64,000 bases of DNA, taken from the NCBI RefSeq assembly GCF_963675165.1, contig NC_087390.1, positions 949,501 to 1,013,500 on the forward strand. The letters are read 5' to 3'. Below are positions 1 to 64,000 of the stretch, in pieces. A model generated the notes under the pieces. That model saw only the letters and a program-made list of their open reading frames with translations, did no database searches and had not been told where the DNA came from. This DNA is from Halichondria panicea. Lineage: Eukaryota > Porifera > Demospongiae > Suberitida > Halichondriidae. The stretch's first letter is position 1. The number at the start of each line of letters is the position of its first letter. Position numbers and translations under genes: made by a program.

Positions 1-957
1 TGTCTTAGGTCATGGGCTAGAACACGGCTTTGAAAAGTACAGACTTCTCAATGAAGTCGTATTCTGTATAGTGGTGTGTGTGTTTTTGATGGCACTGGCA
101 TGTTTGTCTGCACACTACAACTCCTGGATCAGATGCCTGATGCATCGTCTTCTAGCATCACTAGTTTTATCGCTTGGTTTGTGTTCAGTATAAGTGCCGT
201 AGCTGCATGGGTTCGAGATTTTGGACAATATAATTATGGTATTGAAGGGAAACTAATTGTTGATTCAATAAATACTATATCCAGCTGTATATACATCAGT
301 CTGTGTGCTGCTTTAATTTATTTGCAAGTCTTATTTTTGCTTTTTTGAGCCTAACCCAACATATCAGGTTGCAGCCAAGCACAAAGCTCCCTTCAATCGC
401 AGTGCTCTCACTTACTGGGAGGAAGACATAATGTTATATCTTCAAGAGTGGACCTGGGAGAAAAGTTGATGGACCATTCACTACAGAGAAAATTGGAAGA
501 TGTGAAACCAATTCTACGAATGTTAGCTATTATAAGAGCCTAGCTACCATTGTGGTTAATCTTGTTTGCACTTGCTTTTAATCCTACGATTTATAACATT
601 CCATTAAACTTTCCAAATCTCACCAACTGCACATCAGACATGATCTGACATGCTTTTCTCTTTCACGTACAGTAATTATTGGTGGTCTATGATCTGCATG
701 TACCCTGGTCTGAATTCGTTTTCTATCCGCTTTTCAGAGATAAATTTTCGAGTATTCTAAAGAGACTCTGGTATTGCTTCCTTCCTTTCTGAGTGTTGTA
801 TTCATTATAGTGCAATTATTGGAGGTTCTATGCATGAGGTAATAACCATTAATTTTATCCTGTATGGCAAAATTTTTTGGGTGCAACTCTGGAGTAGTTT
901 GTGCTCAGGCCCCATACAACATTGAACATCCAAAGATTATTTGCTGCTTGTATGAGA
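1..957 (+). pseudogene. POT-like transporter pseudogene, C-terminal three quarters
   Basis: The window opens inside a copy that begins near helix 3 (the GLEHGFEKYRLLNEV region) and continues past the DQMPDASSSS motif. The frame then breaks repeatedly: the stretch around 355-560 has lost bases around the central loop (EPNP, RSALTYWEED, GPFTTE), and the later helices are in other frames. It stops near 957 at the position of helix 11 and runs straight into the 5' spacer of the next gene. It is a decayed relative of the intact genes downstream. Bases 958-1202 hold only that spacer. Confidence 0.8.
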
Positions 958-1202
958 GTATGTTCATTTGAATGAGCTTGTTATTGTGTATTATTGCTGT
1001 CAATTCATTTTTGTTGTTTTTACAGAGTCTATATCTGTATAGTTGATGTTTCAATGCCACCAATGTTATTATAAGTCTCTGTATGCTAACTACACCCTTT
1101 CATCCTATAATACTTATACGTATATATAGCGTTTCAGGAATACCTATAACCTCTAAGTTAAGCCACTAGATCTAGCTTGCTATACAGAAATTAGTGTTGA
1201 AA

Positions 1203-2729
1203 ATGAGTAAATACAGAGTGAGAAAGTTCTACTCAAAGGGAGCCTACCTTGTGCTAGCTTGGATACTACTTGTGAGTGCTACTGCTATTGCTAGCTATAG
1301 CTTAATCGAGTCGGTTAATACAGACTATCCAAATTGGCTAGGTGCAATACCACTGTCGTTATTTCTACTCCTAGCATTTTGTCTCGGATTGCTAGCCAAT
1401 TACAAGCTTCAAGATTACACAATAATAAGGATCGGAATTATCTCCCTATTTTTTGTAGCAATGGTTTCCAGCATATACTTCCTTGTCTTAGGTCCTGGGC
1501 TAGAACACCGCTTTGAAAAGTACAGACTTCTCAATGAAATTGTATACTGTATAGTGGGGTCTGTGTTTTTGGTGGCATTGACATGTTTTTTCTGCACACT
1601 ACAACTAGGCCTGGATCAGATGCCTGATGCATCATCTTCTAGCATCACTAGTTTCATCGCTTGGTTTGTGTTCAGTGCAAGTGCTGGTCTATGGATTGGG
1701 GAATTTTTGGAATTTGTCTTGAAGGACAACTGTTTCGGGTTTGTTGAAGATACAATAACTAGTATCCAGCTTTATAGTCTGTGTGCTGCTTTATTTGCAA
1801 GTCTTATTCTTGTTCTCGACCTCCTTTTCGCTAAAAGCTGGTTAATTATAGAGCCTAACCCACCAAAATCATTTACATTGATCTACTGTGTTCTCAAGTT
1901 TGCTGCCAAGCACAAGGCTCCCCTCAATCGCAGTGCTCTCACATACTGGGAGGAAGATGTACCTTCAAGAATGGACCTGGGAAAGTCGAGATACGGTGGA
2001 CCATTCACTACAGAGCAAGTTGAAGATGTGAAATCAATTCTACGATTGTTGGCTATGAGCCTACCCTTGTGGTTAATACTGTTTGCACTTGCTTTTAATC
2101 CAACATTTCATGACACTGCACTACAACATCGACATATCAAATTTCATAATTTCACCAGCTGCACATCTGACATGCTTTTCTATTTTACATACAGTGGTCA
2201 TTTGTGGTCTATGATCGGTATCTTGGTTAATGAATTCTTTATCTACCCGCTTTTCAGAGATAAACTTCCAAGCATTCTAAAGAGAATCGGTGTTGGTTCG
2301 TTCCTTTCTCTGGTTTTGAGCATAGGTTTTATTATTCTAGAATCATTTGAGGCAATGGGATTGATAGAAACTGTTATATCTTTTGTGTCAAATGGTTTAC
2401 TGTCAACTCTTTTTCTTTGTGCCATGCTGGAGTTATTTTGTGCTCAGGCTCCATACAACATGCGAAGATTATTTGCTGTGTATATGCTTATTAATTATGA
2501 GACCGCTTCAATTGCTGGCATTTCTGGAAGCGGTGCAATTCACCCCCAAAATAATACAATGGTACTAATACTGTTTGGAATCAAGGCTACTATTAGTCTG
2601 CTTGGATTCATCCTGTACTGCCTCCTGGCTCACTGGTATAAGAGGAGAGTTAGAGACGAGCACTATCATGTACAAACTGTTGTGGAGGAGGTCTATGATC
2701 GATATCTAACATCTCGTAATCTAGATTGA
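1203..2729 (+). CDS. POT/PTR-like multi-pass membrane transporter, intact copy 1 (508 aa)
   Basis: Single-exon gene. I start at ATG 1203 (MSKYRVRK), because upstream in-frame codons (GTG 1194) are not eukaryotic starts and MSKYRVRK aligns with the other copies. About 12 hydrophobic segments: near residues 14-36, 45-66, 73-97, 110-134, 148-170, 188-210, 285-300, 333-351, 363-381, 391-412, 424-442 and 453-476. Family signs are the helix 2-3 loop GLLANYKLQDYTIIRIG, which resembles the major facilitator G-LAD-GR loop; DQMPDASSSS at 138-147; the cytosolic loop with GGPFTTEQVEDVK at 265-277, typical of POT transporters; NEFFIYPLF at 343-351 followed by LKRIG; and a basic tail after helix 12. POT members carry peptides or nitrate with protons, but the ExxER motif of helix 1 is absent, so substrate and mechanism are unknown. 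Family call firm, function open. Confidence 0.85.
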   Translation: MSKYRVRKFYSKGAYLVLAWILLVSATAIASYSLIESVNTDYPNWLGAIPLSLFLLLAFCLGLLANYKLQDYTIIRIGIISLFFVAMVSSIYFLVLGPGLEHRFEKYRLLNEIVYCIVGSVFLVALTCFFCTLQLGLDQMPDASSSSITSFIAWFVFSASAGLWIGEFLEFVLKDNCFGFVEDTITSIQLYSLCAALFASLILVLDLLFAKSWLIIEPNPPKSFTLIYCVLKFAAKHKAPLNRSALTYWEEDVPSRMDLGKSRYGGPFTTEQVEDVKSILRLLAMSLPLWLILFALAFNPTFHDTALQHRHIKFHNFTSCTSDMLFYFTYSGHLWSMIGILVNEFFIYPLFRDKLPSILKRIGVGSFLSLVLSIGFIILESFEAMGLIETVISFVSNGLLSTLFLCAMLELFCAQAPYNMRRLFAVYMLINYETASIAGISGSGAIHPQNNTMVLILFGIKATISLLGFILYCLLAHWYKRRVRDEHYHVQTVVEEVYDRYLTSRNLD

Positions 2730-2910
2730 TCAGTTAAATGAGATATACATTTGGTAGTCATTATTACAGAACATTATTATACTACTTACTATCTTAATTA
2801 ACTTGTGCTATAGAAATGTATGTGAACATAAAATATTGTGTTTTAGCAAATTATAAGGCTCCGAAGACGTTATGCAATTTTTATGTATGCGATTACTATT
2901 TCCTTGATAA

Positions 2911-3355
2911 GTATCCAGCTTATAATAATATAGTCTGTGTGCTACTTTATTTGCAAGTTTTATTCTTGTTCTCGACCTTCTCTTTGCTAAAGGTTGGTTG
3001 ATTATCGAGCCTACAACCCACCAAAATCTTTTAAAACCATTTATCAGGTTGTCAACTTTGCAGCTAAGCACAAGGCTCCCCTCAATCGCAGTGCTCTCAC
3101 ATACTGGGAGGAAGACATACCTTCAAGAATGGATCTGGGAAAGTCGAGATACGGTGGACCATATTCACTACAGAGCAAGTTGAAGATTTGAGCCTTCCCT
3201 TGTGGGTAATATCGTTTGCAATTGATATTAGTCCTACCAGGAGTGCTGCATGAATACAATTTATTAACCTTTCTGAATCTCACCAACTGCACATCTGACA
3301 TGTTTTACTCTTTCGCATACAGTAATTATTGGTGGTCTATAATTATGATCTGGTT
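2911..3355 (+). pseudogene. POT-like transporter fragment (helix 6 to helix 8)
   Basis: Bases from about 2911 match helix 6 and the central loop of the intact copies (AKGWLIIEP, then HKAPLNRSALTYWEED and SRMDLGKSRYGGP). A two-base gain after GGP breaks the frame (ggaccatattcac instead of ggaccattcac), and the middle of helix 7 is missing. The piece ends near 3355 and is followed at once by the upstream sequence of a different subtype. Bases 2730-2910 are the 3' spacer, also found after the broken copy at 28050. Confidence 0.75.
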
Positions 3356-3399
3356 AGTCGCATAGACTACAAACCACTAGTCTACTGCGCGCAGTCGAA

Positions 3400-3985
3400 A
3401 TGAGTTGTAAATACAGAGTGAGAAAGTTCTATCAAAGGGAGCCTACCTTGGACACTGTTTGTAAGTGCTACAGTTACTGCTTCTTATAGAATTGAGATAC
3501 TTTTTACGGACTAGCTACCCTAAAATGGCTATAGTCACAACAACACTGGCATTTTTTCTGCCAATAATAATTTATTATGTCTCGGATTTTTAGCTTTAAT
3601 ATTACAAGCTTCAAGATTACATGATAGTGAGGATCGGAATTATCGCCATGTTTCTTGTAACAATTGTTTTTAGCATATACGTCCTAATCTTAGGCCGGTT
3701 CTGGACTAGAATATGGTTTTGGACAGTACTACTAGCGAGTCATCAATGAAGTCGTATTATGTATAATTCTTTGTGTGTTTTTTGGTGCCGGGCAACGACA
3801 TGCATGTTTTATCTGCACACTACAACTATAGGCCTGGATCAAATGCCGGCTGATGCATCATCTTCTAGTATCACCATAGTTTCATTGCTTGGTTTGTGTT
3901 CAGTATAAAATTAAGTGCTGGTGTGGATTGGGGATTTTGGAAAATGTGTGATATTGAAAGATCATTGTTTTTGTCAGATTGATTA
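3400..3985 (+). pseudogene. Decayed subtype III N-terminal fragment, copy 1
   Basis: ATG at 3400 starts MSCKYRVRKFY, then a lost base turns SKGAYL into another frame. The fragment runs through helices 1 to 5 with several small indels and an altered DQMPDAS region carrying three extra bases (gatgccggctgatgc). It ends near 3985, just before an inverted-repeat element. Five more copies share the same lesions (9082, 12348, 21367, 35402, 43731), so it was already dead when amplified. Confidence 0.75.
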
Positions 3986-4017
3986 TCCATGTATATAGGA
4001 TAGACTACACCTAGGAG

Positions 4018-4396
4018 TATAGTATGCGTCTATGTAACCTCCGCGGTTGCGGTTAGCCCGAGGCGCATAGCCGAGGGAATCCAGAGGAGGTACGACATCC
4101 GCGTGTCAAAGGAAACGTTTTAGACACACATTCCATAGCCAATAAAGAGCACCACTGCAAGAAAAAGAGTAACGGAAACTGGAATTTAAAGGTGCAGCTG
4201 TATTGCTATCATGTACTAGAGTATACAGCGGAAGTTTGAGACTGATACGTTCACTTTTATTTTTCCCATTGCGGACCCTACCTTAGGTCAAAGTTCGGAA
4301 TGTGTGCGTTAAAGACACGCGAATGACACGCGGATGTCGTACCTCCTCTCAGAGGGAATCTAACCATAACCAAGGTGGTTACTAAGACGCATATTC
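4018..4396 (+). mobile_element. Inverted-repeat element (MITE) copy 1, with extra internal sequence
   Basis: Ends are mutual inverted repeats of roughly 100 bp: the left side holds GAGGTACGACATCCGCGTGT and the right side ACACGCGGATGTCGTACCTC. The outer tips read ATGCGTC and GACGCAT. No coding sequence. This copy is about 145 bp longer than the five others because of extra middle sequence (about 4123-4270). Its right tip is where the retrotransposon at 4397 sits. TA-rich tips suggest a Tc1/mariner-like TA target, which is inference. Confidence 0.75.
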
Positions 4397-5888
4397 TTTT
4401 TTTTTTTTTTTTCATGTAAAGGTTTGAGGGTACAAAGCTAGACAAAATAAAATGAAAAATAATGACAAAAATATTTACAATGTGGATGCTGAGTTCAGTT
4501 GATTTGCAGTTCTGACATAGCCAGGTCCATAGGGGGCGGTGTCTTCATGGCTTGACCAACGCTTGAGTTGGCACCACGAATGCACTGGATTGCTGATCTT
4601 AGTAAAGAAAAATTTAGGCGGCAGCGTAGCCAGGACAGGGTGGAGGAGTAGGGTTGATCCCATTTCATTGCAAGTAGGGAGGCAAGCCTTTTGTAAAAAA
4701 CAGTCGCTTCAACTGCAAGACCTCCGGTGGCAGAGAGAACGAGTGGGGTGAATGAGGCATTCTCAATTTCTCTTATCCTTTGCTCGTAGGCACGTTTTTT
4801 TATTAATTCATGTTTGCGGTAGCAGGCTGTAAGATTGGAGTGAGAATTGGAGGGGGCAGAAGGGTTGAATACTCTGACATCTAGATATGTTTTTGGAAGC
4901 GTCCTCCCCAGAACCCATTTGCAGCGACGTCCAGTCTTGCACCTGGCTGAGAGTTAGATGTAGCACCTCTGAGCGCTTCTCCAGTGATAGGTTGCAGCTC
5001 TGGTTCAATACTGACGTTGCTGCACACCTCAGTTAGGAGGTTAGCAGTCAAGTCCCTGATTTCATTATGCCTTAGTGAGGGGAAGCCACCCTTAGGGCAG
5101 GAGAGGACGTGTTCAACAGAGAACTTGGCTCCACCATAGATAGAAGAAGGAAGTTTCCTTCTTCTATCTATGGCTCCACAACAACACGATAGCGGGGTGC
5201 GGATGGGTTGCCAGTTGTACCTAAGAGCTAGAGCATCATGGAATGCTCCCTTGTGTAGCGCAAAGCTGTATTCTTCTATGGGCAGCGAGGTGAGCCAAGA
5301 AGAGGCCCCTTTCTCTTGGGCAAGGGTCATAGAGCGCTTTTGCAAGTGTGTTAGGGATTCACTCAGGTGTTCCGATAACTGTTTGGAGTGTTCTCTTCTC
5401 TGAGTGTGCACCTCCAATTTTGCCCTCAGCTGGTGGTCTATTATCTCTGCTGAGTGAGTGAGGGTCTTGCCGTAGAATTGCCTCGGTCAGGGGCGCAGTT
5501 ATTTTGGTGGAGGAGAGAAACTCAGTGTCAGTGGAGACGGTGGGGTTGGCCAATGCGATACCACCAAGTCTGGCAGGCAGAGCCAGGAGGTTACGCTCGA
5601 TGTCGTTTGGGGGTGGTCTGCCTGTGAGTGCAGGAATCAATTTGGTTCTTATAACTGCTTCCAGAGGGCTTAGGCAATGGCCTAGATTCGGCATTGTACG
5701 AGTGAGATATGACCATTTGCTGCTCATTCCGTGGGTAAACGCAGCATGAGCAGCGTGTGGTTGGCTTTGGGCAATGGTTGACAGGAGCTCGAGTTTGTCA
5801 GCCCAGCCTAGTCGGGCGCCGCCTCTACCGTTGCCCGGAAGGAGGGCGGCAGCACTCGACTAAGCCCAGCCCTGAACCTTATCAGCCG
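4397..5888 (-). mobile_element. 5'-truncated non-LTR retrotransposon
   Basis: On the - strand the element ends in a run of 16 A (T run at 4397-4412). Its reading frames, broken by frameshifts, match the C-terminal part of retrotransposon proteins common in cnidarians and sponges: a post-polymerase region (5359-5727, with SKWSYLTRTMPN and ERNLLALPARLGGIALANPT) and then a region with a C-C-G...HVLSCPKGGFPSLRHNE pattern and GARLDVAANGFWG (4881-5417), reminiscent of a PD-(D/E)XK nuclease, continuing out of frame to about 4490. The polymerase core itself is absent, so the element is 5' truncated and dead. It sits exactly inside the end of the inverted-repeat element. Confidence 0.75.
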
Positions 5889-5919
5889 TACGAGTGGGTG
5901 TGGTCTATCTAACTTCTTC

Positions 5920-5950
5920 ATGCGCATGCGCGAGGCGTGGTTATAAAAAG
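5920..5950 (+). promoter_or_regulatory. NRF1-like site plus TATA box
   Basis: GCGCATGCGC is a perfect palindrome and fits the NRF1 consensus. TATAAAAAG follows about 20 bp downstream. The pair is kept, with small changes, at 9894-9924 (site degraded to GCATGCCC), 13237-13266, 22246-22277, 36288-36317 and 44610-44641. Being a real promoter is inference. Confidence 0.5.
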
Positions 5951-6174
5951 CCAGGTTTGGCTCTGGGTTTGGTGTGTAGCAACAGAATTGAATTTGTACC
6001 AGCTGGAGAGCTGTGAGAGACACCAGTTGACAGAAAAAGACAAGAAGACGGCTTCAAAACAACGAAAAACTACAGTAAAACTTAGTAGAGCTTGTGAAAC
6101 GCTTGTTGAAGATACTGGAAAGAACAGACAAGTAAAAAGAACCTAGAACTGACTGCAACACTTCAAGAAGAAGA

Positions 6175-6396
6175 ATGAAGCTCTGTGGTGGAGTGGAGGG
6201 GGGTATAGAGCAGACTGGACCAGCATGGAACATTAAAAAACTCAATAGAAAGGGGCAAGCGATTGCTGAAGTGTTTTTGATGCTTCCTGGCCCCCCCTGC
6301 CCATGCCCAACTGGAAAAAGCAATACAAAGCAACAGTGCACATGGAAAGAATGGATATTGACTGAACAAACTATTGCTTTCTGTGTTTTTTTATAA
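6175..6396 (+). CDS. Small conserved ORF in the promoter module (73 aa), unrecognised
   Basis: Begins MKLCGGVEGGIEQTGPAWN and contains PGPPCPCPTGK. Open versions occur at 10137-10382, 13483-13812, 36530-36832 and 44854-45078, differing mainly in their 3' ends; the copy at 22490 is broken by an insertion. Conservation may only reflect recent duplication, so coding status is doubtful. Confidence 0.25.
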   Translation: MKLCGGVEGGIEQTGPAWNIKKLNRKGQAIAEVFLMLPGPPCPCPTGKSNTKQQCTWKEWILTEQTIAFCVFL

Positions 6397-6466
6397 TGTT
6401 TTTGTCATCTTTTCACTAAAAATTTCATTCCAACTTTTGATATTAAACTTCCTGCAAATTATTTGT

Positions 6467-6577
6467 CACTTCCTGTAGAATATGCGTCCATTTCCTGTAG
6501 AATATGTGTCCACTTCCTGTAGAATATGTGTCCACTTCCTGTAGAATATGAGCCCATTTCCTGTAGAATAAGTACCT
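6467..6577 (+). repeat. 22-bp minisatellite (about 5 units), copy 1
   Basis: The unit is close to CACTTCCTGTAGAATATGTG plus two bases. CACTTCCTG is the complement of CAGGAAGTG, an ETS-type binding core. The corresponding arrays in the other units have 4 to 6 repeats. Confidence 0.8.
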
Positions 6578-6660
6578 TCTTGTAGATTATGCTTCCATGT
6601 AATCTACTGTTTTTAGCCAATCAGATCAATTACAGATGATGTAATGTAGTCTAATTAGTA

Positions 6661-6929
6661 GTATCCAGTTTAAAGTTTGTGTCCAGCTTTATTTGAAGGT
6701 CTTATTCTTGTTCTCACAACCTTCTCTTCGCTAAAGGTTGGTTGATTTCGAGCCTAACCCACACAAATCTTTTAACCGTGTTCTCAAGTTTGCTGTCAAG
6801 CACAAAGTTCCCCTCAATCGCAGTGCTCTCCCGTACTGGAAGGAAGACATACCTTCAAGAATGGACCTGGGAAAGTCGAGATATGGTGGACCATTCGAAG
6901 ATTATTTACTGAGTCAGTTCATTTGTTGA
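6661..6929 (+). pseudogene. Internally deleted transporter mini-fragment, copy 1
   Basis: Carries helix 6 and the central loop (KHKVPLNRSALPYWKEDIPS, then GKSRYGGPF) and then jumps directly to the helix 11 region (EDYLLSQFIC and a stop). Helices 7 to 10 were removed by one deletion. The junction lies at the sequence cgaagattattt, which normally encodes MRRLF. The same junction is present in all six copies in the array. Confidence 0.8.
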
Positions 6930-7116
6930 ATGAGCTTGTTGTTGTCCTTTTCTGTGTCTACAGTATCTGTATTCAGTGCCACCAATGTTATAATAACTCT
7001 AACTACACCTGTCCACTTTCATCCTGTAATAATTATATGCATACATTATAATATATGTAGCAGAGCCGTTTTTTTATAGATATAAGCCACTAGATCTATA
7101 GCTGGCTATATTAGAA

Positions 7117-7134
7117 ATGAGCGTTGAAAAATGA
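7117..7134 (+). promoter_or_regulatory. Five-codon upstream ORF overlapping the start codon
   Basis: ATG AGC GTT GAA AAA TGA: the TGA stop overlaps the main ATG (7131) as ATGA. The same arrangement is found before the genes at 14448, 23791 and 37509 and before the broken copy at 11098, but not before the MSKYR subtype. It would only matter if the transcript starts upstream of it. Confidence 0.4.
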
Positions 7135-8663
7135 GTTGTAAATACGGAGTGAGAAAGTTCTACTCAAAGGGAGCCTACCTTGTGCTAGCTTGGACACTGC
7201 TTGTGAGTGCTACTACTATTGCTAGCTATAGCTTAATCAGGTCAGTTATTACAGACTATCCAGATTGGCTAGGTGCAATACCACTGTCGTTATTTCTACT
7301 CCTAACATTTTGTCTCGGATTGCTAGCCAATTACAAGCTTCAAGATTACACAATAATAAGGATTGGAATTATCACCCTATTTTTGGTAACAATTGTTTCC
7401 AGCATATACTTCCTTGTCTTAGGTCCTGGGCTAGAACACCGCTTTGAAAAGTACAGACTTCTCAATGAAGTCGTATTCTGTATAGTGGGGTGTGTGTTTT
7501 TGGTAGCACTGACATGTTTTGTCTGCACACTACAACTAGGCCTGGATCAGATGCCTGATGCATCATCTTCTAGCATCACTAGTTTCATCGCTTGGTTTGT
7601 GTTCAGTATAAGTGCTGGTAGATGGATTGGAGAGTTTATGTACGTTGTCTTGATTGACAATTGTTTTGGCTTAGTTGAAGATACAATAAGTAGTATCCAG
7701 CTTTATAGTCTGTGTGCTGCTTTATTTGCAAGTCTTATTCTTGTTCTCGACCTCCTTTTTGCTAAAAGCTGGTTAATTATCGAGCCTAACCCACCAAAAT
7801 CATTTACATTGATCTACTGTGTTTTCAAGTTTGCTGCCAAGCACAAAGCTCCCCTCAATCGCAGTGCTCTCACATACTGGGAGGAAGACGTACCTTCAAG
7901 AATGGACCTGGGAAAGTCGAGATACGGTGGACCATTCACTACAGAGCAAGTTGAAGATGTGAAATCAATTCTACGATTGTTGGCTATGAGCCTACCCTTG
8001 TGGTTAATACTGTTTGCACTTGCTTTTAATCCTACATTTCATCACACTGCACTACAACATCGATATATCAAATTTCATAATTTCACCAGCTGCACATCTG
8101 ACATGCTTTTCTGTTTTACGTACAGTGGTCATTGGTGGTCTATGATTGGTATCCTGGTTAATGAATTCTTTATCTACCCGCTTTTCAGAGATAAACTTCC
8201 AAGCAGCATTCTAAAGAGAATCGGTGTTGGTTCGTTCCTTTCTCTGGTTTTGAGCATAGGTTTTATTATTCTAGAATCATTTGAGGCAATGGGATTGATA
8301 GAAACTGTTATATCTTTTGTATCAAATGGTTTGCTGTCAGCTCTTTTTCTTTGTGCTATGCTGGAGTTAGTTTGTGCTCAGGCTCCATACAATATGCGGA
8401 GATTATTTGCTGTGTATATGCTTATTAATTATGTGACCGCTTCAATTGCTGGCATTTATGGAAGCGGTGCATTTCACCCCAAAAATAATACAATGGTACT
8501 GATACTGTTTGGAATCAAGGCTACTATTAGTCTGCTTGGATTCATCCTGTACTGCCTCCTGGCTCACTGGTATAAGAGGAGAGTTAGAGACGAGCACTAT
8601 CATGTACAAACTGTTGTGGAGGAGATTTATGATCGATATCTAACAACTCGTAATCTAGATTGA
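7131..8663 (+). CDS. POT/PTR-like multi-pass membrane transporter, intact copy 2 (510 aa)
   Basis: Starts MSCKYGVRKFYSKG at the only in-frame ATG near the N-terminus. Same 12-helix plan and motifs as copy 1: GLLANYKLQDY after helix 2, DQMPDASSSS, GGPFTTEQVEDVK and the RRVRDEHYH tail. It has one extra Ser codon in LPSSILKRIG before helix 9 and, in the helix 5 region, GRWIGEFMYVVLIDN. It belongs to subtype I, whose members follow the promoter module and mini-fragment. Substrate unknown. The ExxER proton-coupling motif of typical POT proteins is missing. Confidence 0.85.
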   Translation: MSCKYGVRKFYSKGAYLVLAWTLLVSATTIASYSLIRSVITDYPDWLGAIPLSLFLLLTFCLGLLANYKLQDYTIIRIGIITLFLVTIVSSIYFLVLGPGLEHRFEKYRLLNEVVFCIVGCVFLVALTCFVCTLQLGLDQMPDASSSSITSFIAWFVFSISAGRWIGEFMYVVLIDNCFGLVEDTISSIQLYSLCAALFASLILVLDLLFAKSWLIIEPNPPKSFTLIYCVFKFAAKHKAPLNRSALTYWEEDVPSRMDLGKSRYGGPFTTEQVEDVKSILRLLAMSLPLWLILFALAFNPTFHHTALQHRYIKFHNFTSCTSDMLFCFTYSGHWWSMIGILVNEFFIYPLFRDKLPSSILKRIGVGSFLSLVLSIGFIILESFEAMGLIETVISFVSNGLLSALFLCAMLELVCAQAPYNMRRLFAVYMLINYVTASIAGIYGSGAFHPKNNTMVLILFGIKATISLLGFILYCLLAHWYKRRVRDEHYHVQTVVEEIYDRYLTTRNLD

Positions 8664-9081
8664 TTAAAATATTAATGAGAAGACGACTGATTGTATCATT
8701 ATTCATTATTATACGTAGTTCAGTAGAATTCTATGTATTTTACAAGTGAAAGTGAAATGTAGCAGACTGAGTCTAAACAAGAGCTAAACAATTATAGCCA
8801 TCATCATAATTATTGCCCTTAAAACAAATCAGTTAGAAAATGCCATGTATACTGTAGATCGGCAGAGTGCTTTGTTTTTCATCAAGTGCAGTATGGTTAT
8901 GACAGCATGAGGTTTGTTATGACATAACATTTTCATTGTTTACAGAGAGTATCTTCACTTTATTAAATACATGCTGTCTTAATGCTATACTGAGGCAGTC
9001 TCCTATCCTAGTATCACTTGTTCTGTTAGGGTAGCAATATCGCATAGACTACAAACCACTAGTCTACTGCGCGCAGTCGAA
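8664..9081 (+). other. Gene-free 3' spacer
   Basis: AT-rich repeat sequence shared with 11928-12347, 20945-21366 and 43310-43730. It contains the recurring TTTTCATTGTTTACAGAGAG stretch before the next gene fragment. No gene seen. Confidence 0.6.
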
Positions 9082-9570
9082 ATGAGTTGTAAATACAGAG
9101 TGAGAAGGTTCTATCAAAGGGAGCCTACCTTGTGATAGCTTGGACACTATTATATTTCGGATTTTTAGCTTTAATATTACAAGCTTCAAGATTACATGAT
9201 AGTGAGGATCGGAATTATCGCCATGTTTCTTGTAACAATGGTTTTCAGCATATACGTCCTAATCTTAGGCCGGTTCTGGTCTAGAATATGGTTTTGGACA
9301 GTACTACTATAGCGAGTCATCAATGAAGTCGTATTATGTATAATGCTTTGTGTGTTTTTGGTGCCGGGCAACGACATGTATGTTTTATCTGCACACTACA
9401 ACTAGGCCTGGATCAGATGCCGGCTGATGCATCATCTTCTAGTATCACTATAGTTTCATTGCTTGGTTTGTGTTCAGTATAAAATTAAGTCACGGCTGGT
9501 GTGGATTGGGGATTTTGGAAAATGTGTGATATTGAAAGATCATTGTTTTTGTCGGATTGATTATCCATGT
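9082..9570 (+). pseudogene. Decayed subtype III N-terminal fragment, copy 2
   Basis: Like the copy at 3400 but with a further deletion removing helix 1 to helix 2: after GCTTGGACACT it jumps to the ATATTTCGGATTTTTAGC stretch. It ends next to the inverted-repeat element. Confidence 0.75.
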
Positions 9571-9595
9571 ATATAGGATAGACTACACCTAAGAG

Positions 9596-9865
9596 TAGAA
9601 TATGCATCCATAGATACTATAAATTTATAGTATCTATGATGCATCTATGTAACCTCCGCGGTTGCGGTTAGCCCGAGGCGCATAGCCGAGGGAATCCAGA
9701 GGAGATACAACGACCTCGTGTCAAAGGAAACGTTTTAAACACACATTCCTTAGGTCACAGTTCGGAATGTGTGTGTTAAAGACACGCGAATGACACGCGG
9801 ATGTCGTACCTCCTCTCGGAGGGAATCTAACTGTAACCAAGATGGTTACTAAGACGCATATTCTA
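9596..9865 (+). mobile_element. Inverted-repeat element (MITE) copy 2
   Basis: Ends TAGAATATGC and GACGCATATTCTA, with ~100-bp inverted arms. Near its left end is an extra palindrome, catagatactataaattt followed by its mirror (about 9608-9641), absent from the other copies. Confidence 0.8.
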
Positions 9866-10425
9866 CGAGTGGGTGTAGTCTATCTAACTTCTTCATGCGC
9901 ATGCCCGAGGCGTGGTTATAAAAGCCAGGTTTGGTGTGTAGCAACAGAATTGAATTTGTACCAGCTGGAGAGCTGTGAGAGACACCAGTTGACAGAAAAA
10001 GACAAGAAGACGGCTTCAAAACAACGAAAAACTACAGTAAAACTTAGTAGAGCTTGTGAAACGCTTGTTGAAGATACTGGAAAGAACAGACAAGTAAAAA
10101 GAACCTAGAACTGACTGCAACACTTCAAGAAAAAGAATGAAGCTCTGTGGTGGAGTGGAGGGGGGTATAGAGCAGACTGGACCAGCATGGAACATTAAAA
10201 AACTCAATAGAAAGGGGCAAGCGATTGCTGAAGTGTTTTTGATGCTTCCTGGCCCCCCCTGCCCATGCCCAACTGGAAAAAGCAATACAAAGCAACAGTG
10301 CACATGGAAAGAATGGATATTGACTGAACAAACTATTGCTTTCTGTGTTTTTTTTATAATGTTTTTGTCATCTTTTCACTAAAAATTTCATTCCAACTTT
10401 TAATAACTTCCTGCAAATTATTTGT
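9866..10425 (+). repeat. Promoter-like module with small ORF, copy 2
   Basis: TATAAAAG at 9917-9924. The NRF1-like palindrome is degraded on its right side. The small ORF is open at 10137-10382 (81 codons). Confidence 0.5.
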
Positions 10426-10533
10426 CACTTCCTGTAGAATATGCGTCCATTTCTTGTAGAATATGTGTCCACTTCCTGTAGAATATGTGTCCACTTCCTG
10501 TAGAATATGCGCCCATTTCCTGTAGAATAAGTA
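10426..10533 (+). repeat. 22-bp minisatellite (5 units), copy 2
   Basis: Same unit as at 6467, with one unit changed to TTTCTTGTAG. Confidence 0.8.
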
Positions 10534-10624
10534 CCTTCTTGTTAGATTATGCTTCCATGTATTAAATCTACTGTTTTTAGCCAATCAGATCAATTACAGA
10601 TGATGTAATGTAGTCTAATTAGTA

Positions 10625-10894
10625 GTATCCAGTTTTATAGTCTGTGTCCAGCTTTATTTGCAAGTCTTATTCTTGTTCTCACAACCTTCTCTTCACTAAA
10701 GGTTGGTTGATTTCGAGCCTAACCCACACAAATCTTTTAACCGTGTTCTCAAGTTTGCTGTCAAGCACAAACTTCCCCTCAATCGCAGTGCTCTCCCGTA
10801 CTGGAAGGAAAACATACCTTCAAGAATGGACCTGGGAAAGTCGAGATATGGTGGACCATTCGAAGATTATTTACTGAGTCAGTTCATTTGTTGA
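10625..10894 (+). pseudogene. Internally deleted transporter mini-fragment, copy 2
   Basis: Same GGPF-to-EDYLLSQFIC junction as at 6661. One substitution gives WKEN in place of WKED. Confidence 0.8.
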
Positions 10895-11097
10895 ATGAGC
10901 TTGTTGTTGTCCTTTTCTGTGTTTACAGTATCTGTATTCAATGCCACCAATGTTATAATAACTCTAACTACACCTGACCACTTTCATCCTGTAATAATTA
11001 TATGCATACATTATACTATTATGTATAGCAAAGCCGTTTCTTACTGATATAAGCCACTAGATCTATAGCTGGCTATATTAGAAATGAGCGTTGAAAA

Positions 11098-11927
11098 ATG
11101 AGTTGTAAATACGGAGTGAGACAGTTCTACTCAAAGGGAGCCTACCTTGTGCTTGCTTGGACACTGCTTGTGAGTGCTACTGCTATTGCTAACTATAGCT
11201 TAATCGAGTCAGTTATTACAGACTATCCAGTTTGGCTAGGTTCAATACCACTGTCGTTGTTTCTGCTCCTAACATTTTGTCTCGGATTACTAGCCAATTA
11301 CAAGCTTCAAGATTACACAATAATAAGGATCGGAATTATCTCCCTATTTTTTTGTAACAGTGGTTTCCAGCATATACGTCCTAATCCTAGGTTCTGGACT
11401 AGAACACCGCTTTGAAATGTATAGACTTCTCAATGTAGTCGTTTTCTGTATAGTGGGGTTTGTGTTTTTGGTAGCACTGACATGTTTTGTCTGCACACTA
11501 CAACTAGGCCTGGATCAGATGCCTGATGCATCATCTTCTAGCATCACTAGTTTCATCGCTTGGTTAGGGTTCAGCATAAGTGCTGGTGAATGGATTGGGG
11601 AGTTTTTGGATTTTGTCTTGAAGGACAACTGTTTCGGGTTAGTTGAAGATACAATAAGTAGTATCCAGATTATTTGCTGTGTATATGCTTATTAACTATG
11701 GGACCACTTCAATTGCGGGCATTTATGGAAGCGGTGCAATTCACCCCAATAATAATACAATGGTACTGATACTGTTTGGAATCAAGGCTACTATTTGTCT
11801 GCTTGGATTCATCCTGTACTGTTTCCTGGCTCACTAGTATAAGAGGAGAGTTAGAGACGAGCACTATCATCAAACTGTTGTGGAGGAGGTCTATGATCGA
11901 TATCTAACAACTCGTAATCTAGATTGA
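11098..11927 (+). pseudogene. POT-like transporter pseudogene, subtype I, large internal deletion
   Basis: Begins like the intact subtype I genes (MSCKYGVRQFYSKG). One extra T in the run near 11350 shifts the frame in helix 3. Everything between helix 6 (SSIQ) and helix 11 (RLFAVYM) is deleted near 11668, at a short shared AGATTATTTGCTG. A TGG to TAG change near 11837 adds a stop before the RRVRDE tail. Three independent lesions make a functional protein unlikely. Confidence 0.85.
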
Positions 11928-12347
11928 TTAAAATATTAATGAGAAGACGACTGATTGTATCATTATTCATTATTAACGTAGTTCAGTAGATTCTATGTAT
12001 TTTACAAGTGAAAGTGAAATGTAGCAGACTGAGTCTAAACAAGAGCTATAAACAATTATAGCCATCATCATAATTATTGCCCTTAAAACAAATCAGTTAG
12101 AAAATGCCATGTATACTGTAGATCGGCAGAGTGCTTTGTTTTTCATCAAGTGCAGTATGGTTATGACAACATGAGGTTTGTTAGGACATAACATTTTCAT
12201 TGTTTACAGAGAGTATCTTCACTTTATTAAATACATTCTGTCTTATAATGCTATACTGAGGCAGTCTCCTATCCTAGTATCACTTGTTCTGTTAGGGTAG
12301 CAATATCGCATAGACTACAAACCACTAGTCTACTGCGCGCAGTCGAA
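11928..12347 (+). other. Gene-free 3' spacer
   Basis: Close copy of the spacer at 8664. No gene seen. Confidence 0.6.
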
Positions 12348-12945
12348 ATGAGTTGTAAATACAGAGTGAGAAAGTTCTATCAAAGGGAGCCTACCTTGTG
12401 CTAGCTTGGACACTGTTTGTAAGTGCTACAGTTACTGCTTCTTATAGAATTGAGATACTTTTTATGGACTAGCTACCCTAAATGGCTAGTCACAACAACA
12501 CTGGCATTTTTTCTACCAATAATAATTTATTATGTCTCGGATTTTTAGCTTTAGTATTACAAGCTTCAAGATTACATGATAGTGAGGATATCGGAATTAT
12601 CGCCATGTAACAATGGTTTTCAGCATATACGTCCTAATCTTAGGCCGGTTCTGGACTAGAATATGGTTTTGGACAGTACTACTAGCGAGTCATTAATGAA
12701 GTCGTATTATGTATAATGCTTTGTGTGTTTTTGGTGGCGGGCAATGACATGCATGTTTTATCTGCACACTACAACTAGGCCTGGATCAGATGCCGGCTGA
12801 TGCATCATCTTCTAGTATCACTATAGTTTCATTGCTTGGTTTGTATTCAGTATAAAATTAAGTGCTGGTGTGGATTGGGGATTTTGGAAAATGTGTGATA
12901 TTGAAAGATTATTGTTGTTGTCGGATTGATTATCTATGTACAACT
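12348..12945 (+). pseudogene. Decayed subtype III N-terminal fragment, copy 3
   Basis: ATG at 12348. Same lost base after KFY as in copy 1, plus a missing TTTCTTG in the helix 3 region. Ends before the next inverted-repeat element. Confidence 0.75.
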
Positions 12946-12971
12946 GTATATAGATAGACTACACCTAAGAG

Positions 12972-13204
12972 TAGAATATGCGTCTATGTAACCTCCGCGG
13001 TTGCGGTTAGTCCGAGGCGCATAGCCGAGGGAATCCAGAGGAGGTACGACATCCGCATGTCAAAGGAAACGTTTTAGACACACATTTCTTAGGTCAAAGT
13101 TCGGAATGTGTGTGTTAAAGACACGCGAATGACACGCGGATGTCGTACCTCCTCTCGGAGGGAATCTAACCGTAACCAAGGTGGTTACTAAGACGCATAT
13201 TCTA
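12972..13204 (+). mobile_element. Inverted-repeat element (MITE) copy 3, the cleanest example
   Basis: 233 bp, from TAGAATATGCGTC to GACGCATATTCTA, which are exact inverted copies. Inner arms include GGTACGACATCCGC against its mirror GCGGATGTCGTACC. Flanking TA on both sides is consistent with a TA target duplication. Confidence 0.85.
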
Positions 13205-13778
13205 CGAGTGGTGTAGTCTATCTAACTTGGACTTTATGCGCATGCGCGAGGCATGGTTATAAAAAGCCAGGTTTGGTGTGTAGCAACAGAATTGAATTTG
13301 TACGAGCTGGAAAGCTGTGAGAGACACCAGTTGACAGAAAAAGACAAGAAGACGGCTTCAAAACAACGAAAAACTACAGTAAAACTTAGTAGAGCTTGTG
13401 AAATGCTTGTTGAAGATACTGGAAAGAACAGACAAGTAAAAAGAACCTAGAACTGACTGCAACACTACAAGAACTGAGAAGAATGAAGCTCTGTGGTGGA
13501 GTGGAGGGGGGTATAGAGCAGACTGGACCAGCATGGAACATTAAAAAACTCAATAGAAAGGGGCAAGCGATTGCTGAAGTGTTTTTGATGCTTCCTGGCC
13601 CCCCCTGCCCATGCCCAACTGGAAAAAGCAATACAAAGCAACAGTGGACATGGAAAGAATGGATATTGACTGAACAAACTATTGCATTCTGTGTTTTTTA
13701 TAATGTTTTTGTCATCTTCTTGTCACTTTCACTAAAAATTTCATTCCAACTTTTGATAACTTCATGCAAATTATTTGT
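13205..13778 (+). repeat. Promoter-like module with small ORF, copy 3
   Basis: Intact NRF1-like palindrome near 13237 and TATAAAAAG at 13258-13266. The small ORF is open at 13483-13812, where it reads on into the minisatellite. Confidence 0.5.
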
Positions 13779-13890
13779 CACTTCCTGTAGAATATGCATC
13801 CATTTCCTGTAGAATATGTGTCCACTTCCTGTAGAATATGTGTCCACTTCCTGTAGAATATGCGCCCATTTCCTGTAGAATAAGTACCTT
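13779..13890 (+). repeat. 22-bp minisatellite (5 units), copy 3
   Basis: Five units of the CACTTCCTGTAGAATATG type. Confidence 0.8.
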
Positions 13891-13976
13891 CTTGTAGATT
13901 ATGCTTCCATTCGGTAATCTATACTGTTTTTAGCCAATCAGATCAATTACAGATGATGTAATGTAGTCTAATTAGT

Positions 13977-14247
13977 AGTATCCAGTTTTATAGTCTGTGT
14001 CCAGCTTTATTTGCAAGTCTTATTCTTGTTCTCACAACCTTGTCTTCGCTAAAGGTTGGTTGATTTCGAGCCTAACCCACAAAAATCTTTTAACCGTGTT
14101 CTCAAGTTTGCTGTCAAGCACAAAGTTCCCCTCAATCGCAGTGCTCTCCCGTACTGGAAGGAAGACATACCTTCAAGAATGGACCTGGGAAAGTCGAGAT
14201 ATGGTGGACCATTCGAAGATTATTTACTGAGTCAGTTCATTTGTTGA
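13977..14247 (+). pseudogene. Internally deleted transporter mini-fragment, copy 3
   Basis: Same deletion junction as at 6661, with FEPNPQKSF in place of NPHKSF. Confidence 0.8.
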
Positions 14248-14447
14248 GCTTGTTGTTGTCCTTTTCTGTGTTTACAGTATCTGTATTCAATGCCACCAAT
14301 GTTATAATAACTCTAACTACACCTGTCCACTTTCATCCTGTACTAATTATATGCATACATTATAATATATGTAGCAGAGCCGTTTCTTACTGATATAAGC
14401 CACTAGATCTATAGCTGGCTATAATTATTAGAAATGAGCATTGAAAA

Positions 14448-15983
14448 ATGAGTTGTAAATACGGAGTGAGAAAGTTCTACTCAAAGGGAGCCTACCTTGT
14501 GCTAGCTTGGATACTGCTTGTGAGTGCTACTGCTATTGCTAACTATAGCTTAATCGAGTCGGTTATTACAGACTATCCAGATTGGCTAGGTTCAATACCA
14601 CTGTCGTTATTTCTACTCCTAACATTTTGTCTCGGATTGCTAGCCAATTACAAGCTTCAAGATTACACAATAATAAGGATCGGAATTATCTCCCTATTTT
14701 TCGTAACAATTTTTTCCAGCATATACTTCCTTGTCTTAGGTCCTGGACTAGAACACCGCTTTGAAAAGTACAGACTTCTCAATGAAGTTTTATTCTGTAT
14801 AGTGGAGTGTGTGTTTTTGGTGGCACTGACATGTTTTGTCTGCACACTACAACTAGGCCTGGATCAGATGCCTGATGCATCATCTTCTAGCATCACTAGT
14901 TTCATCGCTTGGTTTGTGTTCAGTATGAGTGCTGGTAGATGGATTGGAGAGTTTATGTACGTTGTCTTGATTGACAATTGTTTTGGCTTAGTTGAAGATA
15001 CAATAAGTATTATCCAGCTTTATAGTCTGTGTGCTGCTTTATTTGCAAGTCTTATTCTTGTTCTTGACTTTCTTTTCGCTAAAAGCTGGTTAATTATAGA
15101 GCCTAACCCACCCAAATCATTTATATTGATCTACCGTGTTCTTAAATTTGCTGCCAAGCACAAGGCTCCCCTCAATCGCAGTGCTCTCACATACTGGGAG
15201 GAAGACGTACCTTCAAGAATGGACCTGGGAAAGTCGAGATACGGTGGACCATTCACTACAGAGCAAGTTGAAGATGTGAAATCAATTCTACGATTGTTTA
15301 CTATGAGCCTACCATTGTGGTTAATACTGTTTGCACTTGCTTTTAATCCAACATTTCATGACATTTCACTACAACATCGATATGTCAAGTTTTATAATTT
15401 CACCAACTGCACATCTGACATGCTTTTCTCTTTTACGTACAGTGATCATTTGTGGTCTATGATCGGTATCCTGATTAATGAATTCTTTATCTACCCGCTT
15501 TTCAGAGTTAGACTTCCAAGCATTCTAAAGAGAATCGGTGTTGGTTCGTTCCTTTCTCTGGTTTTGAGCATAGGTTTTATTATTCTAGAATCATTTGAGG
15601 CAATGGGATTGGTTGAAACTGTTATATCTTTCGTGTCAAATGGTTTGCTGTCAACTCTTTTTCTTTGTGCCATGCTGGAGTTAGTTTGTGCTCAGGCTCC
15701 ATACAATATGCAGAGATTATTTGCTGTGTATATGCTTGTTAATTATGTGACTGCTTCAATTGCTGGTATTTATGGAGGCGGTGCAATTCACCACAAAAAT
15801 AACACAGTGGTACTGATACTGTTTGGAATCAAGGCTACTATCAGTCTGCTTGGATTCATCCTGTACTGCCTCCTGGCTCGCTGGTACAAGAGGAGAGTTA
15901 GAGACGAGGACTACCATGCACAAACTGTTGTGGAGGAGGTCTATGATCGATATTTAGCATCTTGTAATCGAGAAGATGACTGA
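14448..15983 (+). CDS. POT/PTR-like multi-pass membrane transporter, intact copy 3 (511 aa)
   Basis: Subtype I, starting MSCKYGVRKFYSKG, with the five-codon upstream ORF at 14434-14451. All 12 hydrophobic segments and the family motifs are kept (GLLANYKLQDY, DQMPDASSSS, GGPFTTEQVEDVK). It has its own C-terminus: DEDYHAQTVV and then YLASCNREDD instead of the usual YLTSRNLD. It also has VRLPSILK before helix 9 and AIHHKNN before helix 12. These differences make it the most distinct intact subtype I gene. Substrate unknown. Confidence 0.85.
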   Translation: MSCKYGVRKFYSKGAYLVLAWILLVSATAIANYSLIESVITDYPDWLGSIPLSLFLLLTFCLGLLANYKLQDYTIIRIGIISLFFVTIFSSIYFLVLGPGLEHRFEKYRLLNEVLFCIVECVFLVALTCFVCTLQLGLDQMPDASSSSITSFIAWFVFSMSAGRWIGEFMYVVLIDNCFGLVEDTISIIQLYSLCAALFASLILVLDFLFAKSWLIIEPNPPKSFILIYRVLKFAAKHKAPLNRSALTYWEEDVPSRMDLGKSRYGGPFTTEQVEDVKSILRLFTMSLPLWLILFALAFNPTFHDISLQHRYVKFYNFTNCTSDMLFSFTYSDHLWSMIGILINEFFIYPLFRVRLPSILKRIGVGSFLSLVLSIGFIILESFEAMGLVETVISFVSNGLLSTLFLCAMLELVCAQAPYNMQRLFAVYMLVNYVTASIAGIYGGGAIHHKNNTVVLILFGIKATISLLGFILYCLLARWYKRRVRDEDYHAQTVVEEVYDRYLASCNREDD

Positions 15984-16540
15984 TTATAGAGACAAAGAAA
16001 TGTATCATTTTATATAGAATTTTATGTATTTTTTGATGTCAACAAGTGAAACTGAAATGTAGCAGTCTAAACAAGAGTTAAATATTAGCTATCATGTTGC
16101 CGTTAGAAAATACAAACAAAAGTGTGTGCTGAATGATAGTCAGCATTGCATTGACATGTAGATCTAGGCAAAGTGCTTTAATTTATTATCAGTCACCAGG
16201 TGCAGCATCCATGGTTATTACAACATGAGTTTTGTTGTCTGTTCCTTACTGAGAACATTTTCTATCTTATCTTAACATCTTAATGTTATTAACATCTATA
16301 ATTAAGGCACAAAATTTAATGTTGTTCTTACGTATACTATTGTGATATCTTGAAAAGATTCAAGTTTAATTCACGAATATGGAACTCTAACATAAATCAT
16401 AAGAACAGTTATTTATATACAAACAGAATACAAAGAGAACATTCTAGACTTAGCTAGTAACACAAGAGAACATGCTATACTTAGCTAGTAACACAAGAGA
16501 ACATGCTATACTTAGCTAATAAGAAATCAGGACATAATTG
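15984..16540 (+). other. Gene-free spacer with a 31-bp tandem repeat
   Basis: AT-rich. At 16435-16523 about 2.8 units of a 31-bp repeat occur (GAGAACATGCTATACTTAGC is its core). No gene seen. Confidence 0.6.
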
Positions 16541-16699
16541 CTTCTTCGGTTTTAAGCATAGGTTTTATTATTCTAGAATCATTTCAGATAATGGAAATGG
16601 TAGAAACTGTTATATCTTTTGTGTCAAATGGTTTGCTGTCAACAAACTGTTGTGGAGGAGGTCTATGATCGATATCAAACACCTCGTAATCTAGATTGA
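16541..16699 (+). pseudogene. Transporter 3' fragment with internal deletion
   Basis: Contains helix 9-10 sequence (SIGFIILESF...VETVISFVSNGLLS) joined directly to the C-terminal tail (TVVEEVYDRY and the stop). Helices 11 and 12 are missing. It resembles the 3' end of the genes at 23791 and 37509. Confidence 0.75.
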
Positions 16700-17380
16700 A
16701 GATGACTGATTATACTGATTATTATATAGAGAGCATGCAATGTATGTCAACAAGCAAGAGCTGAACATTAGCCATCATGTTACCGTTAGTATACTGATCA
16801 GTTAGAAAATGCAATCAAAACTGTGTACTGAATGAGAAACAGTATAGCGGGTAATTTTCGGGGGACAAAATATTCGTGTTGAGCAATATTTATAGTCACT
16901 TCGTGGATAATATTTTTGTGGTTGCTGCTTGCACTGCAGGTAAAGGTAGGCAAGGTTGCTTCACATGCTATACCGATCGAGTGTTTTGTTTTCACCAGGT
17001 GCAGTATGGCTATGACAACATGAGGCAGTGTTTGTGTTCCTTCGATAATAAAATCACAATGTTTAGATATATACTGCATGTATGATAGCATAATTATTCT
17101 GATCATCAGACCATTATTTGCAGAATCTACTTTCACTTTATTAAACACACAAAGTTAATGTTGACAAATCAGGTTCTATAATATTGACCATCATAACATT
17201 TTCATTGTTTATAGAGAGTGTCTTCACTTTATAAAATACACAACAATTATGCGTTTTCCCAATGCTAAACAGTTTCATACATATACCACTTGTTTTGTCA
17301 GGGTAGCAATATCACTACAAAACCACTTGTCTATAGTATACTATAGTGAGTCTATACAGCTGCACAGCTATATTGTCGAA
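16700..17380 (+). other. Gene-free spacer with a truncated inverted-repeat element
   Basis: From about 16855 it holds the left part of the element that is complete at 32502-32690 (GCGGGTAATTTTCGGGGGAC), without the right end. The remainder is the upstream region of subtype II genes. No gene seen. Confidence 0.6.
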
Positions 17381-18881
17381 ATGAGTTGTAAATACAGAAT
17401 GAGAAAGTTCTACTCAAAGGGATCCTACCTTGTGCTAGCTTGGACACTGTTTGTAAGTGCTACTGCTATTGCTAGCCTTAACTTAACCTACATACTTTTT
17501 ACTGGCTATCCTGATTGGCTAGTCACAACAACACTGGCAGTTTTTCTGCCAATAATATTTTGTCTCGAATATTTAGCCAGGCTTCAAGATTACACAATAG
17601 CAAGGATCGGAATTATCGCCATGTTTCTTGTAACAGTTGTTTTCAGCATATACGTCCTAATCCTCGGTCCTGGACTAGAATATGGTTTTGGAAAGTACAG
17701 CCTCATCAATGAAGTCGTATTATGTATAATGCTTTGTGTGTTTTTGGTGGCACTGACATGTTTAACCTGCGTACTACAGCTTGGTTTGATGCCTGATGCT
17801 TCATCTTCTAGTATCGCTAGTTTTATCGCTTGGTTTGTGTTCAGTATAAGTGCGGGTAGCTGGGTTGGAGATTTCAGAATATATGGTATTGAAAGGTAAC
17901 TGCTTTGGTATAATTGTTGATTCAATCAGTAGTATCCAGCTTTATAGTCTGTATCCAGCTTTATTTGCAAGTTTTATTCTTATTCTCAACCTCCTTTTCG
18001 CTAAAAGCTGGTAGATTATCGAGCTTAACCCACCAAAATCTTTTAAAATGATCTATCAGGTTCTCAAGTTTGCAGCCAAACACAAAGCTCCCCTCAATCG
18101 CAGTGCTCTCACATACTGGGAGGAAGACATACCTTCAAGAATGGACCTGGGAAAGTCGAAATATGGTGGACCATTCACTACGGAGGAAGTTGAAGATGTG
18201 AAATCAATTCTACGAATGTTTGCTATAAGCCTACCCTTGTGGTTAATCTCGTTTGCAATTGCTTTTAATCCCGACAATGTCGTTCCATTAACCTTTCCAA
18301 ATCTCACCAACTGCACATCTGACATGCTTTTCTCTTTCACGTACAGTAATTATTGGTGGTCTATGATCTGTACCCTGGTTACTGAATTCGTTTTCTATCC
18401 GCTTTTCAGAGATAGATTTCCAAGTATTCTAAAGAGAATCGGTATTGCTTCCTTCCTTTCTCTGGTGTCGAGTATTGTATTCATTATAGTGCAATCATTG
18501 GAGGTTCTTCACAAAAAAGAGGTACTAACCATTTTATCCTTGATGATGAAAGGTTTCCTGGGAAATCTTTTTTTTTGTGCAATGGTGGAGTTAGTTTGTG
18601 CTCAGGCTCCGTACAACATGTGAAGATTATTTGCTGCTTATATGGGCTTAAATTTTTTATCCTCTACATACGCTGGCATTTATTTAAGTGGTGTAATTCA
18701 CCCCAAAAATAATACAATGGTACTGATACTGTTTGGAATCAAGGCTACTATTAGTCTGCTTGGATTCATCCTGTACTGCCTCCTGGCTCACTGGTATAAG
18801 AGGAGAGTTAGAGACGAGCACTATCATGTACAAACTGTTGTGGAGGAGGTCTACGATCGATATCTAACAACTCGTAATTAA
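17381..18881 (+). pseudogene. POT-like transporter pseudogene, subtype II
   Basis: Begins MSCKYRMRKFYSKGSYLV and follows the intact subtype II gene at 33135. The DQ of DQMPDAS is lost. The frame breaks near 17873, where bases are missing in FGQYMV (ttcagaatatatgg). TGG to TAG in KSWLIIEP (about 18011) and CGA to TGA in NMRRLF (about 18620) add two stops. Its last 200 bases match subtype I tails. The frameshift near 17873 is shared with the copies at 26012 and 39730. Confidence 0.85.
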
Positions 18882-19417
18882 CATATTAATGAAGCTGATT
18901 GTATCATTATTCATTACTATACACACAGTTCAGATAGATTAATTTTGTTGAATTCTATGTATTTTACAAGTGAAACTGAAATCAAGCAGACTGAGTCTAA
19001 ACAAGAGCTTAACGTTTAATAGCCATCATCATATTGCCCTTAAAACAAATCAGTTAGAAAATCCAACCAAAACTATGTACTGAATGATAGTCAGCATTGC
19101 ATTGACATGCACACATGCATCATAATATTATACATGTGGATTGACAGAGTGCTTGTTTTTCATCAAGTATGTTCATTGTTGAATGAGCTTGTTATTGTGT
19201 ATTATTGCTTTCAATTCATTTTCGTTGTTTACGGAGTCTATATCTGTAGTTGATGTTTCAATGCCACCAATGTTATTATAACTCTCTCTGTATGCTAACT
19301 ACACCGTCTGTCCCTTTCATCCTGTGATAATTATGTACGTACGTAGATCTATAGCGTTTCAGGAATACATTGTAGAGGTTAAGATCTAGCTTGCTGTACA
19401 GAAATTGGCATTGGAAA
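18882..19417 (+). other. Gene-free spacer
   Basis: Repeat spacer that precedes MSKYR-type genes; near-identical to 41246-41781. No gene seen. Confidence 0.6.
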
Positions 19418-20944
19418 ATGAGTAAATACAGAGTGAGAAAGTTCTACTCAAAGGGATCCTACCTTGTGCTAGCTTGGATGCTGCTTGTGAGTGCTACTGC
19501 TATTGCTAGCTATAGCTTACTCGAGTCAGTTATTACAGACTATCCAGATTGGCTAGGTACAATACCACTGTCGTTATTTCTACTCCTAACATTTTGTCTC
19601 GGATTGCTAGCCAATTACAAGCTTCAAGATTACACAATAATAAGGATCGGAATTATCTCCCTATTTTTTGCAACAATGGTTTCCAGCATATACATCCTAA
19701 TCCTAGGTTCTGGACTAGAACACCGCTTTGAAAAGTACAGACTTCTCAATGAAGTCGTACTCTGTATAGCGGTGTGTGTGATTTTGATGGCACTGACATG
19801 TTTTGTCTGCACACTACAACTAGGCCTGGATCAGATGCCTGATGCATCATCTTCTAGCATCACTAGTTTCATCGCTTGGTCTATGTTCAGTGTAAGTGCT
19901 GGTAGCTGGGTTGGGGAGTTTTTGGATTTTGCCTTGAAGGACAACTGTTTCGGGTTAGTTGAAGATACAATAAGTAGTATCCAGCTTTATAGTCTGTGTG
20001 CTGCTTTATTTGCAAGTCTTATTCTTGTTCTCGACCTCCTTTTCGGTAAAAGCTGGTTAATTATCGAGCCTAACCCACCAAAATCATTTACATTGATCTA
20101 CTGTGTTCTCAAGTTTGCTGCCAAGCACAAAGCTCCCCTCAATCGCAGTGCTCTCACATACTGGGAGGAAGACGTACCTTCAAGAATGGACCTGGGAAAG
20201 TCGAGATACGGTGGACCATTCACTACAGAGCAAGTTGAAGATGTGAAATCAATTCTACGATTGTTTGCTATGAGCCTACCATTGTGGTTAATACTGTTTG
20301 CACTTGCTTTTAATCCTACATTTCATGACATTTCACTACAACATCGACATATCAAGTTTCATAATTTCACCAACTGCACATCTGACATGCTTTTCTGTTT
20401 TACGTACAGTGGTCATTTGTGGTCTATGATCGGTATCTTGGTTTATGAATTCTTTATCTACCCGCTTTTCAGAGATAAACTTCCAAGCATTCTAAAAAGA
20501 ATCGGTGTTGGTTCGTTCCTTTCTCTGGTTTTGAGCATAGGTTTTATTATTCTAGAATCATTTGAGGCAATGGGATTGATAGAAACTGTTATATCTTTTG
20601 TATCAAATGGTTTGCTGTCAGCTCTTTTTCTTTGTGCTATGCTGGAGTTTGTTTGTGCTCAGGCTCCATACAATATGCGGAGATTATTTGCTGTGTATAT
20701 CCTTATTAATTATGGGACCGCTTCAATTGCTGGCATTTATGGAAGCGGTGCAATTCACCCCAAAAATAATACAATGGTACTGATACTGTTTGGAATCAAG
20801 GCTACTATTAGTCTGCTTGGATTCATCCTGTACTGCCTCCTGGCTCACTGGTATAAGAGGAGAGTTAGAGACGAGCACTATCATGTACAAACTGTTGTGG
20901 AGGAGGTCTATGATCGATATCTAACAACTCGTAATCTAGATTGA
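19418..20944 (+). CDS. POT/PTR-like multi-pass membrane transporter, intact copy 4 (508 aa)
   Basis: Start set at ATG 19418 (MSKYRVRKFYSKGSYLV); the reading frame stays open upstream only through non-ATG codons. The 12-helix plan and motifs are complete. Helix 8 reads VYEFFIYPLF, where every other copy has VNEFF: an Asn-to-Tyr change at a conserved position. The copy at 41782 is nearly identical but frameshifted, so this is the working member of that pair. It belongs to the MSKYR subtype with copy 1. Confidence 0.85.
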   Translation: MSKYRVRKFYSKGSYLVLAWMLLVSATAIASYSLLESVITDYPDWLGTIPLSLFLLLTFCLGLLANYKLQDYTIIRIGIISLFFATMVSSIYILILGSGLEHRFEKYRLLNEVVLCIAVCVILMALTCFVCTLQLGLDQMPDASSSSITSFIAWSMFSVSAGSWVGEFLDFALKDNCFGLVEDTISSIQLYSLCAALFASLILVLDLLFGKSWLIIEPNPPKSFTLIYCVLKFAAKHKAPLNRSALTYWEEDVPSRMDLGKSRYGGPFTTEQVEDVKSILRLFAMSLPLWLILFALAFNPTFHDISLQHRHIKFHNFTNCTSDMLFCFTYSGHLWSMIGILVYEFFIYPLFRDKLPSILKRIGVGSFLSLVLSIGFIILESFEAMGLIETVISFVSNGLLSALFLCAMLEFVCAQAPYNMRRLFAVYILINYGTASIAGIYGSGAIHPKNNTMVLILFGIKATISLLGFILYCLLAHWYKRRVRDEHYHVQTVVEEVYDRYLTTRNLD

Positions 20945-21366
20945 GAATGAGAACTGATTGTATCATTATTCATTATTATACGTAGTTCAGTAGAATTCTA
21001 TGTATTTTACAAGTGAAAGTGAAATGTAGCAGACTGAGTCTAAACAAGAGCTAGATAAACAATTATAGCCATCATCATCATAATTATTGCCCTTAAAACA
21101 AATCAGTTAGAAAATGCCATGTATATACTGTAGATCGGCAGAGTGCTTTGTTTTTCATCAAGTGCAGTATGGTTATGACAGCATGAGGTTTGTTAGGACA
21201 TAACATTTTCATTGTTTACAGAGAGTATCTTCACTTTATTAAATACATGCTGTCTTAATGCTATACTGAGGCAGTCTCCTATCCTAGTATCATTTGTTCT
21301 GTTATACTCAATAGGGTAGCAATATCGCATAGACTACAAACCACTAGTCTACTGTGCACAGTCAAA
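20945..21366 (+). other. Gene-free 3' spacer
   Basis: Same spacer type as 8664-9081, with a small extra ACTCAATA near 21305. No gene seen. Confidence 0.6.
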
Positions 21367-21965
21367 ATGAGTTGTAAATACAGAGTGAGAAGGTTCTATC
21401 AAAAGGAGCCTATACCTTGTGATAGCTTGGACACTGTTTGTAAGTGCTACAGTTACTGCTTCTTATAGAATTGAGATACTTTTTATGGACTAGCTACCCT
21501 AAATGGCTAGTCACAACAACACTGGCATTTTTTCTGCCAATAATAATTTATTATGTTTCGGATTTTTAGCTTTAATATTACAAGCTTTAAGATTACATGA
21601 TAGTGAGGATCGGAATTATCGCCATGTTTCTTGTAACAATTGTTTTTAGCATATACGTCCTAATCTTAGGCCGGTTCTGGACTAGAATATGGTTTTGAAC
21701 AGTACTACTAGCGAGTCATCAATGAAGTCGTATTATGTATAATTCTTTGTGTGTTTTTGGTGCCGGGCAACGACATGCATGTTTATCTGCACACTACAAC
21801 TAGGCCTGGATCAGATGCCGGCTGATGCATCATCTTCTAGTATCATTATAGTTTCATTGCTTGGTTTGCGTTCTGTATAAAATTAAGTGCTGGTGTGGAT
21901 TAGGGATTTTGGAAAATGTGTGATATTGAAAGATCATTGTTTTTGTCAGATTGATTATCCATGTA
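21367..21965 (+). pseudogene. Decayed subtype III N-terminal fragment, copy 4
   Basis: ATG at 21367. Near-identical to the fragment at 43731, including ATCAAAAGGAGCCTATACC after KFY. Confidence 0.75.
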
Positions 21966-21989
21966 TATAGGATAGACTACACCTAAGAG

Positions 21990-22214
21990 TAGAATATGCG
22001 TCTATGTAACCTCCGCGGTTACGATTAGCCCGAGGCGCATAGCCGAGGGAATCCAGAGGAGGTACGACATCCGCGTGTCAAAGGAAACATTTTAGACACA
22101 CATTCCTTAGGTCAAAGTTCGGAATGTGTTTGTGTGCACACACACGCGGATGTTATACCTCCTCTCGAAGGGAATCTAATCATAACCAAGGTGGTTACTA
22201 AGACGCATATTCTA
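21990..22214 (+). mobile_element. Inverted-repeat element (MITE) copy 4
   Basis: TAGAATATGCGTC ... GACGCATATTCTA. The inner part is shortened (TTTGTGTGCACACACACGCGG) compared with copy 3. Confidence 0.8.
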
Positions 22215-23147
22215 CGAGTGGGTGTGGTCTATCTAACTTGGACTTCATGCGCATGCACGAGGCGTGGTTATAAAAAGCCAGGTTTGGTGTGTAGCAACAG
22301 AATTGAATTTGTACGAGCTGGAGAGCTGTGAGAGACACCAGTTGACAGAAAAAGACAAGAAGACGACTTCAAAACAACGAAAAACTACAGTAAAACTTAG
22401 TAGAGCTTGTGAAACGCTTGTTGAAGATACTGGAAAGAACAGACAAGTAAAAAGAACCTAGAACTGGCTGCAACACTACAAGAAGAAGAATGAAGCTCTG
22501 TGGTGGAGTGGAGGGGGGTATAGAGCAGACTGGACCGGCATGGAACCTTAATAAACTCAATAGAAAGGGGCAAGCAGGGGCGTAGGCAGGAATTTGAGGA
22601 AGGGGGGGCTGAGCGCCGAAGTTTTCGGTGACCGGAAGCCACACCCCTTAATTAATGGCTCATTGCGCATGTGCAAGAAATAGCCACACCTTGCTTCGAT
22701 TAATAATACTGCTAAAGCTAGCTAGCTAGCTAGCCATAGCTAGTTGCACTAAAGAATCAAAGTTACTAGTATAGTATAGCTAGCTCTTGGACATGCTGTT
22801 TGTCTGCCACTAATCTATACCAGTAATTCCCAGGCTGAAGACTCATCAGAGAAGGTGGGGCTCTTAGTGTAGTTTTTGCAGAGAAAGGGGGGGCTCCAGC
22901 CCCCAAAGCCCTCCCCCTCCCTACGCCCCTGGCAAGCGATTGCTGAAGTGTTTTTGATGCTTCCTGGTCCCCCCTGCCCATGCCCAACTGGAAAAAGCAA
23001 TACAAAGCAACAGTGGACATGGAAAGAATGGATACTGACTGAACAAACTATTGCATTCTGTGTTTTTTATAATGTTTTTGTCATCTTCTTATCACTTTCA
23101 CTAAAAATTTCATTCCAACTTTTGATAACTTCCTGCAAATTATTTGT
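22215..23147 (+). repeat. Promoter-like module, copy 4, interrupted by an insertion
   Basis: TATAAAAAG at 22269-22277. The small ORF that starts at 22490 is broken at 22575 by a 357-bp element. The module resumes at 22932. Confidence 0.55.
22575..22931 (+). mobile_element. Non-autonomous DNA transposon (hAT-like ends)
   Basis: Inserted sequence from CAGGGGCGTAGGCAGG to its imperfect inverse ending CCTACGCCCCTG. It is flanked by GCAAG on both sides (22570-22574 and 22932-22936). The sister module at 44579 lacks it and has a single GCAAG, so insertion and target duplication are directly visible. CAGGGGCGTAG tips are common in hAT-type MITEs, but hAT normally duplicates 8 bp, so the superfamily is unsure. 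No coding sequence. Confidence 0.85.
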
Positions 23148-23238
23148 CACTTCCTGCATGTAGAATATGCGTCCATTTCCTGTAAAATATGTGTCCACTT
23201 CCTGTAGAATATGCGCCCATTTCCTGTAGAATAAGTAC
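23148..23238 (+). repeat. 22-bp minisatellite (4 units), copy 4
   Basis: Four units. The first carries a 4-bp insertion (CTGCATGTAG). Confidence 0.8.
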
Positions 23239-23324
23239 CATCTTGTAGATTATGCTTCCATTCGGTAATCTACTGTTTTTAGCCAATCAGATCAATTACA
23301 GATGATGTAATGTAGTATAATTAG

Positions 23325-23590
23325 TAGTATCCAGTTTTATAGTCCGTGTCCAGCTTTATTTGCAAGTTTTATTCTTGTTCTCACAACCTTCTCTTCGCTA
23401 AAGGTTGGTTGATTTCGAGCCTAACCCGCAAAAATCTTTTAACCGTGTTCTCAAGTTTGCTGTCAAGCACAAAGTTCCCCTCAATCGCAGTGCTCTCCCG
23501 TACTGGAAGGAAGACATACCTTCAAACCTGGGAAAGTTGAGATATGGTGGACCATTCGAAGATTATTTACTGAGTCAGTTCATTTATTGA
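23325..23590 (+). pseudogene. Internally deleted transporter mini-fragment, copy 4
   Basis: As at 6661, but lacking six further bases in the SRMDLGK region (CCTTCAAACCTGGGAAAG), a loss shared with the copy at 45326. Confidence 0.8.
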
Positions 23591-23790
23591 ATGAGCTTGT
23601 TGTTGTCCTTTTCTGTGTTTACAGTATCTGTATTCAATGCCACCGATGTTATAATAACTCTAACTACACCTGTCCACTTTCATCCTGTAATAATTATATG
23701 CATACATTATAATATATATAGCAAAGCCGTTTCTTACAGATATAAGCCACTAGATCTATAGCTGGCTATATTAGAAATGAGCGTTGAAAA

Positions 23791-25320
23791 ATGAGTTGTA
23801 AATACGGAGTGAGAAAGTTCTACTCAAAGGGAGCCTATCTTGTGATAGCTTGGACACTGCTTGTGAGTGCTACTGCTATTGCTAGCTATAGCTTAATCGA
23901 GTCGGTCTCTACAGACTATCCAATTTGGCTAGGTGCAATACCACTGTCGTTATTTCTACTCCTAACATTTTGGCTCGGATTGCTAGCCAATTACAAGCTT
24001 CAAGATTACACAATAATAAGGATCGGAATTATCTCCCTATTTTTTGTAGCAATGGTTTCCAGCATATACGTCCTAATTCTAGGTTCTGGGCTAGAACATC
24101 GCTTTGAAAAGTACAGACTTCTCAATGAAATTGTATACTGTATAGTGGGGTGTGTGTTTTTGGTGGCAATGACATGTTTTGTCTGCACACTACAACTAGG
24201 CCTGGATCAGATGCCTGATGCATCATCTTCTAGCATCACTAGTTTCATCGCTTGGTTTGTGTTCAGTACAAGTGCTGGTAGATGGATTGGGGAATTTTTG
24301 GAATTTGTCTTGAAGGGCAACTGTTTCGGGTTAGTTGAAGTTACAATAACTAGTATCCAACTTTATAGTCTGTGTGCTGCTTTATTTGCAAGTCTTATTC
24401 TTGTTCTCGACCTCCTTTTCGCTAAAAGCTGGTTAATTATCGAGCCTAACCCACCAAAATCATTTACATTGATCTACTGTGTTCTCAAGTTTGCTGCCAA
24501 GCACAAAGCTCCCCTCAATCGCAGTGCTCTCACATACTGGGAGGAAGACGTACCTTCAAGAATGGACCTGGGAAAGTCGAGATACGGTGGACCATTCACT
24601 ACAGAGCAAGTTGAAGATGTGAAATCAATTCTACGATTGCTGGCTATGAGCCCACCCTTGTGGTTAATCTCGTTTGCACTTGCTTTTAATCCAACATTTC
24701 ATGACGCTGCACTACAACATCGACATATCAAGTTTCATAATTTCACCAACTGCACATCTGACATGCTTTTCTCTTTTACGTACAGTGGTAATTTGTGGTC
24801 TATGATCGGTATCCTGGTTAATGAATTCTTTATCTACCCGCTTTTCAAAGACAGACTTCCAAGTATTCTAAAGAGAATCGGTGTTGCTTCTTTCTTTTCT
24901 CTGGTTTTGAGCATAGGTTTTATTATTCTAGAATCATTTCAGGTAATGGAAATGGTAGAAACTGTTATATCTTTTGTGTCAAATGGTTTGCTGTCAACTC
25001 TTTTTCTTTGTGCCATACTGGAGTTAGTTTGTGCTCAGGCTCCATACAACATGCGAAGATTATTTGCTGTGTATATGCTTATTAATTATGGGACAGCTTC
25101 AATTGCTGGCATTTATGGAAGCGGTGCAATTCACCCAAAAAATAATGCAATGGTACTGATACTGTTTGGAATCAAGGCTGCTATCAGTCTGCTTGGATTC
25201 ATCCTGTACTGCCTCCTGGCTCGCTGGTATAAGAGAAGAGTTAGAGACGAGGACTATCATGTACAAACTGTTGTGGAGGAGGTCTATGATCGATATCTAA
25301 CACCTCGTAATCTAGATTGA
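23791..25320 (+). CDS. POT/PTR-like multi-pass membrane transporter, intact copy 5 (509 aa)
   Basis: Subtype I, MSCKYGVRKFYSKG, with the ATGA-overlapping five-codon upstream ORF (23777-23794). All helices and family motifs are present. Distinct features: WLGLLANYKLQDY in helix 2, AMSPPLW at the start of helix 7, FKDRLPSILKRIGVASF before helix 9, FQVMEMVETV before helix 10, and a YLTPRNLD end. The gene at 37509 encodes nearly the same protein; I see two substitutions (STDYP to STNYP and SGNLW to SGHLW). Very recent duplicate pair. Confidence 0.85.
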   Translation: MSCKYGVRKFYSKGAYLVIAWTLLVSATAIASYSLIESVSTDYPIWLGAIPLSLFLLLTFWLGLLANYKLQDYTIIRIGIISLFFVAMVSSIYVLILGSGLEHRFEKYRLLNEIVYCIVGCVFLVAMTCFVCTLQLGLDQMPDASSSSITSFIAWFVFSTSAGRWIGEFLEFVLKGNCFGLVEVTITSIQLYSLCAALFASLILVLDLLFAKSWLIIEPNPPKSFTLIYCVLKFAAKHKAPLNRSALTYWEEDVPSRMDLGKSRYGGPFTTEQVEDVKSILRLLAMSPPLWLISFALAFNPTFHDAALQHRHIKFHNFTNCTSDMLFSFTYSGNLWSMIGILVNEFFIYPLFKDRLPSILKRIGVASFFSLVLSIGFIILESFQVMEMVETVISFVSNGLLSTLFLCAILELVCAQAPYNMRRLFAVYMLINYGTASIAGIYGSGAIHPKNNAMVLILFGIKAAISLLGFILYCLLARWYKRRVRDEDYHVQTVVEEVYDRYLTPRNLD

Positions 25321-26011
25321 AGACGACTGATTATACTGATTATTATATAGAGAGCATGCAATGTATGTCAACAAGCAAGAGCTGAACATTAACCATCATG
25401 TTACCGTTAGTATACTGATCAGTTAGAAAATGCAATCAAAACTGTGTACTGAATGATAAACAGTATAGCGGGTAATTTTCGGGGGACAAAATATTCGTGT
25501 TGAGCAATATTTATAGTCACTTCGTGGATAATATTTTTGTGGTTGCTGCTTGCACTGCAGGTAAAGGTAGGCAAAGTTGCTTCACATGCTATACCGGTAG
25601 GTATAGATCGAGTGTTTTGTTTTCACCAGGTGCAGTATGGCTATGAAAACATGAGGCAGTGTTTGTGTTCCTTCGATAATAAAATCACAATGTTTAGATA
25701 TATACTGCATGTATGATAGCATAATTATTCTGATCATCAGACCATTATTTGCAGAATCTACTTTCACTTTATTAAACACACAAAGTTAATGTTGACAAAT
25801 CAGGTTCTATAATATTGACCATCATAACATTTTCATTGTTTATAGAGAGTGTCTTCACTTTATAAAATACACAACAATTATGCGTTTTCCCAATGCTAGA
25901 CAGTTTCATACGTATACCACTTGTTTTGTCAGGGTAGCAATATCGCTACAAAACCACTTGTCTATAGTATACTATAGTGAGTCTATACAGCTGCACAGCT
26001 ATATTGTCGAA
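25321..26011 (+). other. Gene-free spacer with a truncated inverted-repeat element
   Basis: Same content as 16700-17380 and 39039-39729: the left part of the 32502 element near 25470, then the subtype II upstream region. No gene seen. Confidence 0.6.
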
Positions 26012-27532
26012 ATGAGTTGCAAATCCAGAGTGAGAAAGTTCTACTCAAAGGGAGCCTACCTTGTGCTAGCTTGGACACTGCTTGTGAGTGCTACTGCTAT
26101 TGCTAGCCTTAACTTAACCTACATACTTTTTACTGGCTATCCTGATTGGCTAGTCACAACAACACTGGTAGTTTTTCTGCCAATAATATTTTGTCTCGGA
26201 TATTTAGCCAATTACAAGCTTCAAGATTACACAATAGCAAGGATCGGAATTATCGCCATGTTTCTTGTAACAGTTGTTTTCAGCATATACGTCCTAATCC
26301 TCAGCCCTGGACTATAGAATATGGTTTTGGAAAGTACAGCCTCATCAATGAAGTTGTATTATGTATAATGCTTTGTGTGTTTTTGGTGGCACTGACATGT
26401 TTAACCTGCGTACTACAGCTTGGTTTGGATCAGATGCCTGATGCTTTATCTTCTAGTATCGCTAGTTTTATCGCTTGGTTTGTGTTCAGTATAAGTGCCG
26501 GTAGCTGGGTTGGAGATTTCAGAATATATGGTATTGAAAGGTAACTGCTTTGGTATAATTGTTGATTCAATCAGTAGTATCCAGCTTTATAGTCTGTATC
26601 CAGCTTTATTTGCAAGTTTTATTCTTATTCTCAACCTCCTTTTCGCTAAAAGCTGGTTGATTATCGAGCCTAACCCACCAAAATCTTTTAAAATGATCTA
26701 TCAGGTTCTCAAGTTTGCAGCCAAACACAAAGCTCCCCTCAATCGCAGTGCTCTCACATACTGGGAGGAAGACATACCTTCAAGAATGGACCTGGGAAAG
26801 TCTAAATATGGTGGACCATTCACTACAGAGGAAGTTGAAGATGTGAAATCAATTCTACAAATGTTTGCTATAAGCCTACCCTTGTGGTTAATCTCGTTTG
26901 CACTTGCTTTTAATCCCGACAGTGTCGTTCCATTAGCCTTTCAAAATCTCACCAACTGCACATCTGATTTGCTTTTCTCTTTCATGTACAGTAATTATTG
27001 GTGGTCTATGATCAGTACCCTGGTTACTGAATTCATTTTCTATCCGCTTTTCACAGATAGATTTCCGAGTATTCTAAAGAGAATTGGTATTGCTTCCTTC
27101 CTTTCTCTGGTGTTGAGTATTGTATTCATTATAGTGCAATCATTGGAGGTTCTTCACAAAAAGGAGGTACTAACCATTTTATCCTTGATGATGAAAGGTT
27201 TCCTGGGAAATGTTTTTTTTTGTGCAATGGTGGAGTTAGTTTGTGCTCAGGCTCCGTACAACATGCGAAGATTATTTGCTGCTTATATGGGCTTAAATTT
27301 TTTGTCCTCTACATATGCTGGCATTTATGCAAGTGGTGTAATGCACCCCAAAAATAATAAAATGGTACTGATTTTGTTTGGAATCAAGGCCGCTCTTAGT
27401 GTGCTTGGATTCATCCTGTACTGCCTCCTGGCTCGCTGGTACAAGAGGAGAGTTAGAGACGAGCACTATCATGTACAAACTGTTGTGGAGGAGGTCTATG
27501 ATCGATATCTAACAACTCGTAATCTAGATTGA
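26012..27532 (+). pseudogene. POT-like transporter pseudogene, subtype II
   Basis: Begins MSCKSRVRKFYSKGAYLV. An extra TA after helix 3 (ggactatagaatat) makes a stop at 26315. The second break is the shared FGQYMV deletion near 26518. The rest, from 26530 to 27532, is open and carries all later motifs (KHKAPLNRSALTYWEED, GGPFTTEEVEDVK, the RRVRDE tail). Both lesions recur in the copy at 39730. Confidence 0.85.
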
Positions 27533-28049
27533 TAATGAGAAGATGACTGATTGTATCATTATTCATTATTATACGTAGTTCAGTTGAATTCTATGTATTT
27601 TACAAGTGAAACTGAAATGTAGCAGACTGAGTCTAAACAAGAGCTAAACGTTTAATAGCCATCATCGTATTGCCCTTAACACAAATCAGTTAGAAAATGC
27701 AACCAAAACTGTGTACTGAATGATAGTCAGTATTGCATTGACATGCAAGCATAATAATAATATTATACATGTGGATTGACAGAGTGCTTGTTTTTGATCA
27801 AGTATGTTCATTGTTGAATGAGCTTGTTATTGTGTATTATTGCTTTCAATTTATTTTCGTTGTTTACGGAGTCTATATCTGTAGTTGATGTTTCAGTGCC
27901 ACCAATGTTATTATAACTCTCTCGGTATGCTAACTACACCGTCTGTCCCTTTCATCCTGTAATAATTATGTACGTAGATCTATAGCGATTCAGGAATACA
28001 TGGTAGGAGGTTAAGATCTAGCTTGCTGTACAGAAATCGGCATTGGAAA
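27533..28049 (+). other. Gene-free spacer
   Basis: Same kind as 18882-19417. No gene seen. Confidence 0.6.
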
Positions 28050-29560
28050 ATGAGTAAATACAGAGTGAGAAAGTTCTACTCAAAGGGAGCCTACCTTGTG
28101 CTAGCTTGGATACTGCTTGTGAGTGCTACTGCTATTGCTAGCTATAGCTTAATCGAGTCGGTTATTACAGACTATCCAGATTGGCTAGGTACAATACCAC
28201 TGTCGTTATTTCTACTCCTAACATTTTGTCTCGGATTGCTAGCCAATTACAAGCTTCAAGATTACACAATAATAAGGATCGGAATTATCACCCTATTTTT
28301 TGTAACAATTGTTTCCAGCATATACATCCTAATTCTAGGTTCTGGGCTAGAACATCGCTTTGAAAAGTACAGACTTCTCAATGAAATTGTATACTGTATA
28401 GTGGTATGTGTGAGTTTGGTGGCACTGACATGTTTTATCTGCACAATACAACTAGGCCTGGATCAGATGCCTGATGCATCATCTTCTAGTTTCATCGCTT
28501 GGTTTGTGTTCAGTATAAATGCTGGCATTTGGATTGGGGAGTTTTTGTACACTGTCTTGATTAACTATTGTTTTGGGCTAGTTGAAGATTCAATAAGTAG
28601 TATCCAATTGTATAGTCTGTGTCCAGCTCTTTTCATAAGTCTTATTCTTGTTCTCGACCTCCTTTTCGCTAAAAGCTGGTTAATTATCGAGCCTAACCCA
28701 CCAAAATCATTTACATTGATCTACCGTGTTCTCAAGTTTGCTACCAAGCATAAGGCTCCCCTCAATCGCAGTGCTCTCACATACTGGGAGGAAGACATAC
28801 CTTCAAGAATGGATCTGGGAAAGTCGAGATACGATGGACCATTCACTACAGAGCAAGTTGAAGATGTGAAATCAATTCTGCGATTGTTGGCTCTGAGTCT
28901 ACCCTTGTGGTTAATCTCGTTTGCACTTGTTTTTAATCCTACATTTCATGACATTACACTATACCGCCAACACGTCAAGTTTCCTAATTTAACCATCTGC
29001 AAATCTGACATACTTTACTCTTTCACGTACAGTAGTTATTTGTGGTCTATGATCGGTATCCTGGTTAATGAATTCTTTATCTACCCGCTTTTCAGAGGTA
29101 GACTTCCAAGTATTCTGAAGAGAATCGGTGTTGTTTCCTTCCTTTCTCTGGTTTTAAGTATAGGATTTATACTTTTAGAATCATTTGAAGCAATTGAACT
29201 GTTATAATATCTTTTGTATCGAATGGTTTGCTGTCAGCTCTTCTTCTTTGTGCCATGCTGGAGTTAGTTTGTGCTCAGGTTCCATACAATATGCGGAGAT
29301 TATTTGCTGCTTATATACTCATTAATTATGGGACCGCTTCAGTTGCTGGCATTTATGGAAGCAGTGCAATTCACCCCAAAAATAATACAACGGTACTAAT
29401 CATGTTTGGAATCAAGGCTGCTATCAGTCTGCTTGGATTCATCCTGTACTGCCTCCTGGCTGGCTGGTACAAGAGGAGAGTTAGAGACGAGGAATACAAT
29501 GCACACAGAGTGGTGGAGGAGGTCTATGATCGATATCTAACATCTCGTAATCTAGATTGA
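28050..29560 (+). pseudogene. POT-like transporter, MSKYR subtype, single frameshift
   Basis: ATG at 28050 (MSKYRVRKFYSKGAYLV). The reading frame is intact through helix 9. Then bases are lost between LESFEAI and the TVISFVSNG stretch (gcaattgaactgttataatatc), which gives a stop at 29207. Helices 10-12 remain open in another frame (29228-29560). It also lacks SIT in the DASSSSITSF segment. With one lesion this is a young pseudogene, or an assembly error. Confidence 0.75.
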
Positions 29561-30778
29561 TTAGTTAAATGAGATATACATTTGATAGTCATTATTACAG
29601 AACATTATTATACTACTTACTATCTTAATTAACTTGTGCTATAGAAATGTATGTGAACATAAAATATTGTGTTTTAGCAAATTATAAGGCTCCGAAGACG
29701 TTATGCAATTTTTATATGTATGCGATTAATTACATTTCCTTGATAATTGCAACAAAATGCTTTTAGAAGCCATTCCACGAAATATAAGTGCCTCGAAAAT
29801 TTCGTGCTTTACAAATCTATCTTCACTTTCACAAAATTAATGTTGTCGAATGTGATGGACTAATGAGAAAAAAACTGATTTTTAAGTATGATTGTACAGA
29901 TGTAATGGAATGTACAGATCTAATGGAATGTACAGATCTATATTTATAGACTCTATTTTTAGACTGTGGATCTCAGATATAGTCTGAGTCACATGTGTTT
30001 GCATATTGCACAGGCCTGGAGCATCAAAGCTAACAAGTTACCACAGTGCAATATGCCATATATTTGCACAGCTAGAAAGCTTGGATGAAAGTTGGAATGA
30101 TCTCTTTTATTTCTACAAATCACCTTTTTATGGTATCAAAATAAGGAATGCAGAATGTATGAATCTCATTATAACTATACCGCATTATCAAAAATTATGC
30201 AGTAATTTTACTCGTGCAATATGCCTGATATTGGCTACGTAGTAATTAGTGGTCTCGAGGCCTATGGCCCTCGACCACTAATTACCGTATAGCAGGTATA
30301 TTTCGAGGGTATAAATGTTCGTGGTTTTCGCAGATTAGGCATGAACCGCAAACATTAAAACTGCGAAGTTAATATTGCATGCATGCATGCTGCAAAAAGG
30401 CGCTATTCCACGAAAATTAAATCTGCGAAAACCTTTCTAAAGGCATTTCCGCGAAAATTTATACCCTCGAAATACACCCGCTAGATCTATATGGTACTAC
30501 TGAGCCAATATTTGGCATAATTATTGCACTCGTGCTCATGCAATGACTAATACATATAGAAGGGACTCTAACATAAGACATTTTCATTGTTTATAAAGAG
30601 TATCTTCACTTTATAAAATACACACACATTAATACGTTGTACTAATGCTAGACAGCCCCCTATAGTACCCACTTGTTTTGTTAGAGTAGAGTAGCACTGA
30701 ATACCGCATAGCTACAAAACCACTTGTCTATACTAGTCTATAGTAGTCTATATACAGCTGCACAGCTATATTGTCGAA
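29561..30778 (+). other. Gene-free stretch with several small repeats
   Basis: It holds a short tandem repeat around 29895-29940 (TGTACAGATCTAATGGAA), a hairpin at 30242-30285 (GTAATTAGTGGTC and its mirror), and an inverted-repeat element at 30289-30482. A weak ORF at 30006-30242 has no recognisable features. Confidence 0.6.
30289..30482 (+). mobile_element. Inverted-repeat element (MITE)
   Basis: The left arm TATATTTCGAGGGTATAAAT mirrors the right arm ATTTATACCCTCGAAATACA. GCGAAAA-type motifs lie inside. No coding sequence. Confidence 0.7.
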
Positions 30779-32359
30779 ATGAGTTGCAAATACAGAGTGA
30801 GAAAGTTCTTCAAAGAGAGCGTATACATTGTGCTAGCTTGGACACTGCTTGTGAGTGCTACTGCTATTGCTATAGCTTTCACTTATTAAATGGAGACACT
30901 TTTTATTGGCTATCCTAAATGGCTAGTCACAACAACACTGGCATTTTTTTCTGCCAGTAATATTTTGTCTTGGATTGCTAGCCAATTACTAGCCTCGATT
31001 CAAGGCCGATTAAAATACGTATTTTAATCGGCCTGGAATCGAGGCTAGCCAATTACAAGCTTCAAGATTACGGATAGGAACCATCGCCATGTTTCTTGTA
31101 ACAATAATTGTTTTCAGCATATACGTCCTAATCCAAGGTTCTGGACAAAAATATGGTTTTGAAAGTACAGGCTCATCAATGAAGTCGTATACTGTATAAT
31201 ACTTTGTGTGTTTTTGGTGGCACTGACATGTTTTGTCTGCACACTACAGCTTGGTTTGGATCAGATGCCTGATGCACCATCTTTTAATATCACTAGTTTT
31301 ATCGCTTGGTTTGTGTTCAGTATAAGTGCTGGTAGCTGGATTGGAGATTTTGGATAGTATACAGTATAGAAGTGGAAGACAACTGTTTTGGGCTAATTGG
31401 TGATTCAATCAGTATAGTATCCAGCTTTATAGTCTGTATCCAGCTTTATTTGCAAGTTTTATTCTTGTTCTCAACCTCCTTTTTGCTAAAAGCTGGTTGA
31501 TTATCGAGCCTAACCCACACAACACCATCAGGTTCTCAAGTTTGCAGCCAAACACAAAGCTCCCCTCAATCGCAGTGCTCTCACATACTGGGAGGAAGAC
31601 ATACCTTCAAGAATGGACCTGGGAAAGTCGAGATACGGTGGACCATTCACTACGGAGCAAGTTGAAGATGTGAAATCAATTCTACGAATGTTTGCTATGA
31701 GCCTACCCTTGTGGTTAATCTTGTTTGCACTTGCTTTTAATCCCGACAATGTCGTTCCATTAGCCTTTCAAAATCTCACCAACTGCACATCTGATTTGCT
31801 TTTCTCTTTCATGTACAGTAATTATTGGTGGTCTATGATCAGTACCCTGGTTACTGAATTCATTTTCTATCCGCTTTTCACAGATAGATTTCCGAGTATT
31901 CTAAAGAGAATTGGTATTGCTTCCTTCCTTTCTCTAATTTTGAGTATTGTATTCATTATAGTGCAATCATTGGAGGTTCTTCACAAAAAGGAGGTAATAA
32001 CCATTTTATCCTTGATGATGAACGGTTTGCTGGGAAATCTTTTTTTTTGTGCAATGCTGGAGTTAGTTTGTGCTCAGGCCCCATACAACATGCGAAGATT
32101 ATTTGCTGCTTGTATAATGAGTTAAAATTTTTTATCCCTCTACACGCTGGCATTTATGTAAGTGGTGTAATTCATCCAAAAATAATAAAATGGTACTGAT
32201 TTTGTTTGGAAGCAAGGCTGCTCTTAGGTGCTTGGGTTCATCCTGTACTGCCTCCTGGCTCGCTGGTACAAGAGGAGAGTTAGAGACGAGCACTATCATG
32301 TACAAACTGTTGTGGAGGAGGTCTACGATCGATATCTAACATCTCGTAATCTAGATTGA
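30779..32359 (+). pseudogene. POT-like transporter pseudogene, subtype II, with inserted palindrome
   Basis: Starts MSCKYRVRKF and loses frame almost at once. A 58-bp palindrome is inserted after helix 2 (30990-31047). Further indels occur near 31350 (the FGQYMV region) and 31520, where the stretch after EPNP is shortened. Helices 7-11 are open from 31613 to 32125, and a base change after AACIMS ends that frame. The tail is recognisable to the stop at 32357. Confidence 0.85.
30990..31047. mobile_element. 58-bp near-perfect palindrome with 9-bp target duplication
   Basis: TAGCCTCGATTCAAGGCCGA and its mirror flank the centre ACGT, with one mismatch between arms. Direct copies of GCCAATTAC flank it (30981-30989 and 31048-31056), where intact genes have one. 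A 9-bp duplication is typical of Mutator-like elements. Related half-arms occur at 52246-52266 and 54546-54574. Confidence 0.8.
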
Positions 32360-33134
32360 AGACGACTGATTATACTGATTATTATATAGAAAGCATGCAA
32401 TGTATGTCAACAAGCAAGAGCTGAACATTAGCCATCATGTTACCGTTAGTATACTGATCAGTTAGAAAATGCAATCAAAACTGTGTACTAATGATAAACA
32501 GTATAGCGGGTAATTTTCGGGGGACAAAATATTCGTGTTGAGCAATATTTATAGTCACTTCGTGGATAATATTTTTGTGGTTGCTGCTTGTACTGCAGGT
32601 AAAGGTAGGCAAGGTTGCTTCATTTGTGGGTAAAATATTCGTGCTCCAGTGTTCAACCACGAATTTTGTCCCCTCGAATTACCAGCTATAGTTATGGTGC
32701 AGTATTAACATGCATGCATGCATGCTAGGTAAGAGTGTTTTGTTTTCACCAGGTGCAGTATGGCTATGACAACATGAGGCAGTGTTTGTGTTCCTTCGAT
32801 AATAAAATCACAATGTTTAGATATATACTGCATGTATGATAGCATAATTATTCTGATCATCAGACCATTATTTGCAGAATCTACTTTCACTTTATTAAAC
32901 ACACAAAGTTAATGTTGACAAATCAGGTTCTATAATATTGACCATCATAACATTTTCATTGTTTATAGAGAGTGTCTTCACTTTATAAAATACACAACAA
33001 TTATTCGTTTTCCCAATGCTAGACAGTTTCATACGTATACCACTTGTTTTGTGAGGGTAGCAATATCGCTACAAAACCACTTGTCTATAGTATACTAGTG
33101 AGTCTATATGCAGCTGCACAGCTATATTGTCGAA
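32360..33134 (+). other. Gene-free spacer containing a complete inverted-repeat element
   Basis: Same spacer as 16700-17380 but with the complete element at 32502-32690 and a GCATGCATGCATGC run at 32711. No gene seen. Confidence 0.6.
32502..32690 (+). mobile_element. Inverted-repeat element (MITE), complete copy
   Basis: Left end TATAGCGGGTAATTTTCGGG mirrors right end CCTCGAATTACCAGCTATA. The spacers at about 16850, 25465 and 39184 carry only its left part. Confidence 0.75.
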
Positions 33135-34658
33135 ATGAGTTGTAAATACAGAATGAGAAAGTTCTACTCAAGGGGATCCTACCTTGTGCTAGCTTGGACA
33201 CTGTTTGTAAGTGCTACTGCTATTGCTAGCCTTAACTTAACCTACATACTTTTTACTGGCTATCCTGATTGGCTAGTCACAACAACACTGGCACTTTTTC
33301 TTCCAATAATATTTTGTCTCGGATTTTTAGCCAATTACAAGCTTCAAGATTACACAATAGCAAGGATCGGAATTATCGCCATGTTTCTTGTAACAATGGT
33401 TTTCAGCATATACGTCCTAATCCTCGGCCCTGGACTAGAATATGGTTTTGGAAAGTACAGCCTCATCAATGAAGTCGTATTATGTATAATGCTTTGTGTG
33501 TTTTTGGTGGCACTGACATGTTTAACCTGCGTACTACAACTAGGCCTGGATCAGATGCCTGATGCTTCATCTTCTAGTATCACTAGTTTTATCGCTTGGT
33601 TTGTGTTCAGTATAAGTGCCGATAGCTGGGTTGGAGATTTTGGACAATATATGGTATTGAAAGGTAACTGCTTTGGTCTAATTGTTGATTCAATCAGCAG
33701 TATCCAGCTTTATAGTCTGTATCCAGCTTTATTTGCAAGTTTTATTCTTGTTCTCAACCTCCTTTTCGCTAAAAGCTGGTTGATTATCGAGCCTAACCCA
33801 CCAAAATCTTTTAAAATCATTTATCAGGTTCTCAAGTTTGCAGCCAAACACAAAGCTCCCCTCAATCGCAGTGCTCTCACATACTGGGAGGAAGACATAC
33901 CTTCAAGAATGGACCTGGGAAAGTCGAGATATGGTGGACCATTCACTACAGAGCAAGTTGAAGATGTGAAATCAATTCTACGAATGTTTGCTATGAGCCT
34001 ACCATTGTGGTTAATCTTGTTTGCACTTGCTTTTAATCCCGACAATGTCGTTCCATTAACCTTTCCAAATCTCACCAACTGCACATCTGACATGCTTTTC
34101 TCTTTCACGTACAGTAATTATTTGTGGTCTATGATTGGTACCCTGGTTAATGAATTCGTTTTCTATCCACTTTTCAGAGATAGATTTCCAAGTATTCTAA
34201 AGAGAATCGGTATTGCTTCCTTCCTTTCTCTGGTTTTGAGTATTGTATTCATTATAGTGCAATCATTGGAGGTTCTTCACAAAAAGGAGGTAATCACCAT
34301 TTTATCCTTGATGATGAACGGTTTGCTGGGAAATCTTTTTTTTTGTGCAATGCTGGAGTTAGTTTGTGCTCAAGCCCCATACAACATGCGAAGATTATTT
34401 GCTGCTTGTATGAGTTTAAATTTTTTGTCCTCTACATACGCTGGCATTTATGTAAGTGGTGTAATTCACTCCAAAAATAATAAAATTCTGGTACTGATTT
34501 TGTTTGGAATCAAGGCTGCTCTTAGTCTGCTTGGATTCATCCTGTACTGCCTCCTGGCTCGCTGGTACAAGAGGAGAGTTAGAGACGAGCACTATCATGT
34601 ACAAACTGTTGTGGAGGAGGTCTATGATCGATATCTAACAACTCGTAATCTAGATTGA
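33135..34658 (+). CDS. POT/PTR-like multi-pass membrane transporter, intact subtype II (507 aa)
   Basis: The only intact subtype II gene. Start at ATG 33135 (MSCKYRMRKFYSRGSYLV), which aligns with its relatives; an ATG at 33108 would add nine residues seen nowhere else. Helix 1-2 differs from subtype I (LNLTYILFTGYPDWLVTTTL). The loop between helices 7 and 8 is shorter (NPDNVVPLTFPNLTNCTSD), and helix 10 starts KKEVITILSLMMNG. The shared POT signs are DQMPDASSSS, KHKAPLNRSALTYWEED, GGPFTTEQVEDVK and the RRVRDE tail. It differs enough from subtype I that another substrate is possible, but this is inference. Confidence 0.85.
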   Translation: MSCKYRMRKFYSRGSYLVLAWTLFVSATAIASLNLTYILFTGYPDWLVTTTLALFLPIIFCLGFLANYKLQDYTIARIGIIAMFLVTMVFSIYVLILGPGLEYGFGKYSLINEVVLCIMLCVFLVALTCLTCVLQLGLDQMPDASSSSITSFIAWFVFSISADSWVGDFGQYMVLKGNCFGLIVDSISSIQLYSLYPALFASFILVLNLLFAKSWLIIEPNPPKSFKIIYQVLKFAAKHKAPLNRSALTYWEEDIPSRMDLGKSRYGGPFTTEQVEDVKSILRMFAMSLPLWLILFALAFNPDNVVPLTFPNLTNCTSDMLFSFTYSNYLWSMIGTLVNEFVFYPLFRDRFPSILKRIGIASFLSLVLSIVFIIVQSLEVLHKKEVITILSLMMNGLLGNLFFCAMLELVCAQAPYNMRRLFAACMSLNFLSSTYAGIYVSGVIHSKNNKILVLILFGIKAALSLLGFILYCLLARWYKRRVRDEHYHVQTVVEEVYDRYLTTRNLD

Positions 34659-35401
34659 TAATGTGAAGATGACTGATTGTATCATTATTCATTATTATAT
34701 GTAGTTCAATAGAATTCTATGTATTTTACAATAAATGTAGCAGACGAGTCTAAACAAGAGCTAAACAATTATAGCCATGCATCATCATAATTATAGCTCT
34801 AAGTTAGAAAATGCCACAAAAACTGTGTACTGAATATGGTAGTCAGCATTGCATTGACATGTGCAGTATATATGGATGACGACATAAGGTTGTTGTGTAG
34901 TCCTTTATTATTGATATATATTTATATACGTATTACTAGAATATTTGCGGGTGAAAAACCTTTGCGAATGATCCAAATCAGCAGAAAATTTGACCCTTTG
35001 CGATCTAACTATTGCGTTCTGGCAAGGATTGTGTGTATTTACTAGTAATAATTTAGGTTTTGCGGATTTTATTGTTGCGAATTGATCAACCCTCGCAAAA
35101 TTCGCAAATGTTTGATTCTCGCAAAACATTCTAGTAATATGGTATAATTATTAAAATTAAGGCACAGATGTTGTTCTAAGATTCTAATCATAACATTTTC
35201 ATCAAGTGCAGTATGGTTATGACAGCATGAGGTTTGTTAGGACATAACATTTTCATTGTTTACAGAGAGTATCTTCACTTTATTAAATACATGCTGTCTT
35301 AATGCTATACTGAGGCAGTCTCCTATCCTAGTATCACTTGTTCAGTTAGGGTAGCAATATCGCATAGACTACAAACCACTAGTCTACTGCGAGCAGTCGA
35401 A
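34659..35401 (+). other. Gene-free spacer with one inverted-repeat element
   Basis: Repeat spacer. The element at 34931-35140 is the only distinct structure. No gene seen. Confidence 0.6.
34931..35140 (+). mobile_element. Inverted-repeat element (MITE)
   Basis: Starts TATTACTAGAATATTTGCG and ends with its inverse, GCAAAACATTCTAGTAATA. About 210 bp, no ORF of note. Confidence 0.75.
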
Positions 35402-36000
35402 ATGAGTTGTAAATACAGAGTGAGAAAGTTCTATCAAAGGGAGCCTACCTTGTGATAGCTTGGACACTGTTTGTAAGTGCTACAGTTACTGCTTTAGAAT
35501 TGAGATACTTTTTACGGACTAGCTACCCTAAATGGCTAGTCACAACAACACTGACATTTTTTCTGCCAATAATAATTTATTATGTCTCGGATTTTTAGCT
35601 TTAATATTACAAGCTTCAAGATTACATGATAGTGAGGATCGGAATTATCGCCATGTTTCTTGTAACAATGGTTTTTAGCATATACGTCCTAATCTTAGGC
35701 CGGTTCTGGACTAGAATATGGTTTTGGACAGTACTACTAGCGAGTCATCAATGAAGTCGTATTATGTATAATTCTTTGTGTGTTTTTGGTGTCGGGCAAC
35801 GACATGCATGTTTTATCTGCACACTACAACTAGGCCTGGATCAGATGCCGGCTGATGCATCATCTTCTAGTATCACTATAGTTTCATTGCTTGGTTTGTG
35901 TTCAGTATAAAATTAAGTGCTGGTGTGGATTGGGGATTTTGGAAAATGTGTGATATTGAAAGATCATTGTTTTTGTCGGATTGATTATCCATGTACAACT
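35402..36000 (+). pseudogene. Decayed subtype III N-terminal fragment, copy 5
   Basis: ATG at 35402. Same lesions as copy 1, and lacks TTCTTA in the VTASYRIE stretch. Confidence 0.75.
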
Positions 36001-36027
36001 GTATATAGGATAGACTACACCTAAGAG

Positions 36028-36255
36028 TAGAATATGCGTCTATGTAACCTCCGCGGTTTAGCCCGAGGCGCATAGCCGAGGGAATCCAGAGGAAGTACGA
36101 CATCCGCTTGTCAAAGGAAACGTTTTAGACACACATTCCTTAGGTCAAAGTTCGGAATGTGTGTGTTAAACACACGCGAATGACACGCGGATGCCGTACC
36201 TCCTCTCGGAGGGAATCTAACCGTAACCAAGGTGGTTACTAAGACGCATATTCTA
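36028..36255 (+). mobile_element. Inverted-repeat element (MITE) copy 5
   Basis: TAGAATATGCGTC ... GACGCATATTCTA. It has lost a few bases of the GCGGTTGCGGTTAGCC stretch. Confidence 0.8.
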
Positions 36256-36820
36256 TGAGTGGTGTAGTCTATCTAACTTGGACTTCATGCGCATGCGCGA
36301 GGCGTGGTTATAAAAAGCCAGGTTTGGTGTGTAGCAACAGAATTGAATTTGTACGAGCTGGAGAGCTGTGAGAGACACCAGTTGACAGAAAAAGACAAGA
36401 AGACGGCTTCAAAACAACGAAAAACTACAGTAAAACTTAGTAGAGCTTGTGAAACGCTTGTTGAAGATACTGGAAAGAACAGACAAGTAAAAAGAACCTA
36501 GAACTGACTGCAACACTTCAAGAAAAAGAATGAAGCTCTGTGGTGGAGTGGAGGGGGGTATAGAGCAGACTGGACCAGCATGGAACATTAAAAAACTCAA
36601 TAGAAAGGGGCAAGCGATTGCTAAAGTGTTTTTGCTGCTTCCTGGCCCCCCCTGCCCATGCCCAACTAGAAAAAGCAATACAAAGCAACAGTGGACATGG
36701 AAAGAATGGATATTGACTGAACAAACTAATGCTTTCTGTGTTTTTTATAATGTTTTTGTCATCATTCTTTTCACTAAAAATTTCATTCCAACTTTTGATA
36801 ACTTCCTGCAAATTATTTGT
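36256..36820 (+). repeat. Promoter-like module with small ORF, copy 5
   Basis: Intact GCGCATGCGC palindrome and TATAAAAAG at 36309-36317. The small ORF is open at 36530-36832. Confidence 0.5.
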
Positions 36821-36955
36821 CACTTCGTGTAGAATATGCGTCCATTTCCTGTAGAATATGTGTCCACTTCCTGTAGAATATGTGTCCACTTCCTGTAGAA
36901 TAATTATGTGTCCACTTCCTGTAGAATATGTGTCCACTTCCTGTAGAATAAGTAC
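36821..36955 (+). repeat. 22-bp minisatellite (6 units), copy 5
   Basis: The longest array of the six. The first unit is changed to CACTTCGTG, and one unit has a 4-bp insertion. Confidence 0.8.
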
Positions 36956-37038
36956 CTTCTTGTAGATTATGCTTCCATGTAATCTACTGTTTTTAGCCAA
37001 TCAGATCAATTATAGATGATGTAATGTAGTCTAATTAG

Positions 37039-37308
37039 TAGTATCCAGTTTTATAGTCTGTGTCCAGCTTTATTTGCAAGTCTTATTCTTGTTCTCACAA
37101 CCTTCTCTTCGCTAAAGGTTGGTTGATTTCGAGCCTAACCCACAAAAATCTTTTAACCGTGTTCAAGTTTGCTGTCAAGCACAAAGTTCCCCTCAATCGC
37201 AGTGCTCTCCCGTACTGGAAGGAAGACATACCTTCAAGAATGGACCTGGGAAAGTCGAGATATGGTGGACCATTCGAAGATTATTTACTGAGTCAGTTCA
37301 TTTATTGA
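37039..37308 (+). pseudogene. Internally deleted transporter mini-fragment, copy 5
   Basis: Same junction as at 6661. Two bases are missing in GTGTTCAAGTTTG, which adds a frameshift of its own. Confidence 0.8.
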
Positions 37309-37508
37309 ATGAGCTTGTTGTTGTCCTTTTCTGTGTTTACAGTATCTGTATTCAATGCCACCGATGTTATAATAACTCTAACTACACCTGTCCACTTTCA
37401 TCCTGTAATAATTATATGCATACATTATAATATATGTAGCAGAGCCGTTTCTTACAGATATAAGCCACTAGATCTATAGCTGGCTATATTAGAAATGAGC
37501 GTTGAAAA

Positions 37509-39038
37509 ATGAGTTGTAAATACGGAGTGAGAAAGTTCTACTCAAAGGGAGCCTATCTTGTGATAGCTTGGACACTGCTTGTGAGTGCTACTGCTATTGC
37601 TAGCTATAGCTTAATCGAGTCGGTCTCTACAAACTATCCAATTTGGCTAGGTGCAATACCACTGTCGTTATTTCTACTCCTAACATTTTGGCTCGGATTG
37701 CTAGCCAATTACAAGCTTCAAGATTACACAATAATAAGGATCGGAATTATCTCCCTATTTTTTGTAGCAATGGTTTCCAGCATATACGTCCTAATTCTAG
37801 GTTCTGGGCTAGAACATCGCTTTGAAAAGTACAGACTTCTCAATGAAATTGTATACTGTATAGTGGGGTGTGTGTTTTTGGTGGCAATGACATGTTTTGT
37901 CTGCACACTACAACTAGGCCTGGATCAGATGCCTGATGCATCATCTTCTAGCATCACTAGTTTCATCGCTTGGTTTGTGTTCAGTACAAGTGCTGGTAGA
38001 TGGATTGGGGAATTTTTGGAATTTGTCTTGAAGGGCAACTGTTTCGGGTTAGTTGAAGTTACAATAACTAGTATCCAACTTTATAGTCTGTGTGCTGCTT
38101 TATTTGCAAGTCTTATTCTTGTTCTCGACCTCCTTTTCGCTAAAAGCTGGTTAATTATCGAGCCTAACCCACCAAAATCATTTACATTGATCTACTGTGT
38201 TCTCAAGTTTGCTGCCAAGCACAAAGCTCCCCTCAATCGCAGTGCTCTCACATACTGGGAGGAAGACGTACCTTCAAGAATGGACCTGGGAAAGTCGAGA
38301 TACGGTGGACCATTCACTACAGAGCAAGTTGAAGATGTGAAATCAATTCTACGATTGCTGGCTATGAGCCCACCCTTGTGGTTAATCTCGTTTGCACTTG
38401 CTTTTAATCCAACATTTCATGACGCTGCACTACAACATCGACATATCAAGTTTCATAATTTCACCAACTGCACATCTGACATGCTTTTCTCTTTTACGTA
38501 CAGTGGTCATTTGTGGTCTATGATCGGTATCCTGGTTAATGAATTCTTTATCTACCCGCTTTTCAAAGACAGACTTCCAAGTATTCTAAAGAGAATCGGT
38601 GTTGCTTCTTTCTTTTCTCTGGTTTTGAGCATAGGTTTTATTATTCTAGAATCATTTCAGGTAATGGAAATGGTAGAAACTGTTATATCTTTTGTGTCAA
38701 ATGGTTTGCTGTCAACTCTTTTTCTTTGTGCCATACTGGAGTTAGTTTGTGCTCAGGCTCCATACAACATGCGAAGATTATTTGCTGTGTATATGCTTAT
38801 TAATTATGGGACAGCTTCAATTGCTGGCATTTATGGAAGCGGTGCAATTCACCCAAAAAATAATGCAATGGTACTGATACTGTTTGGAATCAAGGCTGCT
38901 ATCAGTCTGCTTGGATTCATCCTGTACTGCCTCCTGGCTCGCTGGTATAAGAGAAGAGTTAGAGACGAGGACTATCATGTACAAACTGTTGTGGAGGAGG
39001 TCTATGATCGATATCTAACACCTCGTAATCTAGATTGA
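37509..39038 (+). CDS. POT/PTR-like multi-pass membrane transporter, intact copy 6 (509 aa)
   Basis: Near-identical duplicate of the gene at 23791, offset by 13,718 bases. It differs in the protein by Asn for Asp in STNYPIW (after helix 1) and His for Asn in YSGHLWS (helix 8). The five-codon upstream ORF at 37495-37512 is kept. All 12 helices and family motifs are present. The near identity extends into the flanks, so the pair arose by segment duplication rather than selection on the protein alone. Confidence 0.85.
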   Translation: MSCKYGVRKFYSKGAYLVIAWTLLVSATAIASYSLIESVSTNYPIWLGAIPLSLFLLLTFWLGLLANYKLQDYTIIRIGIISLFFVAMVSSIYVLILGSGLEHRFEKYRLLNEIVYCIVGCVFLVAMTCFVCTLQLGLDQMPDASSSSITSFIAWFVFSTSAGRWIGEFLEFVLKGNCFGLVEVTITSIQLYSLCAALFASLILVLDLLFAKSWLIIEPNPPKSFTLIYCVLKFAAKHKAPLNRSALTYWEEDVPSRMDLGKSRYGGPFTTEQVEDVKSILRLLAMSPPLWLISFALAFNPTFHDAALQHRHIKFHNFTNCTSDMLFSFTYSGHLWSMIGILVNEFFIYPLFKDRLPSILKRIGVASFFSLVLSIGFIILESFQVMEMVETVISFVSNGLLSTLFLCAILELVCAQAPYNMRRLFAVYMLINYGTASIAGIYGSGAIHPKNNAMVLILFGIKAAISLLGFILYCLLARWYKRRVRDEDYHVQTVVEEVYDRYLTPRNLD

Positions 39039-39729
39039 AGACGACTGATTATACTGATTATTATATAGAGAGCATGCAATGTATGTCAACAAGCAACAGC
39101 TGAACATTAGCCATCATGTTACCGTTAGTATACTGATCAGTTAGAAAATGCAATCAAAACTGTGTACTGAATGATAAACAGTATAGCGGGTAATTTTCGG
39201 GGGACAAAATATTCGTGTTGAGCAATATTTATAGTCACTTTGTGGATAATATTTTTGTGGTTGCTGCTTGCACTGCAGGTAAAGGTAGGCAAAGTTGCTT
39301 CACATGCTATACCGGTAGGTATAGATCGAGTGTTTTGTTTTCACCAGGTGCAGTATGGCTATGAAAACATGAGGCAGTGTTTGTGTTCCTTCGATAATAA
39401 AATCACAATGTTTAGATATATACTGCATGTATGATAGCATAATTATTCTGATCATCAGACCATTATTTGCAGAATCTACTTTCACTTTATTAAACACACA
39501 AAGTTAATGTTGACAAATCAGGTTCTATAATATTGACCATCATAACATTTTCATTGTTTATAGAGAGTGTCTTCACTTTATAAAATACACAACAATTATG
39601 CGTTTTCCCAATGCTAGACAGTTTCATACGTATACCACTTGTTTTGTCAGGGTAGCAATATCGCTACAAAACCACTTGTCTATAGTATACTATAGTGAGT
39701 CTATACAGCTGCACAGCTATATTGTCGAA
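39039..39729 (+). other. Gene-free spacer
   Basis: Near-identical to 25321-26011, including the truncated inverted-repeat element. No gene seen. Confidence 0.6.
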
Positions 39730-41245
39730 ATGAGTTGCAAATCCAGAGTGAGAAAGTTCTACTCAAAGGAGCCTACCTTGTGCTAGCTTGGACACTGCTT
39801 GTGAGTGCTACTGCTATTGCTAGCCTTAATTTAACCTACATACTTTTTACTGGCTATCCTGATTGGCTAGTCACAACAACACTGGTAGTTTTTCTGCCAA
39901 TAATATTTTGTCTCGGATATTTAGCCAATTACAAGCTTCAAGATTACACAATAGCAAGGATCGGAATTATCGCCATGTTTCTTGTAACAGTTGTTTTCAG
40001 CATATACGTCCTAATCCTCAGCCCTGGACTATAGAATATGGTTTTGGAAAGTACAGCCTCATCAATGAAGTTGTATTATGTATAATGCTTTGTGTGTTTT
40101 TGGTGGCACTGACATGTTTAACCTGCGTGCTACAGCTTGGTTTGGATCAGATGCCTGATGCTTTATCTTCTAGTATCGCTAGTTTTATCGCTTGGTTTGT
40201 GTTCAGTATAAATGCCGGTAGCTGGGTTGGAGATTTCAGAATATATGGTATTGAAAGGTAACTGCTTTGGTATAATTGTTGATTCAATCAGTAGTATCCA
40301 GCTTTATAGTCTGTATCCAGCTTTATTTGCAAGTTTTATTCTTATTCTCAACCTCCTTTTCGCTAAAAGCTGGTTGATTATCGAGCCTAACCCACCAAAA
40401 TCTTTTAAAATCATCTATCAGGTTCTCAAGTTTGCAGCCAAACACAAAGCTCCCCTCAATCGCAGTGCTCTCACATACTGGGAGGAAGACATACCTTCAA
40501 GAATGGACCTGGGAAAGTCGAAATATGGTGGACCATTCACTACGGAGGAAGTTGAAGATGTGAAATCAATTCTACGAATGTTTGCTATAAGCCTACCCTT
40601 GTGGTTAATCTCGTTTGCAATTGCTTTTAATCCCGACAATGTCGTTCCATTAACCTTTCCAAATCTCACCAACTGCACATCTGACATGCTTTTCTTATTC
40701 ACTTATAGTAATTATTGGTGGTCTATGATCTGTACCCTGGTTACTGAATTCGTTTTCTATCCACTTTTCAGAGATAGATTTCCAAGTATTCTAAAGAGAA
40801 TTGGTATTGCTTCCTCTTCCTTTCTCTGGTGTCGAGTATTGTATTCATTATTGTGCAATCATTGGAGGTTCTTCACAAAAAAGAGGTAATCACCATTATT
40901 TCCTTGATGATGAAAGGTTTCCTGGGAAATCTTTTTTTTTGTGCAATGGTGGAGTTAGTTTGTGCTCAGGCTCCGTACAACATGCGAAGATTATTTGCTG
41001 CTTATATGGGCTTAAATTTTTTATCCTCTACATACGCTGGCATTTATTTAAGTGGTGCAATTCACCCCAAAAATAATACAATGGTACTGATACTGTTTGG
41101 AATCAAGGCTACTATTAGTCTGCTTGGATTCATCCTGTACTGCCTCCTGGCTCACTGGTATAAGAGGAGAGTTAGAGACGAGCACTATCATGTACAAACT
41201 GTTGTGGAGGAGGTCTACGATCGATATCTAACAACTCGTAATTAA
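39730..41245 (+). pseudogene. POT-like transporter pseudogene, subtype II, chimeric
   Basis: The first half matches the broken copy at 26012 (MSCKSRVRKFY, ggactatagaatat stop, DALSSSIASF). The second half, including the AACTCGTAATTAAC end, matches the copy at 17381. Lesions: one G lost in SKGAYL near 39770, the extra TA near 40030, the shared FGQYMV deletion near 40236, and four extra bases in IASFLSL near 40810 (GCTTCCTCTTCC). It marks the joint of two larger duplications. Confidence 0.85.
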
Positions 41246-41781
41246 CATATTAATGAAGCTGATTGTATCATTATTCATTACTATACACACAGTTCAGATA
41301 GATTAATTTTGTTGAATTCTATGTATTTTACAAGTGAAACTGAAATCTAGCAGACTGAGTCTAAACAAGAGCTTAACGTTTAATAGCCATCATCATATTA
41401 CCCTTAAAACAAATCAGTTAGAAAATCCAACCAAAACTATGTACTGAATGATAGTCAGCATTGCATTGACATGCACACATGCATCATAATATTATACATG
41501 TGGATTGACAGAGTGCTTGTTTTTCATCAAGTATGTTCATTGTTGAATGAGCTTGTTATTGTGTATTATTGCTTTCAATTCATTTTCGTTGTTTACGGAG
41601 TCTATATCTGTAGTTGATGTTTCAGTGCCACCAATGTTATTATAACTCTCTCTGTATGCTAACTACACCGTCTGTCCCTTTCATCCTGTGATAATTATGT
41701 ACGTACGTAGATCTATAGCGTTTCAGGAATACATTGTAGAGGTTAAGATCTAGCTTGCTGTACAGAAATTGGCATTGGAAA
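41246..41781 (+). other. Gene-free spacer
   Basis: Near-identical to 18882-19417. No gene seen. Confidence 0.6.
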
Positions 41782-43309
41782 ATGAGTAAATACAGAGTGA
41801 GAAAGTTCTACTCAAAGGGATCCTACCTTGTGCTAGCTTGGATGCTGCTTGTGAGTGCTACTGCTATTGCTAGCTATAGCTTACTCGAGTCAGTTATTAC
41901 AGACTATCCAGATTGGCTAGGTACAATACCACTGTCGTTATTTCTACTCCTAACATTTTGTCTCGGATTGCTAGCCAATTACAAGCTTCAAGATTACACA
42001 ATAATAAGGATCGGAATTATCTCCCTATTTTTTGCAACAATGGTTTCCAGCATATACATCCTAATCCTAGGTTCTGGACTAGAACACCGCTTTGAAAAGT
42101 ACAGACTTCTCAATGAAGTCGTACTCTGTATAGCGGTGTGTGTGATTTTGATGGCACTGACATGTTTTGTCTGCACACTACAACTAGGCCTGGATCAGAT
42201 GCCTGATGCATCATCTTCTAGCATCACTAGTTTCATCGCTTGGTCTATGTTCAGTGTAAGTGCTGGTAGCTGGGTTGGGGAGTTTTTGGATTTTGCCTTG
42301 AAGGACAACTGTTTCGGGTTAGTTGAAGATACAATAAGTAGTATCCAGCTTTATAGTCTGTGTGCTGCTTTATTTGCAAGTCTTATTCTTGTTCTCGACC
42401 TCCTTTTCGGTAAAAGCTGGTTAATTATCGAGCCTAACCCACCAAAATCATTTACATTGATCTACTGTGTTCTCAAGTTTGCTGCCAAGCACAAAGCTCC
42501 CCTCAATCGCAGTGCTCTCACATACTGGGAGGAAGACGTACCTTCAAGAATGGACCTGGGAAAGTCGAGATACGGTGGGACCATTCACTACAGAGCAAGT
42601 TGAAGATGTGAAATCAATTCTACGATTGTTTGCTATGAGCCTACCATTGTGGTTAATACTGTTTGCACTTGCTTTTAATCCTACATTTCATGACATTTCA
42701 CTACAACATCGACATATCAAGTTTCATAATTTCACCAACTGCACATCTGACATGCTTTTCTGTTTTACGTACAGTGGTCATTTGTGGTCTATGATCGGTA
42801 TCTTGGTTAATGAATTCTTTATCTACCCGCTTTTCAGAGATAAACTTCCAAGCATTCTAAAAAGAATCGGTGTTGGTTCGTTCCTTTCTCTGGTTTTGAG
42901 CATAGGTTTTATTATTCTAGAATCATTTGAGGCAATGGGATTGATAGAAACTGTTATATCTTTTGTATCAAATGGTTTGCTGTCAGCTCTTTTTCTTTGT
43001 GCTATGCTGGAGTTTGTTTGTGCTCAGGCTCCATACAATATGCGGAGATTATTTGCTGTGTATATCCTTATTAATTATGGGACCGCTTCAATTGCTGGCA
43101 TTTATGGAAGCGGTGCAATTCACCCCAAAAATAATACAATGGTACTGATACTGTTTGGAATCAAGGCTACTATTAGTCTGCTTGGATTCATCCTGTACTG
43201 CCTCCTGGCTCACTGGTATAAGAGGAGAGTTAGAGACGAGCACTATCATGTACAAACTGTTGTGGAGGAGGTCTATGATCGATATCTAACAACTCGTAAT
43301 CTAGATTAA
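41782..43309 (+). pseudogene. POT-like transporter, MSKYR subtype, one-base frameshift
   Basis: Duplicate of the gene at 19418, offset by 22,364 bases. One extra G in the GGPFTTE stretch (about 42576-42579, ggtgggaccattc) shifts the frame after RYGG and stops at 42601-42603. Everything before and after is intact; helix 8 has the usual VNEFF. A single base in a short G run is either a very young lesion or an assembly error. Confidence 0.75.
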
Positions 43310-43730
43310 GAATGAGAACTGATTGTATCATTATTCATTATTATACGTAGTTCAGTAGAATTCTATGTATTTTACAAGTGAAAGTGAAATGTAGCAGATT
43401 GAGTCTAAACAAGAGCTAGATAAACAATTATAGCCATCATCATCATAATTATTGCCCTTAAAACAAATCAGTTAGAAAATGCCATGTATATACTGTAGAT
43501 CGGCAGAGTGCTTTGTTTTTCATCAAGTGCAGTATGGTTATGACAGCATGAGGTTTGTTAGGACATAACATTTTCATTGTTTACAGAGAGTATCTTCACT
43601 TTATTAAATACATGCTGTCTTAATGCTATACTGAGGCAGTCTCCTATCCTAGTATCATTTGTTCTGTTATACTCAATAGGGTAGCAATTCGCATAGACTA
43701 CAAACCACTAGTCTACTGTGCACAGTCAAA
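43310..43730 (+). other. Gene-free 3' spacer
   Basis: Near-identical to 20945-21366. No gene seen. Confidence 0.6.
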
Positions 43731-44330
43731 ATGAGTTGTAAATACAGAGTGAGAAGGTTCTATCAAAAGGAGCCTATACCTTGTGATAGCTTGGACACTG
43801 TTTGTAAGTGCTACAGTTACTGCTTCTTATAGAATTGAGATACTTTTTATGGACTAGCTACCCTAAATGGCTAGTCACAACAACACTGGCATTTTTTCTG
43901 CCAATAATAATTTATTATGTTTCGGATTTTTAGCTTTAATATTACAAGCTTTAAGATTACAAGATAGTGAGGATCGGAATTATCGCCATGTTTCTTGTAA
44001 CAATTGTTTTTAGCATATACGTCCTAATCTTAGGCCGGTTCTGGACTAGAATATGGTTTTGAACAGTACTACTAGCGAGTCATCAATGAAGTCGTATTAT
44101 GTATAATTCTTTGTGTGTTTTTGGTGCCGGGCAACGACATGCATGTTTATCTGCACACTACAACTAGGCCTGGATCAGATGCCGGCTGATGCATCATCTT
44201 CTAGTATCATTATAGTTTCATTGCTTGGTTTGCGTTCTGTATAAAATTAAGTGCTGGTGTGGATTGGGGATTTTGGAAAATGTGTGATATTGAAAGATCA
44301 TTGTTTTTGTCAGATTGATTATCCATGTAT
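43731..44330 (+). pseudogene. Decayed subtype III N-terminal fragment, copy 6
   Basis: ATG at 43731. Near-identical to the fragment at 21367. Confidence 0.75.
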
Positions 44331-44353
44331 ATAGGATAGACTACACCTAAGAG

Positions 44354-44578
44354 TAGAATATGCGTCTATGTAACCTCCGCGGTTGCGATTAGCCCGAGGT
44401 GCATAGCCGAGGGTATCCAGAGGAGGTACGACATCCGCGTGTCAAAGGAAACCTTTTAGACACACATTCCTTAGGTCAAAGTTCGGAATGTGTTTGTGTG
44501 CACACACACGCGGATGTTATACCTCCTCTCGGAGGGAATCTAACCATAACCAAGGTGGTTACTAAGACGCATATTCTA
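44354..44578 (+). mobile_element. Inverted-repeat element (MITE) copy 6
   Basis: TAGAATATGCGTC ... GACGCATATTCTA, near-identical to copy 4. Confidence 0.8.
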
Positions 44579-45152
44579 CGAGTGGGTGTGGTCTATCTAA
44601 CTTGGACTTCATGCGCATGCACGAGGCGTGGTTATAAAAAGCCAGGTTTGGTGTGTAGCAACAGAATTGAATTTGTACGAGCTGGAGAGCTGTGAGAGAC
44701 ACCAGTTGACAGAAAAAGACAAGAAGACGACTTCAAAACAACGAAAAACTACAGTAAAACTTAGTAGAGCTTGTGAAACGCTTGTTGAAGATACTGGAAA
44801 GAACAGACAAGTAAAAAGAACCTAGAACTGGCTGCAACACTACAAGAAGAAGAATGAAGCTCTGTGGTGGAGTGGAGGGGGGTATAGAGCAGACTGGACC
44901 GGCATGGAACCTTAAAAAACTCAATAGAAAGGGGCAAGCGATTGCTGAAGTGTTTTTGATGCTTCCTGGTCCCCCCTGCCCATGCCCAACTGGAAAAAGC
45001 AATACAAAGCAACAGTGGACATGGAAAGAATGGATACTGACTGAACATGCAAACTATTGCATTCTGTGTTTTTTATAATGTTTTTGTCATCTTCTTATCA
45101 CTTTCACTAAAAATTTCATTCCAACTTTTGATAACTTCCTGCAAATTATTTG
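44579..45152 (+). repeat. Promoter-like module with small ORF, copy 6
   Basis: The empty-site sister of the module at 22215. TATAAAAAG at 44633-44641; small ORF open at 44854-45078. Confidence 0.55.
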
Positions 45153-45240
45153 TCACTTCCTGTAGAATATGCATCCATTTCCTGTAAAATATGTGTCCAT
45201 TTCCTGTAGAATATGCGCCCATTTCCTGTAGAATAAGTAC
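45153..45240 (+). repeat. 22-bp minisatellite (4 units), copy 6
   Basis: Four units, as in copy 4 but without its 4-bp insertion. Confidence 0.8.
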
Positions 45241-45325
45241 CATCTTGTAGATTATGCTTCCATGTAATCTACTGTTTTTAGCCAATCAGATCAATTACAG
45301 ATGATGTAATGTAGTATAATTAGTA

Positions 45326-45589
45326 ATATCCAGTTTTATAGTCTGTGTCCAGCTTTATTTGCAAGTTTTATTCTTGTTCTCACAACCTTCTCTTCGCTAA
45401 AAGTTGGTTGATTTCGAGCCTAACCCGCAAAAATCTTTTAACCGTGTTCTCAAGTTTGCTGTCAAGCACAAAGTTCCCCTCAATCGCAGTGCTCTCCCGT
45501 ACTGGAAGGAAGACATACCTTCAAACCTGGGAAAGTTGAGATATGGTGGACCATTCGAAGATTATTTACTGAGTCAGTTCATTTATTGA
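45326..45589 (+). pseudogene. Internally deleted transporter mini-fragment, copy 6
   Basis: As at 23325, with the same six-base loss. The array continues for about 160 bases after it and ends at 45748. Confidence 0.8.
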
Positions 45590-45732
45590 ATGAGCTTGTT
45601 GTTGTCCTTTTCTGTGTTTACAGTATCTGTATTCAATGCCACCGATGTTATAATAACTCTAACTACACCTGTCCACTTTCATCCTGTAATAATTATATGC
45701 ATACATTATAATATATATAGCAAAGCCGTTTC

Positions 45733-47969
45733 TTACAGATATAAGCCAACCTTAGCATACTTCAGCCAGTTTGGAAGAACTCGACCAATTTCCTCCAACA
45801 CTTCAGACGAGCAATGCTGATCAAGCACTTCTTTCCTGATACCCACTTCCCTCACTATAATGTCTACAGTTAAATGTTGACTTCTGGGATGTTCACCTCC
45901 GCCAGGATCTTTCTTTTCGAACCAAATCAAATGTTTATTTTCTAACTTTCCATCGTATTCATCAGGCTTTTCGGAACAATTCCAGGTATAATAGTCAACA
46001 TCAACCTCAGCATGATGACTTGTTATGGCACCATGAATACAAGGACAGAATAAGCAGATTTCTGGGGCATCAATCGAATAATGAAGGGCTTCTTGAGAAG
46101 CTCTAATTCCTTCCAAAATGTCTTCTTTGATTTTTGGACAGAGATTTTCACAAATAATTTTTTGAGCTTTCACATAAACTTCTATGTGTGTGTTTGAATC
46201 GACAAGAGTAACAAAACATTGATTCTTTTGATACTTAAGCTTGATACAGTTTCTTGCTTGAGGCACTTGTTCTCTCAACTTACTGTACCTTTCCCACCCA
46301 CGTCTTTTCATTAAGAACACCACCAGGCAGCAGAATACCCCAGCTCGAATACAGCCATTGGTGAAGCGAACAAGAAGTGGATCGACAGAGGGCTCATGGA
46401 TGCAACAGTTTTTCAGCTCAGCTTGTGGTATAGATTTAAGGAGGGCAGGCATAAAAAATTGAGACGTGTTAGCAGATTCGCTTAACAGAGAATTTGTGAA
46501 AGGAGTTATCAATAAAAGTTCTTTCATGAGCTCTATCATATCCTTGGGAACAAAGATGCCAACAAGGAAGTGCTCCTTAAAATGCGCAGACTCCAGCATA
46601 TCAAGCGTTAGGACGCCATCATCTCTGAACAACTTCCACTTAGGATCCATTAGAGTTGCAGTTGGTAAAGTATCTTCACCACCTCCTCTCAAAGACATCG
46701 CATATTGAACAAGGTCATTGATTATCTCTAGGGGTACCTGGGGATCTACAAAGACAACTCCAGGCAGTTTCTGCGGATAGTAATGGGCAATACAGATTTT
46801 GTTGAAATATTCAAGAGCAGAATATATGTCATCAGTATCTGGCTGTAGTTTTTTAGCCACAGACACACACTCACTTATAGTCAGAATACGTCTCCCAACT
46901 TTAGTGCATAACTCTTGCAAGGAGAGCTCCAGAGCAAACCACCGGAGTGGAACTTTATCTTCAAAAAACGGAGACCCTTCCACGGCATTTCGAATAACTT
47001 GTGCAATAGTTTGCGTGTCTTCATCTCGAGATGTTGCATTCAAAGCAAATATTTGTTGGGTCATTTGTGTGTTGCTGTATGCTCTAAAGCACTCAGGAAT
47101 CAAGTCACGGAGTTCTTTATTTTTTCCCTCGAGGGTTGCAGATAGAACTGAAGGAGGATCATCCTTGAATGCGTCTTTGAATGTGCCCACAAATATACAT
47201 CGTGGCTTCTTTTTATGTGTGTTCATCGACAGTAGAGATTGAATGAGACTTAGAATAGTTTCCCTGTGCGACAAGTGTGAGAGGGAAGGAGTACCGACTT
47301 GTTGTCCTCTTATATAGAACTCATCAGAGGGATAATCGTTAAACTTGTCTGTGAGCTTCATTACGTATACACCAGCTGAAGTTCCTCGTGTGAAAAGAGG
47401 TGCAATATCGTGAAACTGTGGTTGCCCTCCACTATCAGTAACACGTATCGTCATGGTACCAAATAATTCTTTGCCGCTTTTATGTCGTACGCTTGTTGAG
47501 ACTGCTATTGAACTTATTTCCTCAAGATCATCAACTACAGCGTTTACCGCTGCTTTTGAGTGATCATGAATATTCTCAGCAGCGCTTGTACTACTCTTTT
47601 TATTAACACCCTTTACTGCTACTTTTGAGTGATCATGAATATTTTCAGCAGCGCTTGTACTGCTCTTTTTATCAACACCCTTTAAACTATACTGAGAAAT
47701 AGCTCGAGAAAGTAAACTCTTCAGATCTTGGGTTGTCATTTCGTTCCATTCTTTGCCTTTGCGCATAAAATTATGACTTGCTACTGATCGGACCTGGATG
47801 GTTCTATCTAAAGGACCTGTGCTATTTCGTTTTTCCTTTACTTCGTTATTCAATACAAGATCTTTAACACTCGTCTTTCCACTACCAGCAGGTCCCATTA
47901 GAATAACATTAACAGTTTTCAAAGTGACAAATCCATCCTTCATTGCCTCTTCAAAATGTTGTTTAAATC
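45733..47969 (-). CDS. Roc-COR-like GTPase exon of a 2A/Death-domain gene (3' end truncated)
   Basis: Large last exon. The acceptor (TTCTGTTTCCAG) lies at 47970-47971 and the exon enters in phase 1 with FKQHFEEAMKDGF. Counting from that Met: P-loop GPAGSGKT at 17-24, DSGGQPQFH at 170-178 (the DxxGQ of Roc and other Ras-like domains) and TFKD at 255-258 (the NKxD-type motif). A COR-like region follows (PLRWFALELSLQELC onward). Two 23-residue repeats around SSTSAAENIHDHSK lie at 88-133. The last part (EVLEEIGRVLPNWLKYAKV) looks like the start of a Death domain and is cut off. The final four residues and the stop come from array DNA. Roco-type proteins are GTPase switches; a signalling or immune role is inferred from the Death exons upstream. 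Confidence 0.75.
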
Positions 47970-48022
47970 CTGGAAACAGAACATTTTAGACATCAAATGA
48001 TTGAGTGACATGCATGCATATA

Positions 48023-48208
48023 CAGGGTGTCATACAGGATTTTGAAGTAGAGGGGGAAATGAGAAAAGTAACCAGAAAATGTTGCTAAAAAAAGGTCAAC
48101 TGTTATTTCAATATCCATGCAGCTATGGACACTCAGTCATAATTGAAAGGGGGGGGGGAAATTGGAGCTAGGGGGGATATCCCCCTTTCCCCCTGTATGA
48201 CACCCTAG
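48023..48208 (-). mobile_element. Inverted-repeat element (MITE) in an intron
   Basis: CAGGGTGTCATACAGG at the left mirrors CCTGTATGACACCCT at the right. The inner ends are G-rich and C-rich (GGGGGGGGG near 48150). It lies between the GTPase exon and the first Death exon. Confidence 0.75.
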
Positions 48209-48409
48209 CTGATATATAGGTAAATATGCAATGACTTTAATAAAAGACAGACACACCTTACACTTATACTTTGTCAGTATAATTATAGATTTGAGAATGA
48301 GCCATTAATAATAGATGTGTACAAACTGGATGTCCATGTACATGTATGTGTTTCAGCATAAGCAATTAATGCTGTATAAAGCTTTTAAAATGAATGTAGG
48401 TGCTATTAC

Positions 48410-48709
48410 CTTTGTATTTCAGCTCAATTGCATCAGCTATATTGTCTTGTTGGACAATGTTACTTCTGAGGCACTTGCAAATGTCACTCCATGTACGAGA
48501 AGGTGAAGATCGCAACCAGTGGGTCAGCACTTCACGCAAGCGAGCTTTATCACTATTTTCATTAGACTCGATATCCTCAAGGATGCCAACTTTAATCCCC
48601 AAAGCGAGGCCTATGTTAAACCAATCTCTAGCGGCCTTGATTAATAGAGAAAAAACTTCTTGCAAATCTTCAATGCATAATTGGTTGTCATATCTTTCAT
48701 CATCCTCAC
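48410..48709 (-). CDS. Death-domain exon D1 (100 codons)
   Basis: A 300-nt exon, AG acceptor at 48710-48711 and GTAATAGC donor below 48410, phase 1 on both sides. It encodes EDDERYDNQLCIEDLQEVFS, then WFNIGLALGIKVGILEDIES, LREVLTHWLRSSPSRTWSDI and CKCLRSNIV: a six-helix Death-fold pattern with the usual W-x-x-L-G-x-x-L-G core and the W-L-R...TW late helices. It joins in frame to the GTPase exon. It is almost identical to D2 and D3, so it arose by a recent tandem duplication of about 1 kb. Confidence 0.8.
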
Positions 48710-49969
48710 CTATACATGGCGATGCATTCAAATAAAAGGCAGACTGTAGTTTTGAATGAGTCATCGATACGAACTGTTTTTCCATGACATGGATAGCGTA
48801 CATAGTTCAGAATCGAATAGAATCAGTAACTATATGAACACACACGCACTTGTAAACAGGAATCTGTTTCACATTGCACGCATAAATTAAAGTTGAAAGG
48901 CAGTTCTTTCAATAGCACCAAATTTTAGCCTCTTAATTAAGAATCTGAGATGCGTGCATTTTATATGCTTTAATTGATCAGAAGTACATTATTGTTTTGC
49001 TATTAGTTACTATAATAATCATTATGTGCATATAATTATATGTACGTTATAGTTATAACACGGGCACAAGGGATGTATGGAATATATATTGCACTGAAGC
49101 ACGAGGGCGTAAGCCCCGAGGGCTGAGTGCAATATATTCCATGCAGCCCGAGTGCACGTGTAATAACTAGTTTATATCCCGAGGGCATAGCAACATAACA
49201 CTGTTTTAGTAACACAATATAAACTGCACAAAAAGATGACAAAGACAACTCTAGACACAGCTCCATCTCTTCTCTCTCCTAGACGCCAGTATATGCAGCG
49301 TATAAGATTGGCATGACCGACGAATGGCTTGACACAAAATTGTTGGAGCTGAAACCACTGCAAAACAGCCCCACCCCACTTCTGGTGCTGCAAAACAGCC
49401 CCACCCCGCTATACTGCTGCAAAGAAACAGCCCCATCCCATTTACTGCTGCGAAGAAACAGCCCCACCCCACTATACTTCTCAGTGTAACTGCTGCTCGA
49501 ACAGCCCCCTCCACTATCCTCGGCATCACAACCAAGCCAAAGAAGCTCACCTCTACACTGCTGCAAAACAGCTCAAGCCCCCTGCAAAAAGAGCTGCTTC
49601 TAGTGCTATGGTGAAGCCAGAATTGACCGTGCATCAAGAAGTGGAGGACTAAGTCTAGGAACACAGAATCTTCACAAAATGAGCCTGGGACGATTTTAAA
49701 ACCTGCATGCATGGTTGCAAAGAAGAAACTCCAGTAGTGCTGAACATTCCTGCATGGCTGGACTTACTTTGATACTTGTTATTTTTCATGATACATATTT
49801 AATTTAATTATGCCAGAGGGGCGTTTTGTGGTTAGTGCATTATGACTTTGCGGTTAGTGCAATATGACTTTCAGCAGTGCATTATGCTGCATATTGCACT
49901 TGGCAACAACGTAGCAACGGGATATAAATTACTTTATATATCACCATCTAGCTAGGCCGATTCACTCAC
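48710..49969 (-). other. Long intron with two insertions and a G-rich minisatellite
   Basis: Compared with the matching intron at 50596-50958 it carries about 880 extra bases (49048-49926). The first part is a hairpin (49050-49168, GGAATATATATTGCACT and its mirror). The rest contains repeats of ACAGCCCCACCCC (49352-49520), G-rich on the - strand, and ends in GCAACGGGATATAAAT. No exon seen. Confidence 0.65.
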
Positions 49970-50035
49970 TGGTTGGTCCAGGATTCATTGTGGATAATTT
50001 TTGTCTCTTAGATGGCCCAGACAAAATGTTGTCAA
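49970..50035 (-). CDS. Linker exon L1 (22 codons)
   Basis: A 66-nt exon between acceptor TTGTTTTCAG and donor GTGAGTGAA, phase 1 on both sides. Encodes DNILSGPSKRQKLSTMNPGP, ending in T. The GPSKR-KLS core recurs at the start of the NACHT exon at 63731, and the NPGP end resembles the tail of the 2A motif at 52758. Confidence 0.65.
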
Positions 50036-50295
50036 CTGAAAACAAACAGGAAATTTTACACATCACATGCATGATCAAGTGACTGCATAGAGGTATGCAA
50101 TGACTGTAAAAGACAGACATACTTAAACTTGCACTTTGTCTGCATGTATAATTATATATCTAATTATAATTATAATATAATATTATATATAAGTCATTAA
50201 TAATAGATGTGTACAAACTGGATATTCATGTATGTGTTTCAGCATAAACAATTAATGCTGTATAAAGCTTTTAAAATGAATGTAGGTGCGATTAC

Positions 50296-50595
50296 CTTTG
50301 TATTTCAGCTCAATTGCATCAGCTATATTGTCTTGTTTGACAAGGTTACTTCTGAGGCACTTGCAAATGTCACTCCATGTAGGAAAAGGTGAAGATCGCA
50401 ACCAGTGGGTTAGCATTTCACGCAAGCGAGCTTTATCACTATTTTCATTATACTCGATATCCTTAAGGATGTCAACTTTAATCCCCAAAGCGAGGCCCAT
50501 GTCTAACCAATCTTTAGCGGCCTTGATTAATAGAGAAAAAACTTCTTGTAAATCTTCAATGCATAATTGGTTGTCATATCTTTCATCATCCTCAC
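50296..50595 (-). CDS. Death-domain exon D2 (100 codons)
   Basis: 300 nt, phase 1 to phase 1, with the same splice sites as D1. The domain differs by a few residues: WFDMGLALGIKVDILKDIEY instead of WFNIGLALGIKVGILEDIES, and SPFPTWSDI instead of SPSRTWSDI. Open throughout. Because exon length is a multiple of three and phases match, extra copies can be included or skipped without breaking the frame. Confidence 0.8.
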
Positions 50596-50958
50596 CTACA
50601 AATAAAAGGCAGACTGTAGTTTTGAATCAGTCATCGATACGAACTGTTTTTCCATGACATGTAGCGTACGTAGTTTAGAATCGAATAGAATCAGTAACTA
50701 TGAACACACACGCACTTGTAAACAGGAATCTGTTTCACATTGCACGCATAAATTAAATTTGAAAGGCAGTTCTTTCAATAGCACCAAATTTTAGCCTCTT
50801 AATTAAGAATCTGAGATGCGTGCATTTTATATGCTTTAATTGATCAAAAGTACATTATTGTTTTGCTATTAGTTACTATAATAATCATTATGTGCATATA
50901 TATGTACATTACTTTATATATCACCATCTAAACTGATTAGCTAAGCCGATTCACTCAC

Positions 50959-51024
50959 TGGTTGGTCCAGGATTCATTGTGGATAATTTTTGTCTCTTAG
51001 ATGGCCCAGACAAAATGTTGTCAA
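50959..51024 (-). CDS. Linker exon L2 (22 codons)
   Basis: Same sequence type as L1 with TTTTCAG acceptor and GTGAGTGAA donor. It lies between Death exons D3 and D2. The intron sequences around it match those around L1, so exon pair and introns were copied together. Confidence 0.65.
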
Positions 51025-51264
51025 CTGAAAACAAACAGGAAATTTTACACATCACATGCATGATCAGTGACTGCATAGAGGTATGCAATGACTGTAAAAG
51101 ACAGACACACTTAAACTTGCACTTTGTCTGCATGTATAATTATATATCTAATTATAATGATAATATATATATAAGTTATTAATAATAGATGTGTACAAAC
51201 TGGATGTTCATGTATGTGTTTCAGCATGCATAAACAATTAATGCTGTATAAAGCTTATAATTAC

Positions 51265-51564
51265 CTTTGTATTTCTCCTTAATTGTATCAGCTAGATTGT
51301 TTTGTTGGACAGTGTCACTTCTGAGGCACTTGCAAATGTCACTCCATGTACAAGAAGGTGAAGATCGCAACCAGTGGGTCAGCATTTCACGCAAGCGAGC
51401 TTTATCACTATTTTCATTAGACTCGATACCCTCAAGGATGCCAACTTTAATCCCCAAAGCGAGGCCTATGTTAAACCAATCTCTAGCGGCCTTGATTAAT
51501 AGAGAAAAAACTTCTTGCAAATCTTCAATGCATAATTGGTTGTCATATCTTTCATCATCCTCAC
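51265..51564 (-). CDS. Death-domain exon D3 (100 codons)
   Basis: 300 nt, phase 1 to phase 1. Very close to D1 (WFNIGLALGIKVGILEGIES) but with a diverged last helix (CKCLRSDTVQQNNLADTIKE). The donor is GTAATTATAAGC. About 65 bases upstream of it on the - strand, an intron segment is inverted relative to the D1 unit. Confidence 0.8.
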
Positions 51565-51844
51565 CTATATACATGGCGATGCATTCAAATAAAAGGCAGA
51601 CTGTAGTTTTGAATGAGTCATCGATAATATAGTTACTGATTCTATTCGATTCTGAACTACATACGCTGAAACACATACATGTCATGGAAAAGCAGTTTCT
51701 ATCTCTATTATCAAGAGTATAATTATAATAGTATCGAACGTATAGGTATACTGTGTACCAGATGTATGCGGAGAGTAACGTGACTTCCTGTATCTGTCAC
51801 AAGCTTGGAATTTGCACACTGACCAATCCAATCACTATTCATAC

Positions 51845-52120
51845 CTGTACATGCCTCCTCTATAGCCTCAGCAACTTCATTCCGTTCAACTATAGGTGCT
51901 CTGAGACTCTGACATATTTCAGAATAGGTGAGAGGGCCAGTCTTCAAGCGAGCAGCTAGTATTTCAAGTAGACAGGTTTGATCGTCTCGATGTTTATCAC
52001 TGATATTATTGAGGGTGTCATAGCTCACTCCCAGCGTAAGTCCCAGGTTGAACCAGTTTTTGGTAGCTGGTATCAATTTCCCGTAAACAGACGACAAATC
52101 ATCGATAGTCAGAGTTGAGC
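51845..52120 (-). CDS. Death-domain exon D4 (92 codons)
   Basis: 276 nt, acceptor TTTGTGTAG, donor GTATGAATAG, phase 1 to phase 1. A more distant Death domain: STLTIDDLSSVYGKLIPATK, then NWFNLGLTLGVSYDTLNNIS, LLEILAARLKTGPLTYSEIC and QSLRAPIVERNEVAEAIEEA. It is closest to the Death exon at 63867 (AARLKSGPLTYSDICQSLRA), which belongs to the NLR gene. It is the first Death domain after the 2A exon. Confidence 0.8.
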
Positions 52121-52750
52121 CTACACAAATTACCAGTCAATGGTAAGTATACATGGTTTATGCTTGTAATACTCTATAAAATGAAAGCACTGTGGATGCT
52201 GATGCCTCGGTGGAGGTTCCAAAGCTGCGTTCAATTGAAGAAAAATCGGCCTGGGGTCGAGGCTAGCAGGCAGATTGAATCCAGGATCACAGGGAAACTC
52301 GAAGAGTGAGTAATGATCGACCACGATTGTTATTAAAAACAATCGATGCCAAAGTTCAAGTCTGGCTGCATCAGCAGAGCCTTGTAGCTTTCTTCTCACT
52401 CTTGCAGCTACCAATAGCTAGCGTTCTAATGCAGAGCTAACTACTAAGTAGAGTAGCAACACTCGTTAAACAAGTTTTGCTACGGACTCTTCTGAAAAGG
52501 CTGCAATGGCATTCCAAGTAAGCAAAACTAAGCATAACTCGAGAACAAAGCGCAAATCCACAAATTATAATCCGAGAAAACATGACTAGAAGCCTATAGA
52601 AACTCTTACTTGCACTTCATTAGCAGTCTACACAGACACACAGACACACAAACATACTACCGTATACCTCGCTTGCGCATGTGCACCGAGGCATAATAAC
52701 TGACAGCAGTTTACATAATAATTATGTATACATAAGGAGACACTGCTTAC
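52121..52750 (-). other. Intron with repeat insertions
   Basis: Holds a half-arm of the palindromic element (ATCGGCCTGGGGTCGAGGCT, 52246-52265) and, at about 52410-52700, a repeat whose inverted partner lies at 56060-56335 (TACCGTATACCTCGCTTGCG in this copy). No exon seen. Confidence 0.6.
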
Positions 52751-52900
52751 TAAGCGTTGGTCCAGGGTTTGCTTCAACATCTCCTGACTGTAACAGTAAG
52801 CGGAATATCAGTAACAGTATATACAGACTGAGAGTGGGGGGCCGATTAGTGCTCTGAACTCTCACTTGGAACTTGGTCGGCTTTTCTTGAGTATCAAAAA
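52751..52900 (-). CDS. Exon ending in a 2A-like ribosome-skipping motif
   Basis: A 150-nt exon, acceptor TTACTTTCTAG, donor GTAAGCAGTG, phase 1 to phase 1. After FDTQEKPTKFQVRVQSTNRP it encodes a Leu-rich stretch (SLYILLLIFRLLLQSG) and then DVEANPGP (52758-52781), followed by T and the splice. This fits the D-x-E-x-NPG/P consensus, including the hydrophobic helix before it. In known 2A peptides the ribosome fails to form the Gly-Pro bond and continues, giving two proteins. Such sequences are known at the N-termini of NLR proteins in sea urchins, where they can also act as signal sequences. Placement just before Death exons fits that pattern. Confidence 0.75.
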
Positions 52901-52945
52901 CTAGAAAGTAAGAGTGACGTTTATAATTATTGTGGCAGGAATTAC

Positions 52946-53143
52946 CTGATGTGGTACAATACTGAATGTTCCATTGTTTCCGAGGGTTCCATCTCACCAA
53001 GCAGGCAGTGATGAGTGAGTAGCAGGTGATAAGCACAGCTGACAGAATGAGAACGGCCAGTGCACTCCCCCTCCATCCCAGCTCACAAGGAAACACTCCG
53101 GTCCAACTCAAGTCAACCACAGGGCAAGCAGGACGTGGGGGAG
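52946..53143 (-). CDS. Exon with a membrane helix, unrecognised protein
   Basis: 198 nt, acceptor CTACACAG, donor GTAATTCC, phase 1 to phase 1. Encodes PPRPACPVVDLSWTGVFPCE, then a helix (ALAVLILSAVLITCYSLITA), then WNPRKQWNIQYCTTS. Open without stops and in phase with the exons on both sides. I do not recognise the family. Confidence 0.55.
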
Positions 53144-53344
53144 CTGTGTAGAGTTGCATAAATATATTCATGTGCTGTGACATCACAATTGTGGTCATTC
53201 TGTGAATACCAAGCTAATGGCTGTTTAAAACTGAACTTTAAGCATAATTATTGTGGCCTATGCCCCGTAATAATTATGCTCTGATATAATGTGTATGATA
53301 AAAAATGTTATGCAATTATTGGTGAGTATGCTTCACTGACTCAC

Positions 53345-53582
53345 AGGAAAAAGTTTGTAAGAAGAGTATGTATCTGATGGTGACCATAATGAGGTAGAGT
53401 TGGTAGAGGACAGGGGTGATCAACACAGAGGCAAGGCAGGCTCTGAGCTGCCAACTAGGCTTATGGAAAACCAGGGGAATATCATCTTCCAGATCTTCCG
53501 GGTGTTTGTAGGGTGGTCTGATTTTTGGATACCATTTTCTTTCAAAGGATCTTGCTGTTGAGGACTTCAAAATCCACTGCAT
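53345..53582 (-). CDS. First coding exon with a membrane helix, unrecognised protein
   Basis: ATG at 53582 opens MQWILKSSTARSFERKWYPK. It continues with an acidic stretch (HPEDLEDDIPL) and a long hydrophobic segment (LRACLASVLITPVLYQLYLI plus VTIRYILFL), and ends at donor GTGAGTCAG after 238 nt, in phase 1. It joins in frame to the exons at 52946 and 52751. It could be the 5' end of the 2A/Death/GTPase gene or a separate small gene whose exons happen to share phase. The - strand start faces the + strand methylmalonyl-CoA mutase start at 54254. Confidence 0.55.
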
Positions 53583-54253
53583 CTCTTCAGAATATTTTTC
53601 CGACTACTTGTATAACATTAACAGTTTCCAGACTACTGCAGATCTTGTAAGAGTACAAGCTAGCTTGTAAGGCCACTCCAAGTGATACTCTGGTTTCTGG
53701 TCCACCGCCCGCATCAGATTTTATTCTTGGATTTCTATCTCATTATTGGATTTCTATCTCATTATTTCTACTACGCATGCGCAGAATGGTCCATGTGGTA
53801 CAAAATAGTGTGATAATGATATTCATTTGCAAAATAATGAGGTGAAATTGATAATGACATAATGAGAAAAGCCGCCCGCCCGCATGCAATTAGAAAAACT
53901 TCAGGACCAGAAACCAGAGTGTCACTTGGAGTGGCCTAAAGCCTACAAGCCAAATACAAGTAAACACGAGAGTAAACTCCAAATACGAGCCACTCCCCCT
54001 TTTCTGAGTAGAAACTTCACCCCACCTTGTCCTCCACCCTCCAGTGAACTGAGAGAGCAGAAAGAACAACACAATAATCTTTGCACCTAGCTCTGCTGAT
54101 CCTAGGAGAGTGTTTGACTGAGGTCTCAAGTTGTTGATCTGAGCAATGCTGAGGGGCAGCAAATATCTAAGGTGAGCCAGGTTTGATCAGTTGATGGATT
54201 GCCCTAGTGTACACTAAACCATACTGTTAAGAGTATTCGATATGTATCTGTGT
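53583..54253. other. Head-to-head intergenic region with an inverted-repeat element
   Basis: Between two divergent gene starts. It is largely occupied by the element at 53664-53949; a GGATTTCTATCTCATTATT duplication lies inside. No gene seen. Confidence 0.6.
53664..53949. mobile_element. Inverted-repeat element (MITE) in a shared promoter region
   Basis: The left arm GGCCACTCCAAGTGATACTC and the right arm GAGTGTCACTTGGAGTGGCC are inverted copies, and the arms extend through CTGGTTTCTGGTCC. CGCCCGCAT lies at the inner border of both arms. Confidence 0.75.
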
Positions 54254-54386
54254 ATGTACTCCAGACTGGTGAGACTGAGGTGTGGAGGAGAGAGACCACT
54301 GACGGCCGGTCTGTGTGGTGATCACCATGGCAAACGCAGGCTATTGCACACCACCAGAACAAGGTATTAAATTAATTAGTGATATA

Positions 54387-54840
54387 TACCGTATTCACCC
54401 GAATTACCGGGACACAAAAAAATAATTACGGCTTGCAGTGTCCCTTGGAATAGAGCAAGAAAAATTACGTTAAAGTCGAAGTGTCCCTTGTATTAGGGTG
54501 TCCCGTAGTAATTAGAACGAATATTTCCCCATTTAAGGTACATACGCGGCCTCGATTCCAGGCCGAGGCTAGCTCTGCAGCTAAAATGTCTTTTGTGCAG
54601 TGCTGTGTACGTGGGTTCCATGTCTAAAAGATGTGTGGAATCCACAAATAGAAGAACAGCTGTTGACAAAACAGGGAAAAACGCTCCCGCATTGCGTATG
54701 CTCTTTTTCGTTCTAATTAGATCGGGACGTCTAAAAATATTTACATTTCCTGTTGTTCCTTAATATAGAGTGAATAAAATTACGTAAGTCCGAAGTGTCC
54801 CTTAGAATAGAGTATCCCGGTAATTCAGGTGAATACGGTA
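54387..54840. mobile_element. Inverted-repeat element (MITE) in mutase intron 1
   Basis: TACCGTATTCACCCGAATTA at the left mirrors TAATTCAGGTGAATACGGTA at the right, continuing into CCGGGACAC/CCGGGATAC arms. About 454 bp. A half-arm of the 58-bp palindromic element (GGCCTCGATTCCAGGCCGAG, about 54548) lies inside. Confidence 0.8.
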
Positions 54841-55610
54841 GAACGAACACAGTTAATACGTGTACAGTGACTGATGCATGGCTTTCAGAAAATCATAAAA
54901 GTGGATTAACAGTACTACATTTATGGCTGTTGGTAGATGTTCCTAAATAGAACTCACCAGTTAGTGCACTGTATCTATCTATACCCCCAGCGGAGATAAC
55001 ACTGTGGGGGGTAATGAGAGAGCCAAGCCGAAGGTTCCACTGGACGAGGAGTGGGCGGCTCTAGCCAGGAAGATGCTCAAGGGGGCTGACCCGGAGGAGA
55101 GGCTCACCTGGAGAACTCCCGAGGTGTGTGAGGGGGAGGGATCTAGTAGTCTTACCACTCTCAGGATACTGCAACAGCTATCCATTTATGTCCGAATATA
55201 TATACTTCCATTATGCACTAGGAAGCGTAGAAATCATCTGTTATACAATTCCCAGCTCTAACAAGCACTAACTGACTGCACATGTGCTCCCTCCCTCCAT
55301 CATGCACAAGGATTTGACCTGAAGCCACTGTACACTGCAGAGGACACGGTGGGTCATGAGAAGGAGTTACCCGGGAAGTACTCGTTCACCAGAGGGCCCT
55401 ACGCCACCATGTACACTCAGCAGCCCTGGACCATTAGACAGGTGATGAGTCGCTGTCTCTAAGCGAAGCAGAAGTCAAATTCATGTAATCATAGTGTAAT
55501 AATAATGCTTCAATTATTAGTACCTACAGTCAATTAGTATAGCTTCTGATTTTGAACCCTATAATTATGGCGTATAAATTTGCTTGTTTGGCTGTAATAG
55601 GCTGAAAATA

Positions 55611-55628
55611 AGCACACATACACACCCA

Positions 55629-55665
<37 letters not shown>

Positions 55666-55710
55666 ACACACACACACACATACACCCACCCACACACTCA
55701 CAAACCCACG
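55611..55710. repeat. CA dinucleotide microsatellite
   Basis: Interrupted (CA)n with CCCACA and CTCACA variants, directly before a mutase exon. Confidence 0.9.
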
Positions 55711-55903
55711 CACACAGTATGCAGGGTTCAGTACAGTTGAGGAGAGCAACAAGTTCTACAAGGCCAACATAGCGGCCGGTCAGCAAGAATTGAGTGTGGC
55801 CTTTGACCTGCCCACTCACAGGGGGTACGATTCTGATAACCCCCTCGCTGTGGAGGACGTGGAAATGGCAGGGGTCGCTGTGGACTCAGTGGAGGATATG
55901 AAG

Positions 55904-57020
55904 GTATCTAGCCTGTGCGTGTGTATGTGCGTGTGTATAATGCATGGTCTGACTATAATGGTGTTTTAGAGTACTTATAGTGTTTGATGGGTATATAATT
56001 ATATTCTACATTGTATGCTAAACATCGGTTAGCGCTTTAAGCAAGAGATTTAGGCATGCGATTATGCCTCAGTTGTGCATGTGCAAGCGAGGTATACGGT
56101 AGTGTGTTTGTGTATCTGTGTAGATTGCTTCAGCTGCTCAAGGATCAATGAAGTGCAAGTAGGCTTCTGGTAATTTGTAGATTTGTAAAATAATGCTTTG
56201 TTCTTGAGTTATGCCTAGGTTTGCTTACTTGGAATGCCATTGTAGCCTTTTCAGAAGCGTGCGTAGCAAAACTGGTCCATGGAGTGTTGTTACTCTGCTT
56301 AGTTAGCTCTGCACTAGAATACTACCTATTGATTAGTGTATAGAAATAGTTTATGGCATGCATTAATTTTGTTTGCAACATGCAACATAATTAGTGTGTA
56401 GACATAATTATATAATTTCTTCCCTTTCTTTCTAAATACTCTGCCCCGCCCACACAGGGAGTCAAGCTAACCTGTATGTGATCACTCAAAATTAGCTTCA
56501 AAACAGGCCCATTTGTGTAACGGTTGAAACACTCCGCGTTATATTTAGCGATCACAAATATTTTTAGTAGGTTGACCGTTCTGTGGTTGTATATTTAGCC
56601 CACTAGCCGTCACTCAGGGGCTGGGAGGTACTCTAGAGAAGTAAGGTTTACATCAATGACTAGCTCACATTTTTTAACTAAGACTACTAATTCTATGTTC
56701 GCCTTTGTTCAATAATTCGTACTTTTGTACAATGTAATTATTATATAATTATTATGTGAACACATCGAATAAAAATGGAAGCTTTAATATAACTTCCGAA
56801 AATTGTTTTGAAATGATGTATTAACCTTCATTTGTGTATGTAGGTCAGTGGATTTTAGTGCTATTCAATTTTTCAATCAAATGATAGGCAATTTGGGCTT
56901 GTTTCAATAAGAATCGTGGAATGAATGTTTAATTTCTGCATATATAGATGTTTGAAGACAGTGCATGTGTGTGAATTTTATACACGATAGAGCATTACAA
57001 CTTTGCCCCCCCCCTTCCAG
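55904..57020. other. Stretch where mutase exons are expected but absent
   Basis: Only a repeat (about 56060-56335, inverted partner of 52410-52700) and AT-rich DNA. I see no open segment matching the missing barrel. Confidence 0.6.
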
Positions 57021-57510
57021 ATATAGATGATTCTTGGGGAGGGTCTTATCTGATGGAGGCCCTCACTGATCAGGTGTACGAGTCAGCACTCAACATCATC
57101 AATGAGGTACAAGGGACACCTTACATGCAGTTGTATTCGTATTAAGTGCTCTCTCTATATATAGCTTGTTTAATTGAATTCCAACTACGTATATAGATTG
57201 TACACTGCAACAGTTTTGTTCAGCCTCTGACTCTGATTGTATGTACAGCTGTATATAACTTATGTATGCATGGTAAAATAATTTATGCTTATTAGCAACG
57301 TGTACTAAATAGCAACTTAATTGCTCTTGGATAATGATTATACGTAATATGTGTGTTTGTGTGTGTAGGTTGCTGAGATTGCAAAGCTGATGACAGCGTA
57401 TATTCGTCTGGTGGTGGTCAGAATGAAGTGATAATCCAATTCAACAGAACATTTTTATGCTGATCACAAAGTTCCCCAAAACATGAGCTAGATTGTTCTT
57501 TAATATGCTC

Positions 57511-57642
57511 TGAGTTGCTTGGATTCATCCTGTACTGCCTCCTGGCTCGCTGGTACAAGAGGAGAGTTAGAGACGAGGACTACAATGCACACAGAGTGGT
57601 GGAGGAGGTCTATGATCGATATCTAGCATCACTAGGCAGACT
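57511..57642 (+). pseudogene. Orphan C-terminal fragment of the POT-like transporter
   Basis: Encodes LGFILYCLLARWYKRRVRDE, then DYNAHRVVEEVYDRYLAS, matching helix 12 and the tail of the array genes; the NAHRVVEE variant also occurs at the end of the copy at 28050. It lies about 12 kb outside the array, between the two truncated genes. Bases 57107-57510 and 57643-57903 hold nothing else I recognise. Confidence 0.8.
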
Positions 57643-57903
57643 ATTGTATGGTGAATTGTATTTTTATAGTCATCATCTCACATGCTGTTGTTTGCAAGCA
57701 CATTCATATTCAGTTATAACCAATAATGATTCCATAAGAACTTTTCGATATAAAAGCAATGCCAAAAATCATTGAACTTTGAAACTTCAACTACAGAAAT
57801 TGAGCGGTATTAATAAAAGAATTCCAGTGAAGCAGTAATAAATAAAGTAGTGATTAAATGAGTGACTGTGGTATGGTACTATAACGTTATGACACACTAG
57901 TAC

Positions 57904-60436
57904 CTGGTGTGTCTAGTTCCAATGTATCGTCAAAGTTTGATAGCTGGTCCATTTCAGACTTTGATACCAAATCCCTGAAACAGTCCATCAGAGTCTTTTG
58001 TGTTGCATCCTACAGAGAAGTGTACATGCACGAGGATGATAACTTTAACACAGCCGTGTAAGCAATTAAGTAGATAGCTTGCACCGTTTTATGGAAATAA
58101 AATAATGTATCTGTGTGTATACGTTCGTATTGCATGATAACAGTGGAAGCATCACAGATCTTGAATTATCAGATCTAAACACTTTATTCCCTTTATAACT
58201 CTCTACTGTTAATAAATTTAAACGGTCACACATGGAATAGCCACATAAGATAAGCCACATAAGATAAGCCACACAGCAGTTTCAGTAAGGGACCTCATGG
58301 TCACACACGGAATAAGCCACCAGTTTCAGTAAGGGACCTCTATAGTGAAGTCTTTGCTGACCTTGGCTGTGAGTACTGCGCTCTCTGACCAGCAAGTCAT
58401 AGCTAATGATATTCACGAGGCAGAACGAGCCACACCCCTTTGTCGTTAGGATAACATTAATATCAGCATCCACCAGTGAAGGAATCCATCATTTGAAGGC
58501 CTGCACAGGGGGTGGGCATAATATGTACTGTATGGTTATAATTTCCACATGTAGGTCGAGTATAATTAACACAGACTAATAATTATGTATATACAATTGT
58601 ACCAGCCTAGCGCTATTTCAACAACCCTCTATACCTATAAAGATCCTTAGGCCTTAAAATAAGAAGTATATTCGTACGAATGACCTATATCTAAACCAGG
58701 TGAGTTCTACATAGCTACATGTATGTCAACAATACTGTCCTATAACTTCTACTAACTTGAAATAATTGTAACAAGTTAGAGAAAGCCCCACCCGCCCACT
58801 CACCTCAGCCCAGGTGAGTCTCACTGATGAGGGGCACACTACGAGGAGGGGCCAATCAGAGCGGTAGTAGGACATGACGGCTATGGCCTGAAGTGTCTTG
58901 CCTAGTCCCATATCATCAGCTATCAACACTCGGCCATCACGCTTGATCGAGTATCTGTGGGGGTGGGGTTAGAGGGTAATCAAATGAGTGTGATATTGTA
59001 GTGGTAATAATTGTCGAAACAACCTATCAGGGAAATGATAATCTACTGTGTGTGTTTTGTGAATATAGCAAGTTATGATAATAATACAGGCTATGGCTGC
59101 CGCTCTAAAACATTATCAGTACCCAGACATTAACTTACTCCACTCCTTCTTTTTGAAACTCCATCAGAGCGGTGCTCAACTTTGTCTCAATCCTGCTCCA
59201 GTCAATGACACTGGGATGGGACTGGGCCTGTATGGAATGGGACTGTGCCTGTAGCTGTGATAGGAACAGGTTTATGACAGGTCTGGGTATTAGGTCCAAC
59301 TCCACATGCTTGCAGCTGCTCTGGATAGCTTTAACTGCAGAGGGGAGGGGCTGTTACAGTGGCATGCATGAAATCAACAACATACCCAGTGAATTGTAGT
59401 CTTCTATTCCAAAGCTCCATAAGGACGTTTTGGTATCTATAGAAAAAAAAAGAATGATATGATATCTGGTATGCAGCAATCCATGATTTTTATTCACATT
59501 TAGAGGCCATTCCATAAAACTTAATGCTCTGAAAATTTCACGCTTAAGGTAGAGAGGAGGATGAGGTAATTATATACGGGTATGTTTATACATAATTATG
59601 TTTACAATAAAATTATTAGTCTAAAACATAATCTTACTGTAAGCTCTTGTAGACATCTTCTTGAATATTTCGATGAGGTCATGATCGTACTGCACCTTGA
59701 CCTCCAGCCTTGTCCTGGACACCATACAAACCCGTGCCTTCTTCTTGTCTCTCAGTTGGGTACACTTCACAGGGGGAGGGTGGTCAGGCGGTAGTGATGG
59801 TGGCGGCTTGCAGCTCATCGCTGCTGCCACTTTAATGGAAGCATCCGGTACCGAGGTGATGGGATGAAGTGCATTCAGAGGTGGCTTAGAGTAGAACGGA
59901 GGAATTCTCGAATTTACTGGAACATTAGGTGCCGATTTCGGAGGAGAGTTATGGGACAATGTAGACAAGTGAGGAGTGGACGGTTTGGAATAAAATGGTG
60001 GTTGTTGGAGACCAGTTTGAGATGTCATTGATGATGGGAGTTCATTGTGTAATGTTCCTGTTCTTGGTAATGATAGCGTCTTTGTGCTGCTGGAGCTGCC
60101 TTGGTGTGATATTAGAGGATTAGCCGATCTTGATTCTTGTACTTGATTTCTGGCACTGGAACTTGAGCGGCTAGCTTCAGCAGAATTAGGATGAGATCTA
60201 ACGTTGTCATAGGAACTCGAACTAGAGAAGGTAGACGCCATCTTTGATGTTGTAACTGCAGACGTAGTGTAAGCGTGTATCTTTGCAGGAGGAGGTCCCT
60301 GCACACCAGTGTGGGGTGGAGCCACTCTCTTGGCTGTTAGTTTGGCTTGAGCTCTTCTTCTGTTTGCCTCCATTCTCTGCAGCTGCTCAGTAGACATTCC
60401 TCCACTGCCACTAGCTGAGGGTCTACCAGGATGCAT
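57904..60436 (-). pseudogene. SMARCAL1: SMARCAL1 (HARP annealing helicase), truncated gene
   Basis: Exons on the - strand: 60436-59638 (MHPGRPSASGSGG, EQLQRMEANRRRAQAKL, a Ser/Pro-rich linker, then the HARP start RLEVKVQYDHDLIEIFKKMS), 59436-59386 (TKTSLWSFGIEDYNSL), 59334-59139 (VKAIQSSCKHVELDLIPRPV to ALMEFQKEGVE) and 58954-58804 ([35 protein letters not shown]: helicase motifs I and Ia). The next exon, 58500-58362 (WIPSLVDADINVIL, LVNIISYDLLVR), has TGA at 58489-58491 where Arg is expected. The rest of lobe 1, including the DEAH-type motif, and all of lobe 2 are missing. A possible later exon (58009-57904) does not follow in phase. SMARCAL1 rewinds DNA at stalled forks; this copy could make at most an N-terminal piece. 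Confidence 0.8.
58205..58345. repeat. Short local duplications
   Basis: ATAAGCCACATAAGATAAGCC is repeated, and CAGTTTCAGTAAGGGACCTC occurs twice (about 58275 and 58321), next to the broken helicase exon. Confidence 0.7.
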
Positions 60437-60597
60437 GGTAGTCTTTTTAGTCAGAATAGCTGGCTCTTAGTCTAGATCTACTTGATGAAACTCTCATACA
60501 ATTTTACACTATAAAATATTAATATATCATTGCAATTGGAAATGATCATGACACATACTAACATAATATCTATGTAGACACACAAATTCATTGCTAA

Positions 60598-63500
60598 TTA
60601 AATTTCTTTGGGATACTTTACTCTACTCCTAACACTGTCATAGTCGATGCACTTTATAGCACTTTTCCTTGCACTTGATGGAACATGTAATTCTTCAATT
60701 GTCGTATTGAGTTTTAGACCCTCGATAATCAGAGACCAGTCGGGAATATCCACTATTAGGTGGAGAACAAGAAGACTCTTATTTACTTTCAACATATCAC
60801 CAACAGCTGTACAGTCTTCTGGATTGATAAATAGAAACTCATAGCGAGGCTTTGAAAATTCTGTTTTTGCAGGTTTAAACTCCAATATCAAAGTTGTGAG
60901 ACTGGAATTCTTACTCAATGCATTTGCGATAGGTAGTAAGAAACGCTGCTGTGGTTCCATATATAGTGTTGGCAAATGCAGGTACTCAAGATTCTTATTA
61001 TTCTCAAGTACATTGCAAATAGCCACAATTGAATCGTTGTTGGCTATTACTTGACCATTAAAATTAAAGTCTAGTGTAATTTCGAGTTTTTTTAGCTTCA
61101 TACTTAATATCTCCATTATATTTTTTAAAAACATTGATGAAACTGCCGGCCGCTCAACATCATCAATGAATAATCTCGTGATTTGCACGGCAAAACTAAG
61201 TGTAACACCATCACAAACACAAATTTCTATTTCCTCCAGAGAAATGTTTTTCTGCAAAAGGACACAGAACTCATCCACAATTTCGTCTGATGTAAAGTTC
61301 ATGGAGCAACATAACTTTTTAAGTTTAACTGAAACGCTTTGCTCAAGTGTGTTAAAAATTAAGGAATCCACCTTAAAGCAATCAGAGTTCTGCAGAGATT
61401 TAGATTTAGGTATGTCGGAGAGAATTGTTAGTTCTTCCAGCACAGGACACTTGGAGAGGGAATGAGAGACTGAGTGTTTTAAGACATTGCTGCACAGTGG
61501 ACCATAACGCATAAAATATGTCAAATAGTCAGCGAAGTGATTGATGAATTTTTTGGCTTGTTCTGTGAAATCACCCATATATATAGGACCGAAATTTGAA
61601 GGGAACAATTGACAAAGCTGCAGTTCTTTAAACCTTTTGATATTCAATCCAAATACTAAATACTGTGTACCACTATGTTTCACTGATTCATCATCGCTAT
61701 CATCAATATAGCCGACACTTACGGAGACCTGCAAATATTCCAAAGAGGTACAGAGTTTTTTAATCGCATCAATTTCACTAGCAGATAGGGGGCGATTAAT
61801 GAGACAACACAAAATCTTTAAAGTTCTTGAATCTTTCAAGGCATCCAGAAAGTATGATGTTGTATTAACCTTCTCAGCATTAACTATGAATTTCGACAGG
61901 AATTTGCTTGTCAATTCCATTCCATCAGAGTCATTATGCAACACTACATTTGTTGAAGCTGGAATATAGTTGATGATTTCACACAAAAGATCAAAAGGGG
62001 GTGAAATTGAATAATTATCATGCAATACTATATCCAAGAATTTAACATGTGAAGAGCATTTAGAGTTGTGTCGCTTGAGTTCATCCATTAAATGATGAAG
62101 ATTTTTTTGAAGATAAATATCTGTCCCGTCCCAGCTAGTCGCCCGGGGATTGCTAATACTTAATTCTAGCATGAATTTTCCTACTGCTATGCAATAGCCT
62201 AGAGCAAGGAAATACAAGGGATCCAATTGTGAGTGTGTTAGTTCGATAAGGAGTACAACATTATCGAAAGAGGAAATTAGTTGTTCATTTTGAGTTTCAT
62301 AAAGCCAGAGTATGTGTTGTCTATTGAGGTAAATCACCAACTCATTGTCTGACGATCTAACTCGCGATCGTGGAGCAGGTAGAACACATTTTGTCCAGGA
62401 ATCAGAAAATGTTGTGAGACCGGCTAAAAATAACTTGATCATGCCATACTTTTCGGACTGTTCTTCAATGAAAAGTAGCTGTTCCTGTTGGGGGTATGTT
62501 CTCCATATATGGAATGCAGCCAAGAACTCTTGCAGCGTTAGATGAATGAAGTTATATGAAGGAGATGCGGTTTTTGTTATGGATTGATGCAATGGATGGA
62601 CACTATTCATAAAACCAAGTGTAGCACTGCCTTCGGGAATGTCATTCTCGTAGAAAATAAGCTGGTGTTCTTTTAATACTATTCCCTTGTGGGCAACTTT
62701 ACAAAGGTCAAGGAAATGAAGTTGAAGTGATGGAGGCAAGTCATGAAGATCACCATTCCACTTCTCTTGCACTGGGTGGTCAGTGAGGTATCGCTTTAGC
62801 AAAACACGAGAGTATTCAGTAAAAAGTTCTGTTCTTGTGTTCGGGAAAATATTTTGTTTTTCGTCATGCCATTCCATGTAAACTTGAACAACAATACGAG
62901 CACAGAGAGGATTGTACATGGCACTGTGTATTTGTGGGTTGGCAGCAATATATGTTCTCAATCCATCTGGTGCTCCATCCTTAATTGCCAAATCAATATA
63001 TTCTTGTACCTGTATCTCTGTAAAACCAAGGACCACAATCTTTTGATCAATTCGATGACTACACCCTACAGGTACAGCCCATGGCCTGGTGGTTATGAGA
63101 ACAGTGCTGGCTGGAAGGAGTCTTCCATGTATGAGTTTCATGATAATACAGCTGTCCTTCGTTTCTCTAAGTGCAGGCGGAAATTCATCGAGACCCTCAA
63201 GAATAAATAGCAATCCTTCACCTTCTGATCGAGATACTTCGTCGCTGACTTTCTGTGATCTAGCTTCATCTCCACATTCAAAAAGGTCAACCAAGTTATT
63301 AGCTTCATGAGTGCACTTATCACGAAGTGACAGCAATACAACAAGAAAGTAGTCTCTCCAAATGTACCCTAGACTCCACCGTCTGCACAGTTCCCATGAC
63401 AAGGTGGTCTTACCGACTCCTGGAGCTCCTTTGATGATAACTAGTTTGGGAAACGAGTCTCCAATTTTACATGCAATTCGTTCAATACAAACTTGGCCTT

Positions 63501-63731
63501 TATCTACAAGATCAATTTTTCCGTGCACTTCGTGTGTTTGAAATTTGGGTCGAGCAAATCGATCACGATCGTCGACAATCTTCAGATTTATAAAATGTTT
63601 CACACAGTCAAGAGGATAGCGCTCATCAGCAGGAAGCTGTTTTACGTTGTAAATGCTAATAAGGTATGTTTTATATGTTTCAATAGCACTCAATTTTGGC
63701 CTCTTTGATGGCCCAGGCAAAGTATTGTCAT
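60598..63731 (-). CDS. NLR-type protein, NACHT-LRR exon
   Basis: One long exon, acceptor ACTCCTCAG at 63732-63733, phase 1, stop at 60598. It opens with DDNTLPGPSKRPKLS. Counting from the next residue positions (MPGP = 1): Walker A GAPGVGKTT at 98-106, Walker B region LLFILEGLDE at 170-179 and TVLITTRP at 206-213, which together mark a NACHT domain. HLTLQEFLAAFHIW near 405 is typical of the region after NACHT. From about 640 to 1030 there are leucine-rich repeats (LEYLQVSVS, LEELTIL, LKKLEITLDF, LEYLHLP, LTTLILEF, LLVLHLIV, IEELHVPS). NLRs sense infection or damage in the cytosol and oligomerise through NACHT. The Death exon upstream (63867) supplies the effector domain. No frameshift seen; likely functional. 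Confidence 0.85.
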
Positions 63732-63866
63732 CTGAGGAGTTAATCCATATAATTGAATTATTATAAATCTACACACATACTTTTCTTTTGTATAGGCACT
63801 ATATCGTCTATCATTACGTATACGTATACTACATACTGCATGCAGCTGATGGCATGCACTATATAC

Positions 63867-64000
63867 CTGTACATGCCTCCTCTATAGCATCAGCGATGGC
63901 ATCTCGTTTAACTGTTGGTGCTCTGAGACTCTGACATATGTCAGAATAGGTGAGAGGGCCACTCTTCAAGCGAGCAGCTAGCATATCACGTAGACAGGTT
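63867..64000 (-). CDS. Death-domain exon of the NLR gene (cut by the window edge)
   Basis: Donor GTATATAG just below 63867; the exon ends in phase 1, matching the NACHT exon across a 135-bp intron. Visible part: CLRDMLAARLKSGPLTYSDI, then CQSLRAPTVKRDAIADAIEE and ACTG. It is close to exon D4 at 51845. The start of the domain lies outside the window. Confidence 0.75.

What the first reader, a model, noticed from the sequence alone, without database searches (positions are those of the whole stretch)
51845..53582. 2A-like motif between membrane-helix exons and Death-domain exons in one in-frame gene
Seen: on the - strand, exons 53582-53345, 53143-52946 and 52900-52751 join in frame, and the third ends in a Leu-rich stretch plus DVEANPGP, then splices in phase to Death exon D4. 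Known: DxExNPGP causes ribosome skipping, and such sequences occur before NLR-type proteins in sea urchins. Inference: one mRNA could give a membrane protein of about 190 residues and a separate Death4-GTPase protein, or the 2A exon alone could be a signal sequence from another promoter. I know of no described gene with membrane exons, 2A, Death domains and a Roc GTPase in this order.
Basis: partly seen in the sequence, partly recalled or inferred. Interest (0 to 1): 0.85.

Follow-up and report, generated by a model that had tools for sequence, protein, structure and literature searches.

The report
Membrane leader split from immune sensor
An animal gene joins a small membrane protein to a cell-death immune sensor through a short 2A peptide that should make the ribosome release them as two proteins, and dozens of sister genes in the same genome carry the same leader and peptide, so this looks like a reusable way of making split immune receptors.

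Summary
Exons 53582-53345, 53143-52946 and 52900-52751 join in frame and splice in phase 1 to four Death exons and a GTPase exon: one 1332-codon ORF, 192 residues to DVEANPG, then 1140 starting P-TLSSTLTIDDL. It is not alone: exon 2 has 47 genome matches and each has an NPGP motif after it (44 by coordinates, 3 read in DNA, two of them NVEANPGP); 45 of 45 exon-1 matches precede exon 2. The next large part is NACHT in 32, this GTPase in 6, neither in 9. Between two diverged subfamilies the 2A codons (pN/pS 0.08) and exons 1-2 are constrained, the first part of exon 3 is not. A relaxed 2A pattern has 116 genome matches, reversed control 0; other leaders also end in 2A before Death exons. Best explanation: ribosome skipping makes a membrane protein and a cytosolic Death sensor from one mRNA. 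No transcript or translation data exist here. 2A leaders on sea urchin NLRs are known (PMC4981915); the multi-pass leader, exon modularity and GTPase version are the new part. Rao 2025 is unread.

The parts
53345..53582 (-). Exon 1: ATG start, basic N-terminus, first hydrophobic segment (residues 49-67)
   Evidence: ORF with in-frame stop codon beginning 24 nt before ATG; donor GTGAG; 45 matches in genome, itself included; hydropathy
52946..53143 (-). Exon 2: short loop with two Cys, second hydrophobic segment (residues 110-128); PVVDLSWTG.FPC..GWR conserved in the four aligned leaders
   Evidence: AG/GT borders, phase 1; 47 matches, itself included; constrained between subfamilies; alignment A3
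52751..52900 (-). Exon 3: basic stretch, third hydrophobic segment and 2A peptide LLLQSGDVEANPG|P
52759..52781 (-). 2A octapeptide DVEANPGP; predicted break between Gly192 and Pro193
   Evidence: 39 hits, reversed control 0; pN/pS 0.08 between subfamilies
51845..52120 (-). Death exon D4, first domain of the downstream product
   Evidence: phase-1 junction; model pLDDT 86, best Foldseek match a Fas/FADD death-domain complex chain, TM 0.78, E 0.035; Pfam Death only E 0.023
51265..51564 (-). Death exon D3
   Evidence: Pfam Death 1.4e-4, 22.3 bits against cut-off 22.6; phase 1
50296..50595 (-). Death exon D2
   Evidence: alignment A5
48410..48709 (-). Death exon D1
   Evidence: alignment A5
45733..47969 (-). 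GTPase exon (Ras/Roc-like: GPAGSGKTS, DSGGQ) to the stop codon
   Evidence: Pfam Roc 2.8e-5, below cut-off; 5 other copies at 80% identity or more in the genome

Best explanation
This is one gene that makes two proteins from one reading frame by 2A ribosome skipping. The ribosome first makes a 192-residue leader with two clear membrane segments and a third hydrophobic stretch, fails to join Gly192 to Pro193, releases the leader, and goes on to make a separate 1140-residue protein (four Death domains and a Ras/Roc-like GTPase) that starts with Pro and stays in the cytosol. Charge counts put the N-terminus and the loop before the third segment on the cytosolic side; a ribosome that fails to skip would then carry the sensor across the membrane, so skipping keeps the sensor cytosolic and fixes the two products near 1:1. 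The leader-2A cassette is a phase-1 exon module placed in front of NACHT and GTPase sensors alike. Shown: gene structure, family, conservation of the peptide. Inferred: transcription as one mRNA, skipping, topology, immune role.
For: Single 1332-codon ORF over 8 exons, every intron phase 1. Each of 47 exon-2 matches is followed by an NPGP motif: 44 by listed coordinates 166-237 nt downstream, the C16 one read in L007 as DVEVNPGP, and two (L008, L022) as NVEANPGP; 45 of 45 exon-1 matches precede exon 2. Between the C14 and C2 subfamilies pN/pS is 0.06/0.77 in GDVExNPGP, 0.19/0.65 in exon 2, 0.23/0.84 in exon 1, but 0.53/0.65 in the first part of exon 3: selection acts on the peptide and on the leader protein. 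In 18 of 22 places with a Death match downstream the 2A exon's donor, 31 nt from the start of the D (or N) codon, joins the Death exon in frame. The context LLLQSG, LLLQCG or LLLLAG before DVE/DIE fits the L-rich class ending (A/S/C)G in PMC12846837. The D-to-N variant of the octapeptide gave over 95% activity in a natural viral context (PMC12846837 section 14). A sea urchin N-terminal 2A skipped at about 80% by a qualitative estimate (PMC4981915 section 6).
Against: No RNA or protein data: nothing shows that exons 1-3 and the Death exons share a transcript, or that this 2A is active. Within the C14 type the copies are too alike to single out the motif (bootstrap pN/pS 0.09-0.98 for the motif, 0.38-0.77 for the rest of exon 3; exons 1 and 2 about 0.57 and 0.49). 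Some siblings look damaged: frameshift in exon 3 of L009, TGA in exon 1 of L026, exon 1 of L008 split over frames, no AG at the usual exon-3 acceptor in L006, L007 and L025. The same paper that found D12N active cites only modest activity for it in a foreign context. The 4 places of 22 without an in-frame Death junction are C2-type, where another exon seems to come next. Topology rests on hydropathy and charge counts only. I recall, from no call, that ER-targeted leaders can lower 2A activity.
Confidence: 0.74

Rival explanations
1. Dual targeting: skipping is deliberately partial, so that one gene yields a cytosolic sensor (skipped) and a membrane-spanning or secreted sensor (unskipped), as proposed for sea urchin NLRs. 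This overlaps with the best explanation and differs in what the unskipped product is for.
For: Same logic published and tested with reporters in PMC4981915 (abstract, sections 6 and 9); transmembrane domains on sponge NLRs are reported in PMC12909245; the third hydrophobic segment touches the 2A.
Against: The two-segment module held under constraint between subfamilies (exons 1, 2) is more than a signal sequence needs; Death domains work in the cytosol in known proteins (general knowledge).
Confidence: 0.3
2. The 2A exon acts alone as an N-terminal signal-2A from another start; exons 1 and 2 are a separate gene or an alternative 5' end.
For: 19 of 33 C14-type exon-3 rows carry an in-frame Met just before the hydrophobic stretch; at C14:1.23M and C13 exon 3 lies behind an EHD-like fragment instead of exons 1 and 2.
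Against: Exon 3 of the window copy has no Met; the motif lies 166-237 nt after exon 2 in all 44 places measured, and an in-frame exon 2 to 3 splice exists in 29 of 30 loci.
Confidence: 0.15
3. The NPGP octapeptide is read through as an ordinary linker and the product is a single membrane-bound Death-GTPase receptor.
For: One continuous ORF; membrane-bound NLRs have been proposed in sponges (PMC12909245).
Against: Strong peptide-level constraint on the 2A residues next to a freely varying stretch; at least two other kinds of leader end in the same motif before Death exons; the inferred topology would place Death domains outside the cytosol.
Confidence: 0.1
4. Retrotransposon residue: the motif comes from 2A-bearing non-LTR elements and has no role in the gene.
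For: The genome has at least one 2A-PHD-endonuclease-RT element (L042).
Against: I saw no such ORF by eye near exons 1-3 in the listing (no family search of the whole window was run); exon structure holds over the 30 loci examined and the peptide is constrained between subfamilies.
Confidence: 0.03

Closest known systems
Sea urchin NLR N-terminal 2A signal sequences (SpNLR2A; Roulston 2016, PMC4981915; read: abstract and first part of the introduction, sections 4, 6 and 9, passages)
   Same: Hydrophobic leader ending in a 2A octapeptide at or near the N-terminus of a Death-type sensor; in 32 of 47 siblings here NACHT is the next large part.
   Different: Theirs include 14 proteins with a 26-residue 2A at the very N-terminus. 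Here the leader has 192 residues from three phase-1 exons with two further membrane segments under constraint, and in this gene the sensor carries a GTPase, not NACHT.
Sponge NLR repertoires with transmembrane domains (Dysidea avara, PMC12909245; read: passages and section 4.2)
   Same: Large Death/CARD-NACHT-LRR expansions, some with predicted membrane segments.
   Different: They suggest membrane-bound NLRs; no word beginning 'ribosom' occurs in the main text and what I read names no 2A. A 2A between the two parts would instead release the NLR.
2A-bearing APE-type non-LTR retrotransposons (Odon 2013; seen only as a reference title, not held)
   Same: Same octapeptide; one element of this kind is in this genome (L042).
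   Different: There it precedes endonuclease and RT; here it precedes Death domains in a multi-exon gene.
Survey of eukaryotic and viral 2A sequences (Rao 2025 Cell Rep, PMC12338488; not held, unread; known from its citation in PMC12846837)
   Same: Search of viral and cellular proteomes for 2A; may well contain relatives of this family.
   Different: Cannot tell; unread.

Membership tests
2A / StopGo recoding peptide | Octapeptide D(V/I)ExNPGP | tested here: met
   DVEANPGP at 52759-52781
2A / StopGo recoding peptide | Suitable upstream context (L-rich ending [ASC]G) | tested here: met
   IFRLLLQSG before DVE, compared by eye with the L-rich class described in PMC12846837
2A / StopGo recoding peptide | Skipping at Gly-Pro in translation | not testable with these tools
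   needs a translation assay
Sea urchin type NLR with N-terminal signal-2A | Short 2A leader at the very N-terminus with its own Met | tested here: not met
   2A break at residue 192; no Met in exon 3 of this copy. The paper also counts 2As within the N-terminal region, which this gene would satisfy
Sea urchin type NLR with N-terminal signal-2A | Downstream Death-NACHT-LRR | tested here: not met
   This gene: GTPase exon, no NACHT at E up to 1 in Pfam. Siblings: NACHT next in 32 of 47, Pfam NACHT 2.1e-20 in L003
ROCO (Roc-COR) proteins | Roc GTPase domain | tested here: inconclusive
   Pfam Roc 24.8 bits against cut-off 27; at E up to 0.1 in 5 of 10 aligned members
ROCO (Roc-COR) proteins | COR domain after Roc | tested here: inconclusive
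   No COR family among Pfam hits, no Roco structure in the PDB profile search; single-sequence model useless, pLDDT 33
Death domain superfamily | Death fold | tested here: met
   Profile A1 hits PIDD/FADD E 0.002-0.006; D4 model (pLDDT 86) best match 3ezq_B, Fas/FADD complex, TM 0.78, prob 1.00, but E 0.035 and no match at E 0.001 or below; DSSP lists 5 helices, not 6
2A-bearing non-LTR retrotransposon | Endonuclease and reverse transcriptase in the same frame | tested here: not met
   The frame continues into Death and GTPase exons; contrast L042

The most novel reading that the evidence does not exclude
The animal uses 2A skipping as a general way to build two-component immune receptors: each mRNA delivers a resident membrane protein and, in near-fixed ratio, a cytosolic Death-fold sensor (NACHT or GTPase type). 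The membrane half is a working partner (anchor, bait or muropeptide-side co-receptor), and the skipping step itself couples sensor dose or location to the state of translation, so a pathogen that disturbs the ribosome changes the receptor.
Probability: 0.25. Interest if true: 0.93.

Novelty: new variant of a known kind. Interest (0 to 1): 0.76.

Why it matters
StopGo recoding is described as used only rarely in cellular genes (PMC12846837), and sponge NLRs with membrane segments have been read as putative membrane-bound receptors (PMC12909245). Here a multi-pass leader plus 2A stands before 32 NACHT and 6 GTPase sensors in one genome, with other leaders doing the same. If active, some 'membrane-bound' gene models may in truth be split pairs, and 2A becomes a standard device of an animal immune repertoire that can be tested with one reporter.

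Tried and rejected
Chance match: rejected (39 and 116 hits against 0 reversed controls). Retroelement origin: one real 2A retroelement found (L042), not at this gene. No intron between exons 2 and 3: considered because the 45-nt gap is open in the window copy; disfavoured for the family, since the unspliced frame is closed in 12 of 30 loci, one of them (L009) by a lesion inside exon 3. Selection test: an earlier figure from a mixed set of 39 rows was replaced by the split test, from which the rows L010, L034 (3), L035 and L036 were left out; L009 was already absent because its exon-3 match is in two short pieces; for exon 1, 27 of the 29 rows were usable. Relatives of the leader in viral contigs (18 pattern matches) and genome contigs (11): none confirmed; these collections are viral and prokaryotic. 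Leader profile against PDB: best E 0.93. GTPase single-sequence model: useless. The CARD-like reading of exons after the 2A in C2-type genes, L039 and L040 is by eye; Pfam found no CARD, and the best PDB profile hit is a computationally designed protein on template 1cy5 (E 0.0033), a template I recall as a CARD. The EHD-like fragments gave no Pfam hit at E 0.01; one of them, from L034, matches EHD2 in PDB; the L010 one was not searched there. The organism is named by no call; NACHT and Death genes mean an animal in my judgement, probably a sponge, which is recall, not a result.

Full report
OBSERVATION. On the - strand exon 1 (53582-53345), exon 2 (53143-52946) and exon 3 (52900-52751) have AG/GT borders and join in phase 1. 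Exon 3 ends in LSLYILLLIFRLLLQSGDVEANPGPTL and splices in phase 1 to Death exon D4 (52120-51845), then D3, D2, D1 and a GTPase exon to a stop at 45733; the joined frame has 1332 codons before the stop. A break between Gly192 and Pro193 would give 192 and 1140 residues. Every intron is phase 1, so the inner exons are symmetric modules.

NOT CHANCE, AND NOT ALONE. The exact motif pattern has 39 matches in the genome against 0 for the reversed pattern, a relaxed one 116 against 0 (the first 100 places were listed). Protein searches gave 45 exon-1, 47 exon-2 and 54 exon-3 matches, the window's own included (two C6 exon-3 rows are pieces of one copy). By coordinates 44 of 47 exon-2 matches have a motif 166-237 nt downstream on the same strand; of the three others, the C16 copy reads DVEVNPGP (L007) and two read NVEANPGP (L008, L022) in the fetched DNA. 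All 45 exon-1 matches precede an exon 2. Within 12 kb and before the next exon 2 on the strand, NACHT comes next in 32 of 47, this GTPase in 6, neither in 9 (7 of C2 type, one on C16, one at C14:1.06M); 'neither' refers to these two short lists. Between C14:1.00 and 1.18 Mb NACHT and GTPase versions are interspersed behind the same leader.

SELECTION. Within the 29 C14-type rows divergence is too small to single out the motif (bootstrap 95% range of pN/pS 0.09-0.98 for it, 0.38-0.77 for the rest of exon 3). Between 29 C14-type and 4 C2-type rows synonymous differences are large (pS 0.65-0.84, uncorrected) while pN is 0.06 in GDVExNPGP, 0.39 in the hydrophobic stretch, 0.53 in the first part of exon 3, 0.19 in exon 2 and 0.23 in exon 1 (for exon 1, 27 against 2 rows). 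So the 2A peptide and the two-segment leader are both held as protein. Most rows were fetched because they carry the motif, which favours it; the exon-2 matches, found without the motif, nevertheless all carry it.

SPLICING. In 30 C14-type loci (29 siblings and the window) the exon-3 donor is GT 31 nt from the start of the D or N codon in 30 of 30; an exon-1 donor fits GT[AG]AG in 27; AG stands at the exon-2 acceptor in 28; some in-frame exon 2 to exon 3 option exists in 29; the unspliced frame is open in 18. Several AGs are tried per locus, so an option alone is weak evidence. Exceptions: no exon-1 donor found in L006 and L008, no exon-1 match in L009, no exon-2 donor found by the pattern in L027; frameshift in exon 3 of L009, exon 1 of L008 split over frames, TGA in exon 1 of L026, no AG at the usual exon-3 acceptor in L006, L007 and L025. 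In 18 of 22 places with a Death match downstream the 2A exon joins Death in frame; the other 4 are C2-type.

WIDER PATTERN. Of 8 loci fetched from other 2A clusters (L035-L042), one is a retroelement with PHD finger, endonuclease and reverse transcriptase (L042). L035, L037 and L038 share a different leader (MGI.VELWRARIG...) with one or two hydrophobic segments, then 2A and a Death match in frame. L040 has a leader with three hydrophobic segments, 2A, a helical exon and NACHT (Pfam 1.4e-11). L036, L041 and L039 have 2A followed in the same frame by sequence that I read as Death- or CARD-like by eye; the stretches of L036 and L039 that I scanned gave no Death or CARD hit in Pfam, L041 was not scanned. 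At C14:1.23M (L034, three places) and on C13 (L010) the 2A exon sits behind an EHD-like stretch and joins Death in frame; one such stretch matches EHD2 at 2.5e-29.

DOMAINS. D4 is modelled as a death fold (pLDDT 86; best Foldseek match a Fas/FADD death-domain complex chain, TM 0.78, E 0.035) and a profile of ten such domains hits PIDD and FADD at E 0.002-0.006. NACHT is clear (2.1e-20 in L003). The GTPase is Ras/Roc-like; ROCO membership is not shown.

MECHANISM. The L-rich context ending SG before DVE fits a class of 2As in PMC12846837. The D-to-N variant seen in two siblings was over 95% active in a natural context there, and only modestly active in a foreign one in earlier work it cites. 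A sea urchin N-terminal 2A skipped at about 80% by qualitative estimate (PMC4981915). Hydropathy marks segments at residues 49-67, 110-128 and 169-187; K+R against D+E are 9/6, 2/2 and 6/2 for N-terminus, first loop and second loop, which suggests cytosol, lumen, cytosol. An unskipped product would then put the Death domains across the membrane, so skipping is what makes the sensor cytosolic. This step is inference. What the leader does after release is unknown; anchor, bait or partner are open.

NOVELTY. 2A sequences at or near the N-terminus of NLRs are known from sea urchin (about 35%, 85 of 241, PMC4981915). New against what I could read: a multi-pass leader made of separate phase-1 exons, its use before both NACHT and GTPase sensors, and other leaders doing the same. 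In the main text of the PNAS 2026 paper the words sponge, Porifera, NLR and Death do not occur; it does cite the sea urchin case. My searches for 2A with NLR, sponge, Porifera or related terms showed, among the titles listed, none on 2A in sponge immune genes. Rao 2025 (Cell Rep), a survey of eukaryotic 2As, is not held and may report part of this. I therefore file it as a new variant of a known kind.

Noticed in passing
window 1206-43306 (+), e.g. 37506-39038; also C7:3.12-3.14M, C14:3.43-3.46M, C6:5.31-5.52M: Tandem SLC15A4-like transporter genes, some copies with stops (PDB SLC15A4 E 4.3e-10). 86 matches from 84 scored of 646 candidates. Several clusters lie beside 2A sensor or GTPase genes, others do not obviously; no test against chance was made. 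In mammals SLC15A4 serves NOD signalling (recalled).
   Followed up: partly
window 60601-63768 (-): NACHT exon (Pfam NACHT 1.7e-15), by position that of the next 2A gene, whose exons 1-3 lie just beyond the right end of the window (C14:1013728-1014556).
   Followed up: yes
L034 (C14:1231000-1238600), L010 (C13:6487000-6496500): 2A exon in frame behind EHD-like stretches instead of exons 1 and 2 (EHD2 match for one; no Pfam hit): a different leader on the same 2A-Death unit.
   Followed up: partly
L033 (C2:7822500-7832400): Four NPGP motifs about 2 kb apart; the first follows an exon 2, the last three have only 12 open residues before the octapeptide. Could be tandem pieces or one transcript with several 2As.
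   Followed up: no
L042 (C3:1928500-1933500): Non-LTR element with 2A, PHD finger, endonuclease and reverse transcriptase. Described only.
   Followed up: no
C10:4.27-4.45M: Four DIETNPGP motifs on the + strand; three of them lie about 23-31 kb upstream of GTPase matches on the same strand; whether they belong together is unknown.
   Followed up: no
L050 (C14:1057000-1059900): 2A copy followed by Death and a piece like the end of the window GTPase exon, seen without the GTPase in this stretch; it runs on past where the window copy stops, so the window gene's end may be truncated or spliced further.
   Followed up: no
window 59624-60466 (-): HARP-like fragment, Pfam 1.1e-4, 22.1 bits against cut-off 25; a similar stretch lies in L050.
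   Followed up: no
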